Positions 1-64,000 of a stretch of 64,000 nucleotides of DNA are shown in pieces. Below the pieces are notes generated by a model. The model saw nothing but the letters and a program-made list of their open reading frames with translations, was not told where the DNA came from and searched no databases. This stretch comes from Asterochloris sp. CNOR1 (lineage: Eukaryota > Chlorophyta > Trebouxiophyceae > Trebouxiales > Trebouxiaceae), in NCBI GenBank assembly GCA_963969365.1, contig OZ017754.1:1116001-1180000 (forward strand), read 5' to 3'. The position numbers were made by a program, and so were the translations under genes. Within the stretch, counting starts at the first letter, position 1; each line of letters opens with the position of its first letter.

Positions 1-2056
1 TCCTGTCTGTCGCACGCTCGCTGGGCATGTGAGCAGGTGCACCTACAACGTGTCCCGGCATGCAGTGAGGGCACGGGGTCCTCCGGCAGTCGTGCGTGCC
101 CAGTCAGCCACACCGTCAACAGACACCCACAGCAGCCTGGTGCCTTTCGCGAAGCTGGCAGCTGCCGCCACCCACAGCAGCACGATGCCTCTGGCCAGGC
201 TGGCGTCGGCCCAGGGGCACGAGGCCACCTCCCCTATACGCCGCAAACTTCAAGTGAAGGGCTCCATCCGCCCGAGGCCTGGCAGCAGCAGATCTGGGGC
301 TCGGGCAGCATCCAATGGCCTGGCAGGTGGCAACTAGCTGGGGCCACAGATCTGCAGGAGACCACAGCCTGATGGTGCAGCAGCAAACAGGTGGCAGAGG
401 GGCAGCTGTCAGGCTGGCAGGTGTTCCACTCATCCATAGGTGAGGATGCCCTGCAGGGCAGCTGGCATGTGCAATGACTGTCCATCAGTGCTGTGAGCGG
501 CCGCACTGACCAGCGAGCCAACACCTAGAGGTGCCTATGTGCGCAGCTGGGGCAGCCTCAACGTATGTGAGCAAACTTTATCATAGCAATGTTTGAATAC
601 ACGTGCTATTTCCAATAATCCCCTACATGAAATTGAGTGATCATCACAATTCTTGTGGTTGTTCAAGCCACAACTGGGGGCCCTTTGACTGTGAATTGAA
701 AGTGCGCTTATCGTTGTGATAGCCCATTCAGCTCCCACTCTGCAGGTGGGTGCTGCAAAAGCAAGAGGTGATCCTGCTGCTGGACAGGAGGGCACTGCAT
801 GTATCGCTGCAGCTTGGGCATGCCTGGAGCCAAGCATGGCCAGCAAAGCTGAGCAACTAGTGCGCAACCCTGACAGCACAGCAATCTCCTGCTGTTAACG
901 TCAGGACCCAGGGCCTCAGAGCTCACCTCTGCCCAAGCAAGGCTGAAAACGCAAAGGAAGGGCATGATGCACGATTGTCGGGGGCTGTAGGGATGCGGTG
1001 GGTCAAAGGAGAGTTAGGAAGCGAATCCTTACTGCTTTGCTTGTGTGTGCAACAAAGCCATGGGGAAGATCGATCTCATCAGCAAGATTGAGCAGATGGG
1101 ACTCTATCAGAGGCCTGCTGACTTGAGTCGCTGGTTGTCAACTCCTCCAAGCATGCACCCCCGCACATCCTACTTAGCAGCACCTGGACACTCACCATCA
1201 AGCACACCTATCTTTACGCATTGGTTCTTCTGCTGCAACCTGACAGACAGGTGCCCAAGCTAAGGGAATGCTGCCACCCCCTGTGAACATTTCTAACATC
1301 TCACTGTTACATTCTCACGCTGTAACCTCCTGTGACTGGTCTTGCCGGCAGACAAAGCCTCCCCGCAGATACGGCACCCCAGCGATCCAATTTTAGCGGT
1401 GCAGAAGCAGGGGGAAGCAAGAAGCAGGGGGAACACTTCAAACCTTTTATGAATTTAGCAGCTGATGAAGCACCCAAGGTAAAGCAGTACTTGTAGATCT
1501 TCACCTCCCCGTCTGCACATCCCGCACGCTGCAACTGTCATCATCAGTCCACAGATCATAACATTCACCAAGATCCACTCGCGCTTCCAACACCGAATCC
1601 ACTGCCCCTTCCATTTTAATGATGGCTAAGTTTATCACTTTAGCGCTTGTGGGCTTGAGCGGCGCCATGGGGCAGCTCAGCTCAATCACTGAGATGGCAG
1701 CAAGAGCAAACTCCACTTTGAGGTGTGTGGCAGTTGAAGATTTTGGTGGAGATTGCCACCTCAAGGCACATGCTGACACTCTCCTCCTGCGCACCGTCCT
1801 GCATAACCATTGGCTATCGGTGGCTGTAAGCTGCAAACTCACAAATGCCCCTCTGCCTGCAGCTACACATTGGGCCCCCCTGGATCGGTGAGATTGCCTG
1901 GCTGTGCAGCGGTTTCCCAGACCTTCCTGTTCATGTCACCTTGTTCCATAGATCCCCTGTGATCTGATGTGAAGCTTTATGTGATAAGCAATGCCCCCTG
2001 CACTTGATGCTTCCTGTCTGGCATGAGACGATCCCTGTCTTGCCTGACCATCCCAG
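1..2056. other. No confident gene in the left edge
   Basis: I see no convincing exon between 1 and about 2050. Open frames here are short and lack family motifs. One possible exception is an ATG at 1619 followed by a hydrophobic run (MMAKFITLALVGLSG), which would suit a signal peptide for the germin-like gene that follows. If the donor is the GT after codon 10, the phase fits the exon at 2057, but this is not proven. The segment otherwise reads as intergenic or intronic sequence. Confidence 0.4.
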
Positions 2057-3485
2057 CTGGCCAAGTCCCAGCGCCCGAAGTCTGACCTGTGGCTGCATCT
2101 CGTGCAGGCTGCCCTCAACAACGCTGCTGGCGAGGTGTTTGCCATGGATGTCAGTGCCAACCCAGTGCTGGCGACCTTGCCCGGTGATGGCATCTCAATG
2201 AACCTGGGGATGCTCAAGCCCTGCGGCGTCCTGCTGCCCCACGTGCACCCTAGGTGAGAGACACACCTCGAATGTGTGGCAACTGCCAGGGTTGACGTAC
2301 TATTTTGAGCATTATCAACTTTGACACAGCTGCTTACCTCATGCCATCGCGCTGCTGCTCTGTTTCAGCCCTTCCAAGGCCACGCTTCATCTACAAGTGC
2401 TGATGCCATAATGAAACCCCTTAGCTCAACTGCAGGGCCTCAGAGCTCTACTTCGTCATTTCGGGCAATGTGCAGTATGGTCTGGCTGAGGAGAATGGCG
2501 GCAGGTTAGTCCACTGATGTGTGCAGCTGCATCCCAGCAATTTCAACAGCGTCCCATGGCAGCAAAGGGGCGCCTGACTCAGATCGCATAACTCTGGAGT
2601 GTTGCCCGGGGGTACTCCACAGCCTGAGCTGCGCCCTGAGAAGCCTGTGATACTCTGCTGGCCAGGAGGGCGCATTCTGATGGCTGGCTGGGGGCTGTAC
2701 AGTCCTTGACTGTCGCCTCAGGTCAAGTGTTGCTGGCAGTGAGTTTCTTGGGTGCCAAGTGGTCGTAGTTGTCGCTGTGAGTGCCAACTCTTTGGTGCTG
2801 CCCAGCAGACAGCACAAAGAGGCCAGTAGCCATTGCTGTTCCCTTGAAAGTCTGCTTCTGCGCTGACTCCTGCCCTGCTGCAGCCTGTGTGACGCATGAG
2901 GACACCCACCAACGATGCTCATGTCCGCAACAACGCGGCTTTTGCCAGTTGCCGCACCTGCACGGCCACAGGCTCTGTGATTGTGCTGTACACCTCAATC
3001 ATTCTGCTGCTCAATAATGTTGCAGGAACCTTGTCTACAACCTGACGACCGGCCAGGTGGGCATCGCCCCTCAGGGCCTGGTGCATTTTATGGCCAATCT
3101 AGGCTGTGCCACAGTTAACTTCACCCAGGGCTTCAGCAACCGCAATCCTGGGACCTCTACAATCAGCAATGCCCTTTCCCTGTGAGTCTCCTGAGCCAGC
3201 AGCACTCACAGTGAACAGATGCTGCTGGTGCTGCTGCTCAGCAGGGTATCAGACAGCCACCTGCCTGGCTGTGTTTGGATCTGAGTACTTTGCATGCCCA
3301 CTTGTGGGTGCAAACAGTTGTTGGCGCTTACAAGGTGCTTTGTGCACTGCAGGTTCAATCCTGAGGTGCTGGCTGCTGCTCAGACGACTGCTGTGACCAG
3401 CGCTGACGGGGTGTTTGCCCTGGACCCTGCCTGCCTGCAGCGGTGCGGTCTTGCATCAGCACCTACCTCAGCGGCTCTTGGTTGA
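2057..3485 (+). CDS. Germin-like cupin protein (5' exon unresolved)
   Basis: Four exons join in phase: 2057-2253, 2436-2504, 3026-3181 and 3353-3485 (TGA), coding 184 residues. Both germin boxes are present. Box 1 reads G-x-LLPHVHPRASELYFVISG, and box 2 reads GQVGIAPQGLVHFMAN. Together they supply the three His and one Glu that bind Mn in the cupin barrel. The tail GFSNRNPGTSTI also matches germin-like proteins. Such proteins are usually secreted oxalate oxidases, superoxide dismutases or proteins of unknown activity; the activity here cannot be told. A signal peptide is expected, and the candidate at 1619 is tentative. Introns are 182, 521 and 171 bp with GT-AG borders. A decayed LINE begins about 0.2-0.35 kb downstream. 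Confidence 0.85.
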
Positions 3486-3674
3486 ATGGCCCAAGTGCAC
3501 TGGCAGTCGCCCATCAGATGCTGATGTGCCCACATATCCCTGCGATCTGCTTGTGACTTGCTTTGCATGTTCATCGTGCTGCCAGAGTAGTAAGCAGAGC
3601 CCCTTGCCCATCGTGATGGAACCTCTTGCTTGCGGACCTTCATTAGTTGCCACCCTTTTTGCAGTGCTCAACCA

Positions 3675-3679
3675 TGTAA
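3675..3679 (+). terminator. Likely TGTAA poly(A) signal of the germin-like gene
   Basis: TGTAA, the green-algal polyadenylation signal, lies about 190 bases after the germin-like stop codon. This is a motif match only. Confidence 0.35.
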
Positions 3680-3686
3680 ATAGCAG

Positions 3687-5831
3687 TTGCTCATTGCACT
3701 CTCAAAGTGTCAGGCATGTCACTCCCTGCAGCGGGGGTTTGGTGCAAACCTTCCAACATACCCTGCAGAATACAGGCGGGAACTACATGGCACGGTGCCG
3801 GCACCCGCCCATGTCCAATTGTTCCCCTGTGAGCTACCAGCTTACAGGGATCCTGCCCCTGATGCGGCACAACTGAACGCTGACATCACTGCCGCAGAGG
3901 TTGAAAGAGCCTTGCGGCGGGCCAAGCGCGGTAAGGCAGCGGGCCATGATGGCCTGTCTGCAGACCTGCTCAAGGATGCAGCTCCTGCCCTGCTGGACAA
4001 GTATGTTGACCTTTTCAATCTTATGCTGGCGGGTGACATTCCTGATGCACTATCCATGGGCATCATCACGGCTGTGCACAAGACTGGTGACAAATGTGAC
4101 ATGGCCAATTACAGGAGCACCACAGTCACATCGCCACTCAAAAAGGTGTTTGATTCTGTCCTAGAGTGCAGACTTACTGCATGGACAGAAGAGCATGGCC
4201 TCTGAGCTGCCAGCCAGGCGGGGTTTCGCCCTGACCAACGCACCAGTGATCAACACTATGTCCTCCATACTCTGCAGGACAAGTACTGCCGTGAAGGGGG
4301 ACAGCTCCACTGCTGTTTTGTGGATTTCCGCAAAGCCTTCAACACTGTGCCACGGGATGTGCTATGGGCAGTGCTCAGTAGCATTGGTGTTGGGGGCTGC
4401 TTCCTGTCCTGCCTGCAGGCCATGTACAGCAAAGACTGTGCAGCAGTCAGGACAGCTGATGGCCTCAGCAAGCCCTTCAGATGCCATCAAGGGGTACAGC
4501 AGGGAAGTCCATTGAGCCCGGCGCTCTTTGGTATCTTTGTTGACGCTCTGGAGCGTCTCATGCAGAGGAACTTTGGCCTCGATGTACCAGAACTTGACGG
4601 GCATGCTGTTCCCCTGCTGCTGTACGCAGATAACCTGGTGCTCATCAGCCGCTCAGCTATGGGGTTGCAAGGCCTGCTGGACACATTGCATCGGTTTGCC
4701 ACCTGCCGCAGACTGCAGGTCAGCATCAAGGAGACCGAGGTGCTTGTGTTCCAGCCGCGCAGGCCTGCGCTGGCCAGTCTGCCAACGCTCCACTACAACC
4801 GCAAGGCCCTGAAGAAGGTCCACCAATTCAAGTACCTTGGCCTTTCACTGGAGACACAGGGTGGATTCAGGGAGGCCATTGCACAACTGTGTGCAAGCGC
4901 ACGAAGGGCTGCCTTTGCTGTGCGGCACCGATGTTGTCGGCAGGGCATCTCCAGCTTGGACTGCATCCTCAAGCTGTTCAACGCTAAGGTGTTGCCCATC
5001 TTGTCATACGGCTGCGAGGTTTGGTTCGGCACCTGCTGCAAGGACACAACCAAGCGGCGGTGGGCTGAGCCAGCCGAGCAGGTGTACAGGGATTTCCTGC
5101 GCGGCATCCTGGGCGTATCTCGGCGTGCACCTACCGCTGCTGTGTATGCAGAGTTTGGCACATATCCGTTGGCTGTGCACTGGGCTAGGGTGGCGGCTCG
5201 CTTCCAGTCCCGTGCCCAGTGCATGGAGGAGGACAGACCTGTGCGCTGGGCAGCCACATACTGGGGGGTCCCAGGCCCTGGCACAGACGTGACTGACGCT
5301 GAGGGCATGGCTGCTGCAGCAGAGGTTTGCAAGTTCAAGGCTGATTGCAGCAGCCCAGGGCCCATCCTTGTCCCTGAACACTTCCGTGACGTTAAGCTGC
5401 AGGAAGGCTTGGAGCCATACCTGCATCATGTCAAGATTGCCAACCACAGGCGGGCACTGGCCCGCCTAAGGCTCAGTTGCAGTGATCTCAGGGTCTGCAC
5501 AGACAGGATTATAAAGCCTGTGCGCCCACCCAGGGAGCAAAGGGTATGCTGCCTATGCTCCACTGGTGCTGTGGAAGATGAGTTGCACATCTTGACAACA
5601 TGCCCAGCCATGTCTGGTCTCCATGCAAGCTGCCCTGACCTCCAGCGAGAGCACAGAAACTTAGCCAGTGTGTTTGCAGGTTGCGAGCTGCGCTCACTGG
5701 GCTGGTTCGCATGCCAGGCCTTGCGAGAGCACAGCCGCCTACTGGAGGCCATGGGCCGGCCACTATGGCCTGCCAACTATGTACCACAGACCAACTGCAG
5801 GCCTGGTCCCCGCAGGCGGCGACGCCCATAG
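3687..5831 (+). pseudogene. LINE reverse transcriptase ORF, inactivated
   Basis: The frame encodes the RT N-terminal region (RAKRGKAAGHDGLSADLL), the palm with FVDFRKAFNTVPRD, QGVQQGSPLSPALF and LLYADNLVLIS, then thumb/connection and a zinc knuckle (CCLCSTGAVEDELHILTTC). Two lesions are visible. TGA at 4203-4205 interrupts the frame just before ASQAGFRP, with the same frame resuming directly after it. The catalytic box reads YADN instead of YADD (codon AAC), removing one metal-binding aspartate. Reading is otherwise open for about 700 codons, so decay is recent. An active copy elsewhere in the genome would probably lack both changes. Confidence 0.9.
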
Positions 5832-5850
5832 CACAACCACCCCTGTGGGA

Positions 5851-5904
5851 GGTGCTGGTGCTGCCAGGGGTGCTGGTGCTGCAAAAGGTGCTGGTGCTGC
5901 CAGA
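5851..5904 (+). repeat. 18-bp tandem repeat, three copies
   Basis: GGTGCTGGTGCTGCCAGG and two slightly varied copies follow the RT stop codon by 19 bases, probably as part of the LINE 3' tail. Confidence 0.8.
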
Positions 5905-6291
5905 GGTTCTGGCAGTACAGCAACGGAAGCACTGTTTCCCTGAGCATCGCTTATCTGCAGGATGAAATTTTGGTGGGCTCAGAGTTAGGGTTGGTGGGCG
6001 AGGTGTCAGTTGCCGGCCCACGGCTCATGCACTGCTGCAGCCCACCTGCATGCTGACACGCCCTGCACCACTAACAGCAGCAACGGTTGTTGCGGGAAGG
6101 CCAACTCCATTCGAGTTGACTGACCTCGTTATCGGCCGTTGGCGCTCAAGTTGGATGCTTGGCATGATCTTACAAGTGCATCACCCGTGAATTATCGATG
6201 AAACAGTCGTTGGGCCCCCAGCTGTGGCCTGCTGTACGACGAAAAAGTGCCAGAAGACCCTACTGCAAACCTTCAGCATATCCTACACGGG

Positions 6292-6570
6292 ATGTCACTA
6301 AGGCTGGTTAAGCAACAGCTTGCTGCACTCGACAAGCAGCCAGGTAGCGCTGCCTCTACGGAGAGCAGCCTACCCAAAAACAAGCAGAAGGTAATCAAAG
6401 CTTGCAGAGCCAAACAGGGGAAGGCCGGCAGGAAAGGCCACCAGCCTAAAGGCAGAGATCTGAAGCCACAGGCTGACAGAACTCACAAGCGCAACCTTGC
6501 CTACCTCGCAAGCACTGCCAGCAAGGACGCTCAGGCAGAGGCTCTGCTGGCTCAGGTGCGCTACCTGTGA
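6292..6570 (+). CDS. Unrecognised basic protein exon(s)
   Basis: An open frame of about 90 codons starts at ATG 6292; it is also open upstream to 6247. It encodes a Lys/Arg/Gln-rich, Ala-rich helical peptide with runs such as KNKQKVIKACRAKQGKAGRK and a tail ending LLAQ at a possible GTGCGC donor (6556). Composition and length suggest real coding sequence, possibly the first exon of a nucleolar or RNA-binding type protein, but I do not recognise the family. A possible next exon begins after the AG near 6869 (poly-Ala then EGDSDDIADS). That frame runs on into the ABCI11 first exon, so the boundary between the two genes is uncertain. Confidence 0.35.
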   Translation: MSLRLVKQQLAALDKQPGSAASTESSLPKNKQKVIKACRAKQGKAGRKGHQPKGRDLKPQADRTHKRNLAYLASTASKDAQAEALLAQVRYL

Positions 6571-6916
6571 CAACATCTGTATCGAGCATCTGCTTAGGTT
6601 GCTAGAAGGAGTCTGGCTGCTGCACTGGCAACCTGCAGCACCACACTCATGCCCTGCTGGCAGATGCACTGTCCTCCATGACCTGCACCAGATGCTGCAC
6701 TGATACTTGCAGCTACTTAAGCTTGCCAGTGATGCAGTGTCCCCTGAACATCTGTGCTGCCTGTGCTTGCTGTCTGGGGCAGCCCTCAACCTCCTGCCGG
6801 CTGACGCAATCTTCTGTGCATCTGTGCAGCTGCTAGGGTCGTAGTCTTCACAGGCAGCAGCAGCAGCTGAAGGCGACTCTGACGACATCGCTGACTCCCG
6901 TAGCCAGCGCAGTGAG

Positions 6917-9900
6917 ATGCAGTCACTGCAGGCAGTGAAATCATGCCGCCACCATGTCACACCGACAAACACATCGTCACCTCAAGGTTGCCGCAGCCAG
7001 GCGGCTTGGCCAGCTGCCTCAAGCCAGTGGAGGCATGCCTTGCCGGCGGCAAAGGGGCCGGGGTCGCTGGCCCTCACATGGCAGAGGCGGCACAAGCCTG
7101 ACTGCAGCTCAGCGCGCTGGCCAGGCCAAGTCTGTGCCGCAGCAGCCAGCCCAGACGGCGGTGGTCTGGGCCTTGTTGGCCTCATGGCGTCGTTGATGCA
7201 GCAAGCACAGCAGCAGGTTGGCCCGGCCAGATCCCAGGCGGCAGGGGCAGGCGTGCTGACGCAGGGGGCCACTCTGGATGTGGCAAGCCTGCACTACCAT
7301 CCAGCAGGTGGGCACTTTCCTGTGTCCGCTGACATGGCCCGCTTGTCTGGCCCGTGCCGCCTCCTAGCGTCTCAGCGCTCCATCCACTGCACAAGATCTG
7401 CACTTGGCATGCCTGCAGCCAGACTGCACATGCACAGGCCAGGTACATTCAGTTTGCGTGCCTGCAGCCAGCATTCCTTCTGCAGACCTGGTTCAAGCTC
7501 ATCGCACAGAGCAGCTGCTCCATGCACCCAGCAACTCACTCAAATGGCCTTATCTCACGCTTCCCCCTCCTACTGGCCCCCGCAGGCGCTCAGCTCCCGC
7601 TGTTGCAGGACGTGTCCCTACATCTGCCAGCCAATCAGCTGGGCCTCATCTATGGGCGCTCGGGGGCTGGCAAGACCACCCTCCTGCAGCTGATTGCGGG
7701 GTTGGCAGAGCCCACCACAGGCGCCATCAGCGTGACTGCACCTGCAGCAGGCACAGCTGCGGGCAATGGGGCTGTGCGCTCGTTTGGAGCCAGGGGGTCC
7801 AAATTTGCACAGCTCAAGGCTGCTGAAGCAGCCAAGCGCCAAGGGGGGGCAGTAACTCATCCCCCTCCAGGCAATGGCGCTGCAGCTGGAAGGGCTGCAG
7901 AGTCAGGTGAAGAGGGCGCCTGCAGCAGGTGGATGCTTCATTGCATCATCAACGGCTGATTTGCCTGGTGCTAAAGGACGCTGCTGGGTACTGCAGCTGC
8001 CTTGCATTGTTAGCTGTACATGGGCTCAGAAGTCAGGCCAATGACGAGATAACTCTCTGGCTAGCAGCTGCCATGATGCAACAATAAACTATAACTGCTG
8101 AGGCCTTTGTGCATTCGAAGTCACTGTAGCATCTGATGGTATGGTTGCTGTTCTGCACCTGTGTCTGCCTCCAGCCTGCCTGCTTGCCTGGTTCATGATA
8201 TCAACACAGATTTCCCCTCGTGTCACGTGCACGCTTCATGAATGATGCCAGGCTGATACTCTGCCGCTGCGCAGGCTGTGGCCCCGCGCCGCAGCAGCTG
8301 CCAATGCTGCAGCACCTGGGCTCTCTGCAGCGCATGGCTGACGTGGGCCTGGTATTCCAGTTCCCAGAGAGGCACTTCCTGGGTGCCACTGTGGGGCAGG
8401 TGAGCCTACCTTTGATGACACAGGCAGGAGCAGACATGGCATAGCAGGTGGCCGCCAGGCCGCACAGCAGGTTGCATGGTGATGGCTCCCGCAAACGGAT
8501 GGTGGTCAGACAAGCTGCACTGATTGCCAGCTGACATGCAAACCTGGGTATGAAGCGCTCTTCCCCCTCCAGAGCTGGCAGTTGCCTAGCAGCAGTCACT
8601 CCACGTGGCAGCTGTCCCCAGCACTCACATGCCAGACTTTTGTGCAGATGGGTTTTTGTTATGCTGGCAGGAGGTGGTCCTTGGCTGATTCCAGTGCACC
8701 CAAGAGGCATCGGCTCACATTTTGTGTGTGAGTGCAGTTTGCCACCCAATTTCAAGCAGGACCATCTGGCTGCTTGACAAGCGTTCTGTGGAAGCGCCTG
8801 CCTGCAGGAGTTTTCCCCAAGATGTTGTTCCTCAAGCTCCGCTGCCTGCAGGAAGTGTCTTGTACATGTTCAGTGAACCACATGGTGCACCCAAATGCCC
8901 ACCAAAATGCTGTCACCTGCCTTTCCGCAGGAGCTGTCCTTTGGCTGGTCTGTCAACTACATGGAGCGGCAGCAGCTGTCAGTGCGCACTCACAGTGTGC
9001 TGGCAGCCGTCGGCCTGAGGCACATCTCCCTGGAGACTCCCCTGCAGGTGCAGTGCAGCTTTTGTCTGATCTGTCTAAACTGCACGCCTGTCATGCAGCC
9101 AGAAGGACTTATGCAGGTGCCTGCCTCCAGCACACTACTTCATGTTCAAAAATGCCTTGAGCGCCTTGCCCTGCCTCTGGTCAGGCTGGGCTCCACCCAA
9201 CTATACCTGGACTGTGCCCTCCAGGTTCTGAGCGATGGGTACAAGCGCCGGGTGGCGTTGGCTGTGCAGCTCGTGAGACAGCCCAAGGTGCGAGGGCCTG
9301 GAGCTCACTGCGTGAAGTAGAGCTAGCTTGCTTTCTGGTGGCTCTGCCAGTGCAGCTCGCAAAGTTGCAGGACAGCCCAAGGTGAGACTTGTCATGAGAG
9401 ACAGTGGCGGAGAGGCTGGAGGTGTGGGCAGGCGCCAAGGCATGGTCTGCAGGCCTGCGCAAAGCTTTGGGTCATGTCGTCGCAGTGCCTGAGCAAGTCA
9501 TTGTGGGCACATCAGCACTTCAAGGTGTCCTTGCAGGATGCTGCACTCAGATGTGATGTGGGTCACTGCCTGCCGCCACTTACAGTGTTTGCGACTGCTG
9601 CAGATCCTGCTACTGGATGAACCCCTGGCAGGGCTTGATTGGCAGACGAGGGCAGAGGTGGCCACAACGCTGGCGGAGCTTAAGCGCAGGTGCACCGTCC
9701 TGGTGGTTTCCCACGACCTTCGCGAGCTTGTGCCTCTGGTGAGCTGAATTAAAATATATCCCAGCCTACCAGTCTGAACAGGCTGCAAGCAATGTCAGTT
9801 GCACTGCCCACAATCTGCACAGCCTTTGAGTGGCTGTGCGGCTGCAGCCTTTGAGTGGCTGTGCGGCTGCAGCCTTTGAGTGGCTGTGCGGCTGCAGCCT

Positions 9901-10073
9901 GGCACTTCACACATGGGTTATGCTGTGCTGCCGCTGCATCAAGAGGCACTGCATTACCTGCCTTGCCTTGAGGCAGCCCATCTAATCCTTGTCTTCGTGA
10001 CTTGCAGGTAGATGTCGCATGGCAGGTGAAGCCAGGTGGAAAGGTGCAGATCGCTGAATTGCCGCTTTTGTGA
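6917..10073 (+). CDS. ABCI11: Plastid ABC transporter ATPase, ABCI11/NAP14-like
   Basis: Seven exons join in phase: 6917-7307, 7586-7906, 8275-8399, 8931-9047, 9225-9287, 9604-9738 and 10008-10073 (TGA), giving about 405 residues. Order of motifs: Ser/Ala/Arg-rich N-terminus resembling a chloroplast transit peptide, ATLDVASLHYHPAG, Walker A GRSGAGKTT, Q-loop region VFQFPERHF, signature VLSDGYKRRVALAVQL, Walker B ILLLDEPLAGLDW, and switch His in VVSHDLREL. The Q-loop text and GYKRR match the plant non-intrinsic ABC protein ABCI11 (NAP14) of the chloroplast, reported in transition-metal homeostasis. The signature has Asp where Gly is usual (LSDG for LSGG). The start is uncertain; ATG 7184 is an alternative. 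Intron 5 contains a decayed copy of the exon 5 end, and intron 6 a tandem repeat. Confidence 0.92.
9348..9390 (+). repeat. Decayed copy of ABCI11 exon 5 3' junction
   Basis: The run TGCAGCTCGCAAAG, then GACAGCCCAAGGTGAG, repeats the end of exon 5 plus its donor (9264-9291, TGCAGCTCGTGAG then ACAGCCCAAGGTGCG), with a small insertion. Confidence 0.75.
9820..9900. repeat. 25-bp tandem repeat, three copies, in ABCI11 intron 6
   Basis: A 25-bp unit beginning CAGCCTTTGAGTGGCTGTGC occurs at 9820, 9845 and 9870 with a partial fourth copy. The copies are identical, so the expansion is recent. It is intronic. Confidence 0.95.
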
Positions 10074-10365
10074 ATGAATATGATTTGTTGGCCTGGTCTT
10101 GACCCCCACACAAACTCTGACAAAGATTACATCTACTCGCAACACCTCTAACAAACCAGTGCCTAGTGCAAACAATGACTTTCACAAGAACAAGTCTTGT
10201 GCAGAGAATCGCTGACTAGAACGCTGGTGCCTAGCACCTCATGAATGTCTCAGAAGGGGCGCGATTCGGTGGTGCATATGTGGTGTACACGAAGGGCGCA
10301 GTGCAAGTGCAAACTGCACAGCAGTAAATAATTGATTGACCTCCATGAAATGGGGCCTCGATCAA

Positions 10366-10370
10366 TGTAA
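10366..10370 (+). terminator. Possible TGTAA poly(A) signal of ABCI11
   Basis: TGTAA lies about 290 bases after the ABCI11 stop codon, within the 740-bp convergent intergenic region (10074-10815). I see no other gene in that region, only a short CT run near 10572-10588. Confidence 0.3.
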
Positions 10371-10815
10371 GTTGAATAAGAATTGGCTGTTGCAAAATTA
10401 TAAGCACTTCCCACATGGCTTGGCATGTGAGCCTCAAACCAGGGCTGCTGGCTGCTGTGCAAGCTAGTCACTCGATCATCTGGCCAGCAATGGGGCAGAG
10501 TAGACCCATGGGCCAACCAAACAGGGCTGACAGGGGATGCTTGCTGCGCCTATGTCAAAGCGGGCTCTGCTATCTCTCTCTCTCTCAACTACTAAAACTG
10601 GCATGCCTCACCACCAGGCAGGCATGCTCTGCAGGCCAGCAGACATGCACGTCAGTGAAAGTGTGACGCTGACGTTGTCTCAGCAGGCAAAGTTAGCAGC
10701 CATGCATAGTATGTGGTTGCCAAAGTGCAAAGTGACACTGAGACCCTTAAGAGCATTGTGCAAACAGCAGCATGCAGGAACCCATTGCAGCACGTGCTGG
10801 CAACTTCCCCTTAAG

Positions 10816-12947
10816 CTACAGAACTTGCATGCCCACCTGCTCTCGCTTCTTCTGCCTCTGCTCGTGGGGCTGCTCGACTGACACATCCATGTCAAACACT
10901 GTGTGTTGGCCAAAGTCGCTGCTCTCGCGGTGGTTGAGTCGCTTGAGCAGGGTGCATTCCCGCATGAGGCGGTCACGCTCAGCTTCCACTGTCTGCAGTT
11001 GCTGCAGCAGCTGCTGGTTCTCGATCTGGTCCTGCAGGCAACGAAGCTCAGCTGAGAGGAGTGCAGCTGAGAGGGCTGGCGCTTGCTTTGCTGAACGCAT
11101 GACCAGTTTTGCTGCTTGCTGCAGGTGTGGTCCAGTGCCACAAAAGAGCAGGGAGGTGGGGTGAGTGCGTGGTGGCAGCAGCCCTGCCCCTGCAGCTCAC
11201 AGCAGATTAGGCTAGTTGCGGTGGGCTTGGCCTGCAAATTCCCCTGCCAGAGGAGACTGGTAGCTCAATACCTTGACAGTGCCTGGGAGGCACATGAGTA
11301 TGGGTGCTTAGAGCTGCACCACCATAGCCAGCCTGCCCCAGCTGAAGACAGGGGAGAGTGACCCAAGGGTCTTCACAAGCAGCGTACACTGGTATACTGC
11401 TGCAGTGTCTGGTGCAAGCTGGCCTCCCTCCATTGCTGGGCGACGCTGACCAGCGACTGTGTTGGATGATGAAGGAATGACTAATCCCAAGCATGCAGGT
11501 TCCCACTGCAACAATTCTGCAATGAGTAGGCCCAAACCTACATAGCCGAGCCCCAGTGTCAGATCACAGAACTGCACCTCAGCAGCATTTAAGTTTCCAG
11601 CTGCCGTCGAGAGCCATGCCCATGCCAACAGCTCATGCATGCATGGATGCATCTGAGGCCTGACTCTGCATCTGGCGCATTTGACTTTAGCTGTGCACAG
11701 TTCCTGCACTGAGCAATATTTTCAGGGAGCAAACAGCAGTCTGCCTGCTGGGTGAAGTGCTCAGCGTCGCTCAGACATCTTTCTCCTTTTGAGGCCAGCA
11801 GCATCTGGCAGGTCCTGGCAGTGTCTGCCTTGTGCTGGGCACCCATTGTAATTGGAGCATTGCACAGAGCAAGAAGCCAGACGCCAAGTTTGCACGGCGC
11901 CCCGCCTTTCAGGCAGCCTCTTCCCCGCTGCCTCTTCCGCAGGTGCTTACCTGGTGGTGCTGCGCCTCCATCACGCTCAGCTGTGCGCAAGCTGTTGTGA
12001 GCTCCCCTCGTGCATGGAACACCTCCCTCTGAAGGTCCGCCTCCCTCTCCAGAGGGGACTCCGAGTGCAAAGGGCCTGGGCTGAGGCTCTGGGAGGCCTG
12101 GCTGCAGGCTGTGCTCGTGCTGCTGGGGGAGGAGTGTGTGCCTGGGGGGCCCCGGTGCCCCTGAAAGTCCTCTGCCAGCATCCGAATCGCAGGTTTCAGC
12201 GCACGGGGACTGCAGAAGGCAGGAAGTGTTGGTCTGGACAGCCCAGGTTATGTGAAGGCTAAGTGCAGACAGTCCTGTAATGTGAGCACATGGTGAGCAG
12301 GAGCAGGGCAGCTCTGTGGTCCCCCTTGCTGGCTCTCCCTGTGGTGCAGGCCGGACTGCAGTTTTTGTTGACGACTTTGCGTGGCAGGTATGTAATGGAT
12401 GCCTGATGAAGGCACTCTAGGGTGGTGGAGCGGTGGCATGAGGCAGGCAGGGATGTCATGTAGCCTAGCTTGTTTGTGACAGATCCACGCGGCATGATGA
12501 TATAAGCGCCGACACAGCCGGAGCCTGACCTGTGGGTGATGGGCTTTGAGTTTGAGCGAGCCATCCCTAATAGTACCCCTGAATGAGGCAGGCTGGGTTC
12601 CCGCTCGCCAGTCTTTACTTTGAGTTCAGGCCATGGCGCGCTGCGCATGGCGTCTGATACGAGCTGTGTTTCTACGCTGTTGCAGCTGTCACTGCTGTGG
12701 CGGCGCAGCCCTGCAACAGGAGGAGCCAAGACTGGGCACACAGGCTGTATTACTGTGGAGCGGTGCCAAGGCTGCTGCCCTCCAGTCAGGCGGCAGCCTG
12801 TTTCGAAAGCAGTCAGCCCATGCACAGCAGCTCCGCAGAGCCACAGTTGAGGGCAGAGGAGGGAGGAGCACCGCCAACTTCGTGCAACGCCCTGAGCCCA
12901 CCGTATTGGTATTGCGCGTGCACAGGTCGTGGGCCGATGGGGACCAT
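10816..12947 (-). CDS. Small predicted coiled-coil protein, family unknown
   Basis: Four minus-strand exons join in phase: 12947-12902, 12710-12530, 12209-11951 and 11118-10816 (stop), coding about 262 residues. The start ATG at 12947 has a GCCATGG context. The N-terminal half is Ser/Pro-rich and probably disordered. The C-terminal half is helical with heptad-like Leu/Gln spacing (LQDQIENQQLLQQLQTVEAE, then RDRLMRECTLLKRLNHRES), predicting a coiled coil. It ends in a charged tail (EQRQKKREQ). I recognise no enzyme motif. It lies 154 bp downstream of the SEC8 stop on the same strand. The exon structure rests on phase and composition, so exon 1 and exon 2 are less certain than exons 3 and 4. 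Confidence 0.6.
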
Positions 12948-13100
12948 GGCTCGGCCGAGCCAGCTACCCCCCTCAGCAAGCAACGCCGGGTCGCCGGTGA
13001 AGTTGTGGCTTACTTCAAGAATTAACAATAATTCAATACCTGAGGGGCTCTGAGCCACAGGAACTGGCTTCAAAGATTTTTATCAAGTGGCTCTCACGGA

Positions 13101-16100
13101 CTACTTGAGCATGGCAGCCATCTGCTTGGCAGCCATCTGCAAGGGATTTTTGGTGGCAGGCAAAGGCAGGCCAACCGTCTTGGCCAGGAGGATTTTGTCC
13201 TCATTTGTGACTGGGCGATCCTGCATCACCACCTGCACAAACACATGGGGTTGAGGGGTGGGCAAGGGTGTGAACAGTCTGCGGTTTGCCGTGCAGCGCC
13301 TCACTTGAAGGAGGGCTGCCCACTCTGTGGGCGTGTATCTGCCAGGGCGTTCTGCTGCAGCCCTGATCAAGGCCTGGGGGCTGAGCATGAGCAAATTGAA
13401 GTAGGAACGGGCCTGCAGCAGGATTTGATGCTGTTGTGAGAAACCCAGCTGGGGCCTCTGCATGGGCCAGACATCAAATAGTGGCTAGAGTCAAAGCTGC
13501 CAGCGTGAGCACATGCAGCTCAGGGGGCACCCACAGATGTAGGGATAGGAAAGATTGTGGCCAACCTTGTCAAAGCTACGGGCAGCCTCAGGCCTGAAGC
13601 CACCCGAGGCGCCCAGTGCGCTGAGGGCAGGCTGCAGCACTGCCAGCATTCGGCACATGCGCGCCACGCCGTGCTGGTTCAGCTCCTGCAGGAAGAGCAG
13701 TGGCTTTTAGGCTTGACAGCTGCCCTGGGGGGCGACACAGGCACAGCTGCTGGCGAAACCACCTGCACATGGGCGTGTGCTTGCTGTTCAGGCAGTGGCC
13801 TCATAGTGCAGTACAGCATGACCCTGCATGCCTTGCAGCGAAGTCTGCCTGCTCTGAGCTGAGCGCAGCTGTGCACGGTGCAGCAGCGGGGCTTTGACTC
13901 TGCACTTTGCTGTGGTGCAGTTCAGGGGCCAGATCTGCATGCTTTAAAACAGCCATCAGAAGGTGTCAGAATTGCTGCTGTGTGCTCACCACCGCACCGG
14001 GTTGTCAGCGGCAGCAATGGTCTGCTGCCTGCCAGAGCTGTGGTGGGGCAGTGGCAGCCACTGACCAGACAGCTGCTGCTGGCGAGCTCACCTGCACCTC
14101 GGGCAGCAGCCAGATGATGATGCGGGCTGCCTGTGCTGCCAGGCTGCCAAAGACGTAGCTGCGCCGGGCTGCAGGGAGGTAGGGTCCAACATCCTCCTCA
14201 GCCCTGCAGGGGACTTCACGGTGTCAGCTTCTGCCCCGACAGGCAGGAGGGACACCTCCTGCAGTGCAGGCCAGGCGAAGACTATGCACAGCTCTGCAGC
14301 AGTGGGTGCATGGCGCCCTCACACGTCGCAGCCCTCAGCAGCTGAGGGGCATCTAGATCCATTGAGCTTGGGTTGCACCTAGGGGTAAGAGGGTCCCTTA
14401 ACAACAGACCTGGACACCCCGCCAAGAGCTCTGCAAGCTGGCTCACTCTGTGCAGCAGCACACACTCCATGTGAGCCCCGAAGGTCTGACCATGCGGATC
14501 GCGCGCACTCCACCGCAGCCACAGCAAGGCACTGACATGCCTTACATGGCCCAACAATTGTCTCGATGCACAGACTTCTGCTGCAGCCCCATCTCGCTGT
14601 GGACTTAGCAGTACCTCAAGGCAGCCACTCCCACACTAGAATGAGCATCCTTTGCAGCCATGCCACCAACAGAGCCCAGGTAGTGTCCTATCTGCCTGGC
14701 ACACCTACCCTGGCTGCAGTTCTGCAAAGCACCCTAGTGCAGTCGTCCATCTCGCAGCTCAGCCTGGTACTGGCAGCACGCACTGCATGACCCCAACATC
14801 AGGAAGCTGTCTTGGAGCCATCTGAAGCGCAGTCCTGCACAATGCACAGCCTGACGCCAGACCATGCAGATGCAGATGTAGGTGCAGGTGCAGGTGCACC
14901 TGCCTGGGCACAGCAGAAATACCCCAAGCCTGGTCCCATGAGCGCAGGCATGCCCACCTGGCCACAGATCTGCACAGTGCGCCGATGCACTCGTCCACTT
15001 CACGAGTGTCCTCCTCCTCGCACTGGTAATCGCTGCGCGGCAGCTCGGCCAGATGGTGCACCAGCAGAAGGTGGGCTTCCAACCGCAGCGCCCTCAGACA
15101 CTGCCCTGCCACAGCCCGGCACCTGGCAAGGGAAGGGGTGGATTGGCTCTTAGAGCAGCAGTCAGGCAAACAGACTTCAGTCCATGCAAGCAGGGCTCCC
15201 ACCTGCACCTACAGCACAGTTTGCCGCATGGTGCAACCCCACAAGGTTGGCCGTCAGCAGCACTGTGCTTGCACTGGCCTAAGGTGGCCTGGCACCTGCA
15301 GCGGGACAGCAGGCTGCAGCAGGGTTCCGCCAGGCGCCCGCAGGGCGGCAACTCAGGGATGGTCAGTGGGCAGTTGTAATCAGGAACCTTGACACACACA
15401 GTGTCTCGTCCTCCACAGCTTGGTGCATCCACTGCAACACTCATTGTTACGCATAGGCAGCATACTCTGGGGCCCGGCCCCTCTAGGCATGACCTGATGC
15501 CGTCAGGCACCAACATGCCAACTGTGTCTTGCAGCCTGCAGTGCCGACCATGCTGTAGGCTCCCCTAGTCCTGAGTGATAGCCCCTGCCACACATCTCAA
15601 AGCCTGGCCTCATGCCTGGCGCTCAACAGCCCTGGCATCAAGAGGTGCTGGGGATCTACCAGGTGGGTTGGTCAACATGCTGCACCACACACCAGCAGCA
15701 GCCTACCTGTCTGTGAGATGTGCTAGGCCCTCAGTGAGGCACATGTGGCCGCTGGTGGAGGCACGACGCGCACGTCCCTTGCCAGTCCGTAGGGCTGCTG
15801 CCGGGCGCGGCGCCGACAGCATCTCTTTTGCTGCAGAACCGTCTGCCTGCTCCTGCAGGTCACAGCAGACTGGCTACACTGTACTGGACAGTGCTTCCCG
15901 TCTGTCTGTAAGTACGCTGAGTTGTTTTTTGGACAGGTGCTGCCCTGCTGATGCATGCAGTCAGCAAGACAGGGATACCACAGCCGCTGCAAGGTGGCTA
16001 CAATGCACTTAGCTGTGCATCGCACAGCTTGGTGCCCACAAAATTTGGCGAGCCCACTAAGAGCTGCAAGAAGTCAAAGGTTGCATGGCTGAGGTGGTGG

Positions 16101-19100
16101 TCACTGACAGCTGGCCAACTGCTAATTCAGCTGAGGATCACAGGGTCATTTGCAGCATATGAACCCCAAGCGGCTCACAGCATGCTTGCCAAACTGCACG
16201 ATGGCTTCTGCCAAGTAGTCCAGGCTGTCTGACAGGGCTGCCAAGTTGGTGAGCCGGTGGGCAGTGCTGCCCTCGCTTAGCAGCTGCTCCGGACGGATGG
16301 GCCTCTCCTGCAGGCAAGAGATGAGCAGGCTGTGTGACATCAGTCCGCTTGTCCAGATGCCAGCACCTTGCCCACTTGGGCAAACATTGTGAAGCATATG
16401 GACAGATCATCCATAGGCATCACCAGGCAGCAAGTCAGCATCTAGAGCAGGTGACAGACAGGGAGGCACTGCTATGGGGGCTGCACATGTGTATGCACCC
16501 ATATGCTTCCCGGAGTTTCATTACATTCTCCAGCCAGCTCACCTGCAAGAGCTTCTGCAAGACCTCCACCTCAGCAGCCTCCTCCCCTGTGCCGAATCCT
16601 TTCTCCAGGAGACCCATCACAAAGGGCTCTACCGAGTCAGTTGCCTGCAAAAGTGGGGAGGCTCTCACAGCACCCCAGGCAGCAAGGCATAACCAGCACG
16701 CCAGGGTGCCAGCATTGAGAGGCACCGCAGGTGCTGCTGCAGTGCTTCAGGCAGCAGAGTAGCACCACATGTACCAGACAGCATGTTGAGTGTGGTGCGA
16801 CAGTACCAGAGGCAGCAGAGCATCACCAAATAGCGTAAGTAGACAGCACAGCAGCCTCTGAAACCAGGCGGCACAATCACCACGCAGCAGCCTGTGACAT
16901 ACACACGCCAAGCGTGGCAGGGGCACCTTTCCAGCAAAGAAGGCGACAGGCTCGCCAGCCAGCAGTGCTGCGGCCTCTGAGGCCATAAGTGCTGCAATGA
17001 CTGGGCTCTTGACCAGGCTGTCTACCAGGCTGCCAGCCAGCAAGGCATTCATCCTGGTCTGACACGCGTCCAGGACTCGCCCCAAAATGTTTTCCACCAC
17101 CCCTGCACGAGGGCAGCTGTCTGTGTGTGCTGCGAGCTGAGCCCACGCAGCTGCAGCTTGTGCTGCCTACACCAGTGCTGTGCAGAATAAATCCCAAGAA
17201 TATACCCACCAAGCCTGCACTCATGCAGGAGTTGGTGAGAGAGTGCCGCCTGTGAGCTGCACCAGCTGCACCCCAGCAACAGCAAACAAGACCCAGATGA
17301 CATAGGCTTCGCCCTGCCTACATGGAGTCTAGCAACGCTCAAGGGAGTGCAGGCAACTATGGCGCAGATATGGGCTCATAGGGGTGAGCACCTGATTCAG
17401 GACGCAGGCACAACCACACTTTGCGACTGTTGTGCAACATAGCAAGTCGTGGTCTGCCGATTCGTCTCTTAGCACTCCCCTCACCATGTGGCAGGGGAGA
17501 CTTGTGCATGCACCCCACAGCGGCATGAGCTTCTGTCTCCCCACGCCCCACAGCCAAAGCGACTCAACCGCTCAGCCCATAACGAATGGTCATGCTGCAA
17601 AGGATGGTGTGCATAGTATGAAACTTTGTAACAACCAGCACTGCCCCCACGTGCAGCAATCAGAGGCGACAGAAAGGCGGAGCCAGTCCCTCCATTGTGC
17701 ATCATATGGCATGAGACAGCCAGCCCCCGACAGCTTTGGGCGTCTGGGCGCCTTCCGTGTGTGCACTGCATGTGGCAGCCAGATCAGGCATGTCCCGCAC
17801 CTGTGAGCTGCGTGGCGAACAGTGGCATCTGAGCAGCCCACTCCACCAGCTCGCGCACCATGCGCTCCGCCTGGACGGCAGCGGGCAGCAAGGGGCGGCC
17901 CTTGGCCACTTCGCTGCTGTACACGCTGCGCAGGCGGGCCCGCGCCTTGAAGGCCTCCCCATCCTCCAGCATGGCTGTGCAGCGGCCCCTGCAGGCAGTA
18001 CCGGATTGTTTCTCAAGATGTGAAATGAGAAAGACAGTATAAAGCCTTCCAGAGCCACTAGCGTGGCTGTGCAGCGACTCCTGTAGGCACCAGATGTGCT
18101 GTGCAAGGGAGCGCAGCAGCAATTCGTGGCTCATCCTGCTGCTTGTGCCGAAGGCAAGGCCCTTTGTTGCGATGTTGTACCGAATGAAGCAGGCATCTAC
18201 GCCTGGTTCAGCACTGCCTTGCATTGGGGCCTGAAGCGGCAGCAGGCGGCCATCAGACCCGTTACTGTTCCTCCTTCATACAATGGTTTTAGCAGGGCAG
18301 CTGTGCAGATCCCCCCCGAAGGCCACAGACACCTGGGGCAGGCACTCGTCGGCACAAAGCACTTGACGAGCTGTGCAGCCTGCTATGAAACCACCCGACT
18401 CTCCTGGAGGCCGTCTATCGTGGGCAGTGCAGCTAGGCAGACCCACCTAAAGTCCACATACACCTCTGGCAAGAACTCCTCAGTCACAAAGGACTCTATA
18501 AAGCTGCGCAGGACCCTCATCTGGCGCTCGCGTGCCTTGGCATCGCCGCCCTCGCCAAACCAGCCCCTGGGCCCGTCCTGGGGTTCCCTGTCCAGAGTGG
18601 TCACCACCAGGCTAGCCATGTCCACGAACTGCAGGGACATCGCTTGTCATCTCAGCAACACTGTGAGTACAACAGGTGAGGTAACCTGATCAGGCTGAGC
18701 ACGGTCCATAGGCTGCCTGGAGCAGGTAGTCAACATGCTGTGGCTTCTGATGCAAGCTGGGTCACCATGAGGCCAGAATGGCCACAGATGGGCAGGGTGA
18801 GCACTGTCAGAAAGCAGGTGGGCTGTGGGTGCTCTCTCTCCTGTCCAGGCAGTTCGAACCCAGGCCGGACATATTCTTAAACTGCAGGGCAGGACCAGAG
18901 CTGAGAGCACCATGGTGGCTGTGCGTGCTGGACCTCCAAATCCAGGCTGATCACTGCCAGGGTTTTCATGCAGGCATGGCTAGCCTGCTGGACACCACTG
19001 GTCACGTGGGCACAGCTGTGGGTAAGGGCCCCACAGCGGCCTCTCCAGGCATGTGTTCGGGGCCGATTGAGCACCAACAGGGCCTGGTCAGTCTGAGTGT

Positions 19101-22100
19101 GGGTGCAGCCATCAGCACCAGCACAGGAAAGTGCAAAGCCTCCTCCAAAGCTCCTCTGGTTGAACCAAAGAGGGGGCCACAGGCAACCAGAGCCAGGAGG
19201 CAGCAGAGTTTGTGAAGCAGTGTGTGAGCAGAGCACACTTCGCTTATTTCAAAGCAAAGCAGCGCACCGACTGCAGCTGACCTGCACTGTTGGTCGGTAG
19301 AGAGCTGCTGTAAGATACGGGCCCCCCGGGTGCCCACCCAGGGCCTCCCGCAACAGCGTGGCTGCATCCAGAGTCACGACTGTGAGGGTAGCCTGCTCTT
19401 GCTGCTGCACCACGCCCTGGGTTTGCATGTCAAAGGAAAAGGTGAGCTGTGCTGGCTCCCTGGCGCGCTTGCTGTGGCCGTCCTCCACTGAAGCCAGCCA
19501 ACTCACACCTGCAGACGAGCGCTGCACTGCTGCAGTACACTGCTGCACCAGCAGCGCACTCGGGTCTGGGTAAGGTGCTGCACCACTGGTGGCTAGCATG
19601 GGTGAACCCAGGCACCCAGGCGTTGAGCAGGCGACCTGGCTGACAACTGGCGGTGGCCTGGGACCAGATCTTTGGGCAGTAAAGCTGAGTGGCATGCTGC
19701 AGGGTGCAGGTAGATGGACAACATGTCAGGGACTGCAAGGTGGGCGCACCCGCTGACGTGTCTGAGCGCCCATTGCTGGCAGCAGTGGCAGAGGCGTGCA
19801 GCAGGTCCACCAGCAGCTTCTGGCACTCCTGCTGCACGCACTCCCAGGCATACTCGCAGTCCCTGCGCACGTTGCTGGCCTGGATCCCTGGGCGAGGCTG
19901 CAGAAAAGTGTCCCCGGTGACATGCTGCTGTCTATTAAGGCTGGCTGTCTGCAGAAGCACTTTCAGCGGAGGTGGTGGGCTGTGAATTCATGGAACGCCG
20001 AATGCTGTTAACAACCATATCAACCACATGCAGAGGCCAGATGTGGCATGCTTCTCGCTCCTGTTGTGTGGGGTTGCTTGAACAGGCTGTCTAGTGCAAG
20101 CCAACACAATCTGGTGTACCTGAGTTGTAGTCTCAGCATCGCCGCTCTGGGACAGCAGGAGCTCAAGCCCTGCTGACATGGTAGGCAGGCGGGCAACTGC
20201 CAGTAGCTGCAGCACACTCACATAGTTTCGCAGGGCCTGCAGCACAGGCAGGCAACTACGTGAGACAGCTGCTCACCAGCAGGCGCTGCCGCTGCATGGC
20301 TGAGCTTGCATCACCCCTGCCAGAGAGCTACTGAGGGGCGCCCGTCAGAGAGGCAGCTGTGCATTGGAGCAGCAGATATGGTGCAGGGCCATTATGAGCC
20401 CCGCCAAGATGTGATTAGAACAGACAGGGCCACCTGCCTGGAGGCAATGGTCAAACACTCGCTCCAAAACCCTCAGAGCTGCTGCTGAGACACTTGCTGG
20501 CACAGACTGCCGTCCAGCACCCTGGCGATCCCATACATGTAGTGCAGGGAGCACGCTCTGCAGAGCTCGCTGGTTGAGAGCCCTGATCTGCAGCGCAGAG
20601 AGGCCACTGCTGTGTGCATGCCACAGGTGCACAGATCTGCTCAACAAGCAGAAAAAGGGTCCAGCGTTGGCAAAGATGCTGAGATGAGCCGGTGCTGAAC
20701 AGTAGAGGGTCAAGACGGTGCCAGCGTTGAATGACCTGTGCAGGGCGCAGATACCAACTTTCACTGAGGCTGGCCCAGACTCACCTGCTGAGGCAGGTGT
20801 TGCCGCAGCGCAGCCTGCGCCTCTGCTGTGCCACCAATCTGGACCACAGCATTGACAAGAGCCTGCATGACATCCTTCTGCACGGAGTCGACTTGCTTGC
20901 GGCTGGCAGACAGCCCCGCACCGCCCCTGCCAGCAATGCGCACAGGAGTGAGATTTAAGGGCCTGCATGACGTGAATTTTTGCAAGCAGCCCACTCTCAG
21001 TTGTCTTGCAGACAGACTGCCATGATCAATGCTTTGGCCTGACAGGCAGCCTCTGTGCAAGCAAGGGCAGCATGACAGAGGTGTCACGCTTGTCAGGGCC
21101 ACGCATACTGTGGATACCGCAAACAGGCCCTGTCTCTCCTCCTGAAGACCCCTGGGGAGCACTTTCTCTGCCCTTTGCAGGGCTGACATGCCTCAAACTT
21201 GAGCTTTGCAGTACCTTTGGCTGATCTGCTGCAATCCCTGCCTGTGAGCTTTGGCTGCCTGCCTGACCTGGGTGCTGCCCGCACATCCTTGTAGAATGCA
21301 GAGCTGGCACGCATCCGAGCAGCGCTTCCTACCAACAGTCTGGTGTGAGGCAGGCCACGATGCATCCCTGCCTGCAAGGGACTGCTGGTGTCGGCCTATC
21401 TGACTACGCAGCACCAGAGTGCATGCAGCTTCCACCCACCATGCTGCGTCCCTGGCTGTTATGGACTTGGGACGCCTGCCTACGCTTGGGCTGCCATCCT
21501 GCAGCTGCCCCGTGTCGAGTTGCACCTTGGGACGGCGCCTCGCTTTGAGCCCACGCGGCGAGCTACTGTTGGTACCAAACATGCTGAGCACGTCCTCAGC
21601 CCCTGCACATTCATGTCGCTCCTCAGTGGCACGGCTTGAGATAGAAACTGTTGTCAACAACATGGTGGGCACGTCCTGAGCCCTGCACATGCATGTGAAA
21701 GTTGCTGCAAAGCAGCTGAGTTTGCAGCGTGGCTGATGGTTTGCAGCCAATATATCCCCAATAAGCTGACAGATGGGCATGAACAGCTCCACCTCCAGAG
21801 AACAGGTGAGAGGTGCCCCACAGGGCAGGTGCAAGGCTTCATCTGGGCTGTTCTGCAGGCAGCCGCACATTGGCAAGGCTGAAATCACTGCAGTGCAATA
21901 GCCAGGCGGGTGAGTGCTCTGCTTGCAGAGTCAAAAGTGCACAAGCCGATCATTACACCTGCCTGAGAGCAGGGTTGCTTATAGCCTTGGCAAGACAAGT
22001 TGATACAGGCTCGCTGATGTCAAGCACATTCTGATCTCTGCAATCCCACAGCACCAGGCCTCACAACACATGCTGGGGTCCAACAGCATGCACTCTATTC

Positions 22101-25100
22101 ACTCATAGCAGCTGCTGGAGAGGCGCTTGGTGTGGGTGCAGCCTCCTCATCACCAGAGTCCTCCTCTCCGTGCTTCATGTGGGCATACACCTGCACAGTG
22201 GCATTAGTGACAACAGAGGACAACAGAGATTGCAGGAACAAGAGAGCCTGAAGTTCAGGATATGTACCTCATGGAAACCAGGCAAGCAGCATGGAGCACG
22301 TATGGCTAGGCTGACATGTTGGGAAATGTGGCACAAAGGACTCTGCAGGGCAGCCCTGCTTTGTCAGGGGCCTGCCTGCATGACGGCAACCCTCACAGAT
22401 GTTGCACAAGGAACAATTTGCGGAAGGACTGGCCCTGCTGGCAAAACCCTGTGCTCCAGACCTGGCAACTTTGGGCACCAGGTCACCTTGATGTTGGCTA
22501 CATAGATGCGCTGCTCCAGTTCGTGCAGCATCTGCTTCTGCAGGGAGGCACGGCGGGTGCCCATCTCACGCTTCAGGTCCCTCACTGCGCCCACCTGGAG
22601 GGCAAGGGAGTACCATGTGCTGAGCCATGGGTCCCTCATTGCACCCCGCTGCAGGGGCAGGTGGCTGAGCTGGTGCAGACCTTCACAGTGCCCACGAGGG
22701 TGCGCACTGCTGACATAGATGGCCTGGCAGCCTGTGCTCTTCCTACTCAGATATGAGCCGCAGTCCCGTTTGGCACGCAGGCCCGAGGCAGGACAAGTGC
22801 GACAGAGGCACCACGGTGCTGAAGTATAGGTGCCAGCAATGACAGAATGCTGTGGTCTGCGGGCTTTAGGAGGGCACCCACCCTGGACATCTCGTGGCGG
22901 GCTAGCTTGTTGCAACCATCTAGGAGCAGTGTCACTGCCGCACTCCACTCCTACAGGGCAGGCACTCTGATGCTGAGGATGCTGCCTTGGTATCAAAAAA
23001 CCACTTGGATGCTGCACAGTGTAGCCACAGCAAGCCTCAGATGCTATTCGATGGGGTGTGATCTGATTGCCAGTGGACAGTGGCAACAGAGGCCCTGTAG
23101 GGCGAGTATGCCCCTCTCCGTCCTAAAGTGGCTGGCCTATATCATCAGGTCCGGGACAAAGAGCATGAAGGCTGCTGACCTTGGCCTCCTCCAGGCGCTG
23201 CAGCTTCTCTGGAATGTCCACCACTGAGCGTACATCTGCCAGCAGCCGCACTGTATCCCCCAGAGTCACGCTGCGTCGCCACTGCAGCACAAACAGCAGC
23301 ACTGAGGACGGCAATTAGAGATGCATGGGGATGTGGCATGGGGCTGCCAGCTCAGCTTTGCCGGCCATGTGAGCTGTGCCCGGTCCCTTAGCCGGTCAGT
23401 GCAGCAGCAGGCCACCCTGGCCTGCACATAACAGGCTCCTAGATCCCTGCTGCTGGGGGTTGCTGGGACTGAGTGCCCAGGCAGCGCTTGAGGACATCGT
23501 ATGGCAGCAAATGCTGCGTGAAGCATTCAGGTGAGCAGCTGCGGTGCCCTGCAGGTACAGTGCAAATAAAAGGCAGAGTGCGCTGCAACTCATGCACCCC
23601 CTTGCGCGTTGCCCCAAAAGGGCACACGCATAAGACACCTGCTGCTGGGGGCTGTGACTTTGGGCATCAGGCTGCACTTGAGCAATATCCAGCTGTGCCT
23701 CAGCTGCTCAGAGCAGAGCAGGTCCTTGCATGCTGGCAGCAACATGGCTCACATCACACCTGCTGCTGTAGGTTCCGCGACTGCGCCCCCAGGCGGCGCT
23801 TGGCGTCCTCCAGGGAAACCCTGAGGGTGTCGACATGCTGCTTGGCATTGGTGAAGAGCTGCAGGATCTGGCTGTAGTTGTGGATGGCCTTGTTGAAGCC
23901 GTTGTGGTACCCTTGCACCACATCGTCCACCAGCTCCTCTATGCGCTCATGCTGCATGCGCAGCTGCAGACAGGCAGTGTCTGGGGATAGCTGACAGGCG
24001 TTTCATTGACACAAATAGGCTGCAGATAGCCTGGAGCTCGCAGCTACAACTGGTGGCTTGGACTGACGCGCTGCGCATACAGCTGGATAATGCAGGCGCA
24101 GTCAAAGACTGTGGCACGCTGTTCAATGCACCCAGTGCAACAGCATCCGCGCGACCGCCATGCGCCCCCATCTCAGACAGTGTGTGCTGGCAGTTTAAGC
24201 TCTGCAGGCTGCAACACACGGTACACGGACATCCCATGCTGGCATTGCAGCAGTACGGAGCAGTAGCTCCTCTCCATGTCTTGCAGCTGCCCACACCGAC
24301 AGCAGGTGAGCACATAACCAAACTTGCAGATGCGAGATGCAAGCCTGAATTGCATCAGCTGCGTCAGATGCAAGTCCAGATAGCAGCTTGTGCATGAGAT
24401 TGGGCGCACTGGACAGCTGTCCAGTTTAAGCTGTAGCACTTTCGGCTAAAAATATGCTGCACCTTCTGAACGGCTGCTCAACATTCAAGGCGCTGAGAGG
24501 GCTGCACCAAAGGGACAGAATGTTGAGGCAGTCGTTTACTGTGCAGAATGCATGCAGGCAGCACCTCCTCGACTGCGCCCTCGGCGTCCACAGCGCTGAG
24601 AATGTTGAGCACGTGGCGCAGGGAGTCAAAGCGAGCATCCTTGAACTCCACAGGCATCCGCTCAAGCTCCTCATCCACCAAGTCCCAATCCACCTTGCCT
24701 GCAGGCAATGACAGACGAGATTGCAGCAAGGTGGGGCAGCACTGGCTGCTATCTGTGCGAGCGGGCCATCCACCTGCTGTTACGAGCCCTAGCAAGAGCT
24801 GCTGCTGTAGTGACCCAAGTGCCAATCTGCCCCTAGCCTGCAATGCCATTGCTGCGAGGAGCTACAGACAAGTCTGCTGCAGCTCATTTGCGTCCACAAT
24901 GCCTCTGCGCACAGGGTGCTGCTGCAGCATCAAGCAGTTGAAATGGGTCCTTCTGCATGGGGCCTGCTGAATGGGTCTGAGGGCTGTGTGCAGCTCGTCC
25001 TGAGTGGGCAGTTGTCTGGGCAGTGGTGCTGTTCTACCCAGCAATGAGCACAGGACAAAGGCTCAAATGGTGCCTAAAGCTGTTGCAAAAAGGTTGTCTG

Positions 25101-25222
25101 ATTGCTGGAGCAACCTGGCTTGGCAGCAGCGCCATTGCAGCATTAGCAGGCCAACCTGCGGCCTGATAAGCAGACTGGTTCCTGAACCCCACTCCAGCAG
25201 CCTTCTTCAGCTTGTCTGCCAT
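13101..25222 (-). CDS. SEC8: Exocyst complex component SEC8
   Basis: Twenty-three minus-strand exons join in phase to about 1,057 residues, close to plant SEC8 (about 1,050). Exons: 25222-25156, 24698-24565, 23963-23760, 23281-23180, 22950-22882, 22594-22487, 22190-22103, 21647-21440, 20926-20785, 20236-20120, 19897-19750, 19508-19282, 18628-18447, 17988-17801, 17102-16927, 16644-16543, 16307-16179, 15852-15707, 15122-14958, 14203-14092, 13685-13566, 13412-13305, 13232-13101. Diagnostic stretches are DARFDSLRHVLNIL, VVQGYHNGFNKAIHNYSQIL, WRRSVTLGDTVRLLADV, VAKGRPLLPAAVQAERMV, LAALSDSLDYLAEAI and YTPTEWAALLQV. SEC8 is a subunit of the octameric tether that docks secretory vesicles at the plasma membrane. 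Exon 1 and exons 7-9 are least certain. Several introns carry decayed copies of nearby exon ends. It is head-to-head with the GST gene. Confidence 0.93.
22628..22654 (-). repeat. Decayed copy of SEC8 exon 6 5' junction
   Basis: The bases GGTCCCTCATTGCACC and a following CTGCAG mirror GGTCCCTCACTGCGCCCACC at 22577-22596, the 5' edge of exon 6. In translation it reads GAMRD beside the genuine GAVRD. Confidence 0.7.
23445..23498 (-). repeat. Decayed copy 1 of SEC8 exon 3 3' junction
   Basis: Resembles 23758-23811 (end of exon 3 and its donor). Shared blocks are CCTGCTGCTG, GACTG and CCCAGGC(A/G)GCGCTTG. It lies about 310 bp away inside intron 3 and has no intact splice context of its own. Confidence 0.7.
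23636..23690 (-). repeat. Decayed copy 2 of SEC8 exon 3 3' junction
   Basis: A second degraded copy of the same exon end: ACACCTGCTGCTG, then GACTTTGGGCATCAGGCTGC, then CTTG, aligned with 23756-23804. With copy 1 it forms a ladder of three related blocks spaced roughly 125-190 bp apart. Confidence 0.7.
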
Positions 25223-25366
25223 CAAAGGTCCTCTGGCCAGCTAGCTGAGCATCTGCTCTCCGAAGATCCAGCTGCTCAGGTAAAGCACACTTCGCCGCTC
25301 AGCAGCTTCAAAGATTGCCTGATCGGAGTCTAAGCTAACGAGGTGCGCCATTCGATTGAGCTTGAC
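25223..25366. promoter_or_regulatory. Bidirectional promoter region, SEC8/GST
   Basis: Only 144 bp separate the inferred SEC8 ATG (minus, 25222) and the GST ATG (plus, 25367). Both 5' UTRs and core promoters must lie here or overlap the genes. No TATA box is obvious. Confidence 0.5.
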
Positions 25367-27153
25367 ATGTCTTCTGCCACATCCCAGATTCTGAATTTCG
25401 TGTGAAAACAAAGGTAGTCTTAGGTCCCATGCTTTCTAAGCCCTCTCCATCGCAGCTAGTGAGCAACAGCTCAACTGCAGCTAGCCATAGACACAGAAGA
25501 TCAGTGCAAGTCATGCAAGCCGCAAAGCCATCAATAAAGTGAGGCTCCACAGCACAAGCTCCATGCAGGCGCCAGGCAGGCATAACAGATGTTCTGCCCT
25601 GCAGCTATGTGCCCATCCGTGGCAGAGCTGAGCCACTGCGCCTCATTTTGTCTGCAAATGACATTACTTGGCAGGAGAACTGGCTAGATGAGGCAGGACG
25701 GGCAAAGATGAAGAGCGACTGCGCTACATATCACTTTTTCCAATTCCCCCAGTACACAACAGAGCAGGGCAATAGCATTTGCCAAAGCCAGGCCATTGGG
25801 CGGTACCTGGGCAGGCAGCATAGCATGTAACATCTACTGCTCAGCCTGCTGCCTAAAAAGAGTGTCTTGCATCCCCTCCGTCGACCAATGCAGAAGGATG
25901 CTGCTGCAGGTATGGGAGCAGCAATATTGAGGCGGCTTATATAGATGAGATCCTTGACGCTGTGGAGGCCATCAAACTGAAGTACTTGGTCCTGATTTAT
26001 CAGAACAAGTTGGTGGGTGCCCTGATCCGGCACTTGCACCAAAAGAGAGCAGCCTGCAGAGCCTGCTCTTGAGCGATTGGCAGAGATGCTGTTGGCGCTG
26101 GGATCTGCTGTGAGACAGTCCTTGTGACGCCTGATGTCCCTGTTGGCATCAGAACTTCTGCTGCTGGCGGAACATGTTGCTTGCAGACATGTTTCTGGGG
26201 GAGGGGGGAGGGACGGGGGGGATATGTGGGGGATTAGCAGCAGCAGGAGGCCGCACAGAACTCCTGCTGGCAGCTGGGCCTGACTCTGCTGGCCCCCTCC
26301 CTGCACCAGCTCCACATCACCCCTGCTGGAGGGCGCCTGAATCTGTACACCCCACCAGATGCATGCCAGTGCTGCTGCAGAGCGCTAGGCCCAAGTGTGA
26401 GCCCTGGGAGACGCACTGCAACCCCAGCATCACCACCTTCAATGTAATGCCCCAATCAAGCGTGCCATTGCTACAGGCGGACGAGCCAAAGGCTGAGTAC
26501 TGGAAGACGCACTGCGACCCTGCCACTATGAAGGCAAAAAATGGGGGCGCGCACTTCTTCTATTTATCGGAATTTCTGAAGCGAAATGGGGGCGGCCAGG
26601 GGTGGATTGTGGGGAATGACTTGTCGATTGCAGGTCAGTTTCAGGGTGTAAAACGAGTCAGTTTGAACCGACATGGAACACCTGTTGCAGTCAGGAGCCA
26701 GGACCTGCCATGGGGCAGAGAGAGCATTATGCTGCTAAGTGCTCTGCCCATGCGTATGTCAGCCTGCTTTTGTAAGCCTGATGCAAGCCACAGTATCAGT
26801 TGACATTCAATCACCTGCAGACATCTTCCTTTTTGACATCACTGACATGCACATTAGGATCTTCAGTGATCAGTTCGCATCACAGGTGTGCTCATTCACC
26901 TTTCTGCTTCGCAGCATCTTGCTGGGTACCTTGCCCTGCTGCTGCCTCAGTGCAGTCACAAGCATGATGCATGAGCTCTGCCTGGCGTGCCCGACACCTG
27001 CGACAAACTTCATGCGGCAAGCCCTTGCTTTGTGCCCTGCAGTATCCATTGCTGGCAGGCCACCACAGCCGTGTCGAGGGCACTCCTGGGATCAAGCAGT
27101 ACCGCTCAAGCGACAGATGCATTGATAAGCAGAATGGCAATGGGCTGGGATAG
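25367..27153 (+). CDS. Glutathione S-transferase, sigma-like
   Basis: Six exons join in phase: 25367-25401, 25605-25826, 25910-26012, 26477-26633, 26821-26885 and 27043-27153 (TAG), giving 230 residues. The N-terminal thioredoxin fold starts ILNFVYVPIRGRAEPLRL, with the catalytic Tyr position in the NFVYVP strand. The glutathione-binding turn is QSQAIGRYLGRQ. The helical C-terminal domain includes YIDEILDAVEAI, FFYLSEFL, WIVGNDLSIADIFLFDITD (the N-capping box region of GSTs) and PGIKQYRSSDR. It is a cytosolic enzyme that conjugates glutathione to electrophiles or reduces peroxides; the substrate is unknown. Intron 3 holds a decayed copy of the start of exon 4. The gene is divergent from SEC8. 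Confidence 0.92.
26384..26434 (+). repeat. Decayed copy of GST exon 4 5' part
   Basis: GAGCCCTGGGAGACGCACTG resembles GAGTACTGGAAGACGCACTG in exon 4 (26491-26516). In translation PKCEPWETHCNPS sits beside the genuine PKAEYWKTHCDPA. It is about 90 bp upstream, in intron 3. Confidence 0.85.
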
Positions 27154-27191
27154 TCACACAACCTTGTTTCCTAACTGAGAGGACCCCATAT

Positions 27192-27196
27192 TGTAA
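27192..27196 (+). terminator. Likely TGTAA poly(A) signal of the GST gene
   Basis: TGTAA lies 39 bases downstream of the GST stop codon. Confidence 0.45.
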
Positions 27197-27470
27197 TGTT
27201 GCTAGTCAGAGGGCGCCCACTTACTGTACAACTCAAATTGCACAGAGCACATGCCTGGCCTATGTGCCTTGTGTCACACCGGCTGTCTGCTCAAAGCATA
27301 TGTTTGATTTTCAAGCTAAGGCGAGGCAGGACTGCACAATTAAAGACAGTCTCCAGTCAATCAGAAGTGCTGAGTCTCATGCATTGCAAGCAGCTGGTGC
27401 CATGTTTGCAAAAAACTGAAAGGGAACTTGTGCCGGAGCGCTGAATGGTCAGCCTTGAGAAGGAAATGAG

Positions 27471-29198
27471 CTACCCAGGCAGGGCCTGAGAGGGCACTGA
27501 GCCATCATTGACGCAGTCAAGCATTGTGTAGAGGTCGAGCGGACTCAGCTCCTGCACACAGGCGGTATGGCCACGTGAAGACAGCTGCACCCTGCGGCAC
27601 CCAATACTGCTTGGCTGCTGCACTACGCCTTGCACCTACCTGATGCTGACCCAGGTAGTGAGCAGTGAGGTGGCCTTTGAGAAAGAAGATGAGCCTTCTG
27701 GGAAAAGCTGAAGGGGGAGGAGAACAGCTCAGCCCACAGCATCTACAAGTTTGAACAGGCCGCCTGGCAGGGACTTACCAACACATTCTGACAGAATGGT
27801 GAAGACATATTTACTTGGTACATTGCTGGCATCCACAACAATCTGCAGCGGATGTGCAGAGATATCAGCGTGCTATCACAAGACCTGTCAGCAGGTACAA
27901 GCCAGCATGCACTGAGAAGTGCCAAGCTGACATACAGCAGTGTTGAGAGGCAGCCACGCCTGCCACTGCAGCCAGCATTTGGGGCATCATTCACATCAAA
28001 CCCAACGCTGGGAGGCTGCCTGACCGTTGGCGCATCTGCCATTGCTTGGAGGGCTCCCTACGCAGCCCTGGGCTGCCCCAAGCGCACCTCCAGAATGTAG
28101 GGATTGGCCCGAGAGGCGACATGCACATCCGTGATGTTTGTGATGCCTGCTTCTGTGTCATAGAAGTACACCCTCAAGTCGCCGTCCAGCCTGGCCTGCA
28201 GCAGAGGCTACATTGCTCAGCATCAGGCATCTTTTGCAAGCTACATGTGCCCTGGAGAGGCGTCTGCAGGGGTCCCGGCGGGCACCTAAGCTGTGACAGA
28301 GGACCCACCCGAAGATAGTTAGGATTGAAGATGGGTACTCGTGCAAGAAGTTTGAGTTGGTATGTCCTGCAGTCGGGATTGAATTGTTTCATTCCCAGGC
28401 TCACACCATCATCTCAAAACCTGCTGAGGTTGCTGTGCCCAGGCTGCATGACTGGCAGTGGCTCTAAAGCAAATGCGATGAGCTGCAAGCAGGCAGGTGG
28501 TGATATGCATTCGATGTGGAAGAGCCAGGAGCCAGACCCACTTTTTGGTTGTGTTCCACGACATCTTATCGGACTGAATGTCGATCTCGCCAGTGCTCAC
28601 CCCTCGTGGCACCAGAAAGAATGTGGCAAGTGCCGCAGAGAGGGCAAACAGCATCTGCATGAGCAGGGAGGGTCACTCATAAGGCCTTTGCAGAGAAACG
28701 CATTGCAGAGGAGCCCTTCAGGCAGCTCAGATATACTTCAGACAATGAATTTCCGGCCCAAAGAGACTGCCTTGCTCACCAGGGCTGCTACCAGCAACCT
28801 TGTCCTGCGCGGCTTTAGCCTCTCATCTGCAACACAGGCAGGGGTCAGCCTGCAGGGTGTACATCACACAGCAGCCCAGGGCGTCCCTGCAGAGCACTCA
28901 CTCGTGAGACAATATATGCGCTCTGTGTACCACGATCAGCGGCGGCATGTGTCAAGCAAGGTGGCAGCTGCATCACAACTGTGCCATTCTCCTGCCAGTG
29001 CATGACCTCAGCAGCTCAATGAAAGCCCACCTGACAGTGGTATGAGCGTCAGATAGCCGCTGGGGACCACTGGCGGCCGCCTGCCAAGTATGTTCCTGTC
29101 CCACCAGCCCTTGAAGGCACCCCAGTGCGTCTCCTTCTGCTCATACTCGGACCGAAAGGGTGGCTGGAAGCCCTGCTGGTCATGGTTGGGCGGCGAGC
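27471..29198 (-). CDS. TMEM106/LEA2-like single-pass membrane protein (5' exon missing)
   Basis: Eight minus-strand exons join in phase: 29198-29031, 28826-28780, 28654-28542, 28366-28309, 28195-28088, 27842-27779, 27707-27640 and 27551-27471 (stop). They code about 236 residues; a short first exon in 29199-29616 is not resolved. Order: cytosolic segment (GAFKGWWDRNILGRRPP), basic patch KPRRTRLLVAAL, transmembrane helix MLFALSAALATFFLVPRG, then an extracytosolic beta-rich domain with WNTTKKTYQLKLLARVPIFN-PNY and a final HLTAHYLGQHQELSPLDLY-x3-DC. The FFLVPRG, N-P-N and terminal DC features fit the TMEM106/LEA14-like fold found in lysosomal or endomembrane proteins. Function in algae is unknown. 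Confidence 0.8.
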
Positions 29199-29500
29199 CT
29201 GCAAGGAAGCCATGGGGAGACGTCAGACGGAAGTCATGTGCCAGCCTAAAAGACACTTTGCCGGGGGGTTTTGTCAAGAAAATCCTCCTGGCAGCACTGT
29301 ATGTCCTGCAGCTGTTCCATGCATGCGCTCAGGCTGCTCACTGCCTGAGTCTCCCAGCCTCGTATACTGCTGCATGGGCGCAGTGCCCTCTCCTCTCCTG
29401 CAGCTTGGCAGCTACCCCCGCTTTCAAGTCAATAGATCAGCTGTTCTGCCACAGGCAGTGAGGCCTCCGTGCATGTGCTGGCACAGCACAAACTCCTTGA

Positions 29501-29505
29501 TTACA
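29501..29505 (-). terminator. Likely TGTAA poly(A) signal of the UBA-like gene
   Basis: TTACA on the plus strand is TGTAA on the coding strand, 112 bases past the stop of the UBA-like gene. Confidence 0.4.
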
Positions 29506-29616
29506 GTACAGTGATGAGGTCAGTAGTGGGGTACTTCTGCTCGCTGACCGCCAGCTAAGCGAGCAACAGCAAAATTTCCGGAGCTCGCATGCCTGCCAGC
29601 ATTTGCCTCCTTTCTT

Positions 29617-30622
29617 TTAACTGGCATTCAAGCATGCTTCACTGGCTTCTTGAAGGCTATCAGGGTGCAGCAACAGGGCTCCTGCTATCAAATCCACCCT
29701 GAAGCCCATGCTCTTCAGATAGGTGTAGTTTTCACAAAATTGTACAATCTGCAGAGCAACAGCAAGGAGTGTGAGAAGGCGTGCAGCGTGCACAACCCGC
29801 CTGGATGGTGTGCCAAGCAGGGTGCCCACCTTCTGCTTGTTCTCAGGCTGAGTACCACATGCCGCCAAGGCCATCATGGTTACTTCCCGATCGTAGCCAA
29901 GCTTGGCATATTTCTCACAGCTCAACGTGAATTCATCATCTGGTGTCACCTGCAACCGTAGTGATACCAGGTACTGCCTGGCCATGGTAGGCAGGACAGA
30001 ATGAGCTGCTAGAGCTGACACACAGAATCATGCCTTGGTTTGCATGAGAACTGGAGCTGGCCCCGTGCTCCAAGCCTGGCTCCGGTGCCCATGGCAGACA
30101 GGCTTGAATGAATTGTCAGAGCCTGCGCAACTTCGTACCTGTGCAGATGCTGGGTCAGTTCCAGCGCTGCCATTCTGCTGCTCTGCCTCAAAGTCAGCCA
30201 CCAGCTTGCGCTCAAAGCTGCAGTCAAATGCAAACTCCACTCGGGGGATGTTGTTCAAGTCAGCGCTGACCATAACCTGCGAAGCAGAGAGTTCACTTTC
30301 TGCTGACACTGCATCAGGAGCTGCAAGTACAACCAGATGCCTCCACAAAGAGTGCTGGCATGAGGTGCAAGCTGCAGATGCATCGGAATGGCCGCAGTAA
30401 GCACCTCCCAATGCTCACAGGAGGCTCTGTTCTATATGGCTCCGCCACCTGCAGCCTGAGCAGGGGAAAATTTTGGGGGGACCCTGGCTGCTGGGTGGGT
30501 CCGTTGCTGCTTGGACCTGCTTGGGGGGCCTGCACAGGCCTCAAAGGAGTGGGGCCATACTGGCCAGCTGGTGGGGCCGGAATGGGGACATTGGTGCCGG
30601 CCTGCTGGATGGTAGGGTACAT
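29617..30622 (-). CDS. Conserved plant/algal UBA-like domain protein
   Basis: Four minus-strand exons join in phase: 30622-30449, 30276-30139, 29949-29830 and 29748-29617 (TAA), giving 187 residues. The protein begins MYPTIQQAGTNVPIPAPP with a Pro/Gln-rich disordered leader. A segment NIPRVEFAFDCSFERKLVAD follows. Two helical repeats come next: the first contains LSCEKYAKLGYDREVTMMAL and the second YLKSMGF-x4-IAGALLLHPDS, ending EACLNAS. The Y/M-G-F/Y and LLHPDSLQEA patterns are those of UBA-like three-helix bundles. Land plants have proteins with the same MYP start and layout, with no assigned function known to me. Ubiquitin binding is an inference. It is head-to-head with the hexosaminidase gene. 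Confidence 0.8.
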
Positions 30623-30723
30623 CAGTGCGGTGTGCTATGCAACAAAGGCAATTTGAGCTGTGGCTTCGGAGCATACAGTTTGTCTTCTAACCTCCCTAGA
30701 TACAGCATCAGGCTGGATCGAGC
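30623..30723. promoter_or_regulatory. Bidirectional promoter region, UBA-like/hexosaminidase
   Basis: Just 101 bp lie between the two inferred start codons (minus 30622, plus 30724). If an upstream hexosaminidase exon with a signal peptide exists, it would have to lie within or overlap the UBA-like gene, which makes a start at 30724 more likely. Confidence 0.45.
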
Positions 30724-33700
30724 ATGAGTATCATTCCTATCCCTGCAGATTTGGAGGAGCGGCCTGGCGAATTGACCCTTCCTGTGCAGATCAGCATTGG
30801 CTGCAAAGGCAAAGGTTCCTTGCATGTGGGGGCCTACTTGCAGCACCATCTGTGTGACATCCTGCACCTGCAGAGCACAAATCAGGCAAGTCATGGCCTG
30901 ATGCGCAGTCTGCCACACAATGCTGTGACCACATGTGACCTGCTCAATGTGACGCACCTGCCTCCTCAGTCCTCAGCCACTCCGTGTCTGGGCTCAAAGA
31001 GCTGTTGCCAGGGGTTCATGCTTTCTGCCTCTGCAGACTTTCTGTCTGGCACAGCTGTTGGCTGCTCTATGTCGACAGAGCCTGCTCATGTGGCAGGGTT
31101 CCGTACTGCAGGAGACAAACAATGAGGGACCCTCCACTAGTGGATGCACCATTCTGCTGCACCGCACTGGCAAGTCAGTGGGGGCCAGATCACCCAGCGC
31201 GGTTGCCTCAGAGGTGTATGAACTCGAGATCTCAGAGGCTGGAGTACTACTCACGGCACAGGAGGCGCATGGCCTCTTCAATGGAGTCCAGAGCCTGATC
31301 CAGCTGCTGCCGCCGACCCCCGTGCAGGAGAACATCAGACTGAGCTGTCTCAGAGTGAGCACTGATCTGTCTCAGCCCAGTTGACTGCCAAAGGTGCTAT
31401 GCAACAGCACGGCATCAAAGCATGCATCGAGGGGTCACTTTGCGGTTCCTGCTAGCAAGATGTGCCAGAAGCAGGCCTGCACAGCTCAAGCTGCCTGTGA
31501 GCCATGATACCTTGCCAGCAGATGGTTTCTTTTGATTTCAAGCTAGTCAGCCATGCCAGTGGCAGAGGCCGGTTGCCTGCTAGGTCATGCGCACGCCTCG
31601 AGTGTTAACATGCTGATGGCGCTGTAGATCCTTGATGGGCCGCGCTTCTGGTGGCGAGGGGTACTGCTGGATGTTGGCCGCCACTATTTTTCAGTGCCGT
31701 TCATCAAAAAGTTCCTGGACGTAATGGCTTTGCACAAGTGCAACGTGTTTCACTGGCACCTCACAGAGGACCAGGTGAGGACAGCAGATGTCCTGAAAGC
31801 GTTCAGACATCATGGCGACAAGCCAGGGACATCTGTCTGCCTGTAGGGCCCCTAGCAGACATGTTGCTTTGCGCTTCAAGAGCCTGTGGTGCCCTGGTCA
31901 GACAGGACCACTGGGTGACTGCTGGAAGAGCCTCCTTCGAAGGCATACCCGGTCTCTATCGCCAGCTGGGACGACAGGCTCAGGCTGCAAAGCCATCGGT
32001 GCTGGGTTCAAGGCCTCTGACACACTGTAGCTTGCTGCAGGGTTGGCGCCTGGAGCTCAAGGGGTTCCCCCGTCTGTCAGAGTTTGGAGCATGGCGCATG
32101 CGCAACGGCAAGCCCTATGGTGGCTACTACAGCCAGGAGGAGGTGTGAGGGTCCTGCTAGTAATTATCACCCTCACTTTTGTGTGCTGTTTAGTGCATTC
32201 ATACTCTCCAGCGCTCTGTGCCCAGCTCTGTGCTGACATGAGGCCACATGCCAGACTGTCTGTTGCTCTGCCTTGCTCTCCTTGCGAGTCTGTGACCTTG
32301 AAGAACTTTATGTTCTTGCCATGTGGAGATGAGGCTCTTGGCTGGGGAGCACTGCCTTGACAGGGGCCACTTGCATACCACAGGTGCGGGATATTGTAGA
32401 GTATGCGGCGCAGCGCTTCATAGAGGTAGTTCCTGAGATTGAGCTTCCCGGGCACTGTGGAGCTGCTCTGGCCTCCTACCCCTACCTGGGTTGCACAGGT
32501 ACGGTTGCCTGTCTGATGTCCCATGCCAGGCTCCCTGCCACCAGAGTCGCCAGCCATGAACGATAGGCCCTGCCCCTGCCAGGCTGGCACTCTCCTGATG
32601 TGCCCACATGCTTGGCCTTAAGACAGCTCTCCTGCCACCTCCAGATGCTGTGTTAGACACCTAGGCCCCAGTCTGCTGGGGCCCCCTGGAGGCCGTCAAG
32701 CGCCAACACCCAAGCGTCCCGCCAGATGCCTATCTGCTCCAGCATGCACACACCGAGGCCCAGCCCACTGCTGCAGGGCGTGTGACTCAGGTGCCTGTTC
32801 ACTGGGGCGTCCATGAGGACGTGTACTGCGCTGGGAAGCAGAGCACATTTGAATTTTTGGAAGCTGTCCTGAAGGAGGTCATGGAGCTCTTTCCCAGCCG
32901 CTACATCCATATTGGCGGCGACGAGGTGGGGTGGGGCGCTGGACCGCTTGGCAACATTGCTCACAAATGTTAATCTGCACATGCTGCTTCACAGCTGCTG
33001 CAATCGCGTCAGGGGAGGTTGGGGCACCTTGCAGTCTCAGCTGGCTCACGTAGGTGCTGTGTAGCACAAGCTGTGTTGAGGTTGGCACCCTTTGCCAGAG
33101 GGACTGAGCCGCTGCATCTAGATTGGTGGCTATGGGGCACTTGGGCACTTGACGGCACCAGCTGCCTCTCCAGCTGAGTGACAAATGCTGTCATCAAGCT
33201 GCTCCTTCACATGGTAACAGGCAAGGTGAGGCACCTTGCCTGTCCTTTAGCTTCCTTGCTAATGCATTCTCTGGGGGCCAGCGAGAGTGAGGAACCTGCT
33301 GCTGCACAGGGACATGAACACACATCATACAGCTGCGTTGGTGCAGTCTGAGTGCCACCTCCTGCAAGGCGCTCCTACCTCCCTAGCCACCCGCTTGATT
33401 GCCATGCTGCCCTGTCAGACCTTTTCACAGTGTGTATGTAGGGCTTGCAGAGAGGATGTTGGTGCTGCTACCCCTTTCCCGCTGACACCCCCTTTCCCCG
33501 CACCTGTGAGGTCTAAAGGGTGTCAACCTGTTGCCTGCAGTGCCCCAAGAGCAGGTGGCACCGGTGCCCCCACTGCCAGCAGCGCATCCAGGACAAGGGC
33601 CTGCTGGATGAATACGAGCTGCAGAGCTGGTTCATTGGGCGCATCAACCAGTTTCTGATCAGCCAGGGGAAGCAGCTGATTGGGTGGGACGAGATTTTGG

Positions 33701-35751
33701 AGGGAGGCCTTGCTGAGGGGGCCATCGTCATGTCATGGCGGGTGAGCTTACCACTTTTGCCCTGACTTGGTCCAAGGTTTTTAAGGGTCAGGGGAGGGTG
33801 GGGGTATCTAGGCACCTGATGGTGTTGCCCAAAAAGCTATGAGGAGGCGCAATAGCATGCCTGCCTGCTTGGTGAGGCTTCAAACTGCTGTCTAATTGGA
33901 CCTCAAGATGGTTGTGTTGGTGCTGTCACACAGGTGCTGCTGTCATCCTTGCAGGGCATTACAGGAGGTGTGCGTGCTGCACGCGGGGGCCATGATGTCA
34001 TCATGACCCCCACGAGCCACTGTTACTTTGATTACAAGCAGTCCCTCAGGTGGGCGCCTGCTCTTCAGGCAGTGCTGCGTCCCAGATCTGCTTGTGGGCT
34101 GCACAGCCATCAAGTCTGTCAGCGGGTGGCGGCCATCTGCTCAGCGTCATCTCGCATTCCGGTGTGCGCACTTGTTTGCTGTCGTCAGCAGCAGGACACC
34201 CTGTTCTTTGGGCGTCATCATCTTTTCCCCATGGGCAGGCTTTAGCAGTCACCCCTTCCTGCTGAGTGTTGACGAGCCACTCACGCCCGCCTTCCTGGCT
34301 GCAGGCCTGAGGAGCCCGGGGCCTGGTATGCCATGCTGCCCCTGGAGGTCTGCTATGCCTTTGACCCTCTCCCCCCTGAGCCGATGCCTGACCCGCGGTG
34401 TGCGGCTGCGCAGGCCCTGCCACCAGCTATCCACCCAGCTGCGCCACCAGTGCGCCTGAGCTCAGGGTGAGGCTTGCTTGGGAGACTGTGTGGCATGCAT
34501 CTCCAGGTTGAGACATGGCTGTCAGCACCTTACCAGCATTCGTTCCTGAACTTCCAATACAAGAGCAATCTGGTGCGTGAAAGGGCGGTGCACAGCCACA
34601 CAGGGCCCTGCCACTTGCCATCTATGCCCTAGCACCACGTGAGTCCAAGGTCAGGCCTTCACCTCTGCGCAGTGTGGGCGGCAAGGTTGTGGCAGCACCA
34701 AACATGCGCTGTCCCACCAGCCCACTTGGCTGTGTGTGGCGGTTGTTTTGGCCTGCCTCCTACTGCTGCCTCTTCCAAAGAGCGCGCACGCATCTCTGTT
34801 CTGCAGGGATTCAGGGGCCATGGAGGAGAGTGACAGCACAGGGGCTGACCCCATGGGGGATGGTGCCGATGACAGGCCGTCCGGCAGCGTGGTGGGCAGC
34901 ACTGTGGCTGACCTCAGCTCCGACCTGGGGGCCGAGATGGAGGTCAACACGACTGCAGCCGCGCATGCCGCAGACTGGACCCTCCCAGCCGCTGACGCCC
35001 ACAGGATCATTGGCGGCCAGGTGAGCAAGTGGGCATTGTATGTGATGGTGCTTGCGGCCGTAGCCATGCAGCAGATCTGTCCCTGCTTGCAGCTGATGCC
35101 CACAGCTTTGCTGGCAGCCAGGCAAGGTACGCAGCCTGCAGGCCATGTAGTGGGCGCAGGACGTGTGTGGGAACATCTGATGCTTCAACAAAATTTGAAG
35201 GGCAGGCTGGGCGCCCAGGCTGGCAAGTCATAGCAGTGCTGCCTTCAAACCAGCCAAGCTGGTCAGCGACGCAGTGAGCCTAGAGTCGTCAATGCCTAGA
35301 CTCTTGCAGCTCAATGTGTGAGCTGGCCCATGCAGACAGTGGAGTCTGCTTCCCCATATCTACAGGCCAACACTACTGACGTTGTGAGGAGCCAGTGGAG
35401 TGCATGCTGCTGAACCCTGCAGGCCAGGGCCATGACACCCTGCTGTCCCGTCACCAGGTTGTGCCGTGTGCCTGCAGGCGCACATGTGCCATGAGCAGCC
35501 AGCTCTTGGCCAGACAGCTTTCCTTGCAAGTCTCCAACCCTGTCACCTTCTGTCTGCAGGCCAATGTGTGGACTGAGTACATTGCCGACGAGGAGACAGT
35601 GGAGTACATGCTACTGCCCCGGCTGTGCGCCACAGCAGAGACGCTGTGGTCCCCCAAACACACACGAGACTGGCCAGGCTTCCAGCTCAGATTGAAGCAC
35701 ATGATGAAGCGCTTTGACGCGCTGGACCTGCGCTACAGGCCGCTCGTCTAG
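30724..35751 (+). CDS. GH20 beta-N-acetylhexosaminidase with acidic insertion
   Basis: Eleven exons join in phase: 30724-30885, 31112-31354, 31628-31774, 32041-32142, 32384-32498, 32777-32925, 33541-33741, 33955-34049, 34305-34466, 34807-35020 and 35560-35751 (TAG), giving 593 residues. The GH20b N-domain includes VYELEISEAGVLLTAQEAHG. The catalytic barrel includes RGVLLDVGRHY, CNVFHWHLTEDQ, PEIELPGHCGAALASYP, the catalytic Asp-Glu pair in YIHIGGDEV, IGWDEILEGG and NVWTEYI. The enzyme removes terminal N-acetylhexosamine from glycans or chitin fragments. Exon 10 inserts about 60 acidic, Ser-rich residues between the PLEVCYAFDP strand and the conserved GGQ-ANVWTEY segment. Intron 1 has a GC donor. 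No signal peptide is visible at 30724. Confidence 0.93.
35087..35131 (+). repeat. Decayed copy of hexosaminidase exon 10 3' junction
   Basis: GCTGATGCCCACAG and GGCAGCCAGGCAAGG resemble GCTGACGCCCACAG and GGCGGCCAGGTGAGC at 34991-35026. The donor position reads GC instead of GT. It lies about 95 bp into intron 10. Confidence 0.8.
35361..35412 (+). repeat. Decayed copy of hexosaminidase exon 11 5' junction
   Basis: CTACAGGCCAACACTACTGA and CAGTGGAGTGCATGCTGCTG resemble the acceptor and start of exon 11 (35554-35619: CTGCAGGCCAATG, CAGTGGAGTACATGCTACTG), with an internal deletion. It is about 190 bp upstream of the real exon. Confidence 0.8.
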
Positions 35752-36060
35752 CCTGGCTGACCCTGTATCGTGGGTCAATTGGATGGACCTGCACCGTAAA
35801 ACCACTGGCTGGACTTGCGGTCCTGACACCATGTCTGCAGTGGAGACAAAACACCAGACGACAGCCCTTCCAGGGCAGAACATGCCGCGCGAGCCCCCTT
35901 CTCGTTGGTAGAAGTTTCCAAAACCCTGCAATCATGGATGCCCTGCCCCTGCATACTGCATTGTTGCTGCCAGCCATCTTAGCCTGTTATCAAGCTACAC
36001 TTTGGGACTCAAGTCCTTATCAGCCTACTGCAAACTTAAAGCGGATGTGCCTGGCGCCCT

Positions 36061-36065
36061 TGTAA
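36061..36065 (+). terminator. Possible TGTAA poly(A) signal of the hexosaminidase gene
   Basis: TGTAA about 310 bases after the stop codon. The convergent intergenic stretch 35752-36247 shows no other gene. Confidence 0.35.
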
Positions 36066-36133
36066 ATGCAAGCTAACTGCTGAATCTCAAAGACCTGCTC
36101 CCTGCGGCAATGTAGCTGACAAGGCCAACAAGC

Positions 36134-36138
36134 TTACA
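36134..36138 (-). terminator. Likely TGTAA poly(A) signal of the GFA-domain gene
   Basis: TGTAA on the coding (minus) strand, 110 bases past the stop at 36248. Confidence 0.4.
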
Positions 36139-36247
36139 TGCTTTCATGGTTTGCTAGTGCAGCTTCAAATCGGTAAGGTGTTGCCAGCATGGTGCAGGCT
36201 TTGGACTCGTAAAAGAAAACTCTAACCAGGTGAGGCCAGCCAGCGCA

Positions 36248-37464
36248 TCACGACTCAAAAAGCTTTCCAGAGCCTCCCATCTGCAGCGTACAGGTGAATG
36301 GAAGAGCTACATAGCAGTGTTGTGTCGATCAGCACTTCTGTGCTGGGCGGCTGCTGAGCAGAGAAAAGGGGCTATGCATTGCTTCAGCTGTGAGATTTGC
36401 TGCTGGCTTAGCATTTGAAGCTACAGAGGCAGAGGCCCTCACCTCTTTAGGAGTTTCTGCATATTTTGGCAAGCCATCTTTGAAACTGGAGGCAGCAGTG
36501 CGAGACAGTGCTGTGCTGTCACAGAAAATGTGGAAGTGCGGCTTGAAGTCTGCAGCAACATCGCAAATGGTATATCTTCACATGCCTCAGCGGGAGTGTG
36601 CCCCTGTGACCACAGGCAGCTCACCAAAATCCTGAAGCATGGTTGCAGAGATGGACACCATCTTGGGTCCAGGCTTTGTGTTGATGACAGGACACCCGCA
36701 AGTGTTGCAGAAGTAGCGCACAGATGTGAGTTCTGCAGCGCACATGTTTGCAAAAGAGTCGAGCACCCATCACTGCAACAAGCAATTTGGTGAGCTGCGC
36801 CTACCTCCTCCTTTATTCACATCATGCTTTAGCAGCTTGTTGGTGGGCTTGACCTCACAAGCATCACCCACATCAAGACCCTGCAGTGCCAGCCAGGCAG
36901 CACTGTGGTCACAGCTTGGTTGCTGGCTTCTGCAGGAGACTGCTGGCTTGGATGGCTGTCAGAGACTGCAATCATGCCTGATCAGCTGGTACAAGGGGCA
37001 CACCACGAACTTGGCAGCCGCAATACAGCTCTTGTTGGTGCTGACGCTGGCGCTGAAGCAGACTCACATCCATTTTGTCCACTTGCACCAGCACGGATGG
37101 CCTCATCACTGCACCTGCATCAGTACATTGGCTGCAATGCGGACATGCAATACTATAAGTATGTGCTGCAGTACTTTCATCCTGCTCTGCTTGACATTAA
37201 TTGCACAAGAGTGAAGGACAGTTTCAAACAAATCGTCATGCTTTCAACCCACCAAAATTGTGTTGGCACTCGCTACACAGACAGTAGGCTTGGATTTTGG
37301 GCTCCCTGCAGTGCGCTGCTGAGCATCAGCGCCATTGCAAGCATTGTACTGCTTCCGAGCAGAACGCATGCATTGCTTATTCACAAGTCAAGCACAGCAC
37401 ACCTGCGCAGCACCAGCTGGACTGCCCCACACCAGCACTTGCCGTGAATCTCTTTTGATCCCAT
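36248..37464 (-). CDS. GFA/CENP-V zinc-binding domain protein
   Basis: Seven minus-strand exons join in phase: 37464-37403, 37305-37253, 37114-37068, 36880-36805, 36732-36625, 36549-36443 and 36280-36248 (TGA), giving 161 residues. The three zinc-ligand clusters of the Mss4-like GFA fold are all present and in order: CWCGAV in exon 1, YCLCSECQHNFGA in exon 2, and RYFCNTCGCPV in exon 5. The C-terminal signature KPHFHIFCDS...DGLPKYAETP is also typical. The family is named after glutathione-dependent formaldehyde-activating enzyme, but most members have no proven reaction. The protein is probably soluble. Very small exons (33-108 bp) were fixed by phase, all of which agree. The 231-bp gap to COQ8 (37465-37695) shows nothing recognisable. 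Confidence 0.88.
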
Positions 37465-37695
37465 GCTGCTTTGTGGCAAGGGCTGATTGGTCTCCCGGCT
37501 TTCGGCTGTCTCGTCAGAAAGAAAGCTAGCCCAAGTTGTCTCCTATTGCTGCTGCTGCACAATGCCTGGTGCCTAGTGTCGCTATCAAGACTGCCTCACA
37601 TTCATACATGCGGGCATAAGTGGCAATTGGGAAAGAGGATTGCCAATTGGAAGCAGACAATTGTACTCAATCATCACGGTTGAGTTGAAAGTGGA

Positions 37696-40600
37696 TCAAT
37701 CATCAAAGTTGTAGTTGTCATATGCATCCAGCAGAATCTGCCTGCAGGGCACCTTAGCGCCCAGCTTGATGCAGGCCAGGAAGGCCCCACTCAGCTTCCT
37801 GTGCAACGAGTAAGCCTCCTCAGGAGGGGCTGTCAGGCGATGCTTAAGCATGACGCCGCCCAGATCGCTGATGCGCTTGGTCAGGCCCCCTGCAGCAACA
37901 TAGCAATCTGGGTGGGCAGAAGGCCCATCAGCCCAGCAGGCAGGCCGAGCAGCACATGCAGCCACAGCAGCACAGCAGTGAACGCAAACCAGAGGTCCTG
38001 CCCTGCATCCTGTCATTTCGGCATCTCTTCTGCACAGAAAAGCAGGCTGACAAGAGGCTCTTCCTGCCTCAGCCTGCATTCTATCAACCCGGAACTGTTG
38101 CAACAGACTGCAGTGTGGGTGAGGGGGAGACTCGCTTCAGGATGCACCCCCGCTTTTGCCCTACACGCAGAGCAGGCGTAGCACATCAACTGTCGTCCTC
38201 ACCATGCTGGCTGAAGTCGTAGTCGCCATTGTGGGCAAAGGGCTGCCCCACCATGAAGCCTGCCTCCGTGTGGGCGTCCATCATGATCTTGGACTCATCA
38301 CCTGCAGGCAGGGCCATGACACTATGAACTCAAGGCTTGCATTTGAGGCATTCAGGTATGGACCCAGCCCGCAAGCAGTGAGGGACACACAGCGCAGCAC
38401 AGGCCTGGAAAAGCCGTCAGTTCCAGGGTTTGTCGGGGTCCTGCATCTCCAGGCTGCTCTATACCAACCATTGCTCATGGGGGACGACAGATGAGAGCAG
38501 GACTCTGGCAACATGACAAGCCCACAGACCTGAAGCAGGCCGTGCTGCCTCAAGCAATGCCACGCAAGGATGACCCTGCCAGCAGGATACAGTGCCGACG
38601 GCTACAAGCCCAGGGATTCTGATCAGGACCAGCGGCACCTGTGAGGAAGCCCATGCGGGTGGAGCGCAGGATGACCTCATCCCGATTCCTGTCGGCACAG
38701 GCTCGCACCATGCGCAGGTAGTCGTCCACAAAGCGCTTAGGATACTCCTTGGCAGCGCCAAAGTCGATCAAGCTCAGCGTGTCTGCAGGCAGCAGCATGG
38801 CACACCTCGTCATGCCAGGCCTTGGGGATTGGTGAGGGTTTGCAGATCCTGCGCAGCATGCTGGGACAGCAAATGTTGATTGGCTTAGTTTGTCTGCAGG
38901 CAGGGGGCGCCATCCAGCCCGACGAGTAGCCTAAACAGGGCCACATGCAAGACTTGCCACATCCTGCCGGGTGCAGTCCATCAGCAATGCAATAATCTAC
39001 AACATGCTCATTGTGGTATTCCAGCAAGCAAAGCTGGCAGTGACCCCACCTGAGGCCTCGTCGTACAGGAAGTTGCCCCAGTTGGGGTCAGTCTGCATGA
39101 AGCGCCACTCAAATAGCTCTTTGATGGTCAGCTTCAGCAGCAGCGTGCCCATGTCACTGCGCACCTCCTGGCTCATGGTCTTAGCCTGCAGCATGGTGTA
39201 CAAACATAGGGAGGAACAGAAAACAGTGCTGGCCCATGTGCCGAGCGGAGGACCGCAAACAGGGGCTGCAAAGGTCAAGGGAAGGCACCAGCAGATGCAG
39301 TGTGTGGCCCCTCCCGCTCATTGCTTTGCAGAATGCTGCAGGTGTCAGAGGGGCAGGCCGGTAGGACTGGACTTGCTGGTCCTCACGCACACCTGGGGTC
39401 ATCAGTCCAGTCCCGTTTCCCAGGGTCTGCCATGGGGCAAGCAGTGTGAGCAGCGTCTGCAGTCCCGAGGTCTGTATGACGCTGCTGGTGCTTGACACGG
39501 CATGCTTGGCTTCCCCTTGCAATTGCCCAGCTCATGCAAGAATGTTGCTTGCAGGCAACATTCCAGCCAGCTGAGTCGGGCAGCTGACCTCCGGTGGGCG
39601 CCCAGACCCATGCCTCACTGCACAGCACTTCTCTCTTGACAGCTCACCCACCACAGCAGGCACTGCCACCTACCAGCGCAGTCCTCACGGCAGACATGCA
39701 CTCACAAGGGAGCAGGCTTCCCACAAGCATCTCAAGCAAGCCGTACAGGCGTCACAAGCAGAGCCCTGATGCAGCTGATCTTGTCACTGTGGCATCTGCC
39801 CCCTGTACTTGATGCACAGCACAGTCCTCCCTGAGAGGGGCACGCTGCCCCAGACACACTTGTGCATGGTGGCCTTGTCATGCCAGCCAGGCAGCCCAGC
39901 GGTGACGGTGTGGCCACACAGGATGAGGGACGTCATGGGGCAAGCAGGCCTCTCTTGCAGCTGACTGCGTCTCTGCTCACGCCCGCATGTACTTGCTGCA
40001 TCCCACTGTGTTGCCCATGAGCTCATCCGCGACTGCTGGGCCAACATGTACCGTACTGGTTGCCTTGTCAAGGCCAGCTGTGCGATGCAGCGGTGCAGGG
40101 CTCTTGCAGTGTGTGCAAGCCAACCCTTGTTACAGCTGACCTGTCAAAACAGGCGCCCCAGACCCACTCGCTGCTTAGATCAGTCAGCTTTGCAAACGTG
40201 TTCCAGTGAAGGCAAGTACAGAGCGGTATGCCACAGTGGACAGGCAGGCCCACAGTGCTGACCTTGTCAATGTGGACGCCCGACACATACTCGCTGCACA
40301 GCACGGTCTTGCCCGACAACTCGTCCACCACTGCTGGGACGCGCATGTACTCCGGGAAGGCGGGGTCACCCTCCACCAGCTGCTTGAAGCGCTTCTGGCA
40401 GCGGGCCTCGTACTCATAGTCGCACTCCAGCGCCAGCTCCCGCTTGGCCACCTACAGGGGCCGGGAGGGTAGATGCATCTGTTGTACTAATGGTAGAGCA
40501 GAGGGGCAGCCGCGCTCTGCCCACAGATTCAAGGCAGCATTGCGCTTCGCCATGTGCGGCCAGGGCAGAGCAGGTCATGCTGTGCAGATGGGGCAGCAAA

Positions 40601-43600
40601 TCAGCCTGCTGTCGGCCATTTGAAGCACTCCTTGGCCCAGCCTGTGCTTGGCCGGCTGCTGAAAGGACACCGGGAGACCTGCAGTATTCACGCGCCTGGG
40701 AGTCTTGCTTGCACTTCGATGCCAATTGAGGAAAGGGCTCCTTGGGGGTGGCAGCCTGCTTGGCAGCTGACTGCCTTTTCCCTCAGGCTGCCCACTGGCT
40801 GCGCCCTCAAACGACAGCCCCTTGCGCACCATGTTGTTAATGCTGATGTGGCAGCGCAACACTACAACAACATCAAGATCATTACTGTGTGTGTGCATGT
40901 ATGCTGCTTAGATCTTGCGCCTCGCCTTGGCCGCGTCCTCCACATACAACCCCTTGGGCAGCAGGTTGCCAATGCTGATGATGCGCATCAGGTTGTCCAC
41001 ATCGCTCTCAATGCTGCGAGCGACGCCAGGGTACTGGATCTTCATCACCACGCGGCGCCCATCGTGCAGCACGCCGCTGTGCACCTGCAGCTGAGCAGTG
41101 CGCACTCACGCAACATGCTGCAGACGCAGAGCTTGGCACAGCTGGGTGCCCTCTGCGGCACCCTTTCCCCAGAACGCCCTGCACCAAAGCAGGCTGGGCT
41201 GCTTGAGGTGCAACTGCAGCTTGCAGCAGCATGTCTAGCTGAGGGACTGACCCCCTACTTACATGACATGAGGGTGACATGCAGCTGCATGCCGGTAGCA
41301 GGGCGCTATGCAGCGTCAATGGAGCCACGCAACCCAGGAACAGCCTGGACCCTTCACAGGCAGGTCCTTGATGCCCTCACCGAGCGTCCCACAGGGCAGA
41401 GCAAGTCATGCCACACCTGCAGCAGTGGCAGCGCCTGAAGGGCTGCCCTCACACCACTGCAGCTGTGCTACTGGTGGTAAACGGGGCTGCTTGCCCGTAC
41501 CTGGCCATGGGGCATGCATCTGTGTATCAGTGCCTACACGTGCAACTGCCCATGAAAATGCAGATGCTGTGCAGGGAGCAACTGCAGCCCATCAGCACAA
41601 CCTCCACCTATGTCTTTGCAGCTGAATGCAGCCTGTTTGGCCCCCTTGCGCACACATGCACAGTACAGAGAGCAGGTTCTAGATGCTGCAGGAGCAGCAG
41701 CAGCCCTCCAGCACAACACACCAGCTGGCAGTGGCTGAACTTCCAACGTTGTGTTCAGCAGTATTGACCAAGCAGCAGCAAGGTATGATCACTGAGTTTT
41801 GCAGGCTCTGCAAGGCACAGCAGCCAGTCGTTGACGCGCGGCCTGTGGGGTGAACCCTCCTCCATGAGATGGAGGCAGCAGCCTGCTTGGACAGGACTGT
41901 TCCCCTGTCAAGCTGAGGCGCGAGGCTGCCTGTGGTGCCCCTGCGCACCTGCCCAATAGAAGCAGCTGCAAGTGGTTCGTCATCGAACTCCTTCAGCTTG
42001 CTGCGCCACTCAGGCCCCAGCTCTGCGCTGATCACTGACTCCAGCTGGCCCCGGGGCATGATGTCGGCCCCTGCCCGCACACGTTCCAGGGCTGCCTGGA
42101 ACTGCATGTACCAGGAAGCCAACTTGTCGGTGTCAGGGGGCACGCCTGCCATTCACTGCTGCTGTGTTGGCTAGGGACAGCTGTCCAGCCTTTATCACGT
42201 CCTGAGCTATCTCAAGGAGCACAATTGCAGCGCTCGTCTTGTCACATGACAGCACAGCCTGTAACTGCAGGGTTTGACAGCGAAAGCTCAGGCTCTGCAG
42301 GCGCCCCCTGCGCTCAGCCATCAGCGGCCATCCATGTCTGCAGAGGAGCACCAGGGCCCTGGAGGCACAACGTCGGGGCCAGCCCCCACATGCTGCCGGA
42401 TGTTCAGGACTGTATGGTTTGCTTGCCACCTCGGTGAGCAAGCAATGACGCTGCACGCCACCCCAGAGCGGCAGGGCAGCTGCACACACAAGGACGCCCA
42501 TGTCTTGCAGTCGTGCTGCACAGAGTCATGGCTGTGCACATGGCAATGCTGGCCCTGCCCCAGAGCAGGAAAATGGAATCCAGCACTTGTGTGCGCTGCA
42601 GCCTTGCCAAGGGCAGCAGCTCATGCCCTGGTCAGGCAGTGACCCACAGCTGTGCCAACATTTCTCACAGGTGTTGCACACATCTGCTTGCCATGCCGTG
42701 GCAGCATGCGCTTGTCCTGGACGGACAGCATTTGCCAACCAGCTGGAGACTTCCACTGCCTGACAGGATGGCATTCAACCACACTGCATGCATGGGAGCC
42801 TGTGCAGCATGGCCTTTCAGCAGCAGACTGCATGCAGTTGCATGGCAGCCACAGCTCAATGGACAGCATCTCAAATACCCTTTCCGACAGCCAGACCTGG
42901 TATTTGGACGTTCACGGCAGCCAGTCACCTGAGGGGGTAGCATGCCCTCGTCCTGGATGGACAGCATTTGGCCCAGCTTCAGCGCGGCTCCGCGCATTCG
43001 GCACAGTGCGTCTGCTAGGCGCTGCGCATTCTGCTCGGTCAGGTACTTGTTGCGCCCGGCCTCCTCCTGCTCGCTCCTGGCTGGGCTGAAAAAGTTGCTG
43101 ACCTGCAGCAGACGAGAAACCTGAAGTGGCTGCCTCCCGGAAGGCTGCTGGCCTGCAGGACGGGCGGCAGCTGAGTGCATGCTGGCGCTGCAGAGTGGCT
43201 GCAAGGCCACTGACTGTGTTGACTGGGGCTGAAGGTCTTGCTGACCTGCAGCAAAGGGGCCAGCCAAGGGTCTGCTGTTTTTGCTTGGTCGGCAGGGCAG
43301 CAGCTGGCCAGCTGCTGCTGACAGGCAGCCTGCTTGATGCATCCTTCAGAGGGAGTCCCTGGTTGCAAAGCACACACCTAGCTGATGCCGGCACACAAGC
43401 CACAGCAGACACAACACTCAGCATTGATTCAGACTTGTGACTGATGGGAGGGCCACTCTGTAGCACGCCCAGTCACAGGCAAACACACTGTAAAGAAGCT
43501 GCCAGCCATCCGGTCCTGCAACTCCAGGTGCACAGGCCTGCAGGGCCATGCGACGAGTCATGTGTGCCTGCCAGCGCAGCAGCTCACTGAGTCACGCATG

Positions 43601-46600
43601 CTGCCATACAGCAGGCTGGCCCCCAGGCCAGCAAAGCCGGCAGCGCGGCCCACGGGGCTGCTGGGCACTCGCCGCTCCCGCAGCTTCCTGCGAGCCTCAT
43701 GCTTCTCATTGTGCACCTGCAGGGGCAGGAGGTGTCAGGACTGGTGCTGTCTGCAGATCCGAGATGAGATGCTGCTGAGGTAATCATGGTTGAGCACCTG
43801 CAGCGGCAGCGTGTGTCACTGATGAGCGCTGTGTTGAAGAGCATTGCGCCGTTATCCTGGGGCAGTACTGCCTGAGTACAACCCAGGGCTGCAAGCATGC
43901 TGCCCTGCACCTGCACCAGTAGAAAGGATGCAATTGACTGTATTTGCACGTAGCTCGTACAACAGAAACAAGAGTTGTGGTTCCCACAGCTGCCTGCAAG
44001 CATCATGCTGATCCCAAGGGCAGGGATCATAGGCAATGAGTGGATCCCTGAAAGGGGTTTGCCGAGGCTAGGGGCTACACCGTCTGGGGGTGGAGGTGTC
44101 CGGTCGGAGACCGCCTTCCCACACAGGTCTTTGCAGGTTGATGCCAGCCGTGAGGCCTGCCCCACACCAGTGAGCCTGCTGGACTGCACGCTGCATGGCT
44201 AGCCAGGAAGCCCTCAGCCTCAGAGTGATGAAATGGCAGTGCAGCTGCACCATAACTGCTGCCCAACCAAGTCAATTGCGGGCCCTGGAGGGTTGGTGCT
44301 AGCTCATCTCACCAGACGACTCCCAGCTGGCCTGCTGGCGGTGCTGCCAGATGGGCAGCCAGCACAACTTCATCATAAAATGGAGTCCCAGATGGCCATC
44401 AACTCCTGCTGGTCCCTGCATCGGGCGCTCTTGGCGGCGCTGCTTTGACCAGCTGTGGTGAGGCCAGGTGTCATTGCCGCCAGCTGTCAAGTGCACGAGG
44501 GCCAGCAGCACATAGCAGTTTTTCAATCTAGGCAGGTGCTGGCGCCACCTTCTCACCTCCTGCTGGTGCCTGGTCAGACGCTCCTGGTGACGCTGCCGCC
44601 ACTGGTCGTGCTCCCATCGGGGTGCGTGCTGCGGCGGCGGAGGGGGCACGTCTGCCGGCAGGCTCTGTGCCTTTTGGGCTGCCTCCTGCTCGATCTCCCT
44701 GTCTGCTTGTGCCGTTTGCTCACCCACCTGGGGTTGAGCTGGGGTCTGTCTGTGTAAGGGTGGTTGGTGGGGTGTGCTGGCTGCAGACATGGCAGGTTCT
44801 GGGGCTTGGGCTTGGGCAGGGAGGGGAGGGGTCTGTGGCTGGCCACTGGCTGATGCAGAGTCATCTTCCCTGCAGAGGAAGGGCATAACAGCATTAATTG
44901 GTGCAGCACATAACACAGCATCAGCAGCAACAAGGTGCAGGGACAGTCACTCATGCGTTGCATTAGCTGGCTGCATGAGTGGGCAGTGCAAAGGGACCAT
45001 CATTGACTTTTGCTTTTGAGAGCTTCGATGTGTTGGCTTTACCCCAGTCCAACATTCAGGTCCTAAAAGTTGCCGATGCAACACGACCAATGTTGACTGC
45101 TCAGCCGTTTTAGCCCTCAATCACGATGTTGACCAAAGGTCATGCCGCGGCTGCAGGTACAAAAGGACCGCAGCCAGGCACTGTGTCACTGTGGCTGCTC
45201 ATCTGGCCTGCTCTTTGGCGAACAGCTCTGATCCCACTGGCCATGTGTGCCATCACACATTGACAACTGCAGCTCACCTTGCCTGCTGAGTCCCCAGCAT
45301 CTCCTCGTTCATGCCATGTATCTGCACAGTGTCCACCTCATCTTCAGCCACAGAGGTTGGCCGCATTGGGTCTGGCTGCGCAGGACTGGTCGGCTGGGGC
45401 ATGGCTGCAGCATGCACAAGTGCAAGCTCACATCGCTGGGCATTCACAGATGACTCGGCAAGGTGTCCAACGGCAATGCTGGCAGACCCACACAGGCACA
45501 GAGTCAGCAGGAGGCACAACACTGAAGCACTGAATCTCGTGTTTGCTAGCGCATCCTACGCTGCAGTCAAACAGACAGCCTCATTCATGTCAGACACTCA
45601 TTGTGTGTCTTGCACTCCACTTCCACCTGAGCTGCTCAGTAGTGAATCAGTGGACAACAGGGAAACAGCAGTGAGAGACCCTTATGGTAGCCTGTCTCTC
45701 AGGGTGCTCTGCAAGGAGCCTCACTTGCTGCCCGGCTGGCTCTAACTGCATCGTCAGGGGGCAGCGTGTGCGAGACATGGACCTCCTCCAGTTCTGGCTC
45801 AAAGGGGTCATTGGTGGTATCAGCAAGAGTGGCTGCCCCGCCTGCAGCGGGTGCCTGGGCACCAGAATTGGCATGGGGCTGATGCGCCTGCCGCGGGTAG
45901 CTGTGCTGCTGGAACCCTGCACGTGCACAGCAGGTGTGAGGCTATGAGCCAGTAGGGCGCATGAAGTTATCAAGGTCTAGCGACACAACATGAAATGACC
46001 AGGAGCTGACCCCAGCTATGCCCGCAAACTTCACCTGGTCCAGTGAGGCAAAGCCATGGAAGTCATTGTTGAACATGCACATGCTGGCCACGATGTATCA
46101 TCAGACTGGCAGCCCTTGTTCAGGGTGCTGCCATTGCAGGCACCCTGGCTTTGCAGGGAGTCCAGAGACGTGGCTGTGTGCAAGCTTCTGCGACAAATGT
46201 GCCTGCTGGTGCTTACCAGACGTGCCAAAGGGAGACTGGTCTGGCAGGCCAGTCCTCCCTGCCCCCTCCTGCACAGCCGCCCCCGTCTGCTGCTGCAGTA
46301 CCTGTGAAGATGCAGTCATGTCATGGGACAGCAACAAAGCCAGCCAAGCCTCCGCCCTTACGCTAAGTGCTGGAGTGGGGTGGAGCAGGCATGCATCAGA
46401 AGGGCTGTTGAGCCAGACTGCATAAGTCATGCAACATCAGCTCAGATCTCAGCTTGTGGCGCCTGGGACACCGACATGAAAACACAAGGCGATCACTGCT
46501 TATCTATGACGTGAGAACAGCACAGCATGCGGTACTGTGCCTGCCGACACCCACATGTGCCTGCTGGGGTGCCTGCTGAGGTGCGCAATGCAAGGCTAAG

Positions 46601-48622
46601 TTCCCAGGTGTGCCCGCTGCAGCCATGCTGAGCCATCAATCTCAGCCATCAATCAGGCCAGTACAGCTGCGTGCCCCCTGCATGCCCACCTGTGCCTGCT
46701 GCATGCCCGCCTGAGCCATTGTCCGTGCCAAGCCCATGCCCTGCTGCGCGGCTGCGTTGAGCTCTTGCAGCACTGCCTCAGGGCCCCGCTGGGCTGCCTG
46801 AAGCGTGCTGGAGAGGGCCTGTGCCCCCTGCTGCAGCCCCTGCCCTGCCAGGTGGTCCAGCCCTGCAGCAGGTGCGTTGTGGGGATGACAAGGAGTACTA
46901 GCTGCAAGGATGTAAAGGAGGAGTGGTCACAGCTGCAATCCCTTTGAGCAGCCAGGTAGTGGGTCACTGCTGGGACTGCATGGCCAGTGGTGTTGCTGTC
47001 GTTTCTGCCCAGCTGGTCCCGGCAGGCAGGGAGCGTCAGGTGAATGCTGAGAGGTGGAGGTGGAAGTCATAGCAGCCAGATTCTTTCCTGAACAGCAAGC
47101 GGAATGACATGAAGGACACTGATGTGAGACTTGGACTGATGCCAGGAAATAGAAGCCAGCACAGCAGCGAGTCTAAACAGAGGCATTTGGCAGAGGGCAC
47201 AGGCTCATTGGCCTGCTTGTGCATCACCTGAGTTACTGGATGGTGGCGCAGAGGTGCCTGCCCCTGCCTGCCGGGGCAACCCCTGAAACTGTGCTGAGGG
47301 CCGCCTCCTCCCCCCTGGCCGACCCTGGCCAGCAGAGCCTTTTAGCTGGCCACTGCCGCGCCACGCGTCAAACACCAGCTGCGTGCGCTGTTGCCTCCTC
47401 GAGGTAGCAGCCTGCACAAGGCAACAGCTGTGAAGTCCGTGCAGCTCTGCGGCACCACACCGCGTGCCCCCAGCATGAGGCAAGGAAGGCAACAACATGA
47501 GCACAGAGCAGACATGGATGGTTGCCAGGCCTGCGCGGCAGGTAATGTGTCCAGGTGCAGGGTGATAGGCGGCGCTTGCACCTGCTACTTGGACGCATGG
47601 CCTCAGCGAGGTGCTGACTCACCCCTGGCGCCGGTTGCTGGTAGGGCTCAGGAGCTGCTGGCTGCTGCGTCTGGGGCGGCTGCTGAACAGCATGCATGGC
47701 TTGCTGGGCCTGCTGCTGCATTGTTTGCTGCGCCTGCTCGGCAGAGGAGGCCGCCCCTGCCCTCAGTCCCTCAAAGATGGGCTGCGCATTCTGAGCCACG
47801 CCTGCAGCAGCATGAAGCAGGTTGATCAATGTAGCCGCCAGTGCAAGGCTGCAGGAGGAGGCTGGCCAACCCTGACAGTGACTGCGGTCACAGCACAGGA
47901 ATGGCATCCCAGCACAGTGGCAGGCAGCTAGGTCCTAGGCGTGCAGCTTGCGAGCTGAAGCAACCAGTGAATTTTGAACATCATCCTGGCTCACGCCTGC
48001 GGCAGCATGCCTCCACGGTGGGGCATGCAGAGCAGATTTGATGCTTCACGGGCCACTGGTGAAGACCCATACTGAGAGTCGGGTCACGCTTGAAGCTGGC
48101 AGCATGTTACAAGCAGCTGTCAGCGCAATGGCCATCGACACTGCTACGCAGCAAGTATCGTGCTGTCATGCACCGGAGCATCGGACGCATCAGCCTGGAG
48201 GCTCGCTTGCCTTGCATGCTCTGGGCCACATTTTCAGCTGCCACGGCAGCCTCTTTGGCAGCCTTCTCCATGGCCCTGGCAGCAGGCTCGCTCTGCCGCA
48301 TGGCCGCATCTGCTGCCGCCTGGGCAGCCCCCTTCAAATCCCCTTGCCCGGCACGTTGCAGAGATTGGCTGCAGCAGGACAGCAATTGATACATCAAATA
48401 AGGCTCTGTAGAGTAAGAAGCAGTCAACAAACTATTTCCGAGCATCAGCAGAGAGGTGGCCAGCTCAGCACACACTCAACAACTTCATTGTGCACTGCAG
48501 CACATGATTGCATGGCTAGCAATCTATACCCACCTGTCTGCAGCTGCCTTGGCAGCAACCAGGGCAAGCCCTCTGAGAATTCTTGCAGCATCCTCAAAGT
48601 GTTTGGGACTGAGGAATGACAT
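37696..48622 (-). CDS. COQ8: COQ8/ABC1 (ADCK3-type) atypical kinase with long N-terminus
   Basis: Eighteen minus-strand exons join in phase to about 958 residues: 48622-48534, 48368-48211, 47801-47623, 47411-47228, 46862-46690, 46301-46217, 45916-45725, 45404-45278, 44869-44557, 43716-43588, 43102-42929, 42101-41949, 41084-40926, 40451-40263, 39185-39050, 38782-38639, 38301-38203, 37889-37696. Core features: [20 protein letters not shown], the KxGQ motif in [11 protein letters not shown], the Ala-rich loop [10 protein letters not shown], Lys in [40 protein letters not shown], and the C-terminal [18 protein letters not shown]. This matches the plant mitochondrial ABC1 protein of ubiquinone biosynthesis. 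About 500 residues rich in Gln, Ala and Pro precede the core. Introns 2 and 13 appear to use GC donors. Introns 11, 10 and 14 carry decayed exon-end copies. Confidence 0.92.
39773..39845 (-). repeat. Decayed copy B of COQ8 exon 14 3' region
   Basis: GCTGATCTTGTCACTGTGG and GATGCACAGCACAGTCCT resemble GCTGACCTTGTCAATGTGG and GCTGCACAGCACGGTCTT at 40257-40310. The minus translation contains GRTVLC beside the genuine GKTVLC. Confidence 0.75.
39979..40055 (-). repeat. Decayed copy A of COQ8 exon 14 3' region
   Basis: ACGCCCGCATGTACTTGCTG, GTTGCCC and GACTGCTGGGCCAACATGTA follow the order of exon 14 sequence at 40276-40352. The copy lies within intron 14 at about 300 bp distance. Confidence 0.75.
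42701..42743 (-). repeat. Decayed copy of COQ8 exon 11 3' end
   Basis: AGCATGCGCTTGTCCTGGAC then GGACAGCATTTG resembles AGCATGCCCTCGTCCTGGAT then GGACAGCATTTG at 42939-42970, the end of exon 11 ([11 protein letters not shown]). It lies in intron 11. Confidence 0.85.
43225..43257 (-). repeat. Decayed copy of COQ8 exon 11 5' junction
   Basis: GGGCTGAAGGTCTTGCTGAC plus CTGCAGCA matches GGGCTGAAAAAGTTGCTGAC plus CTGCAGCA at 43083-43110, including the acceptor. The minus translation reads VSKTFSP beside the real VSNFFSP. Confidence 0.9.
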
Positions 48623-48757
48623 AGCAGCTGTCCTAGGACGGCAGACTGCTGAACAGGGTCATGCAGCTGAGATTGGGTGGCACAATTCTAACCACTCGAC
48701 CTCGTCGGTCAACTCCTAGTCAAACCATATCAAAATAAAAAAACCCATGCTTGCAGC
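48623..48757. promoter_or_regulatory. Bidirectional promoter region, COQ8/DUF3253
   Basis: 135 bp separate the COQ8 ATG (minus 48622) from the DUF3253 ATG (plus 48758). An A-rich stretch lies at 48731-48743. No TATA box is clear. Confidence 0.5.
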
Positions 48758-49272
48758 ATGTCCCCCAAGAGAAAGCGTGAGGATGGGTGCAGTTCCAGCA
48801 AGAAGCCAAGAACGGAAGTACGGAGACATGCCACCTTGCATCAAGGTGGTCAGCTGAGTGCAGCATGCATCCTGAGTGCACTGCTGCCTGCAGGAGGCCC
48901 CTGTTAAGACTGATGGTGCCCTTAGGAGCAGTATGAAGGACACAATGATGCAGCTGCTGCAGCAGCGCGGCTCTGACAAAACATTGTGACCCAGCGAGGT
49001 GCCGAGGAAGCTGAGACCAAAGCATTGGAGGCTTCTCATGGATGAGACAAGGGCAATTGCCTGTTGCTGTGCCAGGGAAGGCCTCCTTCAGGTACCCAGC
49101 GTTGAGCTGTAAAGCAGCTGCTCTGGTTCAGCTCCGTGGGCACGCTTCAATCAGATTTCCAACTTGCGTGGTGCAGGTGGAGCAGAAAGGCAAGGTGGTG
49201 GATGCAGCTGAAGCCAAGGGGCCCATCAGGCTCCGCCTTTGCAAGGAAGGCAGCAGCGAGCAATCCCATTGA
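48758..49272 (+). CDS. DUF3253 protein, candidate selenoprotein (in-frame TGA)
   Basis: Three exons join in phase: 48758-48817, 48894-49091 and 49177-49272 (final TGA), coding 117 residues. The basic N-terminus is MSPKRKRED-x-CSSSKKPR. The DUF3253 core follows: SSMKDTMMQLLQQRGSDKTL, then TGA (48987-48989), then PSEVPRKLRPKHWRLLMDET and VVDAAEAKGPIRLRL. In the family as I recall it, the position before PSEV is a conserved cysteine (T-I-C-P-S-E-V). The interrupting codon thus falls exactly on Cys, one base away from TGC or TGT. Every other codon and both introns are intact. Either UGA encodes selenocysteine, or this is a single-nonsense pseudogene. Family function is unknown. A SECIS-like fold lies 3' of the stop. 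Confidence 0.75.
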
Positions 49273-49296
49273 CACCCTGTTGAAATTGCGCGAAGT

Positions 49297-49375
49297 CAGC
49301 TTACAGGTCCATGACAGAGGGGCTGCCCAACAGCTCACCTTGCTGTGTGCTCATCTCGATCCACCCTGTTAGCTG
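49297..49375 (+). promoter_or_regulatory. SECIS-like element in the DUF3253 3' UTR (candidate)
   Basis: It starts 25 bases after the stop codon. Helix I pairs 49297-49307 (CAGCTTACAGG) with 49365-49375 (CCTGTTAGCTG), ten pairs with one U-U mismatch. It flanks a 5' ATGA (49311-49314) and a 3' CGAT (49357-49360), the positions of the SECIS quartet. Inside are a weaker helix (316-323 with 349-356), unpaired AA at 49329-49330, and a mini-hairpin CAGC...GCTG (49331-49345), as in form II elements. Weak points are the 14-base quartet-to-AA spacing, bulges in helix II and a competing GGG/CCC hairpin. Confidence 0.35.
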
Positions 49376-49832
49376 TGCAGTGGCATAAAGATGCTACACA
49401 GCAAGAGAAAGTGGTCAACATTCAACAGAACGCGCACTAGAGAATAGCTTTCCTGTTCTGATTTATTGTGTGAAACAGCTGATTCATTGCCCCGTCTATT
49501 GGCATGCATGACAGACAGCAGCTGTTGGACAGTGCTTCAATGCAGGAAGGTTACTGGAGATAAATGCACTGGGTAAAAGAATGGATCACAGATTCCAGAT
49601 GAGGGCCTTTACAGGGCTGGTAGTAGGCCTGTGTATACCTGTGGCGCACCCTGCGTCACAGCAGCATGTGAAGGACTCCTGCTGCCAGCAATGCAGCAAA
49701 CGTCGTGCACCCCAGCAGGCTCAGACTGGCTGGGGTGCATCTGACGAAAGGTGGTCCTCATCAATCAAAGGAGTATTCTTGGTGGGGGAGTCAGGTGCCC
49801 TGCAGGTCACAAACAACATGGTGCAGGCAGCC

Positions 49833-51250
49833 TCACATCACTGCTGGTGCAGGTCTTTGGGGACAGGATGCCCTGGGGGTGGCAAAGGGGTAGGTGCTAA
49901 AGAAGAGCCAGCGAGTCAGACACACAGAAAAGGATCGTGACAGCATGGGCTGCACTCACACACAGCATAAGCTGCACTGTGAGTCACCTGACAACTGGGG
50001 AAAAGGGGAGGGTCAGACATCCAGTTTTTGAGTGTACCTCGGCTGGCGCGGGAAGATGATGCACAGCAGCAGCTGCAGGCCGCCCAGGACAAAGCCCACA
50101 GCATTGGGCACCCAGATGAACATGTCGCCCACAGCCTGCAGGCCATTGCAGGCTGAGACCATCAAATGGGCTCGAACATGTGGCTGGCTGACATGCAGCG
50201 AGCTTGATGCCTCTGCGTTTTCAGGTGACCACTTGATGGGTACACATTTGCAGATTGACTCTGCTGCCGTGGTCAAAGTTGCTGTGCTGTGTGCTCATCA
50301 GCAGCGCACAGGAGCAGCAGAAGCTGGCCGTGCACTGCAGCTGGGTTCTGTGATGCAAGTTGGGCTGCACTACCCTTCAAGATCCAATGTCTCACCCTGC
50401 CATAAACCACCCAAAGGGTGCTGTTGATGACGTTCATCATGCACATGGGCCAGTACAGGGAGGCTGAGCTCTTGGTGACCAGTACGGTCTTGACTGTGGA
50501 CAACGGTGCAGAGTAGTACAGCAGCAGGACGAAGTTGGCAGCAATGCCCCTGCACCAACATTGGATATTGCGTGAAGTGGCGCAGGAGCTTGCGAGACAG
50601 TTCAGCCAGAACAATGTATTGCACCTGGCTGGCAAGCTGACTTGGGCGAGGCATAGGTCATAAGAAAGGCTGTGCCTCAGGGCTTGGCTGTGCCTGAAAC
50701 TTACGCAGTTGACCCTTGCTATGGGGGGAAGCAGGGCTCACCATGCCAGCTTGATCTCATCTGCATCCAGCGTCACAACTGAGGTGCCCAGGGCCACTCC
50801 GCTGAGCAAAGTGGCAAAGAAAATGGTCATGAAGAGGAGGGTGTTTCTCATCTGCAGGCAGGCATGCAGTTTTGAGGGATCAGCAGCTTAGAACCCAGAC
50901 AGAGACCAGTACTCACCGCCTCATCTGCCAGGCCATATGCGCTGAAGAGATAATACAAGCCCAGCAGCACTCCAGGGTCATTAGCAAGGAACACAAATGG
51001 ATCTCTGGTGACCACCGCATACGTCGTCCATGCGCAACAATTGAACACGATGAAAACAAAGGGCAGGGGGTTGCAGGCCTGCAGAGCATCAGTGGTACTG
51101 AGCAGCGTCAGGATGATGTCAAAGCTGAGACAAACCTTTTGGGGAGCAAAGGCTTACCCCGAGCTGTCCTGACTTCCTCATCGCTCTTACTGAGGGAAGT
51201 GAGGCAAGCCACATGGCACATGCTATGACGACTCCCAACGCAGGTGCCAC
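49833..51250 (-). CDS. SWEET sugar transporter (5' exon unresolved)
   Basis: Six minus-strand exons join in phase: 51250-51158, 51078-50917, 50851-50742, 50549-50396, 50135-50038 and 49896-49833 (TGA). They code about 226 residues; a short 5' exon with the start codon is not placed. Hydrophobic helices of the two MtN3/saliva triple-helix bundles are evident: ALGVVIACAMWLASLPSV, NPLPFVFIVFNCCAWTTYAV, GVLLGLYYLFSAYGL, FMTIFFATLLSGVALGTSVV, then YYSAPLSTVKTVLVTKSSAS, MNVINSTLWVVYG and WVPNAVGFVLGGLQLLLCII. The NPLPF and (Y/S)APL motifs are SWEET hallmarks. It is a uniporter for mono- or disaccharides in the plasma or an internal membrane; the substrate cannot be told. The terminal exon is inferred from phase and acceptor only. 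Confidence 0.88.
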
Positions 51251-52366
51251 CTGCAGCAGATGGGAAGGCTGGGCCCCATGCAGGGAACAGGCACATGGGC
51301 TTGTGCCTGCAACATCAGCCTGCCATGCATGCACGCGGCAAAGAGGGGTGCAGCATTCGGAGAAACGGCTCTTGGCCAGGTGATGGAGCAGATAGCAAGT
51401 GGCAGTGCTGGCTTTTGATGTGTCAGACAAGACGTGATATGCAGAATGCAATTGAAGATGTGATGCACAGAATGCAGTTGAAGGCGGCCCTCTGTGATGC
51501 AGCTGGGCCTGCATGCAGCATGCGCAAGCTGCTGCCACCATGATGTGTGATGCAAGCAGCCTGAAGGCCACTGCCGTAGCATGAATGTGCAATAAAGGCC
51601 CGTCAAGTTCAAGGTGTGGGGCTCCTGGCATACGATGCATGAGAGCCCTAGGGGCAGCCCGCCAGGGTGACAGGAAGACTGATATTCATGCTCTCAGCAA
51701 TCAGGCAAAGTCATCAGCCCAGGCATGGCGCTGAGTGCACACTCCAGCACAGCGCTCGCCTTGGTCATGAAGACACTGGCTCCCTCTCCCTGTCCTCCAT
51801 CGCTCTTGTGAAAGAGTGCATCCATCATGCTACACGGGCCTCGGCTGTCAAGGCGGGCGTTTACCCTGAATAAAATAATCTAAAAATCTATGGACTCACC
51901 TATGTCTCCAGTTCACATCCATATATTGCCCCATGGCTGCTGTGTCAACCATACTGTATTGGTGGCTTGCACAGCTTGAGGGCTGCATTTCAGAGACAGG
52001 GGCGATTGAGTGCGTTATGGACATGACCACCACCCCTACAGTGTAAGAGACAGCTGGCCTGCAACGCATCTGGCTGCTACGCAGTCGACAGCTGAAAGTA
52101 TGCAAGTGTATTTGTTGCTGTTAGTTCTGAAATGTACAGCACAGCACTGCAAGACCCACAGTACAATAGAGGCGTGCACATTGACTTTACGAGACATCTT
52201 GAAGGCACGGTAACATATCTAGTTGTCAAGCTGTGCAGGAGGGCAGCAAATCTGACAAGCATTGATTTCAACAGGGGCTTGTGCTGTTCAATTTGATTGG
52301 CAGCGCCTGATCACAGCAGGAGGTGCAGCCTGAAGCCTGGCTTACGACTCAGCATCCAGGACTGGC
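51251..52366. other. Intergenic region between SWEET and the kinase
   Basis: No exon with family similarity is seen over this 1.1 kb. It should contain the unplaced SWEET first exon and promoter and the kinase 3' UTR. Confidence 0.4.
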
Positions 52367-55300
52367 TCAGCATGGCACACGCTCAAGCATCTCAAGAACC
52401 CTCTGAAAGTTGGGCCGAGCCTCAGGGTCGGAGTCCATGCACGCCAGCCCAAGCTCCTACAGTAACATGAATGACAATCTTGAGGTGCTGTGAGAGAGTC
52501 ATAACACATGCAGCTTTCTGCGGGCCAGCCCGAGCTCCTGCAGCCACTCTGCAGAGGCGCATGCCACAGCTTGAGACAGTTGCTTGCAGCTCAACACAAG
52601 CTGCTGCAGCCACACAGGTGCCATTTGAGCTTCTGCGCAAGGGTCCCAGCCAGGGCAGCTGCTTGCTGGTGGGTGCCTTATGCTGTTTGCAAGGTAAATG
52701 TCATAGTTCAGTCAGCTGCACAGACTGGTGCAAAGCCCTGGCTCTGCACGCAACCAGCTGACAGGTGCCACAGGGTCGCAGCTGGCAGCCCTGCTGAAGG
52801 GAAGAGCTTTGCACCTTAAACTCGGCTGGCGTGTCCTCAGGATACTGAAGCCGTTTCTTCTGAATGGTCACATGGAAAATAATCTGCATCTGCATGAGAC
52901 CGCCCCATGGCCGCTGGCCTGCAAACAGAGGCATACAGCTCACACTTGGAGCACAAACACTGCTGCAGCACATCTGAGTCTTTGGGGAGTGCATGCAGCA
53001 GGGCTGGTGGCCAGCTACAGGCAGTGTGCTGCAGCTTGCCTGTGAACATCTCCCAAAGCAAGACACCAAAGGAGTAGACGTCACATGCCTTGATGAGCTG
53101 ACCTGCAGGGCAGCAGATCTCACCCTTTTGAACCTTGTGGATGCAGCGCGTCGTACGCAGCCCGCACAGAGATCGCTTCAGCTTGCTGGGGCAGAGGCTG
53201 ATTCAGCTTTGTCAGCCCCCTGTTTCTGCCAACTTCTGTACCCCTCTTGTGACGCTACGCTGACCACACTGCGACGCTGGCCGAAGGTAAAGCTTCAAGC
53301 CAGTGCAGCTGGGCAAACTTGAGGGGAGACGTGCTGCCTGACCCCTCACAGCCCATCCATCACCACAACTCAGCAGCATGTGAGTTTCCCACCTGTTGTC
53401 AGAAGCTCTGGCGGCATGTGGGTCACAGTGCCATAGGTCCCCGTGTTGACAGCCTCTGAGCCCAGCATCCTGCTGAGCCCGAAGTCAGCCACCTTGGCTG
53501 TAAACCCCCGCTCATCAGTGTCGCTGCTGATGAGCAGGATGTTACCGCCAGTGAGGTCCCCGTGCAGCACGTCGCGGCTGTGCAGGTACATCAGCGCGCT
53601 GGCAATCTCACGAGCTGTGTTCCTGCAGGGGGCAGGATGTGACTCAGCTGCGGCGCACGGGACCTGCAGGGGAATGCCAAGCAAGTGCATGAGCGCGCTG
53701 GCACCCCCGCAGGCCCTGCTGCTGCCTGCAAGACCATGGCCTGCGGGATTGCCACTGCAAGGGCCACTGCAAAGGGCAGCATCTCGCAAGTGGTGCTGCA
53801 GGGAAGAGACAGTGAGAAGTGCCCTGCTGTGGGTATGCAGGGCAGACAGGCAGCTGGCAAGCTTCTGTTTGGCGTGCTTCTACAGACACAACAGCTGCAG
53901 CTCACATTAGGTGGCAGGGCTGCACTGCTGAGCTTGCAGGTGCTCAGCCAACAAGCACAGCTGGCAAGCCAGAGACTGCATTGCGGCAGCAGTGCTGAGC
54001 GGTCTGGGCCAGTGAGATGATTCACTCAAACAAATCCAAGACACTCACGTTATTGCCTTCATGTTAGGCTGTGGAGGCCCCTCGCCGGCCGCGCGGGGCA
54101 GAAAGAAGGTCCCCTTGTCAACAGAGTCCTGTAGCGAGCCCCTGCAGAGAGAAAGCTGGAGCCCTTCAATCCGGTGGAGGTCAGCCGACCAGGAACATCG
54201 TGCTGCATCATGAGGTGAGGCAGAGTCAACATGTGGCGGCAACTGGGACTGCGGCAACATGATGACTGCCTGCACCGCATGTTCTGAGGCCGCGCCACCA
54301 ATCAGTCTCTGGAAGCTGCAAGTTTGGTCCTTGGGCAGGCAATCGCAGCTTGCCCTACCTGTCGCAGAACTCCAGCACAAGCCAGGACTCCAGAAACCGT
54401 TTGCCAGCATAATCTTCCTTCCCCTGCAACAACAGGCAGGCAGGCTCGCATCAGTAAGCCACTTGCTCGACACAGCAGAAAACCTCTCCTAGCAGCACAA
54501 TCTGTGTCCCAGCTGCAAACCTGACCCAGCCAGCTGCCTGATGGCAGCCTCTGCAGATGCACGCCTGCCACGCTCTAAGCCGCCATTGCCTCAATCTGTG
54601 CATTGAGCAGTCTCGCTGCCCCCACTGCCTTCCATGCAGCCACGAAGCCTGTCTGCACAAGGCCTGTCTGTCTGTGCACAGCAGAATTCACTGACATAGG
54701 CATCAGACTTGCAGGCCAGCACAATGCCTCCACAACACGCATGCAGCAGAGTCACTGCCAACAGTTGCAACAGGCTGGATGACATCATACCGCCATGGGG
54801 CGCACTACAGACTTGTAGGTCTGCACAATGTTGGGGTGGGAGAGGTCCCTGGAGAGCATGCCCTCCAGCTCCCCGGCCTTCCCCCGGGTCTGTGGGGACA
54901 GGCTGCCAGCCCCGCGCGTCAGCGTCTGGCCCTGGTCCCCGGCAATGACGTCTGATGACGCCGCTCCCAGAGAGGCGGGGCTGTCTGGGCTGAGCTGCTG
55001 GGTGTGCTGGATGACCTGCAGGGGAGCAGGTAAGGTGACGCCAGGTGTTGGTGTGTTACCAGAGACAGGGCGCTGCCTGGGTCGGGCTGCCCAGGTGTCC
55101 TGAATAACCCACAGAAGGCGCTTGCTGCTGCTGCTATGTCCTGATGAACTGTGTGCTTCGTGCTGGTGTTGTCTGGGCCGCAGAGTGCCTGTGGTGAAAG
55201 AAAGGCAGACTGGAGCTGGCAGCTCAGATGTGACTGAACAACGCTGGCACTCTGCTTCACCTGCTGCCCAGAAGCACAGGCAAAACTGCTGCTTTGCTTG

Positions 55301-58300
55301 TTGGCAGTTGTCCTGGTCAGGTCTACCAAGCGGAAGACTTGCAGGAAGAGTTTGCAGCAGTGTGATCCCAGGGGGTGCCCTCGACGTGCAGCCCCGCAGG
55401 CAGAGAAACAGCTCATGGGCAGGGTGCTCACATGCACCACAACAGCTGCCCTGATCCAAGTGCTGTGGCAGACATGTGCTGGGGCCACTGCGAGCTGTGC
55501 AGCCAACAAACATGCGGGAGCTGCTCAGAGGAGCTGCCTGCTCGCCAGCAGCCGCGGTTGCCCCATTCTACATCGCACTGCAGACCTGGCCAAAGGCACC
55601 CTGCCCCATCAATACTAACATGCCAGGAGACCCCATTTAAGGCAGCAAAGCATTTTGCCTCAGTGGCAGGAGCTGGCGCCCCCAGCTGCAACCTGCTGCC
55701 CACAGTCACCACCCCGATGAGCAAGGGCATAACAGCCGCTCAGACACCAGCGGCCTGCCCACCTTCACGGCAACAGCAGCCCCATTCCACATGCCGCGGT
55801 AGACCTTGCCAAAGGCGCCCTGTCCCAGCAGCGGCCCCAGCTGCACATCGTGGAAGGGGTCCTGCCTTTCCACAGCCTGCAGGGACTCCTCATCAGCGGC
55901 CAGGTCAGGGCTGGGCTCCACCACAGCAAAGTAGTGCATCCCTACAGCAGGCAAGTGGTTCACCTCAGCTCAAAACAGACAATGTGTGCAGCTCCGACAT
56001 GCGGTGCAGAGGGCCAAGGGCCACACCCCTGCAGCAGAGTGCACTGCCCCGCAAAGTCATGGAAGCAGGCAGCAGGCCCAATACAGTGCAGGGCATCTCT
56101 GCAATGGGATGGCATTGTATGGAGCCCATGGGGCAGCAAAATGGCAGCAGGAAGCTGCTTTGGGATGCCTAGGGCAGAATAGACGATCAAGTGGAATGAC
56201 TGGGCTTGTGAAGCTGACTTGCAGTCACAATGTAGGCATCAGTGAAACAGGAAGATAAGCTCTGCAATGCTGCATGTTCACTCAGAAGCTCCTGCTATGA
56301 TGTGCACAGAGCAGTGCTCAGCCCTGCTGCATCAAGCATTGAGGGGATGTTTGCAGCGCTGCTCTCGTGGCACGACCTGACACGCAGAGAAACTCACCTG
56401 CATGGGTGCCAGCCCACTCCACGAAGCCTGGGATGCCAATGGTTGGCATATCAGCATCCAGCTGGTCACTCCCTGCCGGCCTGCAGCCAGCCAGCCAGGT
56501 CTCAAGCACTGCACAAAGCATTTGACAAGAGGGGAGGCAAAGGCACTCTGTGAACAGCAGCGCTTGAGACTTGCCAGGTGCTGGGAAAACATGCGGTCTC
56601 GAGCTGATAGGAGCATGTTGTGGTGATGTGATGCACTCGCATGCAGGGCTAGCCTCACTTGAAGTGCGCAGTGAAGCGAATGGTCTCTGCGCTGGTGGGT
56701 GTGCGCTGCACCAGGTTCAGGTCAAAGCTGGACTGCTGATCAACCTGCTCCTGGGCTGCCTTCATGGCTGCTGCCTGCAATGGCCAGATGCAAAGGTGGT
56801 GATTGTCCTGTGCACTGTGACTTGCCACCACGTCCGCTGTGTGCACAGGCAGCACTGCTCACTCGCTGCCAGAGCCCCTCTGTCAGTGCTGTTTGGCAGT
56901 GGCTGAGGCCTGTGCAGTAGCCCACAAGTTATGGTGCACCGATGATATGATGGCTACTCATGCAGTACTGCTGGCTTTGGCTGCTTTCACAGGTAGGCCA
57001 TGAAAGCACACATGAGTGCCTCGCGGATGCCTGCAACTTCAGCAAAGAAAGCTGCTTGTTCTGATAATCAACATTGCCTACACACTGCCTACATGAGCTG
57101 CTATGCGCCCATTGTTGTGCACCACCTGGGCAACAACTTTGGCACTGCCGCGGCCGACACCGTATGCATAGCAGCCCAATTAGCGCACACTGACGCATCA
57201 CAGCCCATTCATGTGACGCAGCAGGTGCTCATGTCATCCCCAGCTCTGGCAGCTTGACAGAGCTGCCCCAGCGCGACCAGCTCAGGAGGTTCCTGTAGCA
57301 CACAGACCATATGAAGACCATAGGAACTCATATTGTTGACAGCCCTGGCAGGTTGGTCAGCTACACCAGCACTCCGCCCAGCCCGGGCAATGACTGCGCA
57401 TATGCTGCCACGATGCACAAGTCTCCTGAGAAGCTCACATCATGCCTAGTCTGGCATGTTGCCAGCGCTGCCCCCGCACCCCACTCGACCCAGGCCAAGA
57501 CAGTCGAGTCACTTGCAGGACTCACTTCATCCCCGGCCCTGGCAGGTTTACAGAGCTGCCACATTGCCCCGCCCAGCCCCTTCTCCCGCTGAATGCCTGT
57601 GATGGTGACCCAGGCATCATTGACGAACACAATGCTCCAGTCGCTGGTGGATGTGTCCACCAACATGATGCCCTGGGAGAAGCAGTCCAGCGCACGCAGG
57701 AGGCCGCTGGTCTGGCGGGACAGGCGCATGGACTCGTTGGCCTGCAGGTGGGGTCACGATGTAAACAAGGATGCGTCAGGCTGCAAGGGGGCGAAAGGTG
57801 TCAGATGCTGTGGCTTGGGGCTGGGCAGGCGACCCAGTCGCTGCGGCCAGACCAGCACGCAGCCTGGACACTGGGCATGGCACCAGATGAGTAAGCAGAC
57901 TGCGATCTGAAGACCAACGTCTGCGGCAACCACACTGGGCCAGGAGGACAGGGGCAAGGAGCCTCACCCGAAGCTTCTCCTTCTCGATCTCCCGGACCAC
58001 CACCTCGGCGAAGTTGCACAAGAGATTGCAGCTCTCCGCATCAAAGTGCCGAGGTTTCTTGTCAATGACACACCTGCAGCGAGGGGGAGGACGGGCAAGC
58101 TCAGTGCATCAGCAGCAGACAGGCCCCTGATGCTGAGCGCTTTGTACAGGCATCAGAGGGAGCCCCATGGAAGGCAGCTGGCAACCTGCAGCTTAGCGCT
58201 GCGCACAAGTGCTGTGTGCAGGCCACCCAGTGAGCTTAGGCAGTGCTTCATTGACGTTCTAGATCGTGCTGGCCAAGAGGCACTCCCACTGACCACGCAA

Positions 58301-59976
58301 GGCAGTAACGTAGTGCCAGACTGAGCAGGATGTATGACTCACAACGAGCCTAGGCGATGCCCAGTGGAAGTTACAAGGGGAGCGCCAGCATAGAAATTGA
58401 TGTAAGGCTCCCCTGTGACTAAGGGATTGTCCTGAAACCTGCAGCAGAGGGTGGATGCTGAGCTGATCGGCGCCTTGCAGAGCACTTCACATGCACACAG
58501 TTGCCCTACAGAGAATGCAGAGTGGGGCTGTAAGTCACAGCCTCTGGCAGCGCATGCACGCATGCAGCTCATGCCTTGCTCCCGTCCAAGGTCAGCCGGA
58601 TGCAGGCAGCTGAGCAGACTCAGGCCAGACTGTTTGCATGTCGGCATCAGGATGCCCAGTAGAAGCAAGACGCTGGAAGCTCCAGCAGCAGGCAAACATG
58701 CTGGTTCCACATGCAGCAGGAGCCCCTGCGCATGGCTCCTGCAGGCTGTGCTGCCAACCAGCCCTCACCTGATGTCCTGCGTGGCGTCTGGCACCACCAG
58801 CACCTCAGGGTGCTGCGGCAGCAGCGTCCATGCGCAGAAGGAGGACGCGCGGTCAGTGCAGTCGGTCTGGAGGCCCACCACAGACTTGAACCACTGGCGC
58901 TCTCGGTCCACCAGGGAAACCAGGGCAATGGGCACGTCAAAGATGCTGGACACCAGCTTGGTCACCTGCAGCATGGCACTCTCTGTGTCAGGGGGCTTGC
59001 TTGACGGCAGCTTGGTCCACCTGAAGCAGAGCAACACACTGTCACAGAGGCTCTGCCTGTGGGAAAGGGCAGGCATGGCAGTTGGCTGTGCTCAGAAGCC
59101 TGAAAGTCAGCATCAAGGAGCACATGCCATTGCTCGACAGTGTGAGGTCCAATGCAGTTGGCTACCAGGAGGAGAACAGTTCCAGCTGATCCTGCTTTAG
59201 CATGGTTTGTAAGGCGCCTCAAGGCTGCAGCGGGACATGCAGGGAGGGATGTGCTGTTTGAGTGCCATCTGAACTGACATGCATAGCCACTGCGCCCAGC
59301 CAACCCTGCTGCCTCAGAGGGCAGCAAGGGCCCCAGCCAGACACTGCGCTGGCATGAGCGCCTTAAATCGCGACCTCCTGCTGCGCTAATGCTAGACTGC
59401 AAAGCTCTGGCTGGCGCCGGCAGCAGAATGCCTGTGAGACTATGACTGTGGTGTTGGGGCAGCAGGCAGACAGTTTGTTGTCCTTCCCCCGCAGCACTGG
59501 ACACACCACATGAACACCAGGTGTGGCGCAGATGTGATCCCGTGAACAGGTTGGGCGGCTGTGCTCTCAAGCTGGCCAGCACAAGGTGCTCACATCGTCA
59601 AAATTCTGGTCTCTGGCCGTGTCCAGTATCTTTAGGCTGTCCAGCTCCTCCTGCCGGGCCGCCGCATTGGCAGGCAGGGGTGCCCCCCGGCGCGGATCGA
59701 AGGGCTGCGGCATCCCCAGATTGGGGTCATCCTGCAGAGCAGCCTTGGCATAAGTGCATGGACCCCTGCATCATACTATGCAGCCTTCGACGGTTGAAGT
59801 CATCTTGCAGAGCGAGACTGGGTTACAGGCTAAGTAGGCTGGAGGGCAAGGGCCTCCCCTGCGCGCTTATGGGCTGCACCGCTTGAGGTCATCCTGCAGG
59901 GCAGCCTTGGCACAAGTGCGTGCACACCTGCATGGTGATCTGCTGCAGCCTCATGTTGTGGTCATTGAGGGCAGCG
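52367..59976 (-). CDS. GAF-PAS-TKL (Raf-like) protein kinase, N-terminus incomplete
   Basis: Sixteen minus-strand exons join in phase to about 682 residues: 59976-59928, 59731-59594, 58965-58769, 58438-58343, 58073-57968, 57741-57526, 56774-56659, 56480-56398, 55941-55763, 55015-54791, 54423-54359, 54141-54049, 53622-53393, 53102-53040, 52918-52815, 52456-52367. GAF domain: [52 protein letters not shown]-like domain: [26 protein letters not shown]. Kinase: [16 protein letters not shown], catalytic [13 protein letters not shown] (HGD in place of HRD), [36 protein letters not shown]. The long linker between subdomains II and III (SSDVIAGDQ) is Ser/Gly-rich. A cytosolic sensor kinase is likely; the GAF resembles small-ligand or redox sensors. 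Confidence 0.9.
52524..52547 (-). repeat. Decayed copy of the kinase last-exon 5' junction
   Basis: GCCAGCCCGAGCTCCTGCAG mirrors GCCAGCCCAAGCTCCTACAG at 52443-52462, which covers the acceptor of the last exon. Confidence 0.8.
55549..55610 (-). repeat. Decayed copy of the kinase P-loop exon
   Basis: GCCCCATTCTACATCGCA, then GACCTGGCCAAAGGCACCCT resembles GCCCCATTCCACATGCCG, then GACCTTGCCAAAGGCGCCCT at 55779-55821 (encoding [13 protein letters not shown]). It lies about 220 bp away in the next intron. Confidence 0.85.
57228..57272 (-). repeat. Decayed copy 1 of the PAS exon 3' junction
   Basis: CATCCCCAGCTCTGGCAG and ACAGAGCTGCC align with CATCCCCGGCCCTGGCAG and ACAGAGCTGCC at 57528-57560. 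The copy spans the exon end next to the donor. Confidence 0.8.
57341..57386 (-). repeat. Decayed copy 2 of the PAS exon 3' junction
   Basis: GCCCTGGCAGGTTGG and CTCCGCCCAGCCC align with GCCCTGGCAGGTTTA and CCCCGCCCAGCCC at 57537-57580, a second copy in the same intron. Confidence 0.75.
59001..59026 (-). repeat. Decayed copy of the GAF exon 5' junction
   Basis: GGCAGCTTGGTCCACCTGAAG resembles ACCAGCTTGGTCACCTGCAG at 58952-58971. Using it as the acceptor breaks the phase with the upstream exon, whereas 58965 keeps it. Confidence 0.7.
59794..59925 (-). repeat. Two decayed copies of the pre-GAF exon acceptor flank
   Basis: GAAGTCATCTTGCAGAGC (59796) and GAGGTCATCCTGCAGGGC followed by AGCCTTGGCACAAGTGCGTG (59885-59922) repeat GGGGTCATCCTGCAGAGC and AGCCTTGGCATAAGTGCATG at 59723-59760. 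Confidence 0.85.
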
Positions 59977-60330
59977 CTGGGGTGAGCACAGGGGCAGGCT
60001 GGAGCATGCAGCTGGAGTCTTGGAGGCCGCAACCCGCCTCAGGGCAGCATTGGACAGGAAGCAGGGATCAACTGGCTGTACGAAGGAGCAGCTGGTCCTG
60101 ATGGCAGCTCACAGTACAAGGGGTGCGCTGCCAGCGACCCTCATAGCTGGTGGGTGCCTGCACCACTTGAAGGCAGCAGCTATGCACCCAAATGGGCGTG
60201 TGTCTGCGCACACACCGCATCCTGATGAGGTGCACAATCCAGCTTTGCTAGGCTGTAGGCACCTAAAGCCCCACCGCAGGCTGTGAGAAAGCAACACCAC
60301 TCATTCTGCGTCTCTGTGCAGAGCTCGCAC

Positions 60331-60645
60331 CGCAGCAGCCGTATCGCCCCGTTCTGCCAACGGCTGCGCCTCACTCATTCGCCTTGCCAGCACTGCTGCT
60401 GCCTCCGCGTCTGAATCGCTGCTGCCTATACCGCTCACTGCAGTGCCATTTGGCCTCTGCCCGGCATGGGTGGCCCCTGCAGCTAAGCTGTTGGATCCTC
60501 TGTCCGAGCGTGCACTGTCTGCACGACATAGCTCAGACTTCTGCCTGGGCTGTGGCTTGGTGTCAGCGGCTTCTTGAGCGCCGCCCTTGATCTGCTGCTG
60601 GCCCGCAAGAGGCTCGGTGCCCTTTCTGGGCACGTGTCTTGACTC
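60331..60645 (-). CDS. Candidate N-terminal exon of the GAF-PAS kinase
   Basis: An open minus-strand frame encodes a low-complexity, Ser/Gln/Ala-rich segment (for example SGIGSSDSDAEAAAVLARRM). It sits directly upstream of the kinase exons. It contains a plausible donor at 60330 and a plausible acceptor at 60646. Its phase does not connect directly to the exon at 59976, so a further small exon or different borders are needed. No start codon was found in the frame. The stretch 60646-61185 beyond it shows nothing recognisable. Confidence 0.4.
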
Positions 60646-61185
60646 CTGCGCAAGCAACAGGCTTGCGGACTGACAGCTAGTGGGTTGGTACAACTGTTGA
60701 GCAGGGCTTAGCTCCCATAAAATCAAGCTTGTTGAGGCTCACTCAGTGCAATCTCATGCCCTTATTGCAGTCCAGGTAGGCTCAAGCTCTTGCAGGCATA
60801 CTCAGTGCATTTCACTGAGCATGCTGCCTTCCTGGCCACATGGGAGGGGCAACGCAGCACATACCTCAACAGCAGCAGGGTCTGAGATGAGATCCGGCTT
60901 GCTGGCAGCACAGCCCATGCAGGGGCGACCTCAAATAGATGCTACGGTTTAGATGCAGCTTCCTGTGCACCTCTGCTGCCGAGCTGCAAAACTCCAATTC
61001 AATCTAGCTTTTCAGCAATGTGGTGCACTCTAGCACTCAGGCCTCACATGGACGGCATGACAGCCTGGGTACCACGAGATGCTCAGTATTTTTCATATCC
61101 TCATGGTTAGTCATCACGCATGCTTTTCATAGCAAAATTGGCATGAGGATATGTTGGGCAGTACACTTTTAAGCAAACGCTGAGC

Positions 61186-63495
61186 TCACTTCTTCCATAA
61201 GGACATTGTTGCGAACAGCAAAAATAGAGTGCCGCCGCAGAAAGCTACCGTTTGCTGCGATATGCGTTGCGCTATAAGTCTACCTGCAGCAGCATTCACT
61301 CCATCAACAGCAAGTCACAGAGGGGCAGCAGCTTGCGACGGCACAGTATGTCACCTCCAAGGACGGCTGTGCCAGTGCAGATGCAATGGCCTAAAACCGC
61401 TCCGATTGTGACCCCAATGGGATTGAAAGTTGCAGCCAGCGTGATGGTGGCAATCTGACTGCGGTCGCCCCACTCTGCATGCCAACAATAGATCAGCTGT
61501 GTAACAGATTGACAATACATTGGTGTGTCTACAGGCACCGGAGCAGAGACAGGCTGCTGCACACAGATCCAGGGCGCATGGGCACAGATACCCAACCTGG
61601 CAGAACAGTATATGATCTGGCCTGGGGAGCTCCTCTGGCTGCACCAGTCTAGGCCAGCAGGCAGTGCAATGCTAGCTTGCACTGCAGCAGGCGGGCTTAC
61701 ACTACAGCAGGCGAGTGCAATGCTGGCTTGCACTGCAGCAGGCGGGTGCGATGCTGGCTTGCAGTATGCAAGCTTGTGCTGACCTGCTAGGAATGTGAGG
61801 ATGAGAGCCTCCAGGAAGACTGGCGTGCAGAAGCGTTGTAGCGTCCTGCGCCAGTGGCCTCGCTGCTTGCTCTCCTCAGCCTCAAGCTTGGCCTCAACTT
61901 CTTCCATCTCCTCCTACAAACAATCATCAGGCTTTGTGCTGGGCCTCCTGCACAGCCTCAGCTGCTTGCTGTAGAGACGACAGGATGGGTGAGCCACAGG
62001 CTTGGCCTCAACCCTCCAGCTTCTCATGTCACCTAACCCTGGCAAACGAGATGACTGGTGTGATCTCACAACAGGCTTGGGGTGCCACGACATCAGGCTG
62101 TGCTCGGCAGGCCACTCACCATGGAGGCATACCTGCTGAGCACAGCAGAACCCTGACAGCTGACAACTGTCAATTCAGCTTCTGACTCCAGCACCGCTGC
62201 TGAAAGATGCAGTGACTGGCACCAGCCTGACCAGGCCCACAGATTGCACAGCGCCGTGTAGCAGCCTTGGAAGACAATGAGCATGCACACACCATCCAAT
62301 AAGCATCAGTGTGTGTGCACAGCCCACCAGCATTTAGCTGGCTGAGATGCTGGCCAATGAAGTTGGCACTGGAAGCAGGTGACAGGCGAGGTCCACTATA
62401 TCACAAGAAAACAATGGCCTGAGCAGCCCATGTCAAGACTCACCTGCGTCGAATCTTCCTGGCGCGCCCGCCATGCAATCCAATACAGCCTCAAGCCGAA
62501 AAAAGTGTACAACACGGTGGCCACGTGCTGTGTGGCCTCCCGTGATATAAGATTGGGCAGGACATAGCCCAAGGCTGTGGAAATGACCTGCGACACAGCA
62601 GCAGGAGTGGGATGCATGCCCCTGCCGTGCAGATCCAATGTGTGTTCTTGCAGTATGCCTTGGAATGGTGCCCCATTACACCATGCAGAGGCCCGGTAGC
62701 GATATCATCGTTGACACATGCAGGCGGCAGCTGGACCACCACCAAGTTGAAGTGCTCACTGTCATGGTGATGAGCGCCGACATAGCTCCCACGAACACCA
62801 CCAACCGGGCGTGTCTCATTGCCATGATGGCTGCAATGATGAAGGTCTCATCACCAACCTCTGTCACGAGGATCTGCAGACAGCCAGGGGGCCAGGTGCA
62901 ACCAGCGCCCACCAGACTGCTCTAGGTGCTGCAGCTAGCGACCTGCAGGGATGCCTACCAGATGGCTGCAATTTGCCATAGGCCATCAACAGGGACTGCA
63001 GGGGCAGCCGGCAGCAAAATCCCTGATGGTCAAAGCAGGCTGGGTTGCAGGCACACAGCAGGCACTATGGGCCGCCGACCTGGTTCACTGCAGCTGAGCT
63101 TGATATTGCGAGCACGGCTGACTGCTAGCAGGAGAGGCAGGGGTAGCAGGTGGCAAGGCTAGCGCATGGGCTACCAGCTTATGCTACCTACATGAAGTGC
63201 TGCAGGCAGGGCACCTCACCATGATGAAACTTTTTGCCAGGGCATGCACCACATCCTTGTTGTCCTCATAAAACTCTCCTGCAGTCTGCTCCCCACGGCT
63301 GAGCTGCTCCTGCAATCCAGAAGGGTGACACTGATCTCATTGCCACCAGGGGGCTCAACAATCTGCACATGGCCATCATTTGCTTACAGCCTCCTTGCCC
63401 AGCACCAATTGACTGCCGTGTGGCAAAGTCCTTGCTGCTTCTACAACAGAGCTCCATATCATGAGGGCCACCAGGCAGCAGCAGAGGGTTCTCAT
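61186..63495 (-). CDS. GDT1: GDT1/UPF0016 (TMEM165-type) cation transporter
   Basis: Seven minus-strand exons join in phase: 63495-63388, 63309-63220, 62873-62760, 62587-62444, 61913-61784, 61474-61355 and 61283-61186 (TGA), giving 267 residues. A signal peptide is evident (MRTLCCCLVALMIWSSVVEA). Two homologous membrane bundles carry the family motif E-x-G-D-x-T/S: EVGDETFIIAAIMAMRHARL and EWGDRSQIATITLAATFNPI. They are split by an acidic/basic loop (EEMEEVEAKLEAEESKQR). It ends RLIAQRISQQTVAFCGG and SLWKK. Relatives move Mn2+ and Ca2+ in exchange for protons in the Golgi or chloroplast. The signal peptide and absence of a transit peptide favour the secretory pathway. In the first motif the usual Lys is Glu. 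The protein length is typical for the Golgi-type branch. Confidence 0.93.
61663..61764. repeat. Imperfect tandem repeat in a GDT1 intron
   Basis: GTGCAATGCTAGCTTGCACT, extended by GCAGCAGGCGGG, recurs at 61714 and partly at 61746 (GTGCGATGCTGGCTTGCAG). It lies between the exons at 61355-61474 and 61784-61913. Confidence 0.85.
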
Positions 63496-64000
63496 ATGGT
63501 GCCTGCCGAGCCCCAAGCTCGGCAAGCATGAGGTGAGCCTCATGCAGGGCCGAGGCTCCACCTGAAGCTCAGCTGAAGTCGAGCTGAGCTTTAGCCAGAC
63601 ATCATGACAGGTTGGGTCAATGTGCGGGCAGCCGTGTCGATCGCAGGTGATGTTATGCTGCCACTTGCCGCGGGTCTCTGCAAGACAGTCAACAGTTTGA
63701 CTAGCCTCTGCCCTGCAGAGCCAAAAACCCCTGACCCCTCTACAGCTGCTAAATGAACAGATCTGCGGCAGTCAGCTTTGCTTTAAGCACCTAGAACACG
63801 AAGTCAGTTGTGTAGACTTGCAACTGAGAAGCACAAAACTGCTTTGCTCAGCTACATGCACTGTGGCCAGAGTCAGCTGAGACCCTTTGCTGCAGCAAAA
63901 CGGCAAGCGAGACGCTCAGCTTGTGCCAGGCGCTATTCTACTTGCTGCCGAGGGCACCATCAACCTCAGGTGGCACATGAGCCTCCCTTTGAGACAACCA
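63496..64000. other. Right edge: possible 3' end of another minus-strand gene
   Basis: After the GDT1 start codon the only hint of coding is a minus-strand frame near 63677-63592, following a TGCAG acceptor. It encodes a short segment with PAASGSITSPAIDTAA and a stop. This could be a terminal exon of a gene outside the window, but no family is recognisable and another frame of the same stretch is also open. Confidence 0.2.

Follow-up and report, generated by a model that had tools for sequence, protein, structure and literature searches.

In the green alga Asterochloris sp. CNOR1 we find a spliced gene of the DUF3253 family that is interrupted in frame by a single TGA, at the position where its nearest relatives carry a cysteine. 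We consider it probable that this is a real and functional selenoprotein gene. As the UGA falls at the relatives' Cys position and the genome makes selenocysteine (Sec), the product may be a new selenium-containing protein. In the mechanism that we propose, the UGA would be decoded as Sec where the CPSE subfamily of DUF3253 proteins has Cys, under the direction of a 3′-UTR SECIS. The candidate for this signal is element A (Table 1), with element B a weak alternative, and the SECIS would act together with tRNA-Sec and the other Sec machinery of the alga itself. The frame, the family, the position of the TGA, the tRNA-Sec and SepSecS genes, two further genes with TGA at Sec sites and the SECIS-like shape of element A are observed; the insertion of Sec and the function of element A are inferred from here on.

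By our own reading of the window (the whole 64-kb stretch of DNA analysed), the DUF3253 gene consists of three exons spanning 48758-49272 on the plus strand and has a product of 117 residues. This confirms the initial annotation of a three-exon frame that is in phase and open save for one TGA. Both introns are GT-AG and in phase 0. The gene had, however, been placed as starting at 48894, whereas exon 1 lies upstream of that point. An out-of-frame ATG is also present at 48747, upstream of the assumed start, and may belong to an upstream ORF or to another first exon. The basic peptide encoded by exon 1 has what we take to be the appearance of a bipartite nuclear signal. The TGA, which separates GSDKTL from PSEVPRKL, is the sole in-frame stop ahead of the gene end, and third-position GC is 0.65 before it and 0.68 after it. 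Elsewhere in the window, an open frame at 4206-5828 encodes a reverse transcriptase domain (78 bits to RVT_1).

Table 1. Features of the DUF3253 gene and its 3′ region, in positions of the window.
Feature	Position	Strand	Description
Exon 1	48758..48817	+	Encodes MSPKRKREDGCSSSKKPRTE, basic; start codon inferred
Intron 1	48818..48893	+	GTACGG...TGCAG, 76 bases, phase 0
Exon 2	48894..49091	+	Cys/Sec motif and first two thirds of the DUF3253 domain
In-frame TGA	48987..48989	+	Codon 52 of 117, proposed to encode selenocysteine; aligned with the Cys of CPSE
Intron 2	49092..49176	+	GTACCC...TGCAG, 85 bases, phase 0
Exon 3	49177..49272	+	Encodes VEQKGKVVDAAEAKGPIRLRLCKEGSSEQSH; stop TGA 49270-49272
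Element A, SECIS-like	49297..49375	+	10-pair helix I, ATGA 49311-49314, CC 49327-49328 then AA, mini-stem, CGAT 49357-49360
Competing hairpin	49339..49405	+	11-pair outer stem 49339-49349 / 49395-49405; displaces element A in longer RNA
Element B, second stem	49452..49546	+	GUGA/GGA core, stable in context, neither AA nor CC where a SECIS usually has them

With X at the TGA the product matches Pfam DUF3253 (PF11625) at 79 bits (E 3.1e-22; curated cut-off 22.1), and with C in its place at 83.7 bits. In a six-frame search of the whole genome (56.4 Mb in 21 contigs) the gene appears as two pieces, one of 42.3 bits with one TGA inside and one of 27 bits that corresponds to exon 3 and has no TGA; no second DUF3253 copy was found in that search. 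As a control for the TGA we inspected 38 Pfam pieces found in the genome, seven of which have a stop inside. In two the stop is TAA, and in the remaining five it is a TGA that lies, by our reading, at or beyond the exon edge, GTGA splice donors explaining three of these. The DUF3253 TGA, unlike those of the control pieces, is mid-exon and has homology on both flanks.

The residue expected at the TGA was examined in an unbiased set of homologues, drawn from 398 genomes of a single bacterial phylum, whatever residue stood at that column. A DUF3253 match is present in 54 of these genomes (56 match rows), and 53 rows were fetched; those left out were G005, which is in a biased set described below, G271, which covers 32 profile positions only, and the second G357 row, a 22-bit partial match. 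At the TGA column the 53 sequences have Cys (30), Ser (7), Glu (5), Asp (5), Ala (4), Gly (1) or Thr (1). Cys is found in 30 of the 31 homologues in which P[ST][ED] follows and in none of the 22 in which it does not (loci L137-L189), dividing the family into two subfamilies, one with Cys and P[ST][ED] and the other with S, E, D, A, G or T and no such motif. The algal protein has PSE directly after the TGA, as in the CPSE subfamily, and each of its 20 nearest homologues has Cys; the alignment behind this was pooled, and 51 of its sequences came from a Cys-biased search. On the strength of the Cys-P[ST][ED] pairing, the algal PSE and these nearest homologues, the TGA takes the place of the Cys of a well-marked subfamily. 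The initial annotation, which had the TGA at a conserved Cys of DUF3253, thus holds for the CPSE subfamily but not for the family at large: with S, E, D, A, G or T at the column in 23 of 53 homologues, the fold does not depend on this site, and DUF3253 as a whole evidently tolerates other residues there.

No stop lies inside the DUF3253 match in any of the 56 bacterial rows, and no TGA orthologue is among them. In the biased bacterial set, for which one of the two search patterns contained Cys, 80 of 80 loci have Cys. Among plasmids there were six records, with Cys in all five that were read, and the viral contigs searched contained no relative. The matches include a single solved chain, PDB 2ns0, named only Hypothetical protein. 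The fold is, we assume, helix-turn-helix-like, and DUF3253 presumably does not belong to the thioredoxin-fold families. That Cys occurs so strictly together with P[ST][ED] points to a reactive residue at a helix start, one that Sec would make more nucleophilic. In the alga, Sec would then serve as a more reactive Cys, perhaps as the redox switch of a small nuclear protein. Among the bacterial neighbour ORFs of at least 90 aa (124 of the 143 listed were scanned) no family occurs in more than four members, so gene neighbourhoods provide no functional link.

Judging by its genes, this is a genome that decodes UGA as Sec. Both parts of the Sec machinery that we searched for, tRNA-Sec and SepSecS, are present. 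Four tRNA-Sec genes with anticodon TCA were identified by ARAGORN and score 66-76 bits against the Rfam tRNA-Sec model (cut-off 47); two are on contig C7 and one each on C17 and C6, one C7 copy being identical to the C17 copy. SepSecS was recovered as six exon pieces, one of which has TGA as its last codon, at a splice donor. Two genes have TGA at known Sec sites. In SelT an exon ends in KVYIAFCTSUSMR with TGA at the Sec site (C8:1476600; L013:669-671) and more Rdx exons follow (57 bits against Rdx once the pieces are joined); its normal end is also TGA, and a strong SECIS-like element lies 3′ of the stop (L013:1863-1927). A glutathione peroxidase (GPX) on C15 reads VIMNLASEU, with TGA at the catalytic site (C15:1152164; L020:1234; GSHPx 69 bits). 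Its SECIS-like element (L050:3274-3345) is placed downstream of the last exon found, the final GPX exon not being identified. A second GPX, on C2, is of the Cys form (NVASQCG). Control searches for MsrA, SelU-like and TXNRD-type genes gave no clear TGA at a Sec site; as these genes were only partly assembled and no TXNRD was identified, the search is no count of the genome's selenoproteins.

Element A begins 24 nt 3′ of the gene stop. The initial annotation described a ten-pair stem flanking ATGA and CGAT with an AA bulge and an apical mini-stem, and these stems are present, but it is CC, then AA, that stands 12 nt after the ATGA. The ten pairs of helix I include one U.U mismatch, helix II has nine pairs with mismatches and the mini-stem has five; the spacing of 12 is that of the SelT and GPX elements. 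According to the available text of one SECIS study, CC replaces AA in the SECIS of mammalian SelM and SelO, and in mammals only (PMC3316567). The distance from the UGA to the core in the DUF3253 mRNA is 239 nt, and so exceeds the minimum of 51-111 bases quoted in the same text (PMC3316567). We scanned with a rule of ATGA, AA or CC 11-13 nt further on, a downstream GA and two stems. Each 3′ region gave exactly one match, of −25.3 kcal/mol for SelT, −20.5 for GPX and −26.6 for DUF3253, all with a spacing of 12. Over both strands of the window there are four matches at −14 or below, element A being the strongest, and in the other loci (255,812 bases, both strands, some overlapping) there are three at −20 or below, those of SelT, GPX and L035. 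The L035 match, SECIS-shaped and on the minus strand near position 2159, has −30.2 kcal/mol and is near a Cys-type peroxiredoxin-like gene. When 49273-49573 was shuffled 20,000 times with its dinucleotides preserved, 33 shuffles reached −20 kcal/mol and two reached −26.6, although the scan rules (AA or CC, spacing) were fixed after the elements had been viewed, so that both the scan and the shuffle figures flatter the result. A first, AA-only scan of the window gave 12 matches at −10 or below, with element A third.

The element fares less well in longer RNA. Once the RNA reaches 49405 or beyond, where the competing hairpin can form, the mean probabilities of the element A helices fall to 0.00-0.04. 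When spliced RNA is folded from the start codon onwards, the mean probability of helix I is 0.06-0.70 for 3′ ends at 49376-49400 and 0.00-0.03 for ends at 49405 or beyond, while helix II is at most 0.30 at every end tried. If the 5′ flank is cut to 60 nt, helix I reaches 0.95-0.98 for ends at 49376-49400. The SelT element keeps its fold in all flanks tested, up to 80 nt (0.89-1.0), and in the GPX element most of helix II is stable in flanks and helix I is not. With 40- and 80-nt flanks, three chance matches of the same scan have 0.29-0.85 against 0.02-0.03 for element A, and with 10-nt flanks 0.11-0.85 against 0.72. A stricter scan of the inner fold picked up the elements of SelT and GPX but missed element A. 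When the AA/CC rule was dropped, a looser scan gave 37 matches over both strands of the window; 24 lie at −20 or below, and 14 matches other than element A equal or beat it. Hence the SECIS proposed in the initial annotation stands as to its shape, which is present and rare in shuffles, but the fold is displaced in longer RNA and missed by the stricter scan, and as a recoding signal we find element A only partly convincing.

Searches with structural models were less informative. Rfam gave no SECIS match in the window, the DUF3253 gene or its 3′ region; it likewise gave none in the SelT and GPX regions, and its silence on element A therefore says little. For the genome (133 of 644 candidates scored), Rfam SECIS_1 yielded one weak match below the cut-off, at L012:1501-1567 (C8:1184466; 22.6 bits). 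A covariance model built from the SelT element alone gave 22 window matches, element A absent among them; several of the best were short and partial, and the model was rejected as useless for testing element A. Element B is probably a chance structure, of a kind expected by chance.

The main rival is a freshly broken gene or null allele, in which the Cys codon became a stop by one base change and the SECIS-like stem is there by chance. We judge this unlikely, while giving it real weight. A single change converts TGC or TGT to TGA, the family is dispensable, being present in 54 of the 398 genomes examined from one phylum, element A loses to its competitor in longer RNA, and loose SECIS-like folds at −20 or below occur 24 times on the two strands of the window when the AA/CC rule is dropped. 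Against this stand 117 codons without other lesion, a domain match that is intact past the TGA (the 27-bit exon 3) and third-position GC that is alike on either side. Of the 41 single-base nonsense changes possible in the coding sequence, one lands on codon 52, so a lesion would have to strike one place in 41 and then precede an element reached in 0.2% of shuffles. Genes with one lesion are common in any genome, and new selenoprotein families are rare. Our preference for a functional selenoprotein balances the one-in-41 lesion and the 0.2% element against the commonness of one-lesion genes and an element weaker than its controls. The selenoprotein reading of the initial annotation is in part supported, by the Cys column, tRNA-Sec, SepSecS, the TGA codons of SelT and GPX and a SECIS-shaped element that is rare by chance under our scan, but weakened by a SECIS fold that loses to another hairpin in longer context.

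Far less probable, even taken together, are readthrough that inserts a different amino acid, an incorrect gene model and alternative splicing that leaves the codon out. Around the codon there are nine GT-AG pairs that are in frame and span 40 bases or more, three of them using the donor GTGACC, which contains the TGA, and GTGA donors do occur in the genome; every such pair would nonetheless remove part of the core motif, and DUF3253 homology is uninterrupted across the TGA. The context is UGA CCC, as against the readthrough context CUA, and TGA is the normal end of both the DUF3253 gene and SelT. Least probable of all is a base-calling or assembly error, for which one substitution would be enough, because 21 contigs for 56 Mb suggest a long-read assembly, the site is outside any homopolymer and the coincidence of a one-in-41 site with a SECIS-like element applies equally.

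In the open-access library searched we found no paper containing "DUF3253", PF11625 or IPR021660, none combining "selenoprotein", "winged helix", "UGA" and "novel selenoprotein", and no described role for the CPSE motif. An algal selenoprotein survey lists 42 families, three of them new (PDI_e, AhpC_b and SymSEP), and its available text does not name DUF3253 and has no word beginning with DUF (Jiang et al. 2020; PMC7539508). The smallest green-algal selenoproteomes, of 0-5 genes, are attributed there to Trebouxiophyceae, Sphaeropleales and Streptophyta (PMC7539508). A DUF3253 selenoprotein is therefore likely, though short of proven, to be novel on the available texts, which also include a Hypo family (PMC7539508) and the Ostreococcus hypothetical proteins 1-3 (PMC2375036). 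A family outside the usual redox folds would, if true, widen the range of uses for selenocysteine and hint at a reactive-Cys function of the CPSE motif, common to DUF3253 proteins across bacteria. More tentatively, this could be a new selenoprotein family with Sec in a small, non-thioredoxin and presumably helix-turn-helix-like protein with a nuclear-type basic tail, acting as a selenium-based redox sensor on nucleic acid; we regard this fuller picture as doubtful.

The proposed gene has precedents among families of the algal survey, such as AhpC_b, in which an algal protein has Sec and its bacterial homologues contain Cys (Jiang et al. 2020; PMC7539508, available text). In the same genome, SelT and GPX are likewise spliced, have TGA at the Cys/Sec site and an ATGA-GA stem with 12-nt spacing in the 3′ region; the DUF3253 element differs from theirs in carrying CC at the apex, where they have AA, and in being less stable in context. 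The algal protein matches the whole domain of the bacterial CPSE subfamily and shares its flanking K[ST][LIVF]-x-PSEV, W, LM, R and GPIR residues, differing from it in a TGA for the Cys codon, a spliced eukaryotic gene and a basic N-terminus.
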